The position numbers and the translations under genes are program-made. A DNA stretch of 64,000 nucleotides, taken from positions 52,688,962 through 52,752,961 of the forward strand of contig OX031062.1 of NCBI GenBank assembly GCA_943736015.1. Reading direction: 5' to 3'. This document shows positions 1-64,000 of the stretch, piece by piece. Under the pieces are notes generated by a model. It was given only the letters and a program-made list of their open reading frames with translations, was not told the DNA's origin and did no database searches. Numbering within the stretch: position 1 is the stretch's first letter; each line of letters begins with the position of its first letter. The DNA comes from Tridacna crocea. Its lineage: Eukaryota > Mollusca > Bivalvia > Cardiida > Cardiidae.

Positions 1-61
1 TACTGTTGCACTAGAACTCTTACACAGGTTTGTTTATCATTTCATATACTGTGATTGAATA

Positions 62-290
62 TTAACCCTTTCCCAAACAACAAACTTTTGAACTTGACCA
101 AATTGAAAGCATTTGCAGACGACAATTCAACTCTTGCTGAAAAGGTGATTTCTGTCTATGATAGGGTAGAAAACATTGTGGGAAAAGGAGAAAATGCTGG
201 TCACCAGCATTTTCTCCTTTTCCCACAGTGTTTTCAAACGGCTACTATTCCAGACCCATAAAAACCAGGGATTGTTTGGGAAAGGGTTAA
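62..290 (+). mobile_element. TTAA MITE, complete copy
   Basis: TTAA lies at both ends (62-65 and 287-290), with CCCTTTCCC and GGGAAAGGG termini. The central hairpin around 165-240 has a GGTCACCAGC tip. It lies upstream of the first MEST exon in this window, in a presumed intron. Confidence 0.93.
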
Positions 291-474
291 ATAGTTAGGG
301 TTTCTGCAATGTGAAAATATCAGTTACATTTTTCTAGCCCACTTTTCTTAAAATTCTATGTACTACATGCATATTTTGTTTGCTCAAAGTTAATTACATA
401 TATATACTGCAATGCACAAGTAAAATGCATTACAGCTCAATATACTAGTATATTTATACAATTTTATTTTTCAG

Positions 475-3400
475 ACATAATTCAAAGTCGGAAAAACTCA
501 AATTAAAATCTGTCTGCATGCTAAATGGAGGTAAGTCACTGATTATACCTTTGTTTGTGGCATTATATTATTCAAATGAATTAATCGGGTACAAAGTGTG
601 ATAGTACAAGAAGAAGCACATAGAATGAGGCTTAAACCTGTACATGTATATCACAATGCCAACTTCTATCAATCCTTGGAAAGCAGCCTTTTGAAAATAT
701 TGTGGTAAATGGAGAAAATGCCAGTAACCAGCATTTTCTCATTTTCACACAATGTTTTTTATCCTATCAAAGAAAGATTGCATCATTCACACAACACTGA
801 AATTGTTATCTGCAAATGCTTTCTATTTGGACATGGCTAAAAATTTTATATTATCAGATAAAATATCTGATTGAATGCAGGCAGCAGGCTGAGCTACCCA
901 ACGCTATGGAAGAAATGGTCAGTACCTCAATCTGTTGTCAGCATTCAATACCCTGTTTTGGTGATCTCAACACCAGTACATAAAATTTTTCGGGCATACC
1001 TTGTTGAACGTCTTGATTCTAAGGTATTATTCTAAGGTATTATAGGTCTTGATTTTTTTTTTTTTTCAAAACTCAAGATAATTGGTTATTTTTCTCATCC
1101 TCAAATCAGTATTTTAGTTTGAAAACTAATTCTGTGAGTACTCATCTGAGTGAAGCCTTTTATAAGATACTGGTGAGATAGTAGTTGCTAATTTGTAGTG
1201 TTTGAATATTCAAATTATTTGATTAAGCCAGAACAGATTCATGACATTTGAAGCAAGTGTGCAGCCAAGCAGGATAGCTTAGTTGGTAACAGGCCATTAA
1301 CTCTTTACCAAACAACAAGATTTTAGATTTGTCCAAATTGATCAAAAGTATTTTAAGATGACAAAATAGACATGGCTCAAAAATTGAAACTTGTCTGTAG
1401 AAGAGAAGAAAACATTGTAAGAAAAGGAGAAAATGCTGGTTACCAGCATTTTCTCCTTTTCCCACAATGTTTTCAGAAGACTTTTTCCTTTGGTTGTAAA
1501 AACCAGGGATTGCATGGTAAAGGGTTAAACTAGTGGTTCCCTAGTTCTGATCTCCAGTTTTGCCAGTTTTATTTTTTCAAGGATTGATTACTTTCATCAA
1601 GACAGGATTCATTCCTCTTGCTGATAGATGTTGTGACATTTGTTTTGTTGGTAAACAGCCATTTGCTTGTGAAGAATACCATGCAAAGTACAAGTTAACC
1701 CTTTATTCCGTAGACTCATTTCTACACATCGCTTGTAGGAGCCTTTGGAAAACATTGTGGCAAAAGGTGAAATTGCTTGTGATGAGCAATTTCACCTTAT
1801 ACCACAATGTTTTCTACACTATCAAAAGGTGTCATATACACATAATAAACAGCTTCATCCTTGCTGTTATTTAGGGTCAATTAGAGATACTATAGAAATG
1901 CCTAATGGGGTAAAGGGTTAACACTTTACCACACAGTCACGAGTTTTAATGACCCTGATAAAGAAGCATTTTGAAAACATTTGGATTAAACAAAAATATT
2001 GGTGAAAATGGTGTTAAAACACCACACAAAACAACATACAAATTCGCCTCAAACACATTATTTATTCTCTGGGAAACTTTTTTTTTTGATTTTTCAAGTT
2101 TGATATTTGATTTCACTTTATGCTTTACCTAGTGACAAAATTTTAGAGATGCCCAAATTGAAAACAATTATGGGTAACAAAATAAATGTTTCTGAGTAAC
2201 TAGCATTTTCTTCTTTTTACACATTGATTTCCTCCCTGTTGCAGACAAGTCCCATCATCTGAGTTACATTTAACTTTTTTTCTGCAAATTCTTTCCACTT
2301 TCAACAATTCAAGATATTTGCTGCTTGGGAAAGAGTTACTATTGTAAACACCAGTATGAAATATTTACAATGAAATGTATAAAGTCAAATACAGGAATAT
2401 ACCTGAAATCATGAAGGCAAATGGCGACTTTATTATTTTTACTGTAAACTTTATTTTACAATCATTGCAGAAAGATCAATTTTCTTGATAGAAAATATGA
2501 ATGCTCTAAGAGTAAAATGTTTTAATAGGTATATTTCCAGAGACAAATTTTCCAAGGCCAGTACAAAAGGTAAGTGAGTATTAAAAACAGTAACATCTAA
2601 TGGCTCTAATAGGCTCCATCACAAGCCAAATGATTCACTAAACCCTTTACCAGAGTGAAAGCATTTGTAGATGACAAATTGACTCTTTCTAATGATGGAA
2701 TATGGCCCTATAAGGGTTGGAAACATTGTTGGAAAAGGAGAAAATGTTGATTTCCAGCATTTTCTGCATTTTTCACAATATCCTCAAAAGCCATTTCCCT
2801 TATGGTAGTCAAACTTGTCTTTGTTTGAAAGAAGGTTAAACTACATTTATAAGTAGAATGAGTGAGTCTTCATTTTTTAAATTTTTCCCTGTTAACCCTT
2901 TACTGCACAATGGCGACTTTTAACACCCCTGAAAGAGATGGCTTTTGAAAAAATTGTGGGAAAAAGAGAAAATGCTGGTTACCATTATTTTCTTCTTTTC
3001 CCACAATGTTTTCTACCCTATCAAAGAAACTCTTCATATGAGCCACATTAAAACTGTCATCAGCAAATGCTTTCATTTTGGACAGGTCTAAAATCTCGTA
3101 AAGGATTAACTGAAAATGTATATTTTATGAATTTTTTATTTCTATATTTATTTCAGTTATTGCTGGTTCCTTATCTTGGTGACTTTGCATCAAGGTTAAC
3201 ATTTTATCAGCTATTTAAGATAGGGTAAGCATAGTCTATATACCTTATGATTTACACTCATTATGAAATTTATTGTCAAACCACTTATTCAGGGCCAACA
3301 TTTGTGTGCAACAACTATCATTTAAGCTTCTTAACTCTGGTTACCAGGAATTTCTCCTTTTTCTACAATTTTTTTAAAGGCTTCTTTCTCAGGGTGGTCA

Positions 3401-6400
3401 AAAGTAGGATTTGTGTGATAATGGGTTAACTCCAATTTTTTTAAAAAAGTGTTTACTTTTTTCCACAGTGCTTTTATGAACCTTCCCTAGGGGAAAAAGC
3501 TTTCAGATAAAATTAGAGGAAAATGAGAAAATGCTGATAACCTATCATGGACAAGTCTTTTTAGAGCAGCCTATGTATGCTTTCGTTTAGGACAAAGTCA
3601 AAATTTTTGTTGTCTGATAAAGTGCTAAGAAGAGGTTCTATGTAGGTCACAGGTACAATCCTGACCCACTGCAGTCAGTTTTTAGCTCTACTGGCTTTCA
3701 GCCAGCAGAGCTTATGTCATGGCGTGGTTTCCGTCGTCCATTTGTCTGTATGTCCTTCTGTCCGTCCGTTAGTCTTTTTCTTGTTTATGCGATAAAGTCT
3801 GCATTTCTTGCCCGACTTTTGTGAAACTTGCACAGTTTGTGTATCTCATCAATAGCTTTAACCCTATTGATTTTGAGAAAAATCCAACAAACAGTATGGG
3901 AAAAGTAGCCATTTCAAGTTGGAAATTTCAAATTCTTGTTTACGCGATAAAGTCTGCATTTGTTGCCCAATTTTCATGAAACTTGCACAGTTTGTTTATC
4001 TCATCAATAGCTTCAACTCTATTGATTTTGAAAAAAATTCAACTAACAGTATGGGAAAAGTAGCCATTTCAAGTTGAACATTTCAAATTCTTGTTTACGC
4101 GATAAAGTCTGCATTTGTTGCCTGATTTTCGTGAAACTTGCACAGTTTGTTTATCTCAATAATAGCTTTAACCCTATTGATTTTGAAAAAAATCCAACGA
4201 ACAGTATGGGAAAAGTAGCCATTTTAAGTTGAAAATTTCAAATTCTTGTTTACGCAATAAAGTCTGCATTTGTTGCCTGATTTTCGTGAAACTTGCACAG
4301 TTTGTTTATCTCATCAATAGCTTCAATCCTATTAATTTTGAAAATAATCCAACAAACAGTATGGAAAAAGTAGCCATTTCAAGTTGAAAATTTCAAATTC
4401 TTGTTTACGCGATAAAGTCTGCTGCCAGATTTTCATGAAAATCACACAGTTTGTTTATCTTATCAGTGGCTTCAACCCTTTCAATTTTGAGAAAAATCCA
4501 TCAAACAGTATGAAAAAAGGAGCCATTTCAAGTTGTAAATTTCAAATTCTTGTTTTCGAGATAAAACGTGCATTTGTAATTAGATTTTTGTGAAACTTGC
4601 ACAGTTTGTTTATCTCACCAATAGCTTCAACCCTATCTATTTTGAAATAAATTCAACAAACGGTATGGGAAAAGAAACCATTTCAAGTTGAAAATTACCA
4701 ATTCTTGTTTTCGTGACAAAGTATGCATTTCTTGTCAGATTTTCAAGAAAAAGCAAAATTGAATTCTCTGCCAGTAGAGCATATTCAGGCCCTTCAGGGC
4801 CTTCTAGTTTCCTTAAGCATTCATAAGCGAGACTTTTCAAAGCTGCTTTCTAGTACCCTTTAATCCTTTACAACACAATCACAATTTTTAATGACCTTTA
4901 GAAAAGAGGCATTTTCAAAACATTGTGGGAAAAGGAGAAAATGCTGGTAACCAGCATTTTCTCCTTTTCCCACATTGCTTTCTACTGTATGAAAGAGAAA
5001 TTCCATCATTTGAGGTGTCTGCAGATGCTTTCATTTTGGAAAGGACTACTTTTTTTTTCTCATTTGGTAAAGAGATAAAGCAAAATATGACATAGAAAAG
5101 TGACATATTCCTAAAAGTATGTTGAAAAAAGCTTAAAATCCCATTTGATTATTGTAGGTTTAAGGATGTTTTTGGACCTAAAACACGGCCATCAGAGGAG
5201 GATTTACAAGATTTTTATGCTATTACGAGACATAAGGATGGATATATTGTCAATAGCAGGTATACTTACTTAACAATTACAGTTCATTCCCTCCTGCAAC
5301 AAACTTACAATTGACACCTTTGAAATACCCTTGCAAAAAATATGGAAACGCATGATAAATTATCATCAAATCATCTAATATATAAGATCCTGATGCATCA
5401 AAGTTTGCAACCATTTTATTTTTTCTTAGTATTCATGTGATAGTTTATAGAAATCAAGGCTGATGAGGTCATAACTTAAGTTCATTTTCTCATCATCTGC
5501 AAAATTGAAGAAAAAGAGGTTTAACTCATTTCCAAATGACCACATTTTAGGTCTGTCCAAATTGAAAGCATTTGCAGATAACAAAATAAAAGTGACTAAA
5601 AATTTGAAATTTCTCTGGTGAAGGGTAGAAAACATTTTGGGAAATGGAGAAAATGCTGGTTACCAGGGTCATCAAAAGTAGGGATTGTGTGGTAATGTGT
5701 TAAATAGACAAATTGGCATTTAGGAAAAGCTCATATACAAAACAGGTAGTTTTATTAGCATAAAGACCCTCTTCCAATATAAACTTCTAATAATTTCAAA
5801 ACAGAGCCAGATTTTGGAAATAATTATTCCTCCACAGGATTAATGGATGCTGTTAATGGATGTCATGTTACTGTGTAAGAGGTTGAGGTTACAGGACAGT
5901 TGATTTTCAAAATGCTGGTTTATTTTGAATTTCCGCAAATACACGTAGGGGTACATAACAAAATGGCTCCCTTGTGCCAGCTTTGTCATGCTGGCTGAAT
6001 GAATTTTGTGTATATTTGATACAAATTGGACGTCTTGTATACTTAACCATTTACCTCATCTACCCGACTTAAACAACTGTTTCCCTCAATGTTTTCAACA
6101 GGCCTCTTTCTCGGAGTCCTTACAGTTGGGGATTGTGTGATAAAGGTTTAACTCTTTACCAAACAACAAAATTTTAGACTTGTCCAAATTGAAAGCAAAT
6201 TGCAGACATCAAAATAAATAATTAGAAATTTGTATCAAGGAGTAGAGAAAACATTGTGGAAAAAAGAGAAAATGCTGGTTACCAGCATTTTCTCCTTTTC
6301 CCACAATATTTTCAAAAAGCTTCTTTCTCATGGTCATCAAAAGTTGGCATTGTGTGGTAAAAGGTTAAATTTGTGATTACCTGTTCATTTTAGATTAATT

Positions 6401-7940
6401 CATTACATAACTCAGAGGGATGAACACAAAGAGCGCTGGGTGGGGGCACTACAAAAAGCTTCTGTGCCAGGTAACTGCTTCTTTGCCTATTATTAAAATA
6501 CTTGTGTTGTAATTGTGCTAAGGATGGCAGCTTTTGAAAATAAAGTGGCAAAAGGAGAAAATACATGTACTGGTTGTCAGCAGTTTCTATTTTTCCTACG
6601 ATGTTTACTTCCTTTTGAAAATTCAATTCTCTAGGCTACATTTAATTTCATTGACTGGTAAACTAGGGTTGACTAGTTAACCATTATCTGTCTTTATGAA
6701 TGAAGTTTGTGCAGTAAGGCTTTTAACACAGTATGGACAAACCTACTGTTTTTTACCCATGTTTCTTTCCCTCTCAAAATCTCATTCTTTGAACCACACT
6801 TAATTTTGCCCACTCCTAGGTTTGCCCACTCAGCATATCCCGTGAAAACAAAAATATGGGTTGAAAGATTATGGCATTAAAAAAATGACAAAGCTCAGCA
6901 TGAGCTAATCTTCCCTTTGACACAATTTTTTAAAAGGTACTCTTTGCAGGACAAAGTTGTCTTCAAGTTGCAATGTTTTAATTAAGAAAAAGAATTGGAC
7001 ATGACAAGCCATTGCTTTCTTATCAAGGCTTACGTGATATTAAATACTGGATTCAGACCACTGAATTCTTCTGCAGCCACCATATTAAAAAAAAATGACC
7101 TGTTGCAAGAAGAAAAAAATATCTGCAGATTGCGTGGAAATGTTTGAATATGATCAGCCAATCATCTTTGTGTTTTACAGTTCATATGATCTATGGGCCA
7201 GCAGATCCAGTCAACCCACCTGCCTTTATCGGTCATTATAGGTTAGTTTTTCTCTTGACCCTTACATCTCTACCACATAACAAAATTTCAGACTTGTTGC
7301 AATCGAAAGGATCTGCAGAAAAGAAGAGACAAATTGAATGTGACTCAAATTGTGCCATTGTCTGTGAAAGGATAGAAAACATTATGGGAAAAGGAGAAAA
7401 TGCTGGTTACCAGCATTTTCTCCTTTGCCCACATTGTTTTCAAGAACCATATTGCTTTGGGTCTTAAAAAACTCAGGAGGATTGATAAAGCACTTAGCTT
7501 TCACAACTTTAAATGCTTTTGTTGGAAGTACAGATCTAGACGGATGATATTGAAGAAACAGGTCAAACCAATCTTCACTAACCAAGGGAGATGATCACTA
7601 GGTTGCTCTATTCACACTGGGCTGATCCAGTTGAAATTTATAATCCTCTTGATTCCCCTCTCATCATTTGTTGAAGTCTTTTCTGAAAGCACCAAACAAG
7701 TGGTGTATTACATTTGCTGTCCATCGTCGCCAAAACATAAATAAAAATTGGGAGAGAAAAGTGAAATTCCATCATTTGGTGGAAAGCTAAACAATCAGAT
7801 GGTTTACTTCTTTCCTTTTCAGAAAAACTGTTCCTTCACCCAGTATTGATGTTCTAGAAGAGCACATTGGACACTACCCACAGTGGGAGGCCCCAGATCA
7901 AGTTGTGAAATCATATGAGCAATTTCTTGGAAAATTGTGA
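475..7940 (+). CDS. MEST: MEST (mesoderm-specific transcript) alpha/beta-hydrolase, last seven exons
   Basis: Exons 475-530, 2529-2569, 3157-3224, 5158-5259, 6394-6470, 7181-7241 and 7823-7940 all have AG/GT borders and join in one open frame of 173 codons plus TGA. The protein matches the C-terminal half of vertebrate MEST/PEG1: LNGGIFPET, VFGPKTRPSE, RWVGAL, IYGPADPVNP and HIGHYPQWE occur in the family order. In this fold the Asp of GPADPVNP and the His of GHYPQW are the likely catalytic acid and histidine; the nucleophile region (SHDYGD in human MEST) would be in upstream exons outside the window. The family is membrane-associated in the endoplasmic reticulum and its substrate is not settled. 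The introns are filled with TTAA MITEs and one Helitron-like array. Identity is firm; the 5' half is missing because the window begins inside the gene. Confidence 0.92.
668..866 (-). mobile_element. TTAA MITE, decayed copy
   Basis: The hairpin AAAATGCCAGTAACCAGCAT is still visible and is followed by the CTGCAAATGCTTTC arm. The TTAA ends are lost. The following bases to 1296 are plain intron with a poly-T tract near 1050. Confidence 0.75.
1297..1528 (+). mobile_element. TTAA MITE, complete copy
   Basis: TTAA at both ends, CTCTTTACC and GGTAAAGGG termini, intact central hairpin with GGTTACC tip. Confidence 0.93.
1695..1921. mobile_element. TTAA MITE, subfamily B (GGCAAAAGGTGAAATTGC hairpin)
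   Basis: TTAA lies at both ends. The outer hairpin is like the main family (GAAAACATTGTGG), but the inner stem reads CAAAAGGTGAAATTGC and the tip GTGATGAGC. A second copy in the opposite orientation is at 30974-31202. Confidence 0.88.
1918..2337. mobile_element. TTAA MITE remnants, two decayed pieces
   Basis: A left end (1918-1995) shares its TTAA with the preceding copy. A second piece from about 2125 starts with the AAATTGAAA arm and also ends with the inverted CTGCAAATTCTTTC arm, so both of its ends are of the same type. Confidence 0.65.
2637..2839 (+). mobile_element. TTAA MITE, slightly shortened copy
   Basis: It starts CTAAACCCTTTACC and ends in TTAA. The hairpin tip has decayed to GTTGATTTCCAGC. 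It lies in MEST intron 2 of this window. Confidence 0.85.
2892..3109 (-). mobile_element. TTAA MITE, complete copy
   Basis: TTAA at both ends, hairpin AAAATGCTGGTTACCATTAT, then the CTTTCATTTTGGACAGGTC arm. It lies 47 bp upstream of the MEST exon at 3157. Confidence 0.9.
3331..3429 (+). mobile_element. TTAA MITE, internally deleted copy
   Basis: The TTAA end runs directly into the hairpin tip (CTCTGGTTACCAGG), then continues through the normal right arm to GGGTTAA. The whole left arm is absent. Confidence 0.8.
3470..3632 (-). mobile_element. TTAA MITE, heavily decayed copy
   Basis: Recognised only by AAAATGAGAAAATGCTGATAACC and a following ATGCTTTCGTTTAGGACAAAGTC arm. Confidence 0.5.
3681..4807 (+). 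mobile_element. Helitron-like non-autonomous element with about seven 153-bp core repeats
   Basis: The 5' end TTTTTAGCTCTACTGGC carries a small hairpin (CTGGCTTTCAGCCAG), then a leader rich in CGTC and TGTCCGTC. About seven units follow, each starting TTGTTTACGCGATAAAGTC (near 3781, 3938, 4090, 4243, 4399, 4548 and 4704). The 3' end has GCCAGTAGAGC, the inverse of the 5' GCTCTACTGGC, then the palindrome GGCCCTTCAGGGCC and TTCTAG. A 3' hairpin just before CTAG and the lack of a target duplication are Helitron-type traits; the assignment is inference. A second copy is at 40588-41839. The ORFs inside it are by-products of the repeat. Confidence 0.75.
4860..5078 (-). mobile_element. TTAA MITE, near-complete copy
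   Basis: TTAA at the left, ATAA at the right, perfect hairpin with GGTAACC tip. It lies 80 bp upstream of the MEST exon at 5158. Confidence 0.9.
5521..5703 (+). mobile_element. TTAA MITE lacking the right hairpin arm
   Basis: TTAA at both ends. The left arm runs to GGTTACCAGG and then joins TCATCAAAAGTAGGGATTG directly, so the right half of the hairpin is deleted. The stretch 5704-6042 is intron in which I see nothing else. Confidence 0.88.
6043..6151 (+). mobile_element. TTAA MITE, right-half fragment
   Basis: It starts TTAACCATTTACC and contains only the CAATGTTTTCAACAGGC right side to GATTGTGTGATAAAGG. Its right TTAA is shared with the next copy. Confidence 0.75.
6148..6368 (+). mobile_element. 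TTAA MITE, complete copy
   Basis: TTAA at both ends, full hairpin with GGTTACC tip. It lies head-to-tail with the fragment on its left, 25 bp upstream of the MEST exon at 6394. Confidence 0.93.
6519..6680 (-). mobile_element. TTAA MITE, decayed copy
   Basis: GGCAGCTTTTGAAAATAAAG, AAAAGGAGAAAATAC and CTACGATGTTTAC remain from the hairpin. The TTAA ends are not clear. A fainter remnant may continue to about 6830. Confidence 0.6.
7268..7478 (+). mobile_element. TTAA MITE, copy without clear right end
   Basis: The left arm CTACCACATAACAAAATTTC and an intact hairpin (7376-7440) are present. The right terminus fades after CTTTGGGTCTTAAAA. It lies in the last MEST intron; 7479-7822 shows nothing else. 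Confidence 0.85.
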
Positions 7941-7954
7941 AGCTGGTTGACTAG

Positions 7955-8190
7955 TTATGTCTCCCCTTTTCAGGGTTGGGAGACATATTGTTTTCCCCCT
8001 TGCATCCATCTGCTGGTCTGTCACAAATGGTTTCTTCTCTATAACTCGAAAACCTTCTCAGATATTTTGATAAAACTTCACATGTTTGTAAAGCATCATA
8101 ATTCGAAGTGTCATGCACAAGGACCGTAACTGTGGCTTGAATATTTTCAAGTCATTTCCTTTTGACACCCAAAAGAGGGGAGACATCTGG
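7955..8190 (+). mobile_element. Short Helitron-like repeat just after the MEST stop codon
   Basis: ATGTCTCCCC near the left end is matched by the inverse GGGGAGACAT near the right end, followed by TCTGG and a T-run. A hairpin (TCTCCCC...GGGAGA) sits at the 5' end. This resembles the Helitron-like elements at 3681 and 36571, with about one core unit and no array. It probably forms part of the MEST 3' UTR or lies just beyond it. Confidence 0.45.
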
Positions 8191-8258
8191 GTTTTTTTTT
8201 GTACAAAAACAAGTTCTAGTCCTGTTATGTTTAATTTTCAACCTCAAAATCCCTAATT

Positions 8259-8489
8259 TTAACACTTTACTAAACAATTCCTGGTTTTCACGACCCTGGG
8301 AAAGAAGGCTTTTGAAAACATTGTGGGGAAAGGAGAAAATGCTCGTAACCGGCATTTTCTCCTTTTCCCACCATGTTTTCTTCCCTATCAGAGACCGAAA
8401 GCTAATTTGTACCAACTCTCAATTTGTACTCTGCAGATGCTCTCAGTTTGAGAGAGTCTAAAATTTGTTGTTGTTTGGGAAAGGGCTAA
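8259..8489 (-). mobile_element. TTAA MITE, complete copy
   Basis: TTAA at the left, CTAA at the right; hairpin with GGGGAAAGG and an imperfect tip (CTCGTAACCGG). Confidence 0.9.
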
Positions 8490-8622
8490 CTAACCTGATG
8501 AAAACATTGTAGAAAAAGCAGAAAATGCTGGTAAATGGCAGTTTGTCCTATACCCACAATGTATGTTAAAGCCTATTGCTTATAGTTTAATAAAATTTGT
8601 AATTGCTTTGTAAAAGGTCAAC
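8490..8622 (-). mobile_element. TTAA MITE, decayed copy
   Basis: GAAAACATTGTAGAAAAAGC and ACCCACAATGT remain. An AATAAA near 8589 could serve as a poly(A) signal for MEST but has no support beyond the motif. Confidence 0.55.
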
Positions 8623-8672
8623 TGTTTTGTTTATGTAGCAATGTACAGGGGAAGGGGTTTAATAAGGAGAAT

Positions 8673-8901
8673 TTAACCTTTTACCACACAATGACGACTT
8701 TTGAAGACCCTTGGAAAGACGCCTTTTTAAATGTTGTGGGAAAAGGAGAAAATGCTGGTTACCAGGATTTTCTTCTTTTTCCCACAATGTTTTCTACCCT
8801 ATCAATAAACAATTGCACTATTTGAGCCACATTGAAAATGTCGTCTGCAAATACTTTCAATTTGGACGAGGCTGAAATTTTGTCGTCTGGTAAAGGGTCA
8901 A
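8673..8901 (-). mobile_element. TTAA MITE, complete copy
   Basis: TTAA at the left, TCAA at the right; hairpin GGGAAAAGGAGAAAATGC with one tip mismatch. The stretch 8902-9203 is AT-rich with no recognisable feature. Confidence 0.9.
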
Positions 8902-9203
8902 TGTATATCCGTAGGTAAGAATTTCATCAGCATTGTGAAATGCACAATCCACGACGTTTCTTTAGATTTGTGTTAATATTAGAAAACATGGAAGTAGAGA
9001 GTAATTATTAAGGAAAAGTAAACAAAGGCATAGAAAAAAATGCAGAGAAATTTACTGTATCTGTCACATTATTTCAAATGTTGTTCATGACCGACTTTTT
9101 ATAACTGTATAATTATGCCAATTTTTCTGATTACATGTAAACATACATATTTTAAAAATGGTAACCTTTCGCAGAAATGTTAGCAAGGATTTATGTATGG
9201 TGT

Positions 9204-9438
9204 TTAACCCTTTACCAAACGACAACATTTTAGGATGGTCTAAATTGAAAACACTTGCAGACGACAAAATAAACGTAACTCAAAAATTGAAATACATGTA
9301 TGTTTCCAGCAGAGCAGAAAACATTGTGGGAAAAGGAGAAAATGCTGGTTACCAGCATTTTCTCCTTTTCCCACAATGTTTTCAAAAGGCTTCCATCTCT
9401 GGGTCGTAAAAACCAGGGCTTGTTTGGTAAAGGGTTAA
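9204..9438 (+). mobile_element. TTAA MITE, complete copy
   Basis: TTAA at both ends, CCCTTTACC and GGTAAAGGG termini, perfect hairpin. Confidence 0.94.
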
Positions 9439-9525
9439 TGGGTTGTTCAGCATTATTTCATGTCAGTTAGTGCACCAGTCTATGCTTTTCTGGAGTTTCT
9501 TGTACCTGTTCTATGCACAGTATTG

Positions 9526-9711
9526 TTTCCAAGCCACTGACTGCTTTCCCACATAACCATTGTCGAAACAATGATCAGCAGCTTGAGGGGATTGAATCCT
9601 GTTGCAATGACTAACATCAATCCTCATAATGAAATTGGCTGAACCAGGGATTGGACCAGTGACTCCCTATTCTAGAGTCCTGTACACTACCAACTGTGCT
9701 AACGAGGCTTA
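9526..9711 (-). mobile_element. tRNA-derived SINE
   Basis: On the minus strand the right end reads like a tRNA: TAGCACAGTTGGTAGTG fits an A box and GGTCCAATCCC a B box of RNA polymerase III. The body (CTGCTTTCCCACATAA, CCTGTTGCAATGA) is shared with the copy at 56221-56394, so this is a dispersed family and not a single tRNA gene. Confidence 0.7.
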
Positions 9712-9849
9712 TCTTCAGAAGTGGTCAACCAGTTTGGCAAGATTTAAGGTGGAAAATACATGTATGGACAATTATTATACTGAATGATTATATTTAGTAT
9801 TTTAAAGCTATGTTTGTTACTGGATTTTGCACAATAAAGTTATGTTTAG

Positions 9850-10720
9850 ATACATATAAAACTTTGAGTTTTTATGTCTTGATTATACCTCAGAGGACTT
9901 TGAAAATGGATCATGTTGGGTCAAAAACTGGGTCACTTGGTCAAATCTTGAAAAACCTTTTGTTCACTCAAGAGAGGTCATATTTTCAGTCCAATATGCT
10001 TAGAACTTGGTCAGGATGTTTTTCAAGATAATGTCTCAGACAAATCTGAAAATGGGACATGCAGAGTCAAAAACTAGGTCACTGTGTCAAATCTTGTAAA
10101 AAGAAAAACCAAAAAAACCCTCATGTATGCCCTAGAGGTCACATTTTAAGTCCAATACTCATGAAACTTGGTCAGGAAGTACCATATGTCTTGATGATCT
10201 TGGACAAGTTTGAAACAAGGTCATATTTGGACAAAAGCCAGGTCACTGGGTCAGATCATAGAAGAACCTTGTGTACACTCTAGGGGCCACATATTCAATC
10301 CAGTGCCGTTTAAACTTAGTCAGGATGCTTGCCACAATAATATCTCTGACGCGCTTGAAAATAAGCCATGTCAAGACAAAAACTAGGTCACAAGGTCAAA
10401 GTTTTTTGAAAATTGTGTACACCATAGAGGCCACATTTTCTTTTTTGATACTCATAAAACTTGATAAGAATGTATGTCTTGATGATATGTTGGATGAGTT
10501 TGAAAATAGGTCACATGGTAGGGTTAAAAACTAGGACACTGGGTAAAGTCTTAGATAAACCTTATACATGTACACTCTAGAGGCCATATTTTAAATCCAA
10601 TACATTTACTAGTAAAGTTTTGTCAGAATGTTTGTCATTATATCCTGGAAGAGATTAGATATTGCTCATGTATGATAATAAGGCTCAGGTGAGCAACTTC
10701 AGTGCCATCATGGCCCTCTT
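9850..10720 (+). mobile_element. 145-bp-core Helitron-like element, 5' end missing
   Basis: About six diverged units carry GAAAATGGGTCATG, CAAAAACTAGGTCAC and AGAGGCCACATTTT. It ends CTCAGGTGAGC, then GCCATCATGGCCCTCTTAG, the 3' end of the element at 36571. The GAGCACGAAGTGCTC head is absent. Confidence 0.75.
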
Positions 10721-10787
10721 AGTTTCTGTTCAAGAGTGAGCACTCAGTCAGTTAATTTTTTACCAAACAATTGTAAGATTATAAGTT

Positions 10788-11013
10788 TTAACCCTTTCCA
10801 AAACAAGCCCTGGTTTTTACGTGTCTGCAGTAAAAGTCTTGAAAACACTGCGGGAAAAGGAGAAATTGCTCATTACGAGCAATTTCTCCTTTTCCCACAG
10901 TGTTTTCTACCCTTTTTGAGAACTTTCTGCCATTTTCTCAAAATCTAAAATTGTTGTCTGCAAATTCTTTCAGTTTGAAAGAGTCCAAAATTTGTCGTTT
11001 TGGAAAGGGTTAA
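10788..11013 (-). mobile_element. TTAA MITE, subfamily C (GAGAAATTGCTC hairpin)
   Basis: TTAA at both ends. The outer stem matches the main family (GGGAAAAGGAGAAA) but the tip TTGCTCATTACGAGCAA is close to subfamily B. A left-end scrap (10752-10791) abuts it at the same TTAA. Confidence 0.9.
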
Positions 11014-11061
11014 AGAATGAAGCACATAGTGGGCTAATTTTTTACCAGATAATGATGAGCT

Positions 11062-11290
11062 TTAACCCATTACCACTCAAACCCTACTTTTGATGCCCCT
11101 GAGACAGAAGCCTTTTGAAAACACTGTGGGAAAAGGAGAAAATGCTGGTAACCAGCATTTTCTCCTTTTCCCACAGTGTTTTCTACCCTTTCCAGAACAA
11201 ATTTCTATTTTTCAGTCACCTTTTTTTTGTCGTCTGCAAATGCTTCCAATTTGGACCAGTCCAAAATTTTCTCGTGTGGTAAAGAGTTAA
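11062..11290 (-). mobile_element. TTAA MITE, complete copy
   Basis: TTAA at both ends, perfect hairpin with GGTAACC tip; very close to the copies at 23654 and 63310. Confidence 0.94.
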
Positions 11291-11488
11291 CAAGCCTTGT
11301 GACAGTGCATAGATTTTTTCTGGGGAAAAAAAAACAAATTACTGGTAATCATGTTTTCTGTGCTTTCCTATTTGAGCCATCTTTGATTTGTTTTTCCTTT
11401 TTTTATGCAAAAAATTGCAGCATATGAAAAAAAATGAATGCTTTCAATTTTGGCATTTTGAAAGCTTTGTAATCTAGTAAAGAGTTAA
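11287..11488 (-). mobile_element. TTAA MITE, decayed copy
   Basis: It shares TTAA with its neighbours on both sides. Only TACTGGTAATCATGTTTTC, the GAGCCATCTTTGATTTG arm and the GTAAAGAG terminus remain. Confidence 0.7.
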
Positions 11489-11713
11489 CTCTTTACCACA
11501 CGATAAAATTTTAGACTGGTCCAAATTGAAAGCATTTGTAGACAACAAAATAAAGGTGACTGAAAAATTAAAATTCGGTTTGGGAAGGGTAGAAAACACT
11601 GTGGGAAAAGGAGAAAATGCTGGTTACCAGCATTTTCTCCTTTTCCCACAATGTTTTCTAAAGGCTTCTTTCTCAGGGTCGTTAAAAGTTGGGATCGTGT
11701 GGTAACGGGTTAA
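11485..11713 (+). mobile_element. TTAA MITE, complete copy
   Basis: TTAA at both ends, perfect hairpin. Its left TTAA is the right TTAA of the decayed copy before it. Confidence 0.94.
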
Positions 11714-11739
11714 TTAAACTGGATTTATCTCCTGTCCTT

Positions 11740-11888
11740 GACCAGTATTTTCTCCTTGTGCCATGATGTTTTCTACCCTTTCATAGACAAATATATTTGG
11801 TTGAGCCACATTTAATTTGTCACCTTCAAATACTTTCAATATCAACTGGTCCTTTTTATGTCTGGAAGTCAAGTATAGAATGAGTTAA
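11740..11888 (-). mobile_element. TTAA MITE, right-half fragment
   Basis: It begins at the hairpin tip (GACCAGTATTTTCTCC), then the GAGCCACATTTAATTTGTC arm to a TTAA shared with the next copy. Confidence 0.75.
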
Positions 11889-12109
11889 CCCTTTACCACA
11901 CAATGACAACTTTTAACACCCCTGAAAAAGAAGGCCTTAAAAACATGGGAAAAGGAGAAAATGCTGGTTACCAGCATTTTCTCCTTTTCCCACAATCTTT
12001 TCTTCCCTTTCAAAGAAAAATCATTTCATATGAGCCACATTGATACTGTCATCAGCAAATACTTTCAATTCGGACAGGTCTAAAATTTTGTCGTGAGGTT
12101 AAGGGTTAA
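11885..12109 (-). mobile_element. TTAA MITE, complete copy
   Basis: TTAA at both ends, perfect hairpin tip, left arm slightly shortened (GGCCTTAAAAACATGGG). Confidence 0.93.
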
Positions 12110-12313
12110 CTTTGTCCTGTTGTCACCAACACTTCTGAATGAATGTTTAACTTAAAATTTCAGAGATTTGCTATCTGAATGGCTTAAACATTCCTTTTGA
12201 GCCAATCAAATGGCAATGTCTTTGAAATTGGAATTCAAATAAATTTCTTCTAGGCTGGTCTATGACTTTTGCCCCAGATATACAAATAATTCAAGGTCAA
12301 AGTATAGATTAGA

Positions 12314-12541
12314 TTAACAATTTTTGAAATGTCACCATTTTAGGCTTGTCCAAAATTAAAAGCATTTGCTCATGACAATATAAAGGCTACTCCATTTAAA
12401 ATTTATTTTTGAAATGGTACAAAACATTGTGGAAAAAGGAGAAAATGCTGGTTACCAGCATTTTCTCCTTTTCCCACAATGTTTCCAAAAGCCTTCTTTC
12501 TTAGAGTTTGTAAAAGTCGATACTATTTGGTAATGGATTAA
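12314..12541 (+). mobile_element. TTAA MITE, complete copy
   Basis: TTAA at both ends with diverged terminal bases. Perfect hairpin tip. It ends about 100 bp upstream of the VWC gene start, so it may lie in that gene's promoter or 5' intron. Confidence 0.9.
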
Positions 12542-12639
12542 TCCAAATCTTGACCCTCAACTAGTTTGTAGAATAGCCATATGGTATCTTCCCATACCTC
12601 ACCCTCTGTTCATCTGTGTAGACAAGGTTACAATTAAAA

Positions 12640-14324
12640 ATGAAGGGATTTAATAAGTACACAGCCATTTTCTTTGTAAATATCTATCTGTGCTTCTGTT
12701 CCGGAGATCCGCAACCACTGGTGGCTTCGGTGCTTCCTACGTTAGGACCAATAGCGACGGCAATCCCTGGATGTCAGCATAATGGTAAAACGTACGCACC
12801 ATTCCAGTCTTTCAACCCAAGTCCTTGTGAACACTGCATGTGCTCTGGAAATGGGCAGGTTGCCTGTGCCATAGCTGACTGTTTCTTCACTCCATGTGTG
12901 GATGCTGTACATGATCCTACGAGATGTTGCCCTACTTGTCCAAATGGTAACCAAGAAATTTACTGTTCACCTCTTTATTGAATAATGCCCTGATTTTAAA
13001 AAATCTGCCAAAAAAGACTCATGGTAACAATGTAGGAAAACAATGGTCCCCTTGCAAAAACAGATTCCATATTTCAGATAATTATGTTTAGGACAAATTT
13101 GATCATTTAAGCTATATATTTATTTTGTTGTCTGCAAATATTTTCCCTATCTGTTCAAAGACAAATTTGATCATTTGAGCTATATACTTATTTTGTTGTC
13201 TGTCTGCAAATGTTTTTCTTATCTTTTCAAAGACAAATTTGATCATGTGAGCTATGTTTATTTTGTGGTCAATGTATAAATCAGTATGAACAAGTCTCGT
13301 TTACTTTCTATTTTAACCCATTACCACACAATCCCTAGTTTTGACACCCCTGAGAAAGAAGTCTTTAGAAAACATTGTGGAAAAAGGAGAAAATGCTGGT
13401 AACCAGCATTTTCTTTTCCCGCAATGTTTTCTACCCCTCACAAAACAAATTTCAAATTTTCAGTCACTTTTATTTTGTCATCTGCAAATGCTTTCAATTT
13501 GGACACATCTAAACTTTTGTCAACTGGTAATGAGTTAATCCTTTTCCACTTGTGTTCACATAAACCTGATCATGCTGATACAAAGATGAGACTGTTGTGC
13601 AAAAGGCCAAAAATATGGGTAATAAGCATTCTCTACTTATCAAAAAAATGTTTTCTATCCTTTCAAAGACAAATCCTCTACAAAAAGTACCAAAATTTGG
13701 ATCTGTTTAGAATTTTGTCATCCTGTAATTTTGCAGATATAATTTACAATTACAAAGACATCCAATTTGTTGTAAGCAGATGCAAATCTCAAATTATTCT
13801 CTCTTAATCCTTAACTCTTTATGACACAATCTCTGGTTCAGACAAAGCTGAGGAAGAAGCCTTTAGGGAACATTGTGGGAAAAGGAGAAAATGCTAGTAG
13901 CTTCCCACAATGTTTTCTAAAGTTTTACACAGATCCAAACTGAAAGCAATTGCAGACAGATGATTCAGTGAAATGCAAATGATGAAAAATATTTGTGAAT
14001 AGAAATAAAAACAAATTGAGCAGTGTTAAAAACATTTCCTCCTTTCTCTGCAATGTTTTCTAATGTCTTCTGTCTCCGGGTCCTCATAATTTGGGATTGT
14101 TTTGTAAAGGGCTAAAGTGTTACATTAAAATTACTTCAGGAGAAAATTGCAAGGCCCCAGATGGTAAGATTATAAAGAAAGGTGAGACCTACCATCCTGA
14201 TGCCAGAACAACATGTTCATGTCCAACACAGTTTGGATTCGGAGCACCACTTGCACAGTGTTCTATGGTTGGAATACCACTTCTATTTACAAAACCTAAC
14301 CCCACTTACACCATCATACCTTGA
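12640..14324 (+). CDS. Secreted VWC-domain protein, VWC2/VWC2L-like, two coding exons
   Basis: Exons 12640-12946 and 14140-14324 join at matching phase (aat g / ga gaa) to give 163 aa. Residues 1-21 are a hydrophobic signal peptide. A full VWC domain of ten cysteines runs from C45 to C100 (C63-x2-C66-x-C68, then C96-C97-x2-C100). A partial second module follows (C106, C128, C130, C143). The join CCPTCPNGENC parallels the CCPICKNGPNC of VWC2L, a secreted BMP-pathway regulator; function here is inferred. The start is the first ATG after a pyrimidine-rich TGTGTAG acceptor, so a 5' non-coding exon is likely. An AATAAA lies 27 nt after the stop. The intron holds two MITEs and a MITE-derived tandem repeat. 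Confidence 0.85.
13086..13275. repeat. Three tandem units of about 66 bp derived from the MITE arm
   Basis: GACAAATTTGATCATTT, GAGCTATAT, TTATTTTGT and CTGCAAAT recur three times in order. The unit corresponds to the segment between hairpin and terminus of a minus-oriented TTAA MITE (CTTTCAAAGACAAA...GAGCCACATTTATTTTGTC...CTGCAAATGC). Confidence 0.75.
13313..13538 (-). mobile_element. TTAA MITE, complete copy
   Basis: TTAA at both ends; hairpin with GGTAACC tip and a 4-base loss in the right stem. It lies in the VWC gene intron. A faint remnant follows at 13605-13730. Confidence 0.92.
13811..14115. mobile_element. Two joined TTAA MITE pieces
   Basis: A minus-type left end with a shortened hairpin (13811-13922, GCTAGTAGCTTCCCAC) runs straight into a plus-type copy (13923-14115) ending GTAAAGGGCTAA. 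It ends 25 bp before the second VWC exon. Confidence 0.75.
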
Positions 14325-14350
14325 ATATTTATTGTACTCTAGATGAGAAA

Positions 14351-14356
14351 AATAAA
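14351..14356 (+). terminator. Poly(A) signal of the VWC gene
   Basis: AATAAA, 27 nt after the TGA of the VWC gene. Position and motif fit; cleavage is not shown. Confidence 0.6.
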
Positions 14357-14446
14357 GATACAGATGTACTGTATGTTTTGATTTACTTTTTTATTACATC
14401 TACTTTTATATCACTCACATACATTTTGTTTTTTTTAACCATTATC

Positions 14447-14671
14447 TTAACCCTTTACCAAACAACCACTTTGAAAGCACTTGCAGACAACAAAATAAAC
14501 TGACTCGAACACTGAAATTTGTTGCCAGCATGGTTGAAAACATTGTGGGAAAATGAGAAAATGCTAGTTACATGTACTAGCATTTTCTCCTTTTCCCGCA
14601 ATGTTTTCAAAAGGCCTTTTTCTCAGGGTTGTGAAAACAAGGGATATATTATTGTTTGGTAAAGGGTTTAA
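14447..14671 (+). mobile_element. TTAA MITE, complete copy
   Basis: TTAA at both ends; hairpin tip enlarged (GCTAGTTACATGTACTAGC). Confidence 0.92.
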
Positions 14672-15028
14672 TGAGACCGACTTTGAAAGCAGTGTAAAAC
14701 AAGAGCAATTAAAAGAAATACCTAAATCTTATTTTGCTACCATACACATATTCATGTATGTATCCAAACTCATTTTGTGTTGATTATCTGTAGGCCTACA
14801 GGTATCAAGGATGTTTTCAGCGGTCTGCTGTATTTTCTTTTTATTTCAAGCGATTTACTCTTAGAGCTTTAAAATACAACTTAATCTGGTTGTTTGTTGA
14901 CAATGATCAGAGAAAAAACACCTTTTGCGGTTAGTGTGATCTTGTATTGAACTTTTCCGCTTTTTTTTGTAGCGAAAAAAAGTCGTCTGCATGTGGCCGA
15001 CAAACAGAATACTGCTGTTTTACCCTCG

Positions 15029-15042
15029 ACCGGAAGTCCAAT
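15029..15042 (+). promoter_or_regulatory. ETS motif and CCAAT box upstream of the coiled-coil gene
   Basis: ACCGGAAGT (15029-15037) is a consensus ETS/GABP site and overlaps CCAAT (15038-15042). The block is locally richer in CG than the surrounding DNA and lies about 100 bp upstream of the proposed ATG at 15143. ETS sites of this kind often mark start sites of broadly expressed genes; promoter activity is inferred. Confidence 0.45.
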
Positions 15043-15142
15043 ATTGCCTCACGACAGTGTAAACAAATCTGCAAGAGAAAGTTATGAGCAGATGACAGAT
15101 TCTACTTTCGAATAACGCTGTATCATATTTATCCAAAGAATC

Positions 15143-18100
15143 ATGTCTTCAAAAGAGAGCTTTAAGGTTTGTCATCAGTTCGTACTGTAATAGTTACATG
15201 TGTCATGCACTGCCAAGTTTTTCAATCGGCTTTAAACCTTGACCGCCTTTCATGGTTTGATCAGGCAGGTGGGGTACTGAAATAAATCTGTCATAAGTTA
15301 TGTGCCGTGCAAACAATAAGGTTAGTAAAGCAAGTCTGCCAACAACTAAACCTTGTTTTAACCCTTTACCAAATGACAAAATTTTAGACTGGTTCTTTTG
15401 AAAGAACTATGCAGTCGACAAATTAAACAACTCAAAAACTGAAATTTGTTTACAGCGGGGCAGAAAACCCGGGGTAGATCACCAGCATTTTCTCCTTTTC
15501 CCACAATGTTTTCATAAGGCTTCTATTCCAGGGCCATAAGAAGAAGATTGTTTGGTAAAGGTTACCTTCAGTCTGAATGTTTGCTCCAGTGCTATTTTTG
15601 TTACTCTTCTCTGCATACCTTCAAAGCAGCCCTCTTTTTAAAGACATTTGGAATTAATATGATTTTACCCGAACCTTTGCAAACGGCTCGATGGAACAAA
15701 ATTTCCAATGGCAGCGAACAAAATGTGCATGGTTCCTTAGATAAATGATTTATCTCATAGGCGTAACTTCTATTACGCACACGTACCATGCAGGCATGTG
15801 CGTAATGTAAAAAAAAAAATCCAGAATAGGTAGTAGGTTGCCTCTTTTTGCATATTTTTCTGTTTAGCTGAGGCACAATCAAACCTGTCTTTGAAGACCA
15901 AATTTCTTCCTTAGAAGATGCTCGAAATCATTCTACAGCTATCTTGAATGTCGAAATTTTCTTTGGGGAGGCCCCCAAACCCCTCCAAAAGAGAGGGAGC
16001 GACCCTCTATAGTGCTCTCCCCCAACTCGTGTGCTCGAGAAGCCTATGGCATGCATATAATTTACTATTTCTTGATTATGCTCTGGAATCTTTACCAAAA
16101 AAAAAAAAAACTGATGTTAGTTAATATCTAAATCTTACTTAAGTAAATTTTTATTTTCGTGCAAATCTGTACATTCCAATGTAAACAGCTGTTGATCTAC
16201 TTCACCAGAAATCAAAACATGCTGATATCATCAATGCGCATGTCTCAGCAGAAATCGCAGCATCTCTGACACGCTACAGGACGGTTTAGTAGCAAATTTC
16301 ACGGTTGAAAAAGGCACCTTGTGTGAAAATGGTTGTTAGGGTTAGAGAACCAGACTGTACAAATTCATTGTCCGTTGGGTGTTTATGCCTGTTCAACGGA
16401 AGTTACCTTGGAAGTTGTTTACAAATCACAGTGGATTTATTTACGTTGGGGAAAAAAGGTAAATTTCCATTGATTTATTTAGTATTTTGCAGCACAGTTT
16501 GTGTGATGTTAAAGATTAATCATTTATTTAATGATTATGCAAAGAAGAGTAACTAAAATAGCATCGGAGTAAAACTTCAGACTGAAGGTAGGGTATGGGG
16601 ACAGCAGCCCCCAAGTAGCTATCAGGTACTTATTAATAAGTATTTGTTTATCTCATTTTATTTTGTCTGCTAAAGTACAGTTACCATGAAAATAGGAAGG
16701 AAAACACCGACTTTGAAGGTTTTCATTTTTTTCCTGCATATGTGTTTTTTAGCATTACAATGGTGTACAATCAAACATAAGTTTGAATTACCCAGTTTGT
16801 ACATGTATTTATAGGTCTGCTTATTTTTGTTTGATATGTATTCTGTAAAGACGTCTTTAAGGAAAGAAAAACTTTATCAGAACTCTGTTATAATTAAATG
16901 AGAGCTTCTTGTAGAACCAAATGCTGTCTATTTCAGAGTATCACCTGTGTGTATTTGATGCGACATCAGATTCTGTCAATTTTAATGAACCATTGTCTTA
17001 GAATCATTGTGGCAGAGCACTGAACCACCACTTTTTTCCTTTTCCAACAGCTTTAATTATTAAATGTCTCCTCTTTCTCGGACAAAGCTAATAATTTCTA
17101 CCACATCTATTTTGTCATCTGCAAATTAATGTTGTCAAAAAAGATATGTCTAGAATTTTGTTTCATAATAAATAATGGTGAACAATTATTACTTTTTGTT
17201 GAATGGATTGGCTGACCGTATAGGATGAAGTAGATTTTGTAACACCACCATCACCGGTACAAGTATCCAAGACAAAGCTATTTGAAGTGGTAAAGTAAAG
17301 ACAGACCTCTTTGTGCAGTGCTCACTTTTCACATATGGCCTGCAACAAGCAAAAAGGGTCATTCGGACATTTGCGTAAAGTGTCGTCTCGGATCAGCGTG
17401 TGCAGTCTGCACAGGCTAATCCAAAAGGACACTTTCCGATTTTATGTGATTTTCTGTTTTACGCAAGTCTTCTGTAGCACAAAATCTAATGAAGTCGTAA
17501 AGTGCCGTTTTGGATTAGCCTGTGCGGACTGTACAGGCTAATCCGGGATGACACTTTATGCAAATGTCTGAATGCACCTTTTGGCGTGTTGCACCCCATA
17601 TAATCTTGAAATTTTGAAATTCATAAACACGGCGGGGAATCACGTTACACAACAACAACAACAATGACCGTTATTTGAAAAAATTCCCCGACTTCAGGTA
17701 AGAAAATCTTCAATAATTCCTTTAATACATGACCGATTGGAATTTGGTTTGAAGCAGAGAAGGCGGAAGGACTCCAGGGATTTGCTTGATGTGTTAGATT
17801 TTTTAAACAACACCTGATAAAAAAGTTATTGACGAGCAAACAAATTTTTTACCCTGGATAATTTGTTTGCTCACCAATAACTTTTTTATCAGGTGTTGTT
17901 TAAAAAATCTAACACATCAAGCAAATCCCCGGAGTCCTTTCGCCTTCTCTGCTTCAAACCAAATTCCAATCGGTCACGTACTAAGCGAAATTATTGAAGA
18001 TTTTCTTACCTGAAGTTGGGGAATTTTTTCAAATAACGGTCATTGTTGTTGTTGTTGTGTCACGTGATTCCCCGCCGTGATAAAACCTTAATTATTTCAG

Positions 18101-21100
18101 CTTGCATGTTCAAGAATTGAGCAGTATTCTTGTTGATTCAAGGAACATGTATTTCTTGGAAGGTATACAGTAATTTTTTTTTAAAAAAGCAGTACAGAAG
18201 TACTTAATTTTGTGATCATTGAAATTGGATCAATATTCTATTATGATTAAATTACCTTACTGTTCGGGAGGGCTTTTGAGATAAAACCTGCAATAAAGAG
18301 CAAAAATTGAAAAAAATTCCATCATCAAGAAGTAATCTTGACAGTTTACCCATTTCAAAGAACTTCAGGGAGTAATGCATTTTTTCTCTTTTGGTTTTTC
18401 TTTTTACAGAAACATAAATTGTAACAATGCATCATCATGTTCATGTTCTAAAAATGTACTGAAAAATACTGATAGTGTTTCCTGAAAGGTTTTACCATCT
18501 AGAAGCTTCCATATTTTGCTTTAACTCTTTACCACACAATTCCGACTTTTCACGACCCTGAGAAAGAAGCCTTTTGAAAACATTGTAGGAAAAGGAGAAA
18601 ATGCTGGTAACAAGCATTTTCTCCTTTTCCCACAATGTTTTCTACTCTTCCCAAAACAAATTTCAATTTTTGAGCCACATTTATTTTGTCATCTGCAAAT
18701 CATTTCAATTTGGACAAGTCTACAATTTTGTTGTTTTGTAAAGAGTCAAAACAAGGAATCTAGCACAAAGACATATGAAGTTTCAAATATCAAATGGTCC
18801 ACCCTTTACCATACAACAGTTTTATACTGTTATGAGGTAAAAGGCTTCAGAAAAAATTGTGAAAAAAGGTGAAAATGCTGGTATCCAGCATTTTTTTTTT
18901 CCTTTTTCCGCCATGTTTTCTACTCTATTAGAGGTATTTAGGTTATTTTTGCCATTTTTGAATTTGTTGCCCAGAGATGCTAAGCAGAGTAAAGGATATG
19001 ACATTTGGTAAAAGGTTGATTCTTTACTAAAAAAAACATTTCAGACTTGTCTAAATAAAGAGCATTTGCAAATGACAATTTCCATAGGCTTCAGATTTTG
19101 TAGTTTGTCTTTTATAGGGTATAAAAGAGTGTGGAAAAGAAGGGTATCTTGCTACCAGTATTTCTGTATGACAATAAATAAGGCTGAAATTATCTGTACC
19201 TTTAGATATTTTTGAAAAGGGCCTTTGAAAGTGAGAGAAAGATTTACTCTTCTCTTTCATGAAAAAGGAATATAAACAATAATGGGTTTTGTTTCACTCT
19301 ATTTGCATCTGTAATAAATCACTTGATACTATTACATGTATTTAGCTTGTGTCCTTCACTGTTCACCTGTCCTCATTTTACTTCCTGCAGAAAAAGTACC
19401 CATAGCATACAAGACTGAATATATCAGACTTTGCTCTGAATAAAATTATGATTATGTCTGCATTGAGTGCACTTATTGGTGGACAATTATTTTGAGAGCA
19501 TTTGCACTATGTGCGGATCAAGATAATACTGGACATAATGTGCAATCTGTTTTTAAATCTACAAATAGTCTTTATGCTTAACTCTTTACCATATGAGAAA
19601 TTAATAGACAGGTCCAAATTGAAAGACTGGCAGACGACAAAATAAAGGTGACTGAAAAATCAGAATTTGGTTTGGGAAGGGTAGAAAACACTGTGGGAAA
19701 AGGAAAAAATGCTGGTTACCAGCATTTCCTCCTTTACCTACAGCGTTTTCAAAAGGCTCCTTTCTCAAGGTCATTAAAAGTCGGGATTGTGTGGTAAAGA
19801 GTTAACTCTTTTCCAATTGACAAATTTTTGGACTTAACCAAATCCATTTAGCATCTGCAGACAACAAATTTAATCTTGCTAACATGTTGATTTCTGACTT
19901 TGATAGGGTAGAAAATATTGTTGGAAAAGGAGAAAATGCTGGAAACCAGCATTTTCTCCTTTTCCCACAAAATTTTCTATAGGCTTCATTCTCGGTGTTG
20001 TTAAAAGTCGGGATTGTGTGGTAAAGAGTTTAAGCTTTCAAATTGCTAATTCATTTAATTGTTTGAAGTATTAATTGTCATAGGCTTGGTGCCTTCTACA
20101 TTTCCGTCTGTTCAAAAACTTTTGACATCTTTTATTATCTCAATCTTTATTGGGGATATTTACTTCACACTTGGACAGGGTGATTACTACCAAAAGAAAA
20201 AGCTATGCATGCAACCAGAGCAGATTGGTAGTGATCAGAATATTTTTTATACAGTTACGCCCCTTTTTTTTTATGCAGAATTTTCAATAGTAGCCAGAGC
20301 CTAGCTTTGGCATCAGCATGCAATGTGCTTGTTTTTGTCCAGTGTATGCACTATTGTTTAGCACGACGGGGAATCACGTGACACAACAACAACAACAATG
20401 ACCGTTATTTGAAAAAATTCTCCAACTTCAGGTGAGAAAATCTTCAATAATTCCATTAATACATGACGGATTGGAATTTGGTTTGAAGCAGAGAAGGCGG
20501 AAGGATTCCAGAGATTTGCTTGATGTGTTAGAGTTTTTAAAAAAAACCCTGATAAAAAAGTTATTGACAAGCAAACAAATTTTTTACCCTGGATAATTTG
20601 TTTGCTTGTCAACTTTTTTATCAGGTGTTGTTTAAAAAATCTAACACATCAAGCAAATCCCCGGAGTCCTTCCGCCTTCTCTGCCTCAAACCAAATTCCA
20701 ATCGGTCACGTATTAACGGAATTATTGAAGATTTTCTTACCTGAAGTTGGGGAATTTTTTCAAATAACGGTCATTGTTGTTGTTGTTGTGTCATGTGATT
20801 CCCCGCCGTTTTTAGGTAATCCTTTAGCACACAAGAGTTTTAAAGACCCTGCCAAATAAGACAATTCAAAATATTGTTGGGAAAAGAAACACATGCTGGT
20901 ATCCCACAATGTTTTTTACCTTTCTAGGGACAAATTTTAGTTTTTGGGCCATATGTAATTTGATGTTGGCAACTGCTTCCAATTTGGACCATTTTAAAAG
21001 CTTTTTGTATGGTAAAGAGTTTTCCTTGAAAAGAGTCCAACAGTTTTATTTTTATCCTCATCCTGAGAAAGTAGTTTTATGAAAACTTTCTGTTTACCCG

Positions 21101-24100
21101 CATTCATCCTTTTTCCACAATGTTTTCAAAATGCTTCTTCATCTGGATTTTAAACATAGGTTATTTGGTTAAGAGTTAAGGGGGTCCTTTCTACCAGCTG
21201 AAAATATGAATTTCACACTGAATATACCTATATGTGTGATCAGTATATTATACTTGTGAATAACAATTGAGGAGAAAAGAATTAGAAAGGCGTGCAGGTT
21301 ACTCTAGCAAACTCTCCTTGATACTAAAACAAAGATTTTATTGTTGAATATGTGACTGGTGTTTTTGATATTATACCACACAGGTAGTTATATGAAATTT
21401 GCTACATCTATTTATAACTTTTATAGCCTTCTTTTGTGATGGATTTAATAGCATTTTATGCCACTTTCAATTAATACTGGTATCAGTCATATCATGGCAA
21501 CAGCTCACATAATTATTCATGTATGTCCTTGGTTTCAACAGTACTAGGCACAGGCTGCGAATTGTCTTTCTCAAGTACACTCAAATGAAAAGGGTTTTTT
21601 TCATGGATTGTATGGATAAAGATCAGATTACATAGAATTTGTACTCTGGGTTCTTATTCAGCAACCATTTATAAGAATAATTATTCTTTGTCTTATTCTT
21701 AAGATTTTTGCAAATTTGAAAGTAACACGGCTTCTGATTAGCTAAACCATTTTGATTGACTACACCATTTTTTGATTGACTAAACCAAATTGTTTAGCCA
21801 GTCAGAACTTGTGCTACTTGTAAATTTGGTATGTCATCAAGAACATCAAACAGAATGTGGAAAGAAGCAATAATTTCTTATACAGGAAAATTTTTTTTTT
21901 TTCATTTCCAGAGTTTCCAAACCATCTCAGAATCTTTCATATGTTTTCATATTTCTCTCTCAAGATTTCCTTCCTCTTCAATTCATTTTCATTTCATCTT
22001 GTATTCGATTTCTGTATCTGCCTGTCAGGCTAACATCTACTGTGACTTGCCAACCCAGGCCGAAATCTTGTAGCACATGGCATGTATTCATAAACCATTC
22101 TTAGTCTAATCCTAGATTTTGAAAGTAGCATGATTTTTAATTGGGTGAACCATTTGATTTAGCCTTTCAGGTGTGTTACTTTTAAATTGAGGAATTAGAC
22201 CAAGAATTAGATCAGAATCACTGCTGATAATGGAATGCTGAAAAACACAATTATGATGAGTTTCTGTGATCAATAATCGTTTAATTGTCTATCATCCATA
22301 TTGTTTCTGCAGAAACTTCAAGAAGACTTGCAGACATTTGAAGAAAGAAACCAGGATCTGATAGAAAACATCAGGAAAATCGACACAATAAAAAAAGACA
22401 AAGATGGGCGAGCAACTTTGGAGGCCATTGAAGGTCAACTTCTCACAACTGTTCAAAATATGAAACAGGTAACTTGTAGAAGCCTGTGCTGTAATCCATT
22501 TTTGTTTCCATAAATGTTTTGGACAGTTATGTACACCTTGTGTAGTCTGAACTTGCATCTACACTGCCCAAATTATACTAATTTCTAGCTCATACCTGTC
22601 TTGAAACAACAATTCTGTGGCTGTTATATTGTGACTAAAGTTTTGATTTTTTTGCTTTTATTCATATTTGTATTATATTCTTCATTTGATATTTATTACC
22701 AATGTATACAATTGTCAGTGCCTGTGTAGGAGACAGCTTTTGAAGATAGTGTGGGAAAAGTAATGTTTGAGTTGTAGCACAGATACCAGAATACCAATAT
22801 AGCCACATCTTCGCAAGCCAAGTTTACGATCACTACGTGGATCTTACCATGGCTGATTGAGGCCGATTTTGAGATTCCTGCGATGCGCCCTTTATTGGAT
22901 GCTGGTTATTACTCCCCTTTACATCATATTTCTAAAAGCAAATGAAATATCATTTTACAAACCAATTACAAATACACATGAAGCAATAAGCAGACATCCA
23001 CGTAAGTTTCCATGTTTTACCTTTTATCCGAAAGGTAGAGACCTTGTTCTATTTTTATCAAAGATGAAATGCTATGAGCGATTTCATTCGTAGCAGCTAG
23101 AGCTGGCTGCATCCAATGAAAAAGCGTATCGGGTGAATGTAAAAATCAAGCTCGAATCATCAGCCTTGGCTTGCGAAGATGATCTAGTCAGTGCTATAGG
23201 GGTTTCTCTAAATAATATCATGCTTAATAGGCTGTCTATTCCACCTGCTGTTTTCCTTTATAAATAATGTTTTAGTGGGCTGCATCAAAAGAGAGATTAT
23301 CCTGTTCCTTTGATTTTAGTGAGTTCCTCAAATTTGTCAAATACATGTAACTGCAGGCACATGTAATAATTGAGGTATGCTCTGAAAACAGGGAGCTTAA
23401 CTCTTTATCGCACATGAAAATTTCAGAACTGTCTAAATTGAAAGCATTTGCAGACAACTAAATAGATGAGTGAAAAATTGAAATTTGGTATGGGAAGGGT
23501 AGAAAACATGGTGGGACAAGGAGAAAATGCTGGTTACCAGCATTTTCTCCTTTTCCCATAATGTTTTCAAAAGGCACTTTTCTTAGGATTTTTAAAAGTA
23601 GAGATTGTGTGGTAGAGAGTTAATTTCCTTGATGCATCATACTTATCAGGTCTTTAACCCATTACCACTCAATCCCTACTATTGACGCCCCTGAGAAAGA
23701 AGCCTTTTGAAAACACTGTGGGAAAAGGAGAAAATGCTGGTAACCAGCATTTTCTCCTTTTCCCACAGTGTTTTCTACCCTTTCCAGAACAAATTTCAAT
23801 TTTTCAATCACCTTTATTTTGTCGTCTGCAGATGCTTTCAATTTGGACCAGTCCAAAATTTTCTCGTGTGGTAATGAGTTAACTAAATATGGGTCAGTAA
23901 AACCCATTGTGTCTATTAAGAGACTGACTTATGAGATAGACTGAAATCTGAACATGCACAAAATTGACCAGTTGCAAAATGGTTTGGGCCAGGTCAGCCT
24001 GCACCGATTGCAGATATGTATTAAGTGCCCCTTTTCACAGTGAGAGCCTGGCATAATTATGTTCAAATTTGCTTTCAGATTGAGAAAGAAATTAAAGATG

Positions 24101-27100
24101 CACAAGAAGTCATTAATGACAAACTTGGCAGAAAAGGAGCTGAAGCCAGGTTGGTATGCTTCACACATTGTTTTGCTATCACCTTTGTTTTAGGGTAATT
24201 AGAACACAGGATAAGATAAATGTACCTATAAGCTATAAAATAAAATTCTCTTCATTCCTTACAATTTAATATTACCGACAACATGTACCCTAGGAAATAA
24301 TTCAAACTGCTTTCATTTTCTTTAGTTTTATATCTAATGTTGGAATTTCTAGAGCCCCTTCCACTCATATTTGTATGGCGTAAGAATACAACAGGAAACA
24401 GTTTTCAGATCCCCAATACTGAAATTAACCTATAGAACAAAAGTAAATGAGCAAAGCAGTGTGTAAGACCCCCAAAAGTAACCTACAGCAAAACTTTTCC
24501 TGGCACAAAGTAATTTTTTTTCATGGAGCTATGAAAAAATTTTCTCAGCCAATCAGAACTTGCCAGTGTTCATGAACTGATATTAAATTATTGAGATGTA
24601 CATATAGTAATGATATTTTTCTTTGTCTTTGACTCTAATTTTATGAACTCCAAGAGAGATAGAAATTAAGATCAACCTATTTACCCGTTTACCACACAAC
24701 CCTTCTTTTGACGACCCTGAGAAAGAGGCCTTTAGAAAACGTTGTTGGAAAAGGAGAAATTGTTGGTAACCAGCATTTTCTTCTTTTTTCAACAATGTTT
24801 TCCACCCTTTACAAGACCATTTTCAGTCTCTCTTATTTTTGTCTTCTACAAATTTTTTTGATTTGGACAAATGTAAAACTTTGTTGTTTGGTAACAAGTT
24901 AAAAGTACATGTATTGGTATATTAAGTGCTACATTTTACTTTACATAAATACATTTTACACCTGTGTAATTGAAAGCTTTGGAAATACTAGAAACAATAT
25001 GATTGCTTAAAACCAGTAATTTCCTCTACTACTTTTCTAACTAGGTATGTTTCCTATATCAATTGAGTGTTTGAGTGTTATTCATTTCTTTACATTTCCT
25101 TTGAATGTTACTCTTCTAAGGAAATTATATTCGGTTTCAGTAAGTCTAAGGATGGTTTGAATATTACTTATTATAGCTTGCTTAACTTAAGACATATAAT
25201 GGTCATTTCTAATCATAATTTTGATCATAACTGTTCACAGGAAAATACAAGATCCAGAAGAGATGGAAATGGCTTATGAGCTCAAGTCTCAACTGCTGAA
25301 GAATGTAGAAATGCAGAATCAGAAACTGAAAACAGAGTTTACTCTACATGAGAAAATGACAGAGTCAAGAATGCTGAGTCAGCAAAATAAAAGACTTCAT
25401 GAAGATGTGACTTTGTCTAGAGCTAACTCAATAAGACTGATCAAGTTGTTTGAAAAGAAGGCAAAAGAGGGTTAGTACTGTACTTCATTCATAAATTATC
25501 TCTGTTCCACACAACAAAATTTTAAACAGGCTCAAATTGAAAACATTTGCTAACAAAAGAATGATTGAATGTTGGTTGAATACTGAAGCTGCTTTTTTAA
25601 CTCTATAACAAATAATTTTGAGCTGTTATGACCCTTGGGTAAAAGCTTGTTAAAAACATTGTGCGATAAGGAGAAAATGCTTGATACCAACATTTTCTCC
25701 TTTTCCCAAATTGTTTCTATCCCATTAAAAACAAATCTCACCATTTGAACTATATTTGACTTGTTCTCTGTAGATGCTTTCAGTTTGGGCTAGTCTAAGG
25801 CATGGTCCTCTGGTAAAGAGTTGAAGGGCTTGTAAACATTGTAGGAAAAAGAGAGAGTGCTCAGTACAAGCATTTTCTCTATTTCCCACAGATACATGTA
25901 TGTGATGATAAAAAATGTTGTCAATGAAAAAAAAATGATGGTTTTACGAAGCAGCAAATTGCTTTTCATATTTTTCATATTTTCTGGTCTGCAATAAGAG
26001 CATATAAATATATAGCTGCATATTAATTTCTTGTATTCGAAAAAATTGGTATCTTTCACCAATTACCAAACGACAATATTTTAGACTGGTCCACATTGAA
26101 AACATAATTGCAGATGACAAAATAAAAGTGAGTGAAAATTTGCAATTTGTTTTGTGAAGGATAGAAAACATTGTGGGAAAAGGAGAAAATGCTGGTTACC
26201 AGCATTTTCTCCTTTTCCCACAAATTTTTTAAAGGTTTCTTTCTCAGGGGCATCAAAAGTAGGGATTGTGTGTTAATGGGTTAATTACATGTGTCTTCAT
26301 CTTCAGCGGATATTCACCTCAAGGAAATGAAGGATGAACTACGGGGTGCCCAGGATTTGGCAGAAAAGTACAAAAATTTGTACGAATTAGAACGTAGAAA
26401 AAATATGAAAGATGGAGAGATATTACCTCCTGTTGTCGAGATTACAGATACAAGGTTACCCACAAATCCATCCTCCTACACATTTCTAGGGGGCAATGTG
26501 CGAGTCAATGATGTTATACGTAAAAATGAGGTAAACTTTTTATTATTTAACAGTATATTTGGTTAACTCTTTACCAAACAACAAAATTTTGGACTGGTCG
26601 AAATTGAAAGCATTTGCAGATGGCTGAATAAAATTAATGTGAATCAAAAATTGAAATTTGATTTGGAAATAGTAGAAAACATTGTGGGAAAAGAAGAAAA
26701 TGCTGGTTACCAGCATTTTCTTCTTTTCCCACAATGTTTTCAAAGGCTGTCTTTCTCAGGGTGGCTAAAATTTACCCCTTTTCCCTCAGTGTTTTCTACC
26801 CATTTAGTCAGGTACTATCATTTTTATCCAGTTTGATACCTTTTATGTATATGCTGTAGATATAGAGGAGCCATAAGAACAGCAATAGTTTGTTGTTTAA
26901 CTCTTTGCCAAACAAAATTTTGCACTGGAACAATTGAAAATATTTGCAGACAACTAGTCAAATATTGCTTAACTTTCTACCAAACATGTCCTGGTTTCTC
27001 GACCCTGGGAAGGAAAGTTTTTGAAAACCTTGTGGGAAAATGAGAAAACGCTGGTTACCAGCATTTTCTCCTTTTCCAACAAAGTTTTCTGACCTTTTAA

Positions 27101-30100
27101 AGACAAATTTCATAAATCCAGATACTTTGAATTTGTTGTCTGCAAATGCTTTCAATATGGACCGGTCTAACCTTTTGTCATTTGGTAAATAGTTAAATAG
27201 TTATTTCTGTATTTGATAGGCTAGAAAACCATCATTTTCTTCTTTTCCTACAATGTTTTCAAATAGGCTACTTCCTCAGGGTAGTTAAAACTCGGGATTG
27301 TGTGGAAAAGGATCAAAAGAACACTCAGAAAGAAAGTTATAAATTTTATTACCTAAGGTCCCAGCCCCTTGATTTATACACATAAAATGTAGTATTATTT
27401 TTCTGTAGATGGTGTTGATCAAGCTCATTGTTTTCTCCTTTGCTCATAATAATTTCTACCCTTTTCGGGTTCCAGTCCATTATTTATACCTCATTTCCTT
27501 TGTTCATCTACCAGTGCTTTCATTTTGTCTTCAATCTCTTTACCACACAACCATTTCTTAGACTTATCCAAATCAAAAGAATTTGCAGATGATAAATGCC
27601 AATAAACCTGCTACTGAAAATGGAGAAAACATAGGAAAAGGAGGAAATGCTGGTAACCAGGCTGCTTTCTCAGGGTCGTTAAAATTGTGATTGTTCGGTA
27701 AAGAGTTAAATCGCTATTATGGTAAAGAGGGAAACAGTTTCATTATAAATGGAGAAGCTTTTGGGACAAACAGTGAAGATTCAAGATGGGACTATACTTA
27801 AAAATACAGGTGCTTGTTGAAGAAGCCAAAGATCTCAAAGCAGAAATCAAGAGATTGAAGGATGACAATGCTAAACTAATCAAGAAAACCAAATCAGCAT
27901 TAGGGGACAGGGATGTGTTGATGGTATGTATAATTCTATTTGTGATGTAATGATTGCTCCATCAATGATGATTTTGTATGATCCAAACTCAGTGTATGAT
28001 TATTTTCCAAGCTGTAATCACTGAATGAAGGAATACATTGCTAAACATATCAAGAAAACCAAATTAGCATTAGGTGATATGGATGTGTTGTTAGTATGAA
28101 TTTCTTCCCCTCCTTAAAGCTGAAATCAGTAGATTAACCCATTACCGCACATTCCCTACTTTTGACATGCCTGAGAGAAAAGCCGTTTGAAAACATTGTG
28201 GGAAAACGAGAAAATGCTGGTAACCAGCATTTTCTCCTTTTCACACAATGTTTTCTACCCTTTACAAAACAAATTTCAAATTTCAAGTCACTTTTATTTT
28301 GTCGTCTGCAAATGCTTTCAATTTGGACCAGTCTAAAATATTGTCGTCTGGTAACAGGTTAAAGAAAGAAGATGCTAAACTAATCAGGAAAATGAAATCA
28401 GCATGGTATAACAACGAAGTACAGTTAGTATGTTTGAATCCCCCCACCCCCCTTTTCCTTTGTAATGTAGCTATGGTTCCTTTCACGAAATTTTGGCTGA
28501 CAAAACATTTTACAGATACCAAATCTCAGAGAGTATAGGCAGGTATTCATTAGGTCTGTAGTCTTTAGACATAATAAGTAAATTTTTTGCTTGGAAAATA
28601 ATGAAGGAGCACTTCACATGGCTTGCATGACAAGTTAAATTTTCTAGCTTTTTTTTTGTGTTTATGTTTTTGAAGGCATTTCTATTTACATGTAACTCTT
28701 TACCATACAATTTCTCCTTTTCCCACAATGCATTTGTCCTTTTCCCACAATATTTTCTACCCAATCAAAGTCAGAAATCATCAAAGTATCAAAATTTAAT
28801 TTGTTATCTGCAGATGCTTTGAATCTGGTCCAGTCCAAAAATTTGTCGTAGGAGATTGCAAATTCTTGGACTTATCCCATTTGAAGGCATTCCCAAGCAA
28901 CAAAGAATATGTCGCTCAATTTGCAGCTACTAGTATCTCTGTCAGGCCAAAACATAATGTAGAATAAGGAGTCAGTGCAAGTATTTTCTCCTTTTTTCTA
29001 ACAACATTTTGAAAACCATCATTTTTGGAGTTGTAAAGATGAGGGATCGTTTAACCCATTGCCACACAATCCCTACTTTTGACGCCCCCTGAGAAAGAAG
29101 CCTGTAGAAAACTTTGTGGGAAAAGGAGAAAATGTTGGTAACCAGCATTTTCTCCTTTTCCCACAATGTTTTCTACCCTTCACAAAACAAATTTCAAATT
29201 TTCAGTCACTTTTATTTCGTCGTCTGCAAATGCTGCAAATTTGGACCAGTCTAAAACATTGTGGGAGAAGGAGGAAATGCTGGTTACCAGGTTTCTACAT
29301 GGTTTCTTTCTCAGGGTCGTCAAAAGTAGGGATTGTGTGGTAATGGGTTAAGAGGACTTGACTCATATTCATCAGTATGTGACCCCTCATGCGAAAAGAG
29401 ACAATCTGCAAATACGTACATTAATCAGATCAAAACATATCACAATAGTGCATGTCAGTTTTAGTTGATAGTTCAAAAATGATTGTATGACAAAGTACAT
29501 TGTAGTTTGACCATTTCTTACACAAAAGATATCTTAAAAAGGAAATGTGTTGAGCCTGGTAAGCCTGCGCTATTCACGCAGTCTGCTCACGGTTGACGCT
29601 TTCTGCAGTTCCCAGATGGTCCCTTTTTGCGTGACAGGTCACATTATTTTGTTTTCTCTGTTTTCTCGTTTCAGCATCGCCTAGAGACAAGTGAAGCAAA
29701 CAGAAGAAATTTGTTAAAGAGAGTTGAAAAAGAAAAAGGCCAGGTAAGATTGTATGAGCAATTTTTTATGATCAATCTTGAGCTCTGACATATGTTTCTT
29801 TTCCTACAAATCTTTCTACTCTATCAAAGACAACTTCCACAATTTAAGTCATTACCAAATGACAAAATTCCAGACATGTCCAAATTGAAAGCATTTGCAG
29901 ATGACAAATTAAAAGTTACTGAAAATTTGAAAATTGTTTTGTGAAGGGTAGAAAACACTGTGGGAAAAGGAGAAAATGCTGGTTACCAGCATTTTCTCCT
30001 TTTCCCACAATGTTTTCAGAAGACCTTTTGACTGGGTCGTAAAAACCAGGGATTGTTTGGGAAAGGGTTAAGCCACATTTATTTTGCCATCTGCAAATGT

Positions 30101-32529
30101 TTTGACATTGGACAGGTCTTGTACAAATCTTATTGTGTTGCTCAGGGTTAAGATTTATCAAAAACTGTTGAATGACACACAATGGAAAAACGTTCAAAGA
30201 AAAGAGTAATAAAGTTTATGAATAGTTGAAAACATTTTGGAAAAGGGACAATAACTTGTAACAAAAAAATTCTCCATTTCCCAGAATATTTTCCAGAATT
30301 ATCAAAGTGGTAATTGATTCATAATTTTTTTCTTTTGATCCAGTACAAGCAACTGTCCAGAAGTTTAACTCGACAAGCGTCTGACTGGATTTTACTGAAG
30401 AAACAAATAGCACAATTTGATGAGGAATACCGTTGGAGTCAGGTACTGAAATTTTTTTGAATTCACAAACAAACATAGGGAAAATAAGATACTGGGATAA
30501 AACAGTATATTTGTTGAGACACAATCAAGAAAATATTCTTTTATTTAACTCTTTACCACACAATCTCGAGTTTTAAGTACCCTAAGGAAAAATCCATTTG
30601 AAAATATTACAAGAAAAGGAGAAAATGCTGGTAAGCAGCATTTTCTGCTTTTCTACGATGTTTATTTTGTCGTCTGCAAATGCTTTGAATTTGAACTAGT
30701 CTAAAAATTTGTTGTTTGGTAAAGAGTTAAACCTATTTCTTTTACATGGATTGTTTAATGCATATTAACCTTAGACCCTGCTAAATAAATATGAAACTTT
30801 AAAACCTGTAGTAAAAACCTCAAAAATGCTGTTTCAAACTTATTTTTTAGAGAATAGTATTTTCTTACTAGACTGTGTAGATCCAAGATCACACTACATT
30901 ATGTGCAGTCTGATCTTGATCTACACTGTTTGCTAAAGGTCAGTGAGTTGTGCCTAGCAGCTTAAATGTTGATTTAACCCTTTACCCCACAAGGTATTTC
31001 TGTGGTATCTCTAATTGACCCTAAATAACAGCAAGGATGAAGCCGTTTTTTATGTGTGTATGACACCTTTTGATAGTGTAGAAAACATAGTGGCAAAAGG
31101 TGAAATTGCTCGTCACGAGCAATTTCACCTTTTGCCACAATGTTTTCCCAAGGCTTCTACGAGCAATGCGTAGAAATGAGTATCTATGGAGTAAAAGGTT
31201 ATTGCTCTTGGTGGTTGCTTCCTGAAAAGTATAGCCAGTACTTGCCCTGTGATGTGGGTACTTCTAAAGGTTGACCACCCTTATTTGGGAAATCTCAGTT
31301 TCAAGAAATCATGTAATGGTGAGACTATGTTTGCTGACAAGTCTTAACTCATTCCCAAACAAGCCCTGAGTTTTGAGTCTGCAGTACAAGTCTTTAGAAA
31401 ACACTGTGGGAAAAAGAGAAATTGCTCGTAACGAGCAATTTCTCCTTTTCCCACAGTGTTTTCTAGCCTATCGGAAAACTTTCTGCCATTCTCATAAAGT
31501 TCAAAATTGTCATTTGCAAACACTAATTGAGTTTGAGAGAGTCTAAAATTTGTCATTCGGGAAAGGGTTAAGTATTGCTTTAATTCTAAATTTAAACAGC
31601 AGCTACCTTGTCAGGTCAGATGTTCTGTTGTATCCAATGTGATTGCTAGTCTTTGACCTTAAATAAGAATCGAGTTATCCTTTATTTGTGGAAAACAATA
31701 TTTAATTTTTACAAAATGACAAAATGTTAGTTGTCCAAAATGAACAAGTTAACCTTTTACCAAACGACAAAATTTTAGACTGGTCCAAGTTGAAAGCACC
31801 CGCAGATGGCAAAATAAATATAACTCAAAAATTGAAATTCGTTTCCAGAAGGGTAGAAAACATTGTGGGAAAAGGAGAAAATGCTGGTAACCAGCATTTT
31901 CTCCTTTTCCTACAATGTTTTCAAATAGCTTCTATCTTTGGATCGTAAAAACCAAGGATTTTTTTTAAATTTTCTAAAGGGTTAAATGGGAAAAACCATT
32001 GAAGGAAAAGGAAAATGCTGGACACCAGCATTTCTTCTATTCCCACAGTGTTGTCAAAAGCCACCTTCTGTGGGTTGATTAAAACACAGGATTGTGTGGT
32101 AAAGGTTTAATCCCTTACCACACAACCCGGACTTTTTATGACCCTGAGTTGGAAGCCTTTTGAAAACATTGTGGGAAAAGGAGAAAATGCTGGTAACCAG
32201 CATTTTCTCCTTTTCCCACAAAGTTTTCTACCTTTCCCAAAATAAATTTTGATTTTTGAGCCATATTGATTTTCAATTGGCTTTCAATTTGGACTATTCT
32301 GCCGTGTGGTAAAAAAGTTAAGTAATGGTAGATTACAGTATTATACAGTAATTTTGTTGAATTGCCTTTCTATCAGGTCATAGGTCTCTGGTTGAAAAAT
32401 GCCAGGACTAGAGGTAAAAATGTGTTTCCCCCTCTTGCTCCTGAACCATTACAAGACATGGTTCACAATGATACGGAGCTTAATGATGAATCCTATAGCC
32501 AAGATCAGGACCAAGTGTCCACAGAGTGA
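15143..32529 (+). CDS. Coiled-coil protein of 401 aa, ten exons, not identified
   Basis: Exons: 15143-15166, 17224-17289, 22313-22468, 24079-24149, 25241-25470, 26307-26530, 27810-27923, 29675-29743, 30344-30442, 32377-32529. Every join keeps phase, and the summed length (1206 nt) is exactly 402 codons with TGA. The first two exons (MSSKESFK and DEVDFVTPPSP...) are the least certain, and a further exon between 17290 and 22312 cannot be excluded. From residue about 31 the chain is mostly charged heptad-like helix (KLQEDLQTFEERN, KLKTEFTLHEKM, EIKRLKDDNAKL), broken near residues 230-255 by a Pro/Gly-rich stretch (LPTNPSSYTFLGG). The C-terminus is acidic and Gln-rich (SYSQDQDQVSTE). A cytoskeletal, centrosomal or ciliary role is possible but is only a guess. 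Introns carry more than 30 transposon insertions and two decayed exon copies. Confidence 0.82.
15358..15564 (+). mobile_element. TTAA MITE lacking most of the left hairpin arm
   Basis: TTAA at the left, GTTA at the right. The left stem is replaced by GGGGTAGATCACCAGC, so the hairpin is broken. It lies in intron 1 of the coiled-coil gene. Confidence 0.85.
15565..16999. other. Intron 1 interval without recognised gene
   Basis: A small hairpin at 15773-15808 (ATTACGCACA / TGTGCGTAAT) and a C-rich patch near 15970-16030 stand out. A TGCGCATG motif (NRF1-like) near 16215, followed by an open stretch ending in a GGTAAA donor near 16459, could be an alternative first exon, but this is weak. The rest shows nothing. 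Confidence 0.4.
17000..17165 (-). mobile_element. TTAA MITE, decayed copy
   Basis: ATCATTGTGGCAGAGC, CCTTTTCCAACAG and TTTTGTCATCTGCAAAT remain. It ends about 60 bp upstream of exon 2 of the coiled-coil gene. Confidence 0.5.
17334..17602. mobile_element. Hairpin MITE with long terminal inverted repeats and CAGGCTAATCC core
   Basis: The left end TGCAACAAGCAAAAAGGG matches the inverse of the right end (CCTTTTGGCGTGTTGCA), and the match continues through GACATTTGCGTAAAGTGTC. Two inner palindromes (GTGCAGTCTGCACAGGCTAA and GTGCGGACTGTACAGGC) lie within. It starts only about 45 bp after exon 2 of the coiled-coil gene. Confidence 0.75.
17628..18079. mobile_element. Foldback element with 5-bp target duplication (Transib-like ends)
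   Basis: Nearly the whole element is one inverted repeat: arms of about 210 bp around a short centre near 17850 (TTTTTTACCCTGG). Termini CACGGCGGGGAATCACG and the inverse match. It is flanked by ATAAA on both sides (17623-17627 and 18080-18084). A 5-bp duplication with a CACGGCG heptamer resembles Transib transposons; no transposase is present. The second copy at 20362 is closely similar. Confidence 0.88.
18521..18749 (-). mobile_element. TTAA MITE, complete copy
   Basis: TTAA at the left, TCAA at the right; hairpin with GGTAACAAGC tip. The interval 18080-18520 before it is plain intron. Confidence 0.92.
18798..19019 (-). mobile_element. TTAA MITE, diverged copy
   Basis: CACCCTTTACC and GGTAAAAGG termini, hairpin GAAAATGCTGGTATCCAGCA with a T-run in the right stem; TTAA degraded. 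Confidence 0.82.
19017..19175 (+). mobile_element. TTAA MITE, decayed copy
   Basis: CTTTACTAAAAAAAACATTTC, the GAGCATTTGCAAATGACAA arm and GCTACCAGTATTTC remain. 19176-19577 shows nothing further. Confidence 0.6.
19578..19805 (+). mobile_element. TTAA MITE, complete copy
   Basis: TTAA at both ends, hairpin tip GGTTACC with small stem changes. It is head-to-tail with the next copy through one shared TTAA. Confidence 0.93.
19802..20033 (+). mobile_element. TTAA MITE, complete copy
   Basis: TTAA at both ends (left shared). The hairpin tip is GGAAACC. It is clearly diverged from its left neighbour, so the pair arose from two insertions and not from a recent duplication. Confidence 0.93.
20362..20810. 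mobile_element. Foldback element with 5-bp target duplication, second copy
   Basis: Same family as 17628-18079, with arms of about 210 bp. Termini CACGACGGGGAATCACG and CCCCGCCGTT are flanked by TTTAG on both sides (20357-20361 and 20811-20815). The different duplication shows an independent insertion. Confidence 0.88.
20816..21021 (-). mobile_element. TTAA MITE, diverged copy abutting the foldback element
   Basis: TAATCCTTTAGCACAC and GGTAAAGAG termini; hairpin shortened to GCTGGTATCCCAC. It begins right after the target duplication of the foldback element. Confidence 0.8.
21040..21178. mobile_element. TTAA MITE, decayed copy
   Basis: CTCATCCTGAGAAAGTAG, TTTTTCCACAATGTTTTC and GGTTAAGAGTTAA remain. 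21179-21680 shows nothing else. Confidence 0.55.
21690..21835. mobile_element. Hairpin MITE with CTGATTGGCTAAACCA core, diverged copy
   Basis: GAAAGTAACACGGCTTCTG and its inverse CAGAACTTGTGCTACTTG flank a centre with repeated TTGATTGACTA motifs. Related copies lie at 22091 and 55978. Confidence 0.6.
22091..22225. mobile_element. Hairpin MITE with GGCTAAACCA-type core, diverged copy
   Basis: TTCTTAGTCTAATCCTAGA at the left and AGGAATTAGACCAAGAAT at the right are inverted. The core GGTGAACCATTTGATTTAGCC is inverted around its centre. Confidence 0.65.
22806..23181. mobile_element. TIR element with degenerate 9-bp target duplication (Mutator-like)
   Basis: Termini CATCTTCGCAAGCCAAG and the exact inverse CTTGGCTTGCGAAGATG. 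Flanks ATATAGCCA (22797-22805) and ATCTAGTCA (23182-23190) agree at 7 of 9 bases. The interior matches the element at 49401 in inverse orientation. No transposase. Confidence 0.75.
23397..23623 (+). mobile_element. TTAA MITE, complete copy
   Basis: TTAA at both ends; hairpin with one stem change (GGGACAAGG). Confidence 0.93.
23654..23882 (-). mobile_element. TTAA MITE, complete copy
   Basis: TTAA at both ends, perfect hairpin GGTAACC; among the best preserved copies. Confidence 0.94.
24681..24902 (-). mobile_element. TTAA MITE, complete copy
   Basis: TTAC at the left, TTAA at the right; imperfect hairpin (GTTGGTAACCAGC). The interval 24150-24680 is intron with no recognised feature. Confidence 0.88.
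25500..25565 (+). mobile_element. TTAA MITE, left-end fragment
   Basis: CCACACAACAAAATTTTAAAC and CAAATTGAAAACATTTGC remain. Confidence 0.65.
25597..25824 (-). mobile_element. TTAA MITE, complete copy
   Basis: TTAA at the left, TTGA at the right; hairpin tip diverged (GCTTGATACCAAC). Confidence 0.88.
25826..25900. mobile_element. TTAA MITE, hairpin fragment
   Basis: GTAAACATTGTAGGAAAAAG and AGCATTTTCTCTATTTCCC remain of the central hairpin. Confidence 0.6.
26055..26284 (+). mobile_element. TTAA MITE ending 23 bp before an exon
   Basis: The left end is diverged (CACCAATTACC), TTAA is at the right, hairpin perfect to ACAAATTTTT. Exon 6 of the coiled-coil gene starts at 26307, so its pyrimidine tract lies almost against the element. 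Confidence 0.9.
26563..26770 (+). mobile_element. TTAA MITE, right end truncated
   Basis: TTAA at the left; hairpin with GAAGAAAATGC/GCATTTTCTTC, paired changes on both arms. The right terminus is lost after CAGGGTGGCTAAAA. Confidence 0.88.
26897..26953 (+). mobile_element. TTAA MITE, left-end fragment
   Basis: TTAACTCTTTGCCAAAC and ATTGAAAATATTTGCAGAC remain. Confidence 0.7.
26969..27196 (-). mobile_element. TTAA MITE, complete copy
   Basis: TTAA at both ends; hairpin with small stem changes (GAAAACGC). Confidence 0.92.
27193..27314 (+). mobile_element. TTAA MITE, right-half fragment
   Basis: It shares TTAA with its left neighbour; contains GATAGGCTAGAAAACC and the right stem to GATTGTGTGGAAAAGG. 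Confidence 0.75.
27531..27709 (+). mobile_element. TTAA MITE lacking the right hairpin arm
   Basis: CTCTTTACC start and TTAA end. GGTAACCAGG is joined directly to CTGCTTTCTCAGGG, as in the copy at 5521. Confidence 0.85.
28022..28438 (+). pseudogene. Two decayed tandem copies of coiled-coil exon 7
   Basis: Copy one (about 28022-28106) keeps ATCAAGAAAACCAAAT and GGATGTGTTG of exon 7 (27810-27923). Copy two (28112-28136 plus 28363-28438) keeps AAAGCTGAAATCAG and GATGCTAAACTAATCAGG and is split by a TTAA MITE. Both have lost the GTATGT donor frame (TTAGTATG) and are not needed for the open reading frame, so they look like dead duplicates. A minor splice form cannot be excluded. Confidence 0.85.
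28134..28362 (-). mobile_element. TTAA MITE inserted inside a duplicated exon
   Basis: TTAA at both ends (28134-28137 and 28359-28362), full hairpin with GGTAACC. Taking out the element and one TTAA leaves a sequence that aligns without gaps to functional exon 7, which shows the target and its duplication directly. Confidence 0.96.
28694..28852 (-). mobile_element. TTAA MITE, rearranged copy
   Basis: AACTCTTTACCATACAATT joins straight to right-stem sequence, and CCTTTTCCCACAAT occurs twice. Confidence 0.7.
28855..29050 (+). mobile_element. TTAA MITE, decayed copy
   Basis: TTGGACTTATCCCATTTGAAG arm in diverged form, GCAAGTATTTTCTCC, and GGGATCG before the next TTAA. Confidence 0.6.
29051..29351. 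mobile_element. Chimeric TTAA MITE: whole minus copy joined to a plus right half
   Basis: TTAA at both ends. A minus copy with full hairpin runs to GGACCAGTCTAAAA, where a second hairpin half starts (CATTGTGGGAGAAGGAGG), ending with the plus right terminus GATTGTGTGGTAATGGG. Both outer ends are therefore of the same type. Confidence 0.85.
29800..30150 (-). mobile_element. Older TTAA MITE split by a younger one
   Basis: TCTTTCTACTCTATCAAAG (29812-29830) and GCCACATTTATTTTGCC (30072 on) are adjacent parts of a minus copy. They are separated by the complete copy at 29844-30071, which sits in a TTAA. Confidence 0.75.
29844..30071 (+). mobile_element. TTAA MITE, complete copy nested in another
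   Basis: TTAA at both ends, perfect hairpin; inserted into the older copy described at 29800-30150. Confidence 0.94.
30545..30730 (-). mobile_element. TTAA MITE, internally shortened copy
   Basis: TTAA at both ends. The right stem CTACGATG is joined to TTTATTTTGTCGTCTGC, so about 40 bp are missing. 30731-30973 is intron with one small inverted motif near 30900. Confidence 0.88.
30974..31202. mobile_element. TTAA MITE, subfamily B, second copy
   Basis: TTAA at the left, TTAT at the right. The hairpin GGCAAAAGGTGAAATTGC with tip TCGTCACGA is perfect. Inverse orientation to 1695-1921. Confidence 0.9.
31344..31571 (-). mobile_element. TTAA MITE, subfamily C, second copy
   Basis: TTAA at both ends; hairpin GAGAAATTGCTCGTAACGAG with main-family outer stem. 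Close to 10788-11013 (AAACAAGCCCTG, AACTTTCTGCCATT). Confidence 0.92.
31749..31985 (+). mobile_element. TTAA MITE, complete copy
   Basis: TTAA at both ends, perfect hairpin; a short T-run expansion near the right end. Confidence 0.93.
31986..32110 (+). mobile_element. TTAA MITE, right-half fragment
   Basis: Starts at the hairpin (AAACCATTGAAGGAAAAGG), tip GACACCAGC, ends GTAAAGG and a TTAA shared with the next copy. Confidence 0.78.
32107..32321 (-). mobile_element. TTAA MITE, complete copy
   Basis: TTAA at both ends, hairpin GGTAACC. It ends 56 bp before the last exon of the coiled-coil gene. Confidence 0.92.
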
Positions 32530-34053
32530 AAGTAAAGGTTGGTTAAAGCACACAGGCTAGCATGGGGTTTGGTCAGATATGTTATGCACAATATTTAAGT
32601 TTATACATGGATATACTGTTGCTTTGAGTGTACTTTGTGTATGATTATATTGTATTGTTTCTGTTTTTCTACAGAGATTATTTTACTTGCAGGGAATATT
32701 TCTTTTCAGAAGGGTATGGGAGGGTTTTTCTCTGACAGTCCATGGTAGGAAAGAGTGAGATCATTGGCAGGCAGTGTCAAACTGAAATTAAAAAGTCTTT
32801 CTATTCTATATTACATATACTGATATTCATTTTGACACATACAGTCCAATTTACCAATGACTGGAGATTTTTCTTCAGTAAATCATTATTACATTTTTTT
32901 TTCATCATGGAATTAGATTAACTTATTACCTGAAACAAATTAATGCAGAAGATGACTTAGGAAACAGCCTTGTGAAATAATGACCCATGTGAAAACATTT
33001 ATGCAAAAGATATATTTGTTTATTGCAAGCAGCTTCTCTTTCTTTCTATAATGCTCTTAAAAGTTGTCAGTTGGTTGGGAAAGTCATTGACAGAAAAAAT
33101 GTGTTAAAATTTTCAGAGAAAATTCTATAGTGTATAATATTTCACACCTACAATTTGATGTCCGATGAAATTGCTCTAATATTACTACATGAGTACAGAA
33201 TATCCTACTCCATATTGGACGATGTACATGTAGACTCCCATATGGATTTTCAAAACAAGGCAAGAGTCCAATATGGATTTTTCGAAATTAATGTATATCG
33301 ATATTTGACTGGAAGAGTAGTCTACTATAGTCTGTCATAAAAAAAGCAATTTCAAAACCATCTTCTGATACCCTTTGATTTCTTTTTTTTTATAATAAGT
33401 AAAGTTGAAATGGCCCATAGTAAAACTTGTCTTTTACTTTAAAGTCAGTATAGAAGTGTGAAATAAAGAGGTCATTTAATATGTTTGGGTACAATACTGA
33501 ATTCAATTGGATTCATACACTGCAGAATTAGTTTATATTTTGGACTTGGCTGGCACTGCATCCTAAATATAGACTGGTTCTGCAGTTTACTCTTCCAATA
33601 GAATTCCAAATTGTACGCAAGCATGTTTTCTGTTCAGAATTACAGTAACAGTACTGTGTCTTTTAAAGAAAAGATAAACAAGAAATTTACAGTGATCTTA
33701 CTATCTAAAACATAACAATGTACCTCTATATTTTTCTTTTTCATAATTTATATTATTGACGCTAGGTACATGTATATTAGCCTTGGCTGATCAGACATGG
33801 TAAGGATTTAATAGAAACATAATAGTATACTGCTTTAAAACATGGGATAGCCCATAAAGGTTTAAGTTGTTCAATCTTTTTATCCTTCTAGCTTAACCAG
33901 AGACTGAAGTCAGCTTAAGTAAGTGAGGTACATGTAGTAAAATATGACAATGCGTGAATGTAAATTGCTTAGATTATAATGGCGTTTATAGTTACTGATA
34001 CTAAATGTTGTGAAATAATAGATGACTTGAAACATGGTCAGAGAAAAGATGGT
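32530..34053. other. 3' UTR and intergenic interval of the coiled-coil gene
   Basis: AT-rich with no coding exon I can support. An AATAAA near 33463 is a candidate poly(A) signal. CTCCATATTGGAC near 33210 and GTCCAATATGGA near 33268 form an imperfect inverted repeat. A short open stretch 33884-33909 between AG and GTAAGT ends in TAA and is probably chance. Confidence 0.4.
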
Positions 34054-34252
34054 TTAACTCATTACCAAACGACAATATTTTGGGCTTGTTCAAATCGAAA
34101 GCATTTGCAGACAACAGAAGAAAATTTACAAAAAATTTGAAATTTGTTCTGTGAAGGGCAGAAAACATTGTGGGAAAAAGGAGAAAATGCTGGTTTGCAG
34201 CATGTTGTCCTTTTCCCACAATGTTTTCTAGAGGCTTCTTTTTCAGGGTTAA
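34054..34252 (+). mobile_element. TTAA MITE, right end truncated
   Basis: TTAA at the left, hairpin tip GGTTTGCAGC. After CAGGGTTAA it runs into unrelated DNA with its own small hairpin (GGCCTGCACACCCTGTGCAGG). Confidence 0.88.
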
Positions 34253-34548
34253 TGCATATGGAAAAAGCATCGACTTCTGTTGGCCTGCACACCCTGTGCA
34301 GGCCCATATGGGTGGAAACATTTTTGCTATCAATATTTTTTTTTCTCTGCATATCAGAGAGCCATTTTGTCTCATGCATTTTGGATAAAATGGATCAGTA
34401 TTGTGTGCTTAGTTTAATGCATTGTGAAGATAGTGTAAACCCCCTTTTCTAGGACTGTGGTTCATTTACATGTGTGTTTATATATATGTGTAGTTACAGT
34501 AGACATGTTGAATAACTTAAGATGTACATGTTTTTTTTTTTTTTATCA

Positions 34549-34790
34549 TACGCTTTGCCAAATGACAAAATTCTAGTCTGGTCCAAATTGAAAGCATTTT
34601 CAGGCTACAAAATAAATGTGACTGAAGAATTGAAATGACTGAAGAATTGAAATATGGTTTGAGAAGGGTAGAAAACATTGTGGGAAAAGGAGAAAATGCT
34701 GGTTACCAGCATTTTCTCCTTTTACCACGATGTTTTCAAAAGGCTTCTGTCCAAGAGTCATTAATGTCTGCATTGTGTGGTTAAGGGTTG
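34549..34790 (+). mobile_element. TTAA MITE, near-complete copy with a short internal duplication
   Basis: GACTGAAGAATTGAAAT is doubled near 34620-34655. Hairpin intact except TTTTACCACGA; TTAA ends decayed. Confidence 0.88.
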
Positions 34791-34921
34791 AGAAATGTAG
34801 CCAAGAAACATTATTGCTTGAGTTGTAGATTGCTTGTTTGTCTTATTTAAGCTGAAGTTTTTACTAAAATTGATACCAGACACCCACTTTTCTTTATTTT
34901 TAGGTCACTTTCTATCACACT

Positions 34922-35215
34922 GTCTCTTTATCAGATGAGATAATTACCAATTTCTCCAAATTGAAAGTATTTGCAGATGACAAAATATTTTTTGCTTGAA
35001 TAGAAATATTTTTCTTTGAAAGGATAGATAGGTAAAAGGAGAAAATGCTGACAAAATATTTATTGCTTGAATAGAACTTTTTTTTTTTGAAAGGATGGAG
35101 TGGTAAAAGGAGAAAATGCGGCCTTACTAGACTTTTCTTCTTTTCCCGGAATGTTTTTAGAAGCTCTCTCCCTGAGGTCCGTTAAACATTGGATTTAGTA
35201 TTTGGTAAATGTTAA
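34922..35215 (+). mobile_element. TTAA MITE with a tandem duplication of about 75 bp
   Basis: ATTGAAAGTATTTGCAGATG is the usual arm. The block from TTGCTTGAATAGAA to AGGAGAAAATGC then occurs twice. It ends GGTAAATGTTAA. Confidence 0.75.
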
Positions 35216-35554
35216 TTACGAAACTTTTTCATACCTTTCATGCAAGGCTCACAGCTTATGAATTGGCCCTCATAAGCAATCTGTCCCTTTGCCTCAATGT
35301 TTTAAAATGCATGTATTTGTTTAACATACTTCAGTTTAAGTAAATTAAGGATATTTTGTACGGTCTGCAACATGCTAATGTGTCAGAAGTTTGTGAATTG
35401 TGAAAGCTGGCATTGAAATGTCTTAACCTTTACTTCAAAGTTTTGAGTATGAAAAGTCATTCAGGTTAACATCCTTGGAACCCAAGTTTAAGCATTACGT
35501 TACTCTCCATTCATAATACAGAATGATTCGAAACTGGGTCAGCGAGGATGTAGG

Positions 35555-35733
35555 GTTAAAGGCTTTTGGAAACATTATTCAGAGGGGAGAAAATGTTGTT
35601 TACCAAAATCTTTTTCCTTTTTGTATAATACCTTCTATCCTTTCGAAGAATAATTCCACCATTTTAGCCACTCTTAGTTTGTCATTTTTGAATGTTTTTG
35701 ATTTGAACCAGTCCAAAAATTTTATCATTTCAG
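35555..35733 (-). mobile_element. TTAA MITE, decayed copy
   Basis: GGCTTTTGGAAACATTATTC, GAGAAAATGTTGTTTACC and GAACCAGTCCAAAAATTTT remain. Confidence 0.65.
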
Positions 35734-35870
35734 TTTACCAAGATTTATTCATACTACTGCATTATTGCTTAATTGTATATATGCTGTGAATAATATGTAA
35801 ACTGTGTCAGTATACTGCTTCTGCTTTGTATAAATCACTTATATTGTAGTACATTTGAATTCGGTCCAAA

Positions 35871-35913
35871 ATGGCCAGCCTATGGAATACACGGCAGTGG
35901 CCCCTCAGGACAA
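35871..35913 (+). CDS. Possible first coding exon of the gene ending at 42494
   Basis: ATG in good context (CCAAAATGG) opens 14 codons (MASLWNTRQWPLRT) to a weak GTGGCT donor at 35914. A MITE begins eight bases later. The only support is the start context, the Trp-rich sequence and its place upstream of the exons at 40017 and 42366. Its end phase (1) does not match the phase-0 start at 40017, so at least one intervening exon would be needed. It may be chance. Confidence 0.22.
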
Positions 35914-35921
35914 GTGGCTGC

Positions 35922-36151
35922 TTAACTCTTTACTAAACAACAAATTTGTAGACTTTTGTCCAAATTGAAAGCACTTGCAGAAGACAAAATAAATATGGCT
36001 TCAAAATTGAAATTTGTTACGGGAAGGGTAGAAAACTTTGTGGGAAGAGGAGAAAATGCTGGTCATCAGCATTTTCTCCTTTTCCTACAATGTTTTCAAA
36101 TGGCTTTTTCTCAGGGCCGTTAAAAGTCGGGATTGTGTAGTAAAGAGTTAA
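35922..36151 (+). mobile_element. TTAA MITE, complete copy
   Basis: TTAA at both ends; hairpin with GGTCATCAGC tip. 36152-36483 shows nothing further. Confidence 0.93.
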
Positions 36152-36483
36152 GATATAGATGACTACACTCAAGGCTCAGAATATTTGAATTAACGTAATG
36201 GTTGTATAATGGATGTGATTGCTTAACACAAGTGACTAATAACGCAGGTTTGACATACAGATTGATTTTGTCCAGGCAATAGCTCAGTCTTCAAATATAC
36301 AGAAATTTAAGCTCAGGGGTAACTGGTTGTAAGTTGGCCAATTCTTTCTGAGGGTTGATGATTGTAAAGGCAACAGGGTTCATTCCTCTCTCACTGTCGA
36401 AAATTATTTCGACAATAGTGATGTATGAAAGCAGCTGATGGCTGGAAAATATTATTTTGCCAATGATGTGTGCAAAACAAACT

Positions 36484-39035
36484 TATCAGACAATGACGAC
36501 TTTTGACGACCCTGGGAAAGAACCCTTTTGAAAACATTGTGGGAAAAGGAGAAAATGCTGGTTACACATTTTTAGCTCACCTGAGCACGAAGTGCTCATG
36601 GTGAGCTATTGTGATCGTGCTGTGTCCGGCGTCCGGCGTGCGTCGTGCGTCGTGCGTCGTCCGTCGTCAACTTTTTACCTTGTGTACACTCTACAGGCCA
36701 CAGTTTTGGTCGGATACTCATGAAAGTTGGTCAGGATGTTGGTCTCGATGAAATCTCGGACGAGTTCGAAAATGGGTCATGTGGGGTCAAAAACTAGGTC
36801 ACTAGGTCAAATCTTAGAAAAACCTTGTGTACGCGCTAGAGGCCACATTTTGAGTCGGATACTCATGAAAGTTGGTCAGGATGTTTGTCTCGATAATATC
36901 TGGGACGAGTTCGAAAATGGGTCACGTGGGGTCAAAAACTAGGTCACTAGGTCAAATCTTAGAAAAACCTTGTGTACGCTCTAGAGGCCGCATTTTGAGT
37001 CCGATACTCATGAAAGTTGGTCAGGATGTTTGTCTTGATGATATCTCGAATGAGTTCGAAAATGGGTCAGGTAGGGTCAAAAACTAGGTCACCAGGTCAA
37101 ATCTTAGAAAAACCTTGTGTACGCTCTAGAGGCCGCATTTTCAGTTGGATACTCATGAAAGTTGGTCAGGATGTTTGTCTCGATGATATCTCAGACAAGT
37201 TCGAAAGTGGGTCACGTGGGGTCAAAAACTAGGTCACCAGGTCAAATCTTAGAAAAACCTTGTGTACGCTCTAGAGGCCACATTTTCAGTCGGATACTCA
37301 TGAAAGTTGGTCAGGATGTTTTTCTTGATGATGTCTCGGACGAGTTCGAAAGTGGGTCACGTGGGGTCAAAAACTAGGTCACCAGTTCAAATCTTAGAAA
37401 ACTCTTTTGTACGCTCTAGAGGCCACATTTTCAGTCGGATACTCATGAAAGTTGGTCAGGATGTTTGTCTGGATAATATCTCGGACGAGTTCGAAAGTGG
37501 GTCACGTGGGGTCAAAAACTAGGTCACCAGTTCAAATCTTAGAAAAACCTTTTGTACGCTCTAGAGGCCACACATTTTCAGTCGGATACTCATGAAAGTT
37601 GGTCAGGATGTTTGTCTGGATGATATCTCGGATGATTTTGAAAATGGGTCACGTGGGGTCAAAAACTAGGTCACTAGGTCAAATCTTAGAAAAACCTTTT
37701 GTAGGCTCTAGAGGCCACATTTTCAGTTGGATACTCATGAAAGTTGGTCAGGATGTTTGTCTGGATGATATCTCGGACAAGTTTGAAAATGGGTCACGTG
37801 GGGTCAAAAACTAGGTCACTAGGTCAAATCTTAGAAAAACCTTTTGTACGCTCTAGAGGCCACATTTTCAGTTGGATACTCATGAAAATTGGTCAGGATG
37901 TTTGTCTTGATGATATCTCGGATGAGTTTGAAAATGGGTCACGTGGGGTCAAAAACTAGGTCACTAGGTCAAATCTTAGAAAAACCTTTTGTAGGCTCTA
38001 GAGGCCACATTTTCAGTTGGATACTCATGAAAGTTGGTCAGGATGTTTGCCTGGATGATATCTCGGACAAGAACGAAAATGGGTCATGTGGGGTCAAAAA
38101 CTAGGTCACTAGGTCAAATGTTAGAAAAACCTTTTGTAGGCTCTAGAGGCCACATTTTCAGTCCGAAACTCTTGTAAGTTGGTCAGAATGTTTGTCTTGA
38201 TGATATCTCAGACAGGTTTGAAAATGGGTCATTGGGGGTTAAAAACTAGGTCACCAGGTCAAATCTTAGAAAAACCTTGTATATGCTCTGGATGCCACAT
38301 TTTCAGTCCAACACTCTTGAAAATTAGTCAGAATGTTTGCCTTTATAATATCTTGGATGAGTTTGAAAATGGGTCATGTTGGGTCAAAAACTGGGTCAAT
38401 AGGTCAAATGTTATAAACACCTTTTGTATGCTCTGGAGGACACATTTTCAGTCTGATACTCCTAAAACTTGTTCATAATATTTGTCCTGGTGATACCTTG
38501 AATGAGTTTGAAAATGGGTCATGTGGAGTCAAAAACTAGGTCAATGGGTCAAATATTAGAAAAACCTTGTGTACACTCCAGAGGCTACATTTTCTGCCTG
38601 ATACTCTTCAGACTTGGTCAGAATGTTTGTTTTGGTGATGTCTCAAAAGAGTTTGATAATGGGTATTTGTCGGGTCCAAAACTAGGTCACTTGATGAAAT
38701 CTTAGAAAAACCTTTTGTACACTGTAGAGGCCACATTTTCAGTCCAATACTCATGAAACTTGGCCAGAATGTTTGTCTTACTGATATCTCAAAAGTGTTT
38801 GATGATGGGTAATGTCTGATAAAAAACTAGGTCACTGGGAAACTAGATAGTGCATGTTTGGTCAATAAACTCAGGTGAGCGATTTCAGGGCCATCATGGC
38901 CCTCTTGTCTCCTTTTTCCACAATGTTTTCTACCCCATCAAGGAAAAAATTCCCCATTTGAGCCACACTGAAATTATCTTCTGCAATTGGTTTCAAATTG
39001 GACAAGGATATTTTTATTTGGTGGTAAAGGCTTAA
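36484..39035 (-). mobile_element. TTAA MITE split in its hairpin by a Helitron-like element
   Basis: The left half (36484-36570) runs to GCTGGTTACACAT; the right half (38908-39035) resumes at TCTCCTTTTTCCACAATG and ends GGTAAAGGCTTAA. The 145-bp-repeat element lies between. Confidence 0.88.
36571..38907 (+). mobile_element. Helitron-like element with about fifteen 145-bp repeats
   Basis: The 5' end TTTTTAGCTCACCTGAGC carries the hairpin GAGCACGAAGTGCTC and a CGTCGTGCGTCG leader. About fifteen units follow, spaced about 145 bp (AAGTTGGTCAGGATGTT near 36724, 36870, 37015, 37160 and on). The 3' end is CTCAGGTGAGC, the inverse of the 5' end, then GGGCCATCATGGCCCTCTTG. Units 1-9 are nearly identical; later ones drift. 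There is no target duplication, and it is inserted in a MITE hairpin. Its ORFs of 71 codons recur only because the unit repeats. Confidence 0.85.
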
Positions 39036-39199
39036 GGAAAGCAGTAATACAGCTATATCGGCTGCCTTGATGAGATGAAGGCTGAAAACTGCTTTGCATC
39101 TTTTTTGCACACTGCTTTAACAGTATTCAAATAAGAAATTTTGGCCAAGAAGCAGCAGTACTTTGTTCTTCTTCATTATGTTCATTGTACTGGTCAATC

Positions 39200-39375
39200 A
39201 TTTTTGAAACAAACTTATGATTTTGCGACCCCCACGAAATATTAAAGAGGGCTTTTTGAAATCTAAGAGGGCTTTTTGAAATCTTGATGAGAAATAGGGT
39301 ACCAGTAAATGCTTTTCATCATTTTCTCCTTGTCTCACAATGTTCCAAAGACAATGCCAACCATTTGAGCCATGA
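39200..39375 (-). mobile_element. TTAA MITE, decayed copy with a 20-bp tandem repeat
   Basis: AAGAGGGCTTTTTGAAATCT occurs twice near 39245-39285. CATTTTCTCCTTGTCTCAC and the CATTTGAGCCATG arm remain. 39376-39827 is AT-rich with nothing recognised. Confidence 0.6.
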
Positions 39376-39827
39376 CTACAGCTAATTACTGTACACATGG
39401 ATATATTCACATGTTGAAAAATTTGCGAATTACTGATAAAAGGCTTTTTGCATATGGAAATGTTTGTGAATTTAAGACACTCTTTATTTGTTGTAAAAAA
39501 TGCAAACTGAAAAGTTTGCAAACTTTACAAATTCACAAAATCACAAAAATTTCCATTTTACAGAAATTTCCTTTTATATACAGTAACTTTTTTTGGAATA
39601 ATTAATGTTTGTCATTATCGTTTAATGCTGTCAGATTTTCTTAATGTGAAATTTTTGTACAGATTTTAACGTTACGTTTTATATAGAACTAGTCAGTATA
39701 AGTAGGCTTGTTTATACATGTATACCAGTAATTGTTCTCTCACCAGCAAATAATCAGTTAATTGCTATGTTTTTTCACAAGAATATTTTTGGTTATTATA
39801 TATTATAGTGCTAATATATAGAGGATA

Positions 39828-39983
39828 TTTGTTTTTTTCAGTGAAGGATTGAAATTTATTTCATCGAGTGGACACCATCGGTAATATTTTCACGAGTGGC
39901 ACAGCCACTCGTGAAAATATTACCAATGGTCTTCACGAGATGAAATAAATTTTGAACTTTCACCAAAAAAAAAACAAATATTC
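39828..39983. repeat. Palindromic hairpin element, about 150 bp
   Basis: AATATTTTCACGAGTGGC and GCCACTCGTGAAAATATT meet at the centre near 39906. The match extends outward through ATTTATTTCATCGAG/CACGAGATGAAATAAAT to the AACAAATATTC end. The arms are too long to be chance. Confidence 0.75.
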
Positions 39984-40016
39984 TATTTATTTCATACTTT
40001 TAACCCTTACTGGGAG

Positions 40017-42494
40017 GAGCTTTATCAAAATCCAGTAGAGTTCTTTTCCGTTATTCCCCATGGTGTACCCCTCTGGGATAGCAACACATTACAATATTAC
40101 GTCAAGCGCGAGAAATGTAAGGTATGTGATGTCATATTTCACAGCTGGTTGTGAGGCACGCGCAATTTACCTAGGCAACAAGAACATGAAAATTGGTATT
40201 TTCGCTGGTGGTACCAGTGTAAGATAAAAAAATATTTTCACTGCTATTTCTCGATATCCTACCGGAAAGGATGACTATTTTTGTACAAGATAGTTTTATG
40301 AACTAAATTGACATTTTGAATTTTTGTCATATTTCGATTGACACAAAAAGGTTTTGTGAACAGCATAGATCAAGATCAGACTGCAGAGAACAAACGGTCT
40401 TTCTTTGAGATTACATGTACATGTAGTATGGTTTATCAATCGCTTTACTAGCCAGTCTACTAGTATTATTCAGCAAAATTGAACTTTTTTTAACCCTTTA
40501 TTAAACAGTCCCTGGTTTTTATGACCCAAAGGAAGAAGACTTATGAAAACATTGTGGGAAAAGGAGAAAATGCTGGTTAGCAGCATTTTTAGCTCTACTG
40601 GCTTTCAGACAGCAGAGCTTATGTCATGGCGTGGTTTCCGTCGTCCGCCCATCCGTCTGTCTGTCCGTCTGTTAGGGTTGTAGGGTTAGGGTTTGTGGGG
40701 TTAGGGTTAGCTTGTGGGGTTAACTTTGTGGGGTTATTTGGGTGTATTGAATAAAGAGCAATTCGACAGTACAGTATGGGAAAAGTAGCTATTTCAAGTT
40801 GAAAATTTCTAATCCTTGTTTACGCGATAAAGTCTGCAATTGTTGCCTTATTTTTGTGAAACTTGCACAGTTTGTTTATCTCATCAATAGCTTCAACCCT
40901 ATTGATTTTGAAGAAAATCCAACAAACGGTATGGGAAAAGTAGCCCTTTCAAGTTGAAAATTTCTAATTCATGTTTACACAATAAAGTTGGTCTTTCTTG
41001 TCAGATTTTCATGAAAATCACACAGTTTTTTTTATCTTATCAGTAGCTTCAACCCAATTTATTTTGAGAAAAATCCAACCAACAGTATGGGAAAAGTAGC
41101 CATTTCAAGTTGAAAATTTCAAATTCTTGTTTACGGGATAAAATGTGCATTTGTTATTAGATTTTTGTGAAACTTGCACGGTTTGTTTATCTCGCCAAAA
41201 GCTTCAACAGCATCGATTTTGAAATAAACCCAACAAACAGTATGGGAAAAGTAGCCATTTCAAGTTAAAAATTACCAATTCTTGTTTACGCATTAAAATA
41301 TGCATTTCTTGTGTATTTCTTGTGTACGTGATAAAGTCTGCATTTGTTATCAGATTTTTGTGAAACTTGCAGAGTTTGTTTATCTTATCAATAGCTTCAA
41401 CCCTATCGATTTTGAAAAAAAATCAGACAAACAGTATGGGAAAAGAAGCCATTTCAAGTTGAAAATTTTGATTTCTTATTTAACCCATTACCAAACGACA
41501 ATATTTCAGGCTGGTCCAAATCAAAAGCATTTGCAGACGACAAATTAAAAGTGACTGAAAATTAAAAATTTGTTTTGTGACGAGAAGAAAACATTGTGGG
41601 AAGAGGAGAAAATGCTGGTTACATTTTCTCCTTTTCCCACAATGTTTTCTAAAGGCTTCTTTCTCAGGGTCGTCAAAAGTAGGGATTGTGTGATAATGGG
41701 TTAATCTGTTGAAGTCGGCATTTCTGGTTTTAATCATTGTATTTTTTTTTCTTTTTGCATCATGAATTCATAGTGTATGCTAGAATAAAAGCAAAATCTC
41801 TGCCAGTAGAGCGATATCAGGCCCTTCAGGGCCTTCTAGTTTCCTTTTACCACAATGTTTTCTACACTTCTATACATAAGATTCAATTTTTGAGTCGTCT
41901 GCAAATGCTTTCAATTTGGATGAATCTAAAATTGTGTCATTTGGTAAAAGGCTAGCTATTTATCAAACTACAAAATTTTTAATGTACTAAACTTTGGGAC
42001 CTGTCCATATTAGAAGCATTCACAATCTAAAACTTAGCATAGCCCAAATGAAAGAGTTTGCCATTAATTGGTAGAAAACATTACTGGAAAAGGAAGATGC
42101 TCTTTACACATTTTTTAAAGACTTCTTCCGTAAGGAGGACAAAATGTTCTTGCAGACTTTCTAGGAATAGAAGATAATGTACATTTAGTTGCATGATAAC
42201 GTGTTCTATACCATTTATAATTCCAGATAATCTATTATCAAACATCAAATAAGTGAATATGTGATCAGGTGGAAAGGTAATATCACTATGGCCTTATAGC
42301 AGTCCACAATTTTCCACTAAAATCACACTTCCACTAAATCACACTTTCATTTATATCTGTTGCAGGTAGGGACTGTGAACCCTCAGACGGCAGAAGATCG
42401 ACTCCGAGCCCATCCCGTCACAAAAAATGTATACATGCCTCGTCGTATGTTTCCTGTCGAACAATATGACAAAGCGGACGTGCAAGCTAAATAA
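40017..42494 (+). CDS. Last two exons of an unrecognised gene
   Basis: Exons 40017-40121 (35 codons) and 42366-42494 (42 codons plus TAA) are both phase 0, with a GTATGT donor and a TTGCAG acceptor. The joined sequence is ELYQNPVEFFSVIPHGV..., YYVKREKCKVGTVNPQTAED..., YMPRRMFPVEQYDKADVQAK. It is not low-complexity and has many Pro, Tyr and charged residues. The acceptor of the first exon (CTGGGAG) is weak, and the frame stays open upstream of it. Upstream exons are uncertain (see 35871). I do not recognise the family; it could be a small mitochondrial or ciliary protein, but that is only an impression. The intron holds a MITE and a Helitron-like element nested in each other. Confidence 0.6.
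40588..41839 (+). mobile_element. Helitron-like element with 153-bp repeats, second copy
   Basis: Same ends as 3681-4807 (TTTTTAGCTCTACTGGC; GCCAGTAGAGC; GGCCCTTCAGGGCCTTCTAG). The leader includes a TAGGGTTAGGG patch near 40675-40710. About five core units; interrupted by a TTAA MITE at 41480-41704. Confidence 0.82.
41480..41704 (+). mobile_element. TTAA MITE nested in the 153-bp-repeat element
   Basis: TTAA at both ends; hairpin tip shortened (GCTGGTTACATTTTC). This is the innermost of three nested insertions. Confidence 0.92.
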
Positions 42495-42605
42495 TGGTGT
42501 GCTGTAGTTTTGTGAACTGTGATAACTTTATTCTGTGATAATCATAAATCAAAATCTCTCATTTTCTCCTTCCATTTAGAGCCCAATTTGTAGCAGATAA
42601 CTATT

Positions 42606-42953
42606 TTAAAGTCTTTACCGAACGACAAAAGTTTATAGAATGGACCAAAGACATCAAAATAAAAGTAACAAAAATTTTGAAATTTGTTTTGTGAAGGGTA
42701 GAAAACATTGTGGGAAAAGGAGGAAATGCTGGTTACCAATAACAATCCCTGATTTTAGCAACCCTGAGGAAGCAGCCTTTTAAAAACGTAGAAAAAGGAG
42801 AAAATGCTGGTAAACAGCATTTTCTCCTTTTTCCTGCAATGTTTTCTACTCTACCCAAAACAAACGTCAATTTTTGTGTCACATTAATTTTGTTGTCTGC
42901 AAACATTTTGAATTTGGAGGAGTCTAAGATTTTTTCGTTTGGTAAAGACTTAA
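42606..42953. mobile_element. Chimeric TTAA MITE: plus left half joined to a whole minus copy
   Basis: TTAA at both ends. A plus left arm and half hairpin end at GGTTACCAATA, where a minus copy (CAATCCCTGATTTTAGC) with its own hairpin begins. Both outer ends carry the AAATT-type arm. Confidence 0.85.
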
Positions 42954-43000
42954 ACTGCATGTCCTAGGTGTTGTTGCGCTGAGCCCTTCTGTTTAATTTG

Positions 43001-43228
43001 TTAAACCATTTACCAGACTACAAAATTTTAACCTTTTCCAAATTGGAAGCATTTGCAGACAACAATGTCAATTTAGTTAAAATGGTATGATGTTTCTTTG
43101 ATAGGGTAGAAAACATTGTGGGTAAAGGAGAAAATGCAAGTTTCCAGCATTTCCTCCTATTCACACAATGTTTTAAAAAGGCTCCTTTTCCAGGTTGTTA
43201 GAAGTCAGCATTGTGAGGTGAAGGGTAA
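43001..43228 (+). mobile_element. TTAA MITE, complete copy
   Basis: TTAA at the left, GTAA at the right; hairpin with changed tip (GCAAGTTTCCAGC). Confidence 0.88.
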
Positions 43229-43298
43229 ATACACAAAGTATTACTTATTTGTTTTCTAAAAACAGTTCTTGATTTTGAAATTTAGCCTGTTGTTTCTG

Positions 43299-43511
43299 TT
43301 AAACCCATTACCGCACAATCCCGTGTTTTCACGATCCTGTAGAAGAAGGCTTTTGAAAACATTGTGGGGAAGGGAGAAAATGCTGGTAACTAGCATTTTT
43401 TCCTTTTTCAATAATGTTTTCTTCCCCATTAAAAACAAAACTTATCCTTTCAGTTACATTTAATTTGTTATATGGACCAGTCTAAATTTTTGTCATTTGG
43501 TAAAGAGTTAA
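43299..43511 (-). mobile_element. TTAA MITE, complete copy
   Basis: TTAA at both ends; hairpin GGTAACTAGC. About 20 bp are missing from the right arm. Confidence 0.92.
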
Positions 43512-43765
43512 CTGTGTGTTATGGAGAAGTTAAGCACTTCTCTAGAAAAAAAAATACATGTAGATAATTTTTCACAGTATTATTAGGTTTTGTTTTTGCT
43601 TTGTTTTCAGTCATTTGTTTCAAGAAAAGTGATGGTTAGATTGTGTGGAAGTTTAGCCCTATATTAATAAATGAGTAAATTTTTTTTATTGAATTAATTT
43701 TTTTTTTCAATAAATTTTAGACTTGTCATGATTAAAAGTATTTGCAGACAACAACAAAAAAAAAT

Positions 43766-43980
43766 TTAACCCTTTACCAAACGATCCCTGGTTTTAACTA
43801 CTCCCAGGAAGAAGCCTTCTGTAAACACTGTAGGAAAAGGAGAAAATGCTGGTGACCAGCATTTTCTCCTTTTCCGACAATGTTTTCTTATCTTCCAAAG
43901 TCAAGTATCAATTTTTTAGTCATCTGCAAAATTTCTTCAGTTGGACCAGTCTAAGATTCTGTCTTTTGGTAAAGAGTTAT
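43766..43980 (-). mobile_element. TTAA MITE, complete copy
   Basis: TTAA at the left, TTAT at the right; hairpin GGTGACC. A left-end scrap of another copy (TTTTAGACTTGTC) lies just before it at 43715-43760 and another scrap follows to about 44105. Confidence 0.9.
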
Positions 43981-44335
43981 GGGTGAATAGTCTTTGCAGG
44001 TTATAGAACTTTTTGTAAAAAAAATTTTCTCTGTTTTTCACTGTTTTTTAGAAGCTTTAAGCTTTTTTTCGTAGTTGTTAACACTCAGAATTGTTTGGTA
44101 AACTGAAAACAAAATTTTGGCAGTTATTGGCAAGACTTACGTTTTTAATGACAACAAAAATTGTTGTTGTTGTTGTTTTTAATGAGGACTTTACATTATG
44201 CTTGCCTGCATACAGCTCATCATGAGATATAGTGGTCAATTAGTAATCTTGATAGGTAAAATGATAACACGACATGTATTTCTGTAATAATTAAAGTACA
44301 ACACAGTATTAATGAGAAAAGTGGTATTAAAATAT

Positions 44336-45791
44336 TTTCAGCTCATCTGAGCACAAAGTGCTCATGGTGAGCTATTATGACCATGCTGTGTCTGTTGTCT
44401 GTCATGCGTCGTCTGTCATGGGTCTTCTTTTATGCGGCATCAACTTTTGACCTTGTGTACACTCTAGAGGCCACATTTTCAGTCCAATACTCATAAAACT
44501 TGGTTAGTGCATGCCTTTATGATATTTCGAATGAGTTTGAAAATGGGTCATGTCAGGTCAAAAATTATGTCACTAGGTCAAATTTTAGAAAACTGTGTAT
44601 GCTTAAGAGGCCACATTTTCTGTTCAATACTCTTGAAAGTTTATGAGAATGTTTGTCTTGATGATAACTGTAAGGGATTCGAAAATGGGTCATGTTGGGT
44701 CAAAAACTAGATAGAAAATTCTTGTGTACCCTCCATTTGCTCTATTTTCTGTTGAATATTCTTGAAAATTGGTCAAAATGTTTATCTTCATAGCAGACAA
44801 GTTTGAAAATGGGCCATTTCAGGTCAAAAATTAGGTCACTTGTGTACACTGAAGAGGCCACATTTTCAGTCCAATGCTGGGCAGAAGTCAGAATATTTTG
44901 TCTTGGTGATAACTTTGAGGATTTTGAAAGTGGGTCATGTTGAGTCAAAAAATAGGTCACTAGGTGAAATGTTAAAACAAGCTTGTGTATGCACTAGAGG
45001 CCACATTTTTATTCCAATGCTCTTGAAAGTTGGTCAGAGTGTTTGTCTTGCTGATATCTCATATGAGTAAGAAAATTAGTCATGTCCAGTGAAAAACTAG
45101 GTCAGACTGTTTTTGTAGATAATATCTGATGTTCTAAAATGGGTCATGTTGGATCAAAAACTAATGAAATAGCAAACAAATTTGAAAATGGGTCAAACAC
45201 TAGGTCACTAGGTCAAATCTTACAAATAACCCTGTGTACACTCCAGAGACCACATTTTCAGTCCAATGCTCTTGAAAGTTACTTAGAATGTTTGTCATGA
45301 TGATAGCTTGGTGTGTGTTTGAAAATGAGTCATGTCAGGTCAAAAATTAGGTCACTGGGTGAAATCTTAGAAAAACTTTGTGTACGCTCTAGAAGCCACA
45401 TTTTCAGTCCAATAATTCTGAAATTTGGTCAGAACTTTTGTCTTGATAGTATGTTAGACTAGTATGGATATGGGTCATGTTGGATGAAAAACTAGGTCAC
45501 CAGGTCAAATCACAGAATACCTTAAAATACCCTACAGGCCCCATTTTCTTTCAGATACTCATGAAAGTTTGTCAGAATGTTTTTCTTGATAATTTCAACA
45601 TATCAAGTCGGCTGCTGAGACAAACTCAAGAAAAAGCTTGTGTACACTCTAGAGGCCATATATGTTCGTCCAATACTAATGAGTGTTTGTCAGAATGTTT
45701 GTCATAATATTTCTGAAGAGATATGAAATGGGTCATGTTTGTTCAAAAGTATCAGGTGAGCGACTTCAAGGCCATCATCATGGCCCTCTTG
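44336..45791 (+). mobile_element. Helitron-like element with 145-bp repeats, diverged copy
   Basis: TTTTCAGCTCATCTGAGC with the GAGCACAAAGTGCTC hairpin at the left; about nine to ten irregular units; AGGTGAGC, then GGCCATCATCATGGCCCTCTTG at the right. A TTAA MITE begins two bases later. The preceding 44106-44335 holds only a TTG run with its inverse nearby. Confidence 0.8.
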
Positions 45792-45792
45792 C

Positions 45793-46020
45793 TTAACCCT
45801 TTCCCAAACAACAATATTTTAGACTGGTCCAAATTCAAAGCACTCACAGACGACAAAATAAACAAAACTAAAAATCTGAAATTTGTTTCCTGCAGGGTAG
45901 AAAACATTGTGGGAAAAGGAGAAAATGCTGGTTACCAGCATTTTTTCCTTTTCCACAATGTTTTCAAAAGGCTTCTATTTCAGGGTCGTAAAAACCAGGG
46001 ATTGTTTAGTAAAGGGTTAA
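45793..46020 (+). mobile_element. TTAA MITE, complete copy
   Basis: TTAA at both ends, CCCTTTCCC start, intact hairpin. It abuts the 3' end of the Helitron-like element. Confidence 0.93.
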
Positions 46021-46290
46021 TATTGCATAAAAAGTATATGTATAAAAGTTTATTTGCTCTGAGAGTAAACTGGTATATCTGGGAGGTATGGTATTTTCTG
46101 AATTTATAGAAAATTGTAAAGTGTAGTTTATTTGTTTGTTTTTTTTTCTTCTCATGTTTTCAGGGTTGCTTATCATGCTTGCCTTTACAAGCTTTTTTTT
46201 TTAGCATTATCATACAGTCATGTAACATTGCAAAATGATTTTGTGGTGGGATGGGGGAAGCTGTATAATGATGATAATGCCTGAATAATT

Positions 46291-46520
46291 TTATCCCCCG
46301 CCAAATGCAGAGGGATATGATTTTAGTGTTGTCTGTCTATCCGTCCTTCCACCCGTCCATCTGTAATAATATCTCAAATACCACTGGATGGAGTTTTGTT
46401 AATTTTCGTATGTGTGTACAATAACCTATTATGTTTGATTAATTTGATGCAAATTAATTGACTGGAAGCAATTTGAGTTACTCGGTCAAACAAAAAAGTT
46501 TTGAAAAGGTCTTTTTCAGC
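46291..46520 (+). mobile_element. Head of another Helitron-like family
   Basis: TATCCCCC and GAGGGATA form a small 5' hairpin, followed by a TGTCTGTCTATCCGTCC leader like those at 3681 and 40588. The core and 3' end are not recognisable. 46021-46290 is AT-rich with nothing else. Confidence 0.5.
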
Positions 46521-46653
46521 AGGGGAAATCATTCCACGAAATTGCTTGTTGTTTATGTAGCATTGCCCATACCAGAAGACTCTTAGTTGGGGAAAGAGTA
46601 TTGTCTATTAGGACTAAGCATTTTGTGCAGCTATCAAAGATCTTGGAAGAGTA

Positions 46654-46882
46654 TTAATCCATTACCACATAATCCCTACTTTTGACGCCCCTGAGAAAGA
46701 AGCCTTTGGAAAACATTGTGGGACAAGCAGAAAATGCTGGTAACCAGCATTTTCTCCTTTTTCCACAATGTTTTCTACCCTTCACAAGACAAATTTCAAT
46801 TTTTCAGTCACTTTTATTTTGTTGTCTGCAAATGCTTTTAATTTGGACCAGTCTAAAATATTGTCGTTTGGTAATGAGTTAA
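46654..46882 (-). mobile_element. TTAA MITE, complete copy
   Basis: TTAA at both ends; hairpin with GGTAACC tip and GGGACAAGC in the left stem. Confidence 0.93.
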
Positions 46883-46945
46883 CACATGACAGAGATTTAG
46901 ACTTGTCAAAACTGAATGCATTTTAAGACAACAATTTGATTGATA

Positions 46946-47176
46946 TTAATTCATTACCACACAAAAAAATTTTTGGCTTGTCCAATTCAAAAGCATTTGC
47001 AGGCGACAAAATAAAAGTGACTGAAAAATTGAAATTTGTTTCGTGAAGGGTAGAAAACATTGTGGGAAAAAGGAGAAAATGCAGGTAACCAGGATTTTCT
47101 CCTTTTGCCCACAATGTTTTCTAAAGGCTTCTTTCTCAGGGGCGTCAAAAGTAGGGATTGTGTGGTAATGGGTTAA
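46946..47176 (+). mobile_element. TTAA MITE, complete copy
   Basis: TTAA at both ends; hairpin with GGTAACCAGG tip. Scraps of other copies lie on both sides (46886-46940 and 47180-47310). Confidence 0.92.
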
Positions 47177-47452
47177 AGTAATGAAATTTTTATTTGATAG
47201 GGTAGAAAAAATCATGGGAAAAGGAGAACCTAAATGACAAAATGCTAGACAAGTCCAAATTGATTGAAAGCAGTTGCATACAGTTACTGTAGTCCAATTT
47301 GAAAGCATTTGCGTACTACAAAACTAAGAGGGTTTAGTGAATTCAGACCTTTAAGATAAGGCTGCACTCAACATGTAGTTTTGACTTTTTTGCACCATAT
47401 TGTGTGAAGCTATTATGGTATATTGGCCTATCTCACCAATAGATGTAAATGC

Positions 47453-47508
47453 ATAGCATATGTTTGTGTAAGGGGACACTTATACTGCCTTGTTAAAAAG
47501 CTAGATTT
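47453..47508. repeat. Half copy of the hairpin repeat found whole at 55799
   Basis: GTGTAAGGGGACACTTATAC and GCCTTGTTAAAAAGCTAG match the left arm at 55799-55860; the right arm is absent. Confidence 0.7.
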
Positions 47509-47590
47509 TGTCGCAAAGTGGTAGAGTGTTCGCCTTTGGACCTGGGGGTCTAGGGTTCAAACCCAGCCTGAGGAGGTTACTTGCCAGAAA
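47509..47590 (+). mobile_element. tRNA-like sequence, probably a SINE head
   Basis: AAAGTGGTAGAGTG fits an A box and GGTTCAAACCC is a perfect B box. No complete cloverleaf can be drawn with confidence, and an AT-rich tail follows, so a tRNA-derived SINE or tRNA pseudogene fits better than a working tRNA gene. Confidence 0.55.
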
Positions 47591-47654
47591 TGTTACACTG
47601 TGACAATCAATGACAATGTGAAAAACTATATTTCAATCTCATTCAAACCTTCTG

Positions 47655-47853
47655 CAATAAAATACCAAGTTAGGCTTTTGAAAACACTGTGGGAAAAAAA
47701 GAAAATGCTGGTAACCAGCATTTTCTTTTTTTCCCACAATATTTTCTATGTTATTTATGTTTAATTCCCATCTTTGAAGCCATACATAATTTTTTATCTG
47801 GAAATGCTTTTAAATTCTATAAGTCTAAAATCTTGTTGTTTGGTAAAGAATAA
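47655..47853 (-). mobile_element. TTAA MITE, diverged copy
   Basis: GGCTTTTGAAAACACTGTGG, perfect tip GGTAACC, A/T-expanded stems (GGGAAAAAAAG) and a GGTAAAGAATAA end. Confidence 0.82.
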
Positions 47854-48008
47854 AGCATTTGTAATACTTTGATTTATGTATTTACTTTTACATTAGTTTT
47901 ATTTCTTGATGACAATTTACATACTGTATTTTATAGTTTGCATTAAAATTATGCACAATTTCATATAAGAATTGTCTTTCTCCATGTCAAGTTTGACATC
48001 GACGTTCA

Positions 48009-48355
48009 TAGAGAAAACTCTAGAAGTCTCCCAGCACCTAGCTATAAGGCCTAGGGCAGCCAAATTTGGCTTTATCTGGTGGATCCTACCAAAAGTGCCC
48101 GAGTTATAGCCCTGGGATCAAATTTTGTCCCGCCCCGGGGCACAAGTTTTACACGAGCATATATGGTGAAAATTTTAGAAATCTCCCTGTTCTTAGTCAT
48201 AAAACCTAGGGCTACAAAATTTTGCATGTAGCTTTATCTAGTGGGCTTTTACCAAGAGTGTCCAAATTATAGCCCTAGGGTCAAATTTGATCCCATCCCA
48301 GGGGTCAGAAGTTTTATAACAGCTTATTTCTGACCATAAGACTTAGGGCTACCAA
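48009..48355 (+). repeat. Two and a fraction units of an approximately 150-bp repeat
   Basis: GAAAACTCTAGAAGTCTCCC / GAAAATTTTAGAAATCTCCC, TAGGGC.., TATAGCCCT and GGGGCACAAGTTTTA / GGGGTCAGAAGTTTTA recur about 150 bp apart, with a third start near 48331. It is probably the core of another Helitron-like family without recognisable ends. Confidence 0.65.
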
Positions 48356-48594
48356 TTTTGTTGTTTGCCAATCCCTTCAATGTGGAGATGCCTAAAGTTG
48401 TCTCTTTTGGAAAAAAAAAACAGTCAAATGACCTATATTTTGAACATATCTCTTCCTTAAGTGGAAAAAGGAGCCATGAGACCCTGACCTTTGATTTTAA
48501 AGTCTTATCATTTGATGTACTTGTATGTTCAAATTCATAAACAAGTTGTGATACCAAGCAAGGAGTATTTAAGGTAAGAAAGATTTAGTTTTGT

Positions 48595-48805
48595 TTAACT
48601 CATTACCAAACGACAAAATTTTAAACTAGTCCAAATTGAAAACATTTGCAGACAAAAAAATAAAAATGACTGAAAATTTGATATTTGTTTTGTTAAGGGT
48701 AGAAAACATTGTGGGAAAAGGAGAGAATGCTGGTTACCAGCATTTTCTCCTTTTCCCACGATGTTTTCTAAAGGCTTCTTTTTCAGGGGCATCAACTTGG
48801 GTTAA
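48595..48805 (+). mobile_element. TTAA MITE, right terminus shortened
   Basis: TTAA at both ends; hairpin good (GGAGAGAATGC in the left stem). The right terminus is cut to GGGGCATCAACTTGGG. Confidence 0.9.
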
Positions 48806-48829
48806 CTTAGGTCTACAGATATTACCAGA

Positions 48830-49060
48830 AAGTCCTTGGAAAGGCAACTTTTGAAGCACTGTAGGAAATTCTGGGAAGCAGCATTTTCTTTCTTTCTCAA
48901 ACAAATCCATCATTTGAGCAGTATTTAAGTTGTTGCTTACAATTGCTTTTTCTCCAGCATTTCTCCTTTTTCCAACAATGTTTTTTACCTTTTCAGAGTC
49001 AAATCCCATGATATGAGACACATTGAATTTGTTGATTGCAAATGTGGTCAGAGTGGATAA
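48830..49060 (-). mobile_element. TTAA MITE remnants, two pieces
   Basis: TCCTTGGAAAGGCAACTTTTG and AGCAGCATTTTC of one copy; CTCCAGCATTTCTCC and CCTTTTCAGAGTCAAAT of a second. Confidence 0.6.
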
Positions 49061-49290
49061 GTCTACTCTTTACCCTACAATCCTGACTTTTAACGACCTG
49101 AGAAAGAAAGCCTGTGAAAACATTGTGGGAAAAGGAGAAAATGCTGGTAACCAGCATTTTCTCCTTTTCCCACAATGTTTTCTACCCTTTCCAAATCAAA
49201 TTTCAAGTTTTTGATTAACATTTATTTTGTTGTCTGCAAATGCTTTCAATTTTGACTTGTTCAAAATTTTGTTGTTCGGTAAAGAGTTAA
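49061..49290 (-). mobile_element. TTAA MITE, near-complete copy
   Basis: CTCTTTACCCTAC start, TTAA end, perfect hairpin with GGTAACC. Confidence 0.92.
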
Positions 49291-49400
49291 AAATGTTGTC
49301 ATAAAAAGCTAACTCTAGTTTTGGATTGCAAGGTAGCCAATGTCATTGCCTTGTGTCATATTTGTTTATCATTCTGAATTTTATATTTACTCTAATTCCC

Positions 49401-49807
49401 CATCTTTGCAAGCCAAGACTGATGATTCCCTATACTACTCAACCCTTGGCGGATCTTGATTTTTACATTCCCCTGATACACTTTTTGATTGGATTCAGCC
49501 AGCTTTAGCTACAACTGATGAAATCGCTCGTAGCATTTCATCTTTGATAAAAATAGAATAAGAGCGTGACCTCTCGAATAGAAGGTAAATATGGAAACCT
49601 ACGTGGATGTCTGCTTATCGCTTCATGTTGAATAATTGTATTCATAAGCAGTTTGCAACAAGATATTTCATTGGCTTTCAGAAATATGATGTAAAGGGGG
49701 GTAATAAGCAGCATCCAACAGAGGATGCATCGCAGGAATCTCGAAATCGGGCTTAATCAGCCAAGGTAAGATCCAAGTAGTGATCGTAACCTTGGCTCAC
49801 AAAGATG
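49401..49807. mobile_element. TIR element with perfect 9-bp target duplication (Mutator-like)
   Basis: Termini CATCTTTGCAAGCCAAG and CTTGGCTCACAAAGATG. CTAATTCCC flanks both sides (49392-49400 and 49808-49816). The interior is the inverse of 22806-23181 (shared GATGAAATCGCTCGTAGC motif). A 9-bp duplication is typical of Mutator-like elements; no transposase is present. Confidence 0.85.
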
Positions 49808-49849
49808 CTAATTCCCTTGAATTTTCTAATTTTCAAAGCAATTTTTGAG

Positions 49850-50090
49850 GGGCTACAGTAAATGAGCCATGCTCTGGTTAAAGGGGGCTTTATTGCCATG
49901 GCTCATTATACAAAGCAAGTCAATATAGTTCCAATATGAATCCTTAGAATCAATTTAGTCTAAAATCAACTGCATTTAGAAGTAGAATAGTTTTTTCACA
50001 TGCAGAAAATTTACAAATAGCAAAATGTTTCAACCCATGTCAGCCTCTGCAGTTTGCAGAGGCTGATATAGCTTGATAATTTTTGCAGAT
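49850..50090. repeat. Repeat with AGCCATGCTCTGG head and GCAGAGGCTGA hairpin
   Basis: GAGCCATGCTCTGGTTAAAGG with a nearby CCATGGCTCATTA, then CAGCCTCTGCAG/CTGCAGAGGCTG. The same order of motifs recurs at 52560-52800. Confidence 0.6.
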
Positions 50091-50093
50091 GCA

Positions 50094-50320
50094 TTAACTG
50101 TTTACCAAACAACACAATTTAAGCCTTGCCCGAGTTGAAAGCACTTGCAGACAACAAAATAAATGTGGCTTAAAAATTGAAATTTGTTTTGGGAAGGGTT
50201 GAAAACTGTTGGAAAAGGAAAAAATGCTGCTTACCAGCATTTTCTCCTTTTCCTACAATATTTTCAAAAGGCTTCTTTCTCAGGGTCGTTAAAAGTCGGG
50301 ATTGTGTGGTAAAGAGTTTA
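50094..50320 (+). mobile_element. TTAA MITE, complete copy
   Basis: TTAA at the left, TTTA at the right; hairpin GCTGCTTACCAGC with shortened left stem. 50321-50529 shows nothing else. Confidence 0.92.
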
Positions 50321-50529
50321 GCTCCCTTTTCCATAGAGTATAATGAAATGTTTTAGCCAATCAGGAATAGTCATACCTTCTAAACTTAGAAATAGACTGA
50401 AAAATTCAAATTAGACTGATTATTGGTCTGTGTGACTAGCTTTTAGACTAACTCCTAGGTAAATCAAGTTTTAGACCACTTTTGACCCAAACTTATCAGT
50501 CCTCTTCAGAATTCCTTGACCTTGATTCT

Positions 50530-50827
50530 CTAACCCTTGAACACACAATCCCAAGTTTTAATGACCCTGAGAAAGACAGTTTTAAAAAACACTATGAGAA
50601 AAGGAGATAATGCCGGTTAGCAGTATTTTCTCCTTTTCTCACTATGTTTTCTCCTCTTTCACAAATCTAATAATTTTATAATTGAAATTTGGTTCCAGAA
50701 GGGTAGAAAACATTGTGGGAAAAGGCGAAAATGCTGGTTACCGGCATTTTCTCCTTTTCCCACAATGTTTTCAAAAGGCTTCTATCTCGGGGTCGTAAAA
50801 ACCAGGGATTGTTTGGGAAAGGGTTAA
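50530..50827. mobile_element. Chimeric TTAA MITE with two hairpins
   Basis: A minus left half with hairpin (GCCGGTTAGCAG) is fused near 50680 to a plus copy from TTGAAATTTGG onward with its own hairpin (GCTGGTTACCGGC). The outer ends are CTAACCC and GGGTTAA, both of the same type. Confidence 0.87.
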
Positions 50828-51022
50828 ACAAGTTGCTGGTACAGATTTAAGACCAGCTTGAACATTCCATGCAGTCTGATCTTAATTCAAGCCATGCTTA
50901 AAATCGATCACTTTTTTTTGCGAATGGCTAGTGAATGGTGTAAGGATCTCTCTTAACTGTGGACCTCTTTCAGAGTTTTGTGATAGAATATTGATTTCTT
51001 TACTATATATATATAATATATA

Positions 51023-52542
51023 TACTCAAAGGATAAATAAACGCAGGGTAACATTAATTCCAACATTTTGAAAACGCGCACTCGAAATAAAGTGAAACTT
51101 TGTGAATTGAGTATTTAGGTCATATCACACCTGGCCATGTATCGACAATCAAGTTAAGGTACAGTGCGCGGGTCTGGTAACTGGATAAATGAAAAGACAA
51201 GAATCTCGTTATGGCATCGTGCAGCGTTGGCGTACTCACTCTTCGTTAGTCTTTATATAGACTAACTGCTTCCCTAAAATTAATTGAGAATTTCAATCGA
51301 TTTAAGAATGCCACGACTCTCAGAAGTTCAGAGGGGTCAGGCCATTGAGATGCTGATTCAAGGACAGCTGCAAAATCAGGTTGCTAGGCACTTTGGGGTA
51401 AATGTTTCCACTATAGAACGTCTTGTAAGACGTCTGCGGGAAACTGGGCGACTGACCGATCGATCTAGGTCCGGACGTCCACGTGTGACGTCACGACGTC
51501 AGGATCGTTATATTGTCGTCTCTCATATGCGTAATCGGCGCCTTACCGCCGTTGAGTGTGCCCTAAATATTCGAGGAAATCATGGGCGTCCCATTAATTC
51601 AAAGACTGTAAGAAATCGATTACGAGAACTTGGTATAAGAGCACGTCGCCCCCACGTACGTCCACACCTTACCCCTGCTCGACGTCAGCGTCGTATGGCC
51701 TGGGTCGCAGCACATGCTCCACGACGGTTTCCACTGAGGCAGTGGAGACAAGTTTTCTTCACAGACGAGTCTCGATTCAGCCTTTATCGATCTGACGGCC
51801 GGCAACGTGTATATCGACGTAATGGCGAACGTTTCGCCGACGCTTGCGTTGTAGAGAGAGATAGCTTTGGGGGCGGATCAGTAATGGTGTGGGGAGGAAT
51901 CTCACATGGGTTGAAATCACAATTGGTTGTCATTGATGGCAATTTAACGGCAGCTAGGTATAGAGATGAGATCCTCCGACCCCATGTTATCCCTTTCTTA
52001 CAGCAGCATAATCTGACCTTGCAGCAGGATAATGCTAGGCCCCACGTAGCTAGGATTTGCCAAGTCTTTCTGGCAAACAACAACGTTCAACCACTCGATT
52101 GGCCGCCATATAGCCCAGATTTGTCCCCGATTGAGCATCTATGGGACCAGTTGGATAGACAGGTTCGACAGCGCCAGCCACCCCCTGCTACTCGAGTCCA
52201 GTTGACCAGAGCCCTAGTAGAAGAGTGGAACAACATCCCCATAAGACGGATTAACGCTCTCATGAACTCTATGACCAGGAGAATTAGGGCCGTGACCAGA
52301 GTAAACGGCGGACACACCAGATATTGAGGAGCAAGTTCAATTTCAATTTCGAAATCCCATGGGTCCCTTCAATTTAGCCCTTAATATCCCTAAACCAATA
52401 TTCAAATACAAAATACAGACTTTGGAACTTTTTTAGCTTGAAGTTATCTCTAAGTAATACCAAATTTAATTTCAAATGAAGCCCGATATCATACTTTATT
52501 TCTGGTTTAAAGTACACCCTGCGTTTCTTTATCCTTTGAGTA
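51023..52542 (+). mobile_element. Tc1-like DNA transposon, apparently whole
   Basis: Terminal inverted repeats TACTCAAAGGATAAATAAAC and, inverted at the right end, the same with one mismatch; about 27 bp run to GCAGGGT. The element sits in TA (TATATA flanks). A second motif GAAATAAAGT recurs inside both ends. The 1520-bp element holds one long transposase frame. Confidence 0.9.
51308..52327 (+). CDS. Tc1-like DD34E transposase, 339 aa, open
   Basis: It cuts out and re-inserts its own element at TA. The N-terminal part has two helix-turn-helix regions (about residues 5-52 and 65-115) separated by a SGRPR motif. The catalytic triad is visible: D153 in FFTDESRF, D241 in QQDNARPH and E276 in SPIEHLWD, with 34 residues between the last two; the GGGSVMVWGG motif of the family is present. 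I chose the ATG giving MPRLSEVQ; another in-frame ATG 24 nt upstream is possible (347 aa). Length is normal for the family. The frame is open and GC-richer than its surroundings, which suggests recent arrival. No frameshift or stop is seen, so it may be active. Confidence 0.93.
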   Translation: MPRLSEVQRGQAIEMLIQGQLQNQVARHFGVNVSTIERLVRRLRETGRLTDRSRSGRPRVTSRRQDRYIVVSHMRNRRLTAVECALNIRGNHGRPINSKTVRNRLRELGIRARRPHVRPHLTPARRQRRMAWVAAHAPRRFPLRQWRQVFFTDESRFSLYRSDGRQRVYRRNGERFADACVVERDSFGGGSVMVWGGISHGLKSQLVVIDGNLTAARYRDEILRPHVIPFLQQHNLTLQQDNARPHVARICQVFLANNNVQPLDWPPYSPDLSPIEHLWDQLDRQVRQRQPPPATRVQLTRALVEEWNNIPIRRINALMNSMTRRIRAVTRVNGGHTRY

Positions 52543-52559
52543 TATGTACCGGTATATAA

Positions 52560-52800
52560 ACCATGCTCTAGCAAAAGGGGGTTTAATGCATCTTTGTAAT
52601 GCATTATATCAGGCAAGTCACTGCATAATTATGGATACATTTAATCCATTTTGTGTAACAAATACTGAGCTGAATCATGAGGTAGACTGGTCCTTTTGAC
52701 TTGTGGAAATCATCCAATAGCAAAAAGTGTCAATTCAGGTCAGCTTGTACAGATCGTGCAGGCTCTCCTAGGTTCATACTTTTTTGCAGATGCTCTAGGT
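52560..52800. repeat. Repeat with ACCATGCTCTAG head, second copy
   Basis: ACCATGCTCTAGCAAAAGGG, GGTTTAATGCATC and CAGGTCAGCTTGTACAG follow the order seen at 49850-50090, ending near TTTTTTGCAGATGC. 52801-52984 shows nothing but a T-rich tract before the next exon. Confidence 0.55.
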
Positions 52801-52984
52801 TTTTCACATAGCTAATTTGATTTTTTTTTTTATTCAAGGGAAGTAAGCAATTATTTTTGGTGCATTTTGTCATTATTTATCTCCCTTTAAATCTTTTTTC
52901 TATCATTTGCGTATTTTCCAACATGTTTAATACTCATTATTTATGAGACCTTTTTTTTCTTACAGTTCCGATATTTGAATAAAG

Positions 52985-55612
52985 ATGATGTTTGCAGTTA
53001 GAACGTGTGCTGCACTGATGTTAGTGGCGGGTAAGTCATAAGAAATACCGAATATAACAAGGACTCTACTTGCACCTGTACTTAAAAATCTCCATCTTTT
53101 TTGCCTCACTATCTACATACAAGACTTAATGTTCGAATTAAAGTGCACTGATAATGGATTTTAACACTCAAATCGTTATCAAACAGTTCCGCGTTTTTGT
53201 GCGTATGTGAAAAACACTGCAAATGCTTTCAATTTGGACAAGTCTAAAACTTTGTCGTCTGGTAAAGAGCTAAATTGGGACGAGACTACAATTTCGTCAT
53301 TTGGGAAAGAGCTGTCTGAGAAAAAGTGAGCGTTTGCTCAATTTTTCAACTAAAGGAGAAAATTATATATCACCATTTTACCTCTTTTCTCATAGTGTTT
53401 TCAAAAACCTTCCACTGGGTTGTTTGGTTAGGGGTTGAGTATACTTTTATATAGTTCCATGACTAGATCTATTTCTTTCTGAATAGATTGACTCGATCAA
53501 GGAACAAAAGTATTCTTTGCCTAAGTTTTGAGGTTAAAGAAAGTAGTCTAGATCGACCAGCAAGCTCAAACCAATTTAGCTCTTGATGATGATGATGATG
53601 ATGATTAAGATGATGATAAAATAATATGATTATTTGAAAACCATGAAAAGCATGTATTATGGGTACAAATGATACTCACTTCCGGTTATTTTCTTAGCCA
53701 GTCTAAAAGAAATTTGAAGTAGCCTCCTGCATAATAGATACAGAGCATAAACTTTTTTTTTACAAACAGTGCAGTGTGTGCACATGGAGGACCATTCATT
53801 GGATCCAGATTATTATCGGTGTCCATTCGGCTTATTTGACGCGGGGAGACCGGTGATGGCTGAAAATGGCGGCGTCATGTACTGTGATGTAGATGGTGTC
53901 AGGTGTCCTAACTTTTACTTCTGTAGTGGCGGATACCAAGATGGCCGCGCTGTTTGCTGTCACATTCTTGGTAGATTCTTTTTCTTGATCTTTTTTAAAC
54001 ATTTTTTATCACTCTTCCTCTAGATCTAGTCTATTTATAGACTTGATATTTAGTATTGACCAGGGTTGTTTGAATTATGGGGGTTCCCGGAATTATTCGC
54101 ATGGTCGATCGTTGCCGAGTGGTTTCCATCTTGGATTTCAATCATACATATATATATTTTTTGTCACAAACTATAAAATTTTATCAGTTACAGCGGAGAA
54201 GGTTGGGGTTTGGGACTGCATACGCTGATCCAGATATCTTTCTCGAGGGGGGGGGGGGGGGGGGAGTCCCACCGAAAACGCACACACATCTTATTATATG
54301 ATACTTTGGTTTCCGGATTTCAGTGGATGCAAGCCGTTTACTAAAAAGTCAACGTTTCCAGATCTAACCATAGGGAGGTCTCCACATTAAGAACCTTTTT
54401 TTGTTTTATTTTTAAATTTATGACAGTATTCTACATAAATGCTGTGCAGTATCAAACCAGTACTATTTCACGAATCCGATAACCACACTTTTGCCAAAAT
54501 TCCAGGGGGGGGGGTCCAGACCCCCGGTCCCCCCTCTGGATCCGCCCATGGGACTGTATGCCTTCACGAAAGAAGATGAGCGATCCTCCGCGAAAGGGGG
54601 CTTAATGCATCTGCGGAAAGTTTCGACCTGTATCAGCCTGCGCAGTCCGCGCAGGCTGACATAGTTCGAAACCTTTTGCCAGGTGTAAATTTCCTACATG
54701 TCAGAGGTCCAGTCTACCTTAAGATCTATTCCATTATTGGACTAAATGGACTTTATGGACCATAATTATGTAACGACTTGCTTGGCTTTGAGCCCTCCCC
54801 CTTTTATCCGTACCACAAGGAGAAAACGCATTCCTCTTGCAACTACCTATGGGTGTTTGATAGAGTCTTTCATGTCTTTAGCTCACCAGAGCACGAAGTG
54901 CTCAACGTGAACTTTTTTTATCGTGCTGTGCTCATCGTTCGTCGTGTTTCGTTCCTCGTGCGTCGTCAACTTTAACATATGTGCGCTCTAAAGGTCACAT
55001 TTTGAGTCCGATGCTTATGAAACTTGGCCAGAGTATTTGTCTTGATGATATCTTGGACGAGTTCGAAAATGGGTCAGGTCAAAAGCTAGTTCACCAGGTC
55101 AAATCTCAGAAAAACATTGTGTGCAAACTAGAGGCCATATTTTCAGTCTAACACTCTTGAAGGTTATTCAAAGAAAGTCTCAGACTATTCCAAAATAGGT
55201 CATGTCGGGTCAATAACTAGGTAAATAAGTCAAATTTTAGAAAAGCCTTGTTTCGGCTTAACAGACTACATTTTCAGTCATATCTTAGAAAAACTTTATG
55301 TACACTCTAGAAGCCAAAATATAAGTTCACTACTAATGAAACTTGGTCGGAAAGTTTGTCTCGATGATATCTTGGATGAGTGTAAAAAAGCATGAGTACG
55401 AGCTAGAAGCCAAATTTGCCGTCCAATACTTGTGATAGCTTGTTATAATGTTTATCATCATATCTCCAAAGTGATTGAAAATAAGTCATGTTTGGTCAAA
55501 AAGCTCAGGTGAACGAATTAGGGCCATTGTGGCCCTCTTGGTTTTTTAAACAGTAAACGGTCGTATCTTTCATTCATTCGACCTTTATTCTTTTGTTTTT
55601 TCAGGTCCATAG
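52985..55612 (+). CDS. Secreted lustrin-type cysteine-rich protein, 84 aa, three exons
   Basis: Exons 52985-53030, 53770-53970 and 55605-55612 join in phase (gcg g/tg; ctt g/gt) to 84 aa. Residues 1-16 form a signal peptide (MMFAVRTCAALMLVAV). The mature part has C33, C54, C61, C67, C78 and C79 in the spacing of the lustrin cysteine domain (C-x20-C-x6-C-x5-C-x10-CC); C18 is extra. Such domains occur in molluscan shell-matrix proteins and in secreted protease-inhibitor-like proteins, so a shell or mucus role is possible but not shown. The start is the first of two adjacent ATGs after a strong CTTACAG acceptor, so a 5' non-coding exon is likely. The last exon adds only two codons. AATAAA follows 52 nt after the stop. 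Confidence 0.82.
53161..53274 (-). mobile_element. TTAA MITE without its hairpin
   Basis: TTAA and CTAA ends. AAACAGTTCCGCG is joined through GAAAAACACTG directly to GCAAATGCTTTCAATTTGG, so the whole hairpin is gone. Further right-end scraps lie at 53276-53440. Confidence 0.8.
53586..53617. repeat. GAT trinucleotide microsatellite
   Basis: About nine GAT units with one interruption. The rest of 53440-53769 shows nothing but the acceptor tract of the next exon. Confidence 0.85.
54230..54560. repeat. G-rich repeat with an 18-base G run
   Basis: An uninterrupted G run at 54247-54264, then a second G block and GGTCCAGACCCCCGGTCC near 54515-54530, ending TGGATCCGCCCATG. The ends resemble a dispersed transposon terminus, but I cannot assign it. 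Confidence 0.55.
54590..54680. repeat. Short hairpin repeat CAGCCTGCGCAGTCCGCGCAGG
   Basis: AAAGGGGGCTTAATGCATC and a perfect GCCTGCGCAG/CTGCGCGGAC-type hairpin. Related to 49850-50090, 52560-52800 and to the core near 62810. Confidence 0.6.
54877..55540 (+). mobile_element. Helitron-like element with 145-bp repeats, short copy
   Basis: TTTAGCTCACCAGAGCACGA head with GAGCACGAAGTGCTC, about four diverged units, then CTCAGGTGAACG and GGGCCATTGTGGCCCTCTTG. It lies in the last intron of the lustrin-type gene, ending 64 bp before its final exon. Confidence 0.82.
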
Positions 55613-55664
55613 ATGAAGATTTTCCGGTAAAAAAAGACAACTTATCGTATGAAAAAGATGTCTG

Positions 55665-55670
55665 AATAAA
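55665..55670 (+). terminator. Poly(A) signal of the lustrin-type gene
   Basis: AATAAA 52 nt after the TAG; a second AT-rich stretch follows. This implies a short 3' UTR. Confidence 0.6.
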
Positions 55671-55692
55671 CAACATTAAATAGCCTTTCACG

Positions 55693-55797
55693 GCAGTTCC
55701 AGACCTTTGCCAATAGCCCTAGCGAAGAAGAGTGTTTTCATTGTGGGAACAGGAGAAGAAACTCGTTTTCCACAGTGTTCTCTACCCATTCCAAGTT
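55693..55797 (-). mobile_element. TTAA MITE, decayed copy
   Basis: GAAGAAGAGTGTTTTCATTG, GGGAACAGGAGAAG and TCTACCCATTCCAAG remain. Confidence 0.6.
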
Positions 55798-55798
55798 C

Positions 55799-55922
55799 GT
55801 AAAGGTATAGCTTATGTTGGTGTAAGGGGACACTTATGCTGCCTTGCTATAAAGCTAGCTCTTATAGTATAGCAAGGCAGTATATAAGTGTCTCCTTACA
55901 CTAATACAAGCTATACCTTTAC
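55799..55922. mobile_element. Palindromic hairpin MITE, 124 bp
   Basis: GTAAAGGTATAGCTTATG at the left and its inverse at the right. The arms match through GTGTAAGGGGACACTTAT and GCCTTGCTATA to a centre near 55861. A left-arm half copy lies at 47453. Confidence 0.82.
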
Positions 55923-55977
55923 ATCTATCTGTGGTATACACCAGGATCCGTTTTCACCAGGCTTTTTGAAGAATGAA

Positions 55978-56131
55978 GAATGTTCTTAGTCCTATCCTCC
56001 AGACTTTTCGAAGTGTGAAAGTAACACAACTTCTGATTGGCTAAACCATTTGGTTTAGCCAATCAGAAGTTGTGTTACTTTTACATCCAGAGAATCTTTG
56101 AAAATAGGACAAAAGAATATGCTTAGAAATA
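55978..56131. mobile_element. Hairpin MITE with CTGATTGGCTAAACCA core, best copy
   Basis: GTAACACAACTTCTGATTGG and its exact inverse meet at AAACCATTTGGTTT. The outer arms TTCTTAGTCCTATCC and AATAGGACAAAAGAA are imperfect inverses. Older copies at 21690 and 22091. Confidence 0.8.
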
Positions 56132-56220
56132 GTTAGTGAATACAGACCCAGTATACTACGTTTGTATAGTGGCAAACGCGGTACACATACCCATACTTTG
56201 CCGAAGTTTCTTTTACCAGT

Positions 56221-56394
56221 GCTTCGCTCTATCCCTTCCAATCCAATGGCTGCTTTCCCACATAATGATCGTCTTGAAACAATGATCAACGGTGAGAGGG
56301 AGAGAGATGTTCAAAGCCTGTTGCAATGAGTATCATCAATCTTCCGAAATAAATTGGCCGAGCCGGGGACAGAACCAGCCACGCCTGTTGTCAA
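56221..56394 (-). mobile_element. tRNA-derived SINE, second copy, head truncated
   Basis: Shares CTGCTTTCCCACATAA, AAACAATGATCA, CCTGTTGCAATGA and GGGACAGAACCAG with 9526-9711; the A-box end is lost. The following 56395-56540 shows nothing. Confidence 0.65.
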
Positions 56395-56723
56395 GTCCTA
56401 ACGTAAATATAGGCCTCTGGCCCAAAATACATATCATGTTTACAACTATGTATTGATTATGCCCTCGCCATGCTTGTATGTAGGGCTAAAGTAAAATAAA
56501 AAAAAAATTCTTCATTACTTTTAATTGGAACAGCTAATAGATGAAGACGGAGCAAGACAGAGACAGAGACAGGGAGCAATATTTTCGGAGTAGCGAAAGG
56601 AATACATACGCCCAACATGTTCTGACTGTTCTAATTCAGGGCGTATTCCTTTCACTACTCCGAACATATTGGTCAATGAAGTATTTCGGAACAATGTCAT
56701 GTTCTTCAGAACATGTTCTTACT

Positions 56724-57451
56724 GTTCTAATCCAATCGAGGTGTAGCGCACCTGCTGAACGGTTGCTAGGTGATACAAGATGGCTGAAAGACGGACAGTT
56801 CGTCATGGCAAAATTTGCAGTTCTTCTTTTTTACGAAATGAATACCATAAATAGGGGCATAGTAGACTCGTCTGTACTCTTTCCCGGCAGCTAATTATTT
56901 CCTTAACTAACACAGCTATGACAGTAGCCCTTGCAATAGCCATCAGGCCAACGTACTTTCATTTCGATATGGTTTAGGCAATGTCCCGAACATGCTCCAT
57001 TCACACCATACTTCTGGAACAGTGTGTATTATGTTCTGAAATATTCCTTTCGCACATTCCAGAACAGCATTCCAGAACACAGAACATTGTGCTATCTTCA
57101 TCTGGAACTGGCGAAAGGAATACGCCCTCAATCGAGGTGCAGCACAGGATGACTGAAAGACGTATAATTCTTCGTGACCAAACTTGCAGTTGTCTTTTTT
57201 TACGATATGAATGCCACAAATAGGCGTATTATAGGCTCGTCTCTACTCTCTCTCTGCAGCTAATCATTTCATCAACTAACAACAGCCATCTTGACAATGT
57301 GCTTTCATTTCAATATGGTTTCGAACAATGTTCCGAACATGCTCCATTTAGAACATACTTTCGGAATAGTGTATTGTGTTCTGAAATATTCCTTTCACAC
57401 ATTCCAGAACACAGAACATTGTGCCAGAACAGGTGAAAGGAATACGCCCTT
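56724..57451. repeat. Tandem duplication of a unit of about 320-400 bp with inverted AGGAATACGCCC motifs
   Basis: Unit A (about 56724-57130) and unit B (about 57131-57451) share CAATCGAGGTG, ACTGAAAGACG, TACGA.ATGAAT and ACATTCCAGAACA in order. GGGCGTATTCCTTTC near 56640 and its inverse GAAAGGAATACGCCC at 57115 and 57434 suggest terminal repeats of an unknown element. Each unit holds a 24-codon ORF (56780-56854; 57149-57223) ending at the same place; this follows from the duplication and is not evidence of a gene. Confidence 0.65.
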
Positions 57452-57590
57452 AATCAGCCCCTACATGCAGTTGGGTAATAGGAAAAACAGCTTCGGTGTA
57501 AGCCCTACTTTTCCCAGGTAGTGGGGGATGGGTGATGCGTCATAGCAAACAGGTCGAATTCGAAGAATATGACTTGTGCAGACAACGTGT

Positions 57591-57814
57591 TTAACCTTTT
57601 ACAGCACAAAGGCGACTTTAAACGACACTGGGAAATGAAGACCTTTGAAAACATTGTGGAAAAAGGAGGAAATGCCGGTAGTCAGCATTTCTCTCTTCCC
57701 TATAATATTTCATTATCAAAGACAAAATCCAAGACCTGAGCCACACTAAAACTGTCGTTTAAGTAAGTTTTAGATATGGACAAGGCCAAACTTTGTCGTC
57801 TGGGAGGAAGTTAA
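57591..57814 (-). mobile_element. TTAA MITE, complete copy
   Basis: TTAA at both ends; hairpin tip diverged (GCCGGTAGTCAGC). Confidence 0.88.
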
Positions 57815-57974
57815 TGACGTTTACATGAGATAATATAAATGATCGGCCAATTCCCTCTACACTATTTTGTCTACTCGTGGACAGTGTTAATAATGACAAA
57901 AACAACCATTTGAAACACGTAAACGTGACAACTTCGACGGTTTCTGATTGATAAGCGATCACTTTATATGGATC

Positions 57975-58207
57975 TTAACTCCTTTGCAAAACAATCCTAT
58001 TTCTTTTTGTCCCACACTGAAACAAAAGGAGTCTTAAAACATTGTGAGAAAAGGAGAAAATGCTGGTTACCAGCTTTTTCTCCTTTTCCCAAAATGTGTT
58101 CTATCATTTCAAAGACCAATCTGGTCGTTTGAGCAAGATTTAATTTGTCTTCTGTATGTTCATTCTATTTCGTATATGTTTAATTGTGTCGTCTGTAGAA
58201 GAGTTAG
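57975..58207 (-). mobile_element. TTAA MITE, near-complete copy
   Basis: TTAA at the left; hairpin GCTGGTTACCAGC intact; right arm with a short duplication around TTCATTCTATTTCG. A left-end scrap lies at 58268-58330. Confidence 0.85.
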
Positions 58208-58439
58208 TCCACACAGACCGCCTAACACAACTAAAATTGGTTTTGATACAGATAACGTTGAAATAGTCTTACCCACACAGTCACACGTATTATCGACTCT
58301 AAGAAAGAAAGGGCCTTTTTGAAAACATGTAACTCCGATAATTTTTCTTATCGTCTTGACTTCACTAAAGCTGTCTCGAAGCAGACAAGTATCCTCCCCA
58401 CCAGCATCTAATCACTGAAGCAGTACAATCAGAGAACGG

Positions 58440-58920
58440 TAATGAATTTTAAAACTGAGTTCACCTGTGACCTTGACCCTTGACCCATTATCCCAAACAC
58501 TATAGGATACCTCCATGGGTCAGGAACCACACTTGTATAAATTTTCAGGATCCTAGGTGAAATGGCGTTTGAGTAAGAGCATAGAAGCGATTTTTAAACG
58601 AAATGCATTTGTGACCTTGACTTTCAACCCAGTAAACCCAAAATGTCGGAGCACATACTTGGGTTATGAGCAAGACTAGTATAAAGTTTCAGGGTCTTAG
58701 GTCAAACGACTTTTGAGTTAGAACAAAGAAACCTTTTCAAATAAAGCTCATTTGTGACCTTGACCTGTGACCCCGAAATAGCAGGACACCTCCTGGGGTC
58801 ATGAGCAAGACTCGCATAAAGTTTCAGGGTCCAAGATCAAACAAATTTTGGGGTAGAGTACCGAAACGAAAAAGTAAACAGACTGACGGACAGGTAGCTG
58901 GACGGACAGATAGATAAATA
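58440..58920 (-). repeat. Three units of an approximately 150-bp repeat with GTGACCTTGACC, Helitron-like family
   Basis: GTGACCTTGAC, AGGACACCTCC-type and TAAAGTTTCAGGGTC motifs recur three times. At the right end GACTGACGGACAGG and GGACGGACAGATAG are the inverse of the TGTCCGTC leaders of the other Helitron-like families, so this copy lies in reverse. 58921-59149 shows nothing else. Confidence 0.65.
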
Positions 58921-59149
58921 TGGGGAAACCAGTTTACTCTCCTCTTCTTCGTCGATGGGGCTATGAGTATGGAGCTGTATGGGTCTGCGATCAGACTGCA
59001 AGTTCTTTGCAGTCTTATATTGGGGCTATACCGTCTGCAAAAGCTACTGTTTATACCTATGATAATTGAATAATTTCAAAAGCAAACTTACAAAAAAGAA
59101 ATACAAAAACAACAAAACAACAACAAGAATGTTGATTAACAAATGTTGA

Positions 59150-59380
59150 TTAACTCTTTACCAAATAGCAAAATATTGGACTTGTCCAATTGGAAAGAAT
59201 GTGCAGACCACAAGATAAAAGGACTCAAAAATAAAAATTAAAATGTGTTTCCATTGAGGAATGAAATTATTGTGGAAAAGGAGAAAAAACTGGTTACAAA
59301 CATTTTCTCCTCTTACCACTATGTTTTTAATGGTCTTCTCCACAGGGTCGTCCAAAGTCCGGATTGTTTGAAATGGATAT
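59150..59380 (+). mobile_element. TTAA MITE, diverged copy
   Basis: TTAA at the left; hairpin AAAACTGGTTACAAAC diverged; right end GGATTGTTTGAAATGG. Confidence 0.85.
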
Positions 59381-59446
59381 TGTTTACCGTCATTTTCGTC
59401 TGTCTATGATGTTCTCAAGGCACTTTTCTATGTAAACGTAAAAGCA

Positions 59447-59622
59447 CAGATGCGTTTTGGGAAAAATGAAATAAGGAGAAATGCTGGTAACTCCTTTTTG
59501 CCATGTTATTGTCTTGCCTTCCAGAAATGAGTCTCGGTGTTTTGAATCACATTTTTTCTGTCGTCTGCAAATGCTTTTAATCTGAACAAGTCTTCAGAAA
59601 TTGTATTATTTGGTAAAGAGTT
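59447..59622 (-). mobile_element. TTAA MITE, decayed copy
   Basis: AAGGAGAAATGCTGGTAACTCC, then GTCGTCTGCAAATGC and GGTAAAGAG; left end lost. Confidence 0.72.
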
Positions 59623-59646
59623 CAGTAAACGTCGGACCATTTCTAT

Positions 59647-59654
59647 GACGTCAC
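59647..59654. promoter_or_regulatory. Perfect CRE palindrome
   Basis: TGACGTCA in a locally CG-containing stretch (GCGACGCG, TTTACGCG), about 155 bp upstream of the candidate first exon at 59809. Consistent with a CREB/ATF promoter site; no other support. Confidence 0.35.
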
Positions 59655-59808
59655 AAGGCAGAGCGACGCGTTTTACGCGTTGCTACAGATTTGATCGTTC
59701 ACTAGACGTAAATATGACAAACGGTCTATCGATTTTATATCAAACAACTAGTAACTTTTCTGGGAGGTAATTCTATGTACAGTCAATGAATTGTTAAGAG
59801 GGAAAACA

Positions 59809-59842
59809 ATGGACCTATGGACCTTCCAGGGCTACTTTACAG
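59809..59842 (+). CDS. Weak candidate first exon
   Basis: ATG in fair context opens MDLWTFQGYFT to an ACAG/GTATTT donor, downstream of a CRE. A possible continuation is not identified. A small open stretch at 61071-61151 (MEEKDVDK...) is equally unproven. Confidence 0.2.
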
Positions 59843-60199
59843 GTATTTAATATTTTAGTAAAAATTAAATTCTTTTCAATTATTTGAAAAAAAAAAAGCC
59901 CGCAAGCCCAAAGAAAGGTAGGTTTGTTTTATTCGACTTTGGGACAGTTTTCAACAATATCTCATTTTTTTTACGGCTACCGATTGATGTACTCCCGAGT
60001 TTTGGGGTTACATGACCAGAATCACGCCAACAGTTCTGTCTGGGGCTTCATTCCTAGCGTTGTTTTCGGATATAAAAAACCACTAGACTCGACTCAACAT
60101 CAGACGAATTCGATAGTTGATCTGAATGCACTCTCTACGCAGTCTGATCTTTACCTCAGCTATATTTTGAAGTCCCTCTTTTTGCATTTATAACCGTAA

Positions 60200-60390
60200 G
60201 AATGCATTTGGGGAAAAAGAAAAGTGGAAAAAATGAAAACATTAGTTACTACCATTTTCTCTTTTTCCCCATAGTATTTTGTACCCTATCAACAACAAAA
60301 TTCCTGATTTCAACCACTTATAATTTGTCTTCTACAAATGCTTTCAGTTTGGCCATGATTAGTCTATTGTTTCGTTTCGTAAAGAGTTAA
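60200..60390 (-). mobile_element. TTAA MITE, decayed copy
   Basis: TTAA at the right; hairpin remnants GAAAACATTAGTTACTACC and CTTTTTCCCC; CTTCTACAAATGCTTTC arm. Confidence 0.75.
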
Positions 60391-60401
60391 TTTGCACTGT
60401 C

Positions 60402-60605
60402 TTAACTTTCTATCAAACAATTCCTGGTTTTTACTACCCTGGGACAGGAACCTTTTGAAAACATTGTTGGAAAAGGAGAAAATGCTGGTAACCAGCATTT
60501 TCTCTTTTCCCCACAATGTTTTCTACCCTGCTGGAAACAAAATTAAATTTTTGAGTCCTTTATTTTGTCTCTTCAGTCCAAAATTTTGTCATTTGGTAAA
60601 TAATT
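60402..60605 (-). mobile_element. TTAA MITE, complete copy with shortened arm
   Basis: TTAA at the left; hairpin GGTAACC good. The right arm misses about 25 bp (TTTTGTCTCTTCAGTCC). Confidence 0.88.
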
Positions 60606-60689
60606 GAAGGATTGCTCTCTGGCTTTCATTTAATTTCAGTTATAATATTTCTACAAAGAAGTAACCCAGTACTTGCATACTACAGGTAT

Positions 60690-60802
60690 GTATCAATACA
60701 ATAAATTATGCATTATATGTATCAATACAACAAACTATGCATTATATGTATGAATACAACAAACTATGCATTATATGTATCAATACAACAAACTATGCAT
60801 TA
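60690..60802. repeat. Four tandem copies of a 29-bp unit
   Basis: GTATCAATACAACAAACTAT and GCATTATAT repeat four times with few changes. 60803-61305 shows nothing further that I can support. Confidence 0.9.
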
Positions 60803-61305
60803 CTAATATTACAATTTTTTTGTGAGGTGCGAAGCATCCAACTCAGATTTTACCATGTAGGAAATTAACTGAGAAAGCTTTATTCTGTGGGACCTAACAT
60901 CGCAATATTAGCCTAATACCTAGAAAAATAGAATCTGGTACCCGAAGAAAATCCCGAAGAAAACATTTATTAAGTTAGCATTCGTTCAGGATTTGCATGA
61001 CGTTAACTATAGGAAAATTTACACGACTTGCACCATAATCTGATCATAAGAAGAAGAAACGTCCGCAAGATGGAAGAAAAGGATGTAGATAAACGCGTTT
61101 CCGTACCTGTCCCACAAATTAGCGACATGAAGCGCCTAAAAGTGCAATGAAAGAACATAAAGGGTCAATGAAAATGGAACCATGGAGAGTTATGTGAAAA
61201 ATACATATTTGTAAACTAAACTAGATCAGAGGCATACAGGAGTAAGTTTTTTTTGACTAACACAACCTTAGGTTGTATTGCCACTTTGTACCACCAGTGA
61301 GAATG

Positions 61306-61536
61306 TTAACCCTTTCCCAAACGACGAATTTTTCGACTAGACCAAATTGAAAGCATTTGCAGTCGACAATTCAATTCTTGCTGAAAAGGTGATTTCTGTC
61401 TATAGTAGGGTAGAAAACATTGTGGGAAAAGGAGAAAATGCTGGTTACCAGCATTTTCTCCTTTTCCCGGACAATGTTTTCAAAAGGCTACTATTCCAGA
61501 GCCATAAAAACCAGGGATTGTTTAGGAAAGGGTTAA
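61306..61536 (+). mobile_element. TTAA MITE, complete copy
   Basis: TTAA at both ends, CCCTTTCCC start; hairpin perfect with a two-base insertion in the right stem. Closest to 62-290. Confidence 0.94.
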
Positions 61537-61681
61537 TGGTGAACTTCAGCATCAGATCGCCTTTAGGAAGTGTGTAGATATACATAAGGCTGTGCAAATA
61601 GCTGAATTTTGAGTTCACTATTTATTCAGCATAATTATAATTTACAAAACCTGCATAATTAATGTTATCTCTTGGTCTCTA

Positions 61682-61916
61682 AAATCATTACCAAACATCC
61701 AAATTTTAGACTTGTCCAACTTGAATAGGCCTACGCTTGAAGGCGACAAATCAGACGAAGCTAAACGACGGAATTGGTTATCGAAAGGGTAGAAAATTTG
61801 CTGGAAATTCGAGAAAATGCTGGTTACCAGCGTTTTCTCCTTTTCCCACAATTTTATCAAATGTCTCTTGTCTCAGAGTCGTATAAGAATCCGGATTATT
61901 TGTTAAAAGTTGTTAA
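61682..61916 (+). mobile_element. TTAA MITE, diverged copy
   Basis: CATTACCAAACATCC start, TTAA end; hairpin with GGTTACC tip and changed outer stem. 61917-62136 shows nothing recognised. Confidence 0.85.
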
Positions 61917-62136
61917 CCTAAAACAATCCATTGTACACATAGGTGTGACTGGGTACCCGGCGAGGAGGAGAGACAAAGGCCTGTTCCATCAGACTCGGAT
62001 GTTACATTAAAGACACGACAGTGTTACTTTAAAGACTCGGACATCATGTCAAACTATATTAACTACTGTACGAACCAAAGACTCTTCATAAAGACGTGCT
62101 CCAACACCGGCAGGTGGGATTGCAGTAAGTTTGCGT

Positions 62137-62640
62137 TCCGACGAATCACCGAAACACCGGAATACCACCGAAATACCCCAAGTTTTTCTCTATCGAGTTC
62201 AAATTACTGATAAAACTCCGAATTAATTGTCTTTTTTCGTGACATTTACACAAAATTTTAGCCTTGACAGAATTGAAAACATTTGCAGACGACAATTTCA
62301 GTGTGATGCAAATGGTGCAATTTCTCTATGATAGGGTAGAAAATATTGAGGAAAAAGGAGAAAATGCTGGTTACCAGCATTTTCTCCTTTTCCCACAATA
62401 TTTTCAAAAGGATTCTTTCCCAGGGTCGTTATTTTTTTTTTTCTTCTGTCATAATGTTTAAAACTTACCATCAATCAACAATAGTTCACTCAAATATCAC
62501 GAAAAAAGACAAGTATTTTATACTGTTATTAGTTATCTAAACTCGATAGAAAAAAATTGGGGGTATTTCGGTGTTTCGATGGTATTTCGGTGTTTCGATG
62601 GTATTTCGGTGTTTCGATGGTATTTCGGTGATTCGTCGGA
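62137..62640. mobile_element. Inverted-repeat element whose right end carries a 19-bp minisatellite
   Basis: The left end TCCGACGAATCACCGAAA matches the inverse of the right end. The match goes on through GAAATACCCC and TCTATCGAGTT. The right arm has TATTTCGGTGTTTCGATGG repeated about four times; the left has a single diverged unit. A TTAA MITE lies inside. No target duplication seen. Confidence 0.75.
62245..62432 (+). mobile_element. TTAA MITE nested in the inverted-repeat element
   Basis: CAAAATTTTAGCCTTGACAG arm, hairpin perfect, right side to CCCAGGGTCGTT; TTAA ends lost. Confidence 0.85.
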
Positions 62641-62804
62641 CCAACAACCATTTCTCAGCACAGCCTTATTCTCCAAGATTTTCTAAATTTAAAGTAATAT
62701 GTTTAAATACACCTTAATATACGTTGATAACTATACCTTTTCTCACAATGTTTTCTATCCTTTTCTATGTATCTGAAAATAAAAAATAAATTTAAAAAAA
62801 AATC

Positions 62805-62855
62805 GTTTAATGCCAGCCTGCGCAGACAGGGCAGGCTGACATGGGTCGGATCATT
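62805..62855. repeat. Short hairpin repeat GCCAGCCTGCGCAG
   Basis: CAGCCTGCGCAGAC and GGGCAGGCTGAC are imperfect inverses; same family as 54590-54680. Confidence 0.5.
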
Positions 62856-62880
62856 TCGCTATTTGAAAATTTTCTACATA

Positions 62881-63026
62881 TTAACCCATTACCAAACGAC
62901 ATAATTTTAGGCTTGTCTAATTTGAAAGCACTTGCAGATGACAAAATAAACATAATTCAAAAATTGAAATTTGTTTCCAACAGGGTAGAAAACATTGTGG
63001 GAAAAGGAGAAAATGCTGGTTACCAA
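62881..63026 (+). mobile_element. TTAA MITE, left half only
   Basis: TTAA and the full left arm to GCTGGTTACCA, then abrupt change to unrelated DNA: broken exactly at the hairpin centre. Confidence 0.88.
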
Positions 63027-63080
63027 ATGTTTGTTTTATGGATCCATCATTGTATGAGGACTTACTTAGTATAATGTGCT

Positions 63081-63313
63081 TTAAATCTTCACCAAACGAC
63101 AAACTTTCAGACTTGTCCAAATTGAAAGCATTTGCAGACGACATAATTATTAAACATGACTCAAAAACTAAAATTTCTTATGGGAAGGGTAGAAAACATT
63201 GCAGGAAAAGGAGAAAATGCTGATTACCAGCATTTTCTTCTTTTCCTACAATGTTTTCAAAGAGCCTCTTTCTCAGGGTTGTTGAAAGTCGGGATTGTCT
63301 GGTAAAGGGTTAA
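63081..63313 (+). mobile_element. TTAA MITE, complete copy
   Basis: TTAA at both ends; hairpin GCTGATTACCAGC. It shares its right TTAA with the next copy. Confidence 0.93.
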
Positions 63314-63538
63314 CCCATTACCACACAGTCCCTACTTTTGACGCCCCTGAGAAAGAAGCCTTTTGAAAACACTATGGGAAAAGGAGAAAATGCTGGTAAC
63401 CAGCATTTTCTCCTTTTCCCACAGTGTTTTCTACCCTTCCCAGAACAAATTTCTATTTTTTAGTCACCTTTATTTTGTTGTCTGCAAATGCTTTCAGTTT
63501 GGACCAGTCTAAAAATTTTTCGTATGGTAAAGAGTTTA
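63310..63538 (-). mobile_element. TTAA MITE, complete copy
   Basis: TTAA at the left (shared), TTTA at the right; perfect hairpin with GGTAACC. Tail-to-tail with its neighbour. Confidence 0.93.
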
Positions 63539-63655
63539 CCCCTTTTTTCACAGAGCATGTATCAAAACTTAATTGTACAATAAATGCGAGGTGTCATTAT
63601 TTACAATGTTTAATTTCGAAATAAGTCTCATTATATTTCGACAGGCCATACATAC

Positions 63656-63831
63656 AACGATAATTCGAACTGATTTAGGTTCATCCTAACTCGACTGTCG
63701 ACTTCACTTTTGTTAGAATCGTTACTGAATTGAATTGAAGAGGTGACTTTAAAAGGCAGACTGCCACAGAATTTGCTGTTTAAATCCATTCTTCTTGCGA
63801 AATTGTACCGATACACAGTCTGTTTCGTCAT
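63656..63831 (-). CDS. Weak candidate first exon on the minus strand
   Basis: ATG (MTKQTVYRYNFARR...) opens 58 codons to a good GTATGT donor on the minus strand. A GGCGTGG box lies upstream near 63877. No similarity is recognised and no second exon is found, so this may be chance. 63832-64000 shows nothing else. Confidence 0.22.
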
Positions 63832-64000
63832 GGTTTTGTAAGTAAAGCGAAATAAAAAAAACCGAAACATGAAATAGGCGTGGTTTATTTTTATATGACG
63901 AATATCAGAAAACTATTTGTTAAATCAATTTGCCACGTCTGAAAATGACCCCTCAATTGTGATTTTTCATTATGCAACTAAATCTAAGCAGCAGAAAAAA

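What the first reader, a model, noticed from the sequence alone, without database searches (positions are those of the whole stretch)
28022..28438. A MITE caught inside a duplicated exon: direct proof of TTAA target duplication
The third copy of coiled-coil exon 7 is split at 28134-28362. Removing the element plus one TTAA gives a sequence that aligns without gaps to functional exon 7 (AGATTGAAGGATGACAATGC against AGATTAAAGAAAGAAGATGC). The paralogous exon thus acts as an empty site within the same window, fixing the element's boundaries and its TTAA duplication. TTAA with CCC-type termini is the mark of piggyBac-like transposons (Kolobok also uses TTAA, but its ends differ).
Basis: partly seen in the sequence, partly recalled or inferred. 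Interest (0 to 1): 0.72.

Follow-up and report, generated by a model that had tools for sequence, protein, structure and literature searches.

The report
piggyBac MITE inside duplicated exon copy
A small, very common piece of jumping DNA of the piggyBac type has landed inside an old spare copy of a probable protein-coding exon; this is ordinary transposon biology, although the family it belongs to is unusually large in this genome.

Summary
Confirmed, with one correction. A 229-bp element (28134-28362, both TTAA included) interrupts a diverged copy of the putative exon 27810-27923. Joining the flanks with one TTAA gives a gapless 103-bp alignment to the exon and its splice donor (score 45; best of 500 shuffles 14). 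The paralogous empty site reads TTGA, not TTAA, so the exon fixes the size and place of the insertion but not the TTAA itself. Family data fix that: TTAA is at 89/110 left and 83/110 right ends, and before 38,198 of 43,389 genome-wide left ends, about the rate of an internal 4-mer (38,198/44,148).

The piggyBac assignment is supported: the genome holds elements encoding piggyBac transposases whose ends match the MITE (30 of 34 bases at one end). Kolobok is disfavoured by its reported 5'-RR..YY-3' ends.

It is a new family of a known kind; CMITE and mPok are close precedents. Unusual: 481,095 genome sites match its 31-bp palindromic core with up to 3 mismatches, and the palindrome is better conserved than the rest of the element.

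The parts
28134..28362 (+). MITE, 229 bp including both TTAA
   Evidence: family alignment
28134..28137 (.). left TTAA target-site duplication
   Evidence: family statistics
28359..28362 (.). right TTAA target-site duplication
28138..28151 (+). left terminal inverted repeat (CCCATTACCGCACA)
28345..28358 (-). right terminal inverted repeat (reverse complement CCTGTTACCAGACG)
28190..28256 (.). central palindromic region (model positions 57-123), folds into a long hairpin; best conserved part of the family body
27810..27923 (+). putative coiled-coil exon ('exon 7'), 38 codons, the paralogous empty site
28006..28101 (+). copy 2 of the exon: aligns with one gap, stop in the matching frame
28113..28133 (+). 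copy 3 of the exon, 5' piece before the element
28363..28427 (+). copy 3 of the exon, 3' piece after the element, followed by GTATGT at 28428-28433
29051..29351 (+). nearby long-TIR copy of the same MITE family (far end read by eye)

Best explanation
The feature is a non-autonomous piggyBac-superfamily element (a MITE). A transposase made by a related full-length piggyBac element recognised its ends and pasted it into a TTAA in a diverged duplicate of a coiled-coil exon, which left a TTAA on each side. Shown: the boundaries, the gapless paralogous empty site, TTAA at most other copies examined, and full-length piggyBac elements in the same genome with matching ends. Inferred: that such a transposase moved it; that the TTAA arose in the exon copy by a substitution (TTGA to TTAA, TTG and TTA both Leu) before the insertion; and that the copy is no longer used as an exon.
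For: Gapless empty site over 103 bp. TTAA at both ends in 70 of 110 nonredundant near-full copies, 89 left and 83 right, with no marked preference just outside it. Only 3 of 110 copies carry the same non-TTAA 4-mer on both sides. Genome-wide, 38,198 of 43,389 places that match the 30-bp left-end pattern (three degenerate positions, no mismatch) have TTAA before it (88.0%), against 38,198 of 44,148 (86.5%) for an internal 4-mer. PF13843 gives 118 matches in the genome, some of them pieces of one copy. L042 (508-aa open frame) has both ends TTAACTCTTTCCCACACA, and its left end matches the MITE consensus at 30 of 34 bases. L039, L040 and L041 (492-aa open frame at each; L039 to L040 99.956% over 6,870 bp) have a left end TTAACTCATTACCAC.. 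in L039 and L040. Their right end TTAACCCATTACCG.. is seen for the L040 and L041 copies in L055 and L056 and in the related L049. Of 2,017 TTAA sites outside MITE hits in L039-L054, 6 reach 11 of 14 matches to a MITE end, and 4 of those 6 are ends of these elements. The catalytic regions align to piggyBat transposase (E 5.7e-37 and 1.2e-35) and to 6x67, listed as 'Transposase' and recalled to be piggyBac (E 4e-30 and 4.3e-31).
Against: The exon paralog has TTGA at the target. The left arm of the paralogous match is only 21 bp. The element's own ends are CCCA and CCTG, not the textbook CC[C/T]T. The MITE's right subterminal region does not resemble either piggyBac lineage beyond the terminal repeat (14-19 of 34 bases), so it is not a simple deletion product of the copies seen. 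L049, the fourth copy of the L039 group, has two stops in the transposase match (L037). TTAA is altered at the right end of L039 and the left end of L041. No mobilisation was tested.
Confidence: 0.93

Rival explanations
1. The element went directly into a non-canonical TTGA target, and the TTAA carried on its ends replaced the target bases on both sides.
For: The exon reads TTGA and copy 2 ATGA. Other nested copies sit at sites whose host consensus is not TTAA: 9 of 9 nested in MITEs, and TAAA in 6 of 6 gapless rows for L033.
Against: Reported non-TTAA piggyBac targets keep the middle TA (PMC3849761, passages); TTGA does not. Copy 3 differs from the exon at 26 of 90 positions, so one prior substitution is likely. 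The spread of one- and two-step sites fits drift.
Confidence: 0.04
2. It belongs to another TTAA-targeting superfamily such as Kolobok.
For: TTAA duplications alone do not separate the superfamilies (PMC9587614, passages).
Against: Kolobok ends are reported as 5'-RR..YY-3', whereas this family begins CYC. Matching ends flank piggyBac transposases.
Confidence: 0.02
3. The insertion did not kill the exon copy: the right end of the element (..GGTAACAG|G) acts as a new splice acceptor and the 3' piece is still spliced.
For: An AG sits at the right end; the 3' piece keeps an open frame and the GTATGT donor.
Against: The new acceptor would shift the frame by one base relative to the predicted exon (read by eye); there is no RNA evidence.
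Confidence: 0.05
4. Copy 3 is not a duplicated exon and the alignment is chance.
For: The first 24 bases of the exon have no counterpart in copy 3, and the left arm is only 21 bp.
Against: Score 45 against a maximum of 14 in 500 shuffles; 103 gapless positions including the donor.
Confidence: 0.01

Closest known systems
CMITE families of Acropora corals (PMC2872659; abstract, Results and Discussion read)
   Same: Short piggyBac-type MITEs with TTAA duplications, CCC-type ends, an empty allele shown at TTAA, one family with the ends of a piggyBac-like element, and an internal region better conserved than the terminal repeats.
   Different: CMITEs are about 100 bp and about 1,600 copies in A. 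millepora; this family is about 229-300 bp with 481,095 core matches. I could not compare the internal sequences, which the paper gives in a figure.
mPok MITEs and Pokey of Daphnia (PMC3849761, passages)
   Same: piggyBac MITEs; TTAA at 88% of insertions; 23% of mPok copies sit in the TTAA of another copy (here 7 of 49 near-full window copies share a TTAA).
   Different: Pokey also targets 28S rDNA, and 90-110 mPok copies are reported.
L042 and the L039/L040/L041/L049 piggyBac elements of the same genome
   Same: Terminal repeats CYC(A/T)TT(A/C)CC with TTAA; left 34 bp of L042 30 of 34 identical to the MITE consensus.
   Different: About 6.4 and 7.2 kb, encode a transposase; no resemblance to the MITE's right subterminal region beyond the terminal repeat.
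Kolobok MITEs such as T2 of Xenopus (PMC6004289, search listing only; that T2 is TTAA-flanked is recalled)
   Same: TTAA-flanked, long-lived MITEs.
   Different: Different termini (5'-RR..YY-3', PMC9587614).

Membership tests
piggyBac superfamily (non-autonomous) | TTAA target-site duplication | tested here: met
piggyBac superfamily (non-autonomous) | CC[C/T]T terminal motif (as stated in PMC2872659) | tested here: inconclusive
   Family consensus CCCT; this copy CCCA and CCTG. AmiPB4 in the same paper has CCCATT, and the piggyBac elements here have CTCA, CCCA and CTCT ends.
piggyBac superfamily (non-autonomous) | 12-19 bp terminal inverted repeats | tested here: met
   Consensus ends agree at 12 of 14 bases; in this copy 9 of 14 (counted by eye)
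piggyBac superfamily (non-autonomous) | ends shared with an element that encodes a piggyBac transposase | tested here: met
   MITE-like ends identified for 5 of 14 long piggyBac loci (L039, L040, L041, L042, L049; for L049 only the right end)
piggyBac superfamily (non-autonomous) | mobilised by that transposase, seamless excision | not testable with these tools
   needs a biochemical or cell assay
Kolobok | 5'-RR..YY-3' termini | tested here: not met
   this copy runs CCC..AGG between the TTAA, the consensus CCC..GGG; definition
Tc1/mariner | TA target duplication without a fixed outer T and A (definition recalled) | tested here: not met
   the whole TTAA is as fixed as an internal 4-mer
MITE | short, non-coding, high copy, terminal inverted repeats | tested here: met
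   229 bp; one forward frame is open only for the roughly 73 codons between the TAA of the two TTAA words and the other two have stops (minus strand not read); 38,198 places match the 34-bp end pattern

The most novel reading that the evidence does not exclude
This is a very large single MITE expansion in an animal: about half a million or more copies of one piggyBac-derived family, very roughly a fifth of a 1.05-Gb genome. Its central 59-bp palindrome, for which no role in piggyBac transposition is known to me, has stayed far better conserved than the rest of the element as the family diversified, so the hairpin itself may be required for amplification.
Probability: 0.35. Interest if true: 0.55.

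Novelty: new member of a known kind. Interest (0 to 1): 0.32.

Why it matters
The site itself is a neat paralogous empty site but teaches nothing new about piggyBac. What could matter is the family: a piggyBac MITE at about one recognisable core per 2.2 kb of a gigabase genome, with candidate full-length partners in the same genome, three of them nearly identical. It offers a natural case for asking how a MITE out-multiplies its source and why an internal palindrome is conserved, a question left open for CMITEs in 2010 (PMC2872659, Discussion read).

Tried and rejected
Searching the genome for another unfilled copy of the exon region: 27790-28133 and 28363-28700 match only their own place. Identifying the gene: concatenated candidate exons gave no PDB match better than E 1.5 and no Pfam match above its cut-off; exon 7 alone gave one hit below its cut-off (CASP_C). 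Naming the species by assembly size in the literature: three unrelated papers. Rfam: all matches lie below the families' gathering scores and are mostly microRNA precursors, as any long hairpin may give; mir-9457 is in no paper held. A first subfamily alignment was wrong because four loci were in the other orientation; redone. The seven relatives are the best hits, so their low divergence is partly a choice. In one search one of the eight young copies (L006, length not 229) was dropped, leaving seven. That set has 5 of 37 changes in the palindrome against 10.8 expected, too few to separate selection from a low local mutation rate. Rare variants are commoner in the palindrome than elsewhere (0.016 against 0.008); this fits constraint on source copies followed by neutral decay but is not proof. 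The covariation test does not allow for relatedness of the copies. Outputs were cut; one search is the filtered version that I used. It lists 15 insertions with passing rows, of which 3 lie in repeats other than MITEs (L031, L044, L033); I read the other 12 as MITE-in-MITE, tandem or self matches. A Kolobok transposase was not searched for.

Full report
What was checked. The window lies at G000:C7:52688962-52752961 of a 1.05-Gb genome in 31 contigs. The element occupies 28134-28362 including a TTAA at each end. Joining 28080-28133 to 28359-28480 and aligning to 27790-27960 gives 103 gapless positions that run from exon position 25 through the donor into the intron; the score is 45, the best of 500 shuffles 14, and 34 with the element in place. 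A stricter scoring keeps 67 gapless positions across the junction. The left arm is 21 bp with 17 matches (by eye). The joined flanks stay open in one frame for 30 codons, with 26 base differences from the exon in 90, no gap, and the donor at the same place. dN and dS are 0.34 and 0.50 over the 30 codons, too few to prove past selection.

The weak point. The exon has TTGA and copy 2 has ATGA where copy 3 has TTAA. The paralog therefore fixes the length and place of the insertion, but the TTAA comes from the element's two flanks. Both flanks occur only once in the genome at the sensitivity of the DNA search, so no better empty site for this insertion was found.

Family evidence for TTAA. A profile from 16 window copies finds 184 hits over 19,511 bases (30.5%) of the window. 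In 110 nonredundant near-full copies from the window and the fetched loci, TTAA is at 89 left ends, 83 right ends and both ends of 70. Of the other 40, only 3 have the same non-TTAA word on both sides, as expected of decay rather than of other targets. Genome-wide, 43,389 places match the 30-bp pattern inside the left end and 38,198 of them have TTAA before it. An internal 4-mer under the same scheme gives 38,198 of 44,148; this control is lowered somewhat by subfamily differences visible in its listing.

Other empty sites. In L031 and L044, MITEs sit in other repeats whose gapless paralogous rows read TTAA in 8 of 8 and 5 of 5, each one insertion event; in L033 they read TAAA in 6 of 6. Of 72 unique insertions with TTAA on both sides, 9 lie inside another MITE copy. 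The host consensus there is one base from TTAA in 5 and two bases in 4, and it has no internal TTAA. A drift model expects 67-74% one-step and 24-28% two-step sites at 20-25% divergence. Reported non-TTAA targets of piggyBac elements keep the central TA (PMC3849761, passages), so direct insertion into TTGA is unlikely.

Assignment. PF13843 has 118 matches in the genome. Fourteen piggyBac-centred stretches of about 10 kb were fetched; I identified MITE-like ends for 5 of them: L042, and the group L039, L040, L041, L049. L042 has TTAACTCTTTCCCACACA at both ends, about 6.4 kb apart, around a 508-aa open frame. Its left 34 bases match the MITE consensus at 30 positions, and this copy at 26. The L039 group is about 7.2 kb. 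L039 is 99.956% identical to L040 over 6,870 bp and to L041 over 6,872 bp, and L040 to L041 99.913% over 6,866 bp. The left end is TTAACTCATTACCACTCA in L039 and L040. The right end TTAACCCATTACCGTTCA is seen in L049 and, for the L040 and L041 copies, in L055 and L056 (fetched, printed). In L039 the right TTAA is altered, and in L041 the left one is. L049 has two stops in its transposase match (L037). Catalytic regions of L042 and L040 align to solved piggyBat and, by recalled entry code, piggyBac transposases; the three catalytic aspartates (identity recalled) fall in aligned positions in the piggyBat alignments. Other piggyBac lineages in the genome have different inner ends, for example CCCTTTATATAC. 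Kolobok termini are 5'-RR..YY-3' (PMC9587614, passages), which this family does not have.

Mechanism. For piggyBac, excision through TTAA hairpins, TTAA overhangs and strand transfer into TTAA are described in PMC7351741 (passages). I infer the same for this MITE. Age: this copy differs at 12 of 229 positions from the majority of seven close relatives, which themselves differ at 1 to 7 positions. The relatives were the best hits, so this says only that it is older than those.

Scale and the palindrome. Places matching the 34-bp left end with up to 3 mismatches number 196,556; places matching the 31-bp palindromic core with up to 3 mismatches number 481,095, with 0 in the reversed-pattern control. 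The window has 49 cores against a genome mean of 29.4 per 64 kb (by hand). Scaling the window coverage (30.5%) gives about 18% of the genome; scaling L039-L054 (about 11.5% by hand from the rows, 30 cores in 148,716 bases) gives about 26%. Both are extrapolations from non-random samples. In 116 copies the palindromic region has 92.5% majority identity against 79.5-79.6% in the other internal parts and 81-85% in the terminal repeats (rank test against the other internal parts p 1e-16 over positions, which are not independent). In 49 window copies double changes in the arms are complementary in 20 of 26 cells, and 90.1% of cells pair against 87.7% in shuffles, maximum 89.3% of 300; the shuffles ignore relatedness. 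The element folds as RNA with a long hairpin (z -6.2). CMITEs show the same pattern of a conserved interior and more variable ends (PMC2872659); one search for further precedents listed that paper and two unrelated ones. I made no survey of MITE family sizes.

Verdict. Only the size of the family and the conserved palindrome go beyond routine.

Noticed in passing
window 1-64000: One MITE family covers 30.5% of the window (184 profile hits); genome-wide 481,095 palindrome-core matches with up to 3 mismatches.
   Followed up: partly
window 28190-28256: Central palindrome of the MITE is better conserved across copies than the terminal repeats or the rest of the interior, and its arms covary.
   Followed up: partly
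L039:2074-9272 approximately, L040, L041: Three nearly identical (99.91-99.96%) piggyBac elements of about 7.2 kb on different contigs, each with a 492-aa open transposase frame. Recent movement is likely.
   Followed up: partly
window 63082-63536, 19578-20030, 6080-6368, 31986-32319, 1695-2015: 7 of 49 near-full window copies share a terminal TTAA with a neighbouring copy, as reported for mPok.
   Followed up: partly
L017:246-467: The TTAA that ends a MITE copy (464-467) is also the left TTAA of a piggyBac element with CCCTTTATATAC ends, so a MITE end seems to have served as target, or the reverse.
   Followed up: no
window 28113-28427: Copy 3 with the flanks joined keeps an open frame and donor despite 29% divergence, so it may once have been a used alternative exon.
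   Followed up: partly
window 51284-52324: Uninterrupted 347-aa Tc1-like transposase frame (DDE_3, HTH_Tnp_Tc3_2).
   Followed up: no
window 12622-12978, 14064-14321, 53751-54020: Exon-like frames with VWC, VWC2L-type and Lustrin cysteine-rich domains (the 14064 match is below its cut-off); this hints at a mollusc or relative, inference only.
   Followed up: no
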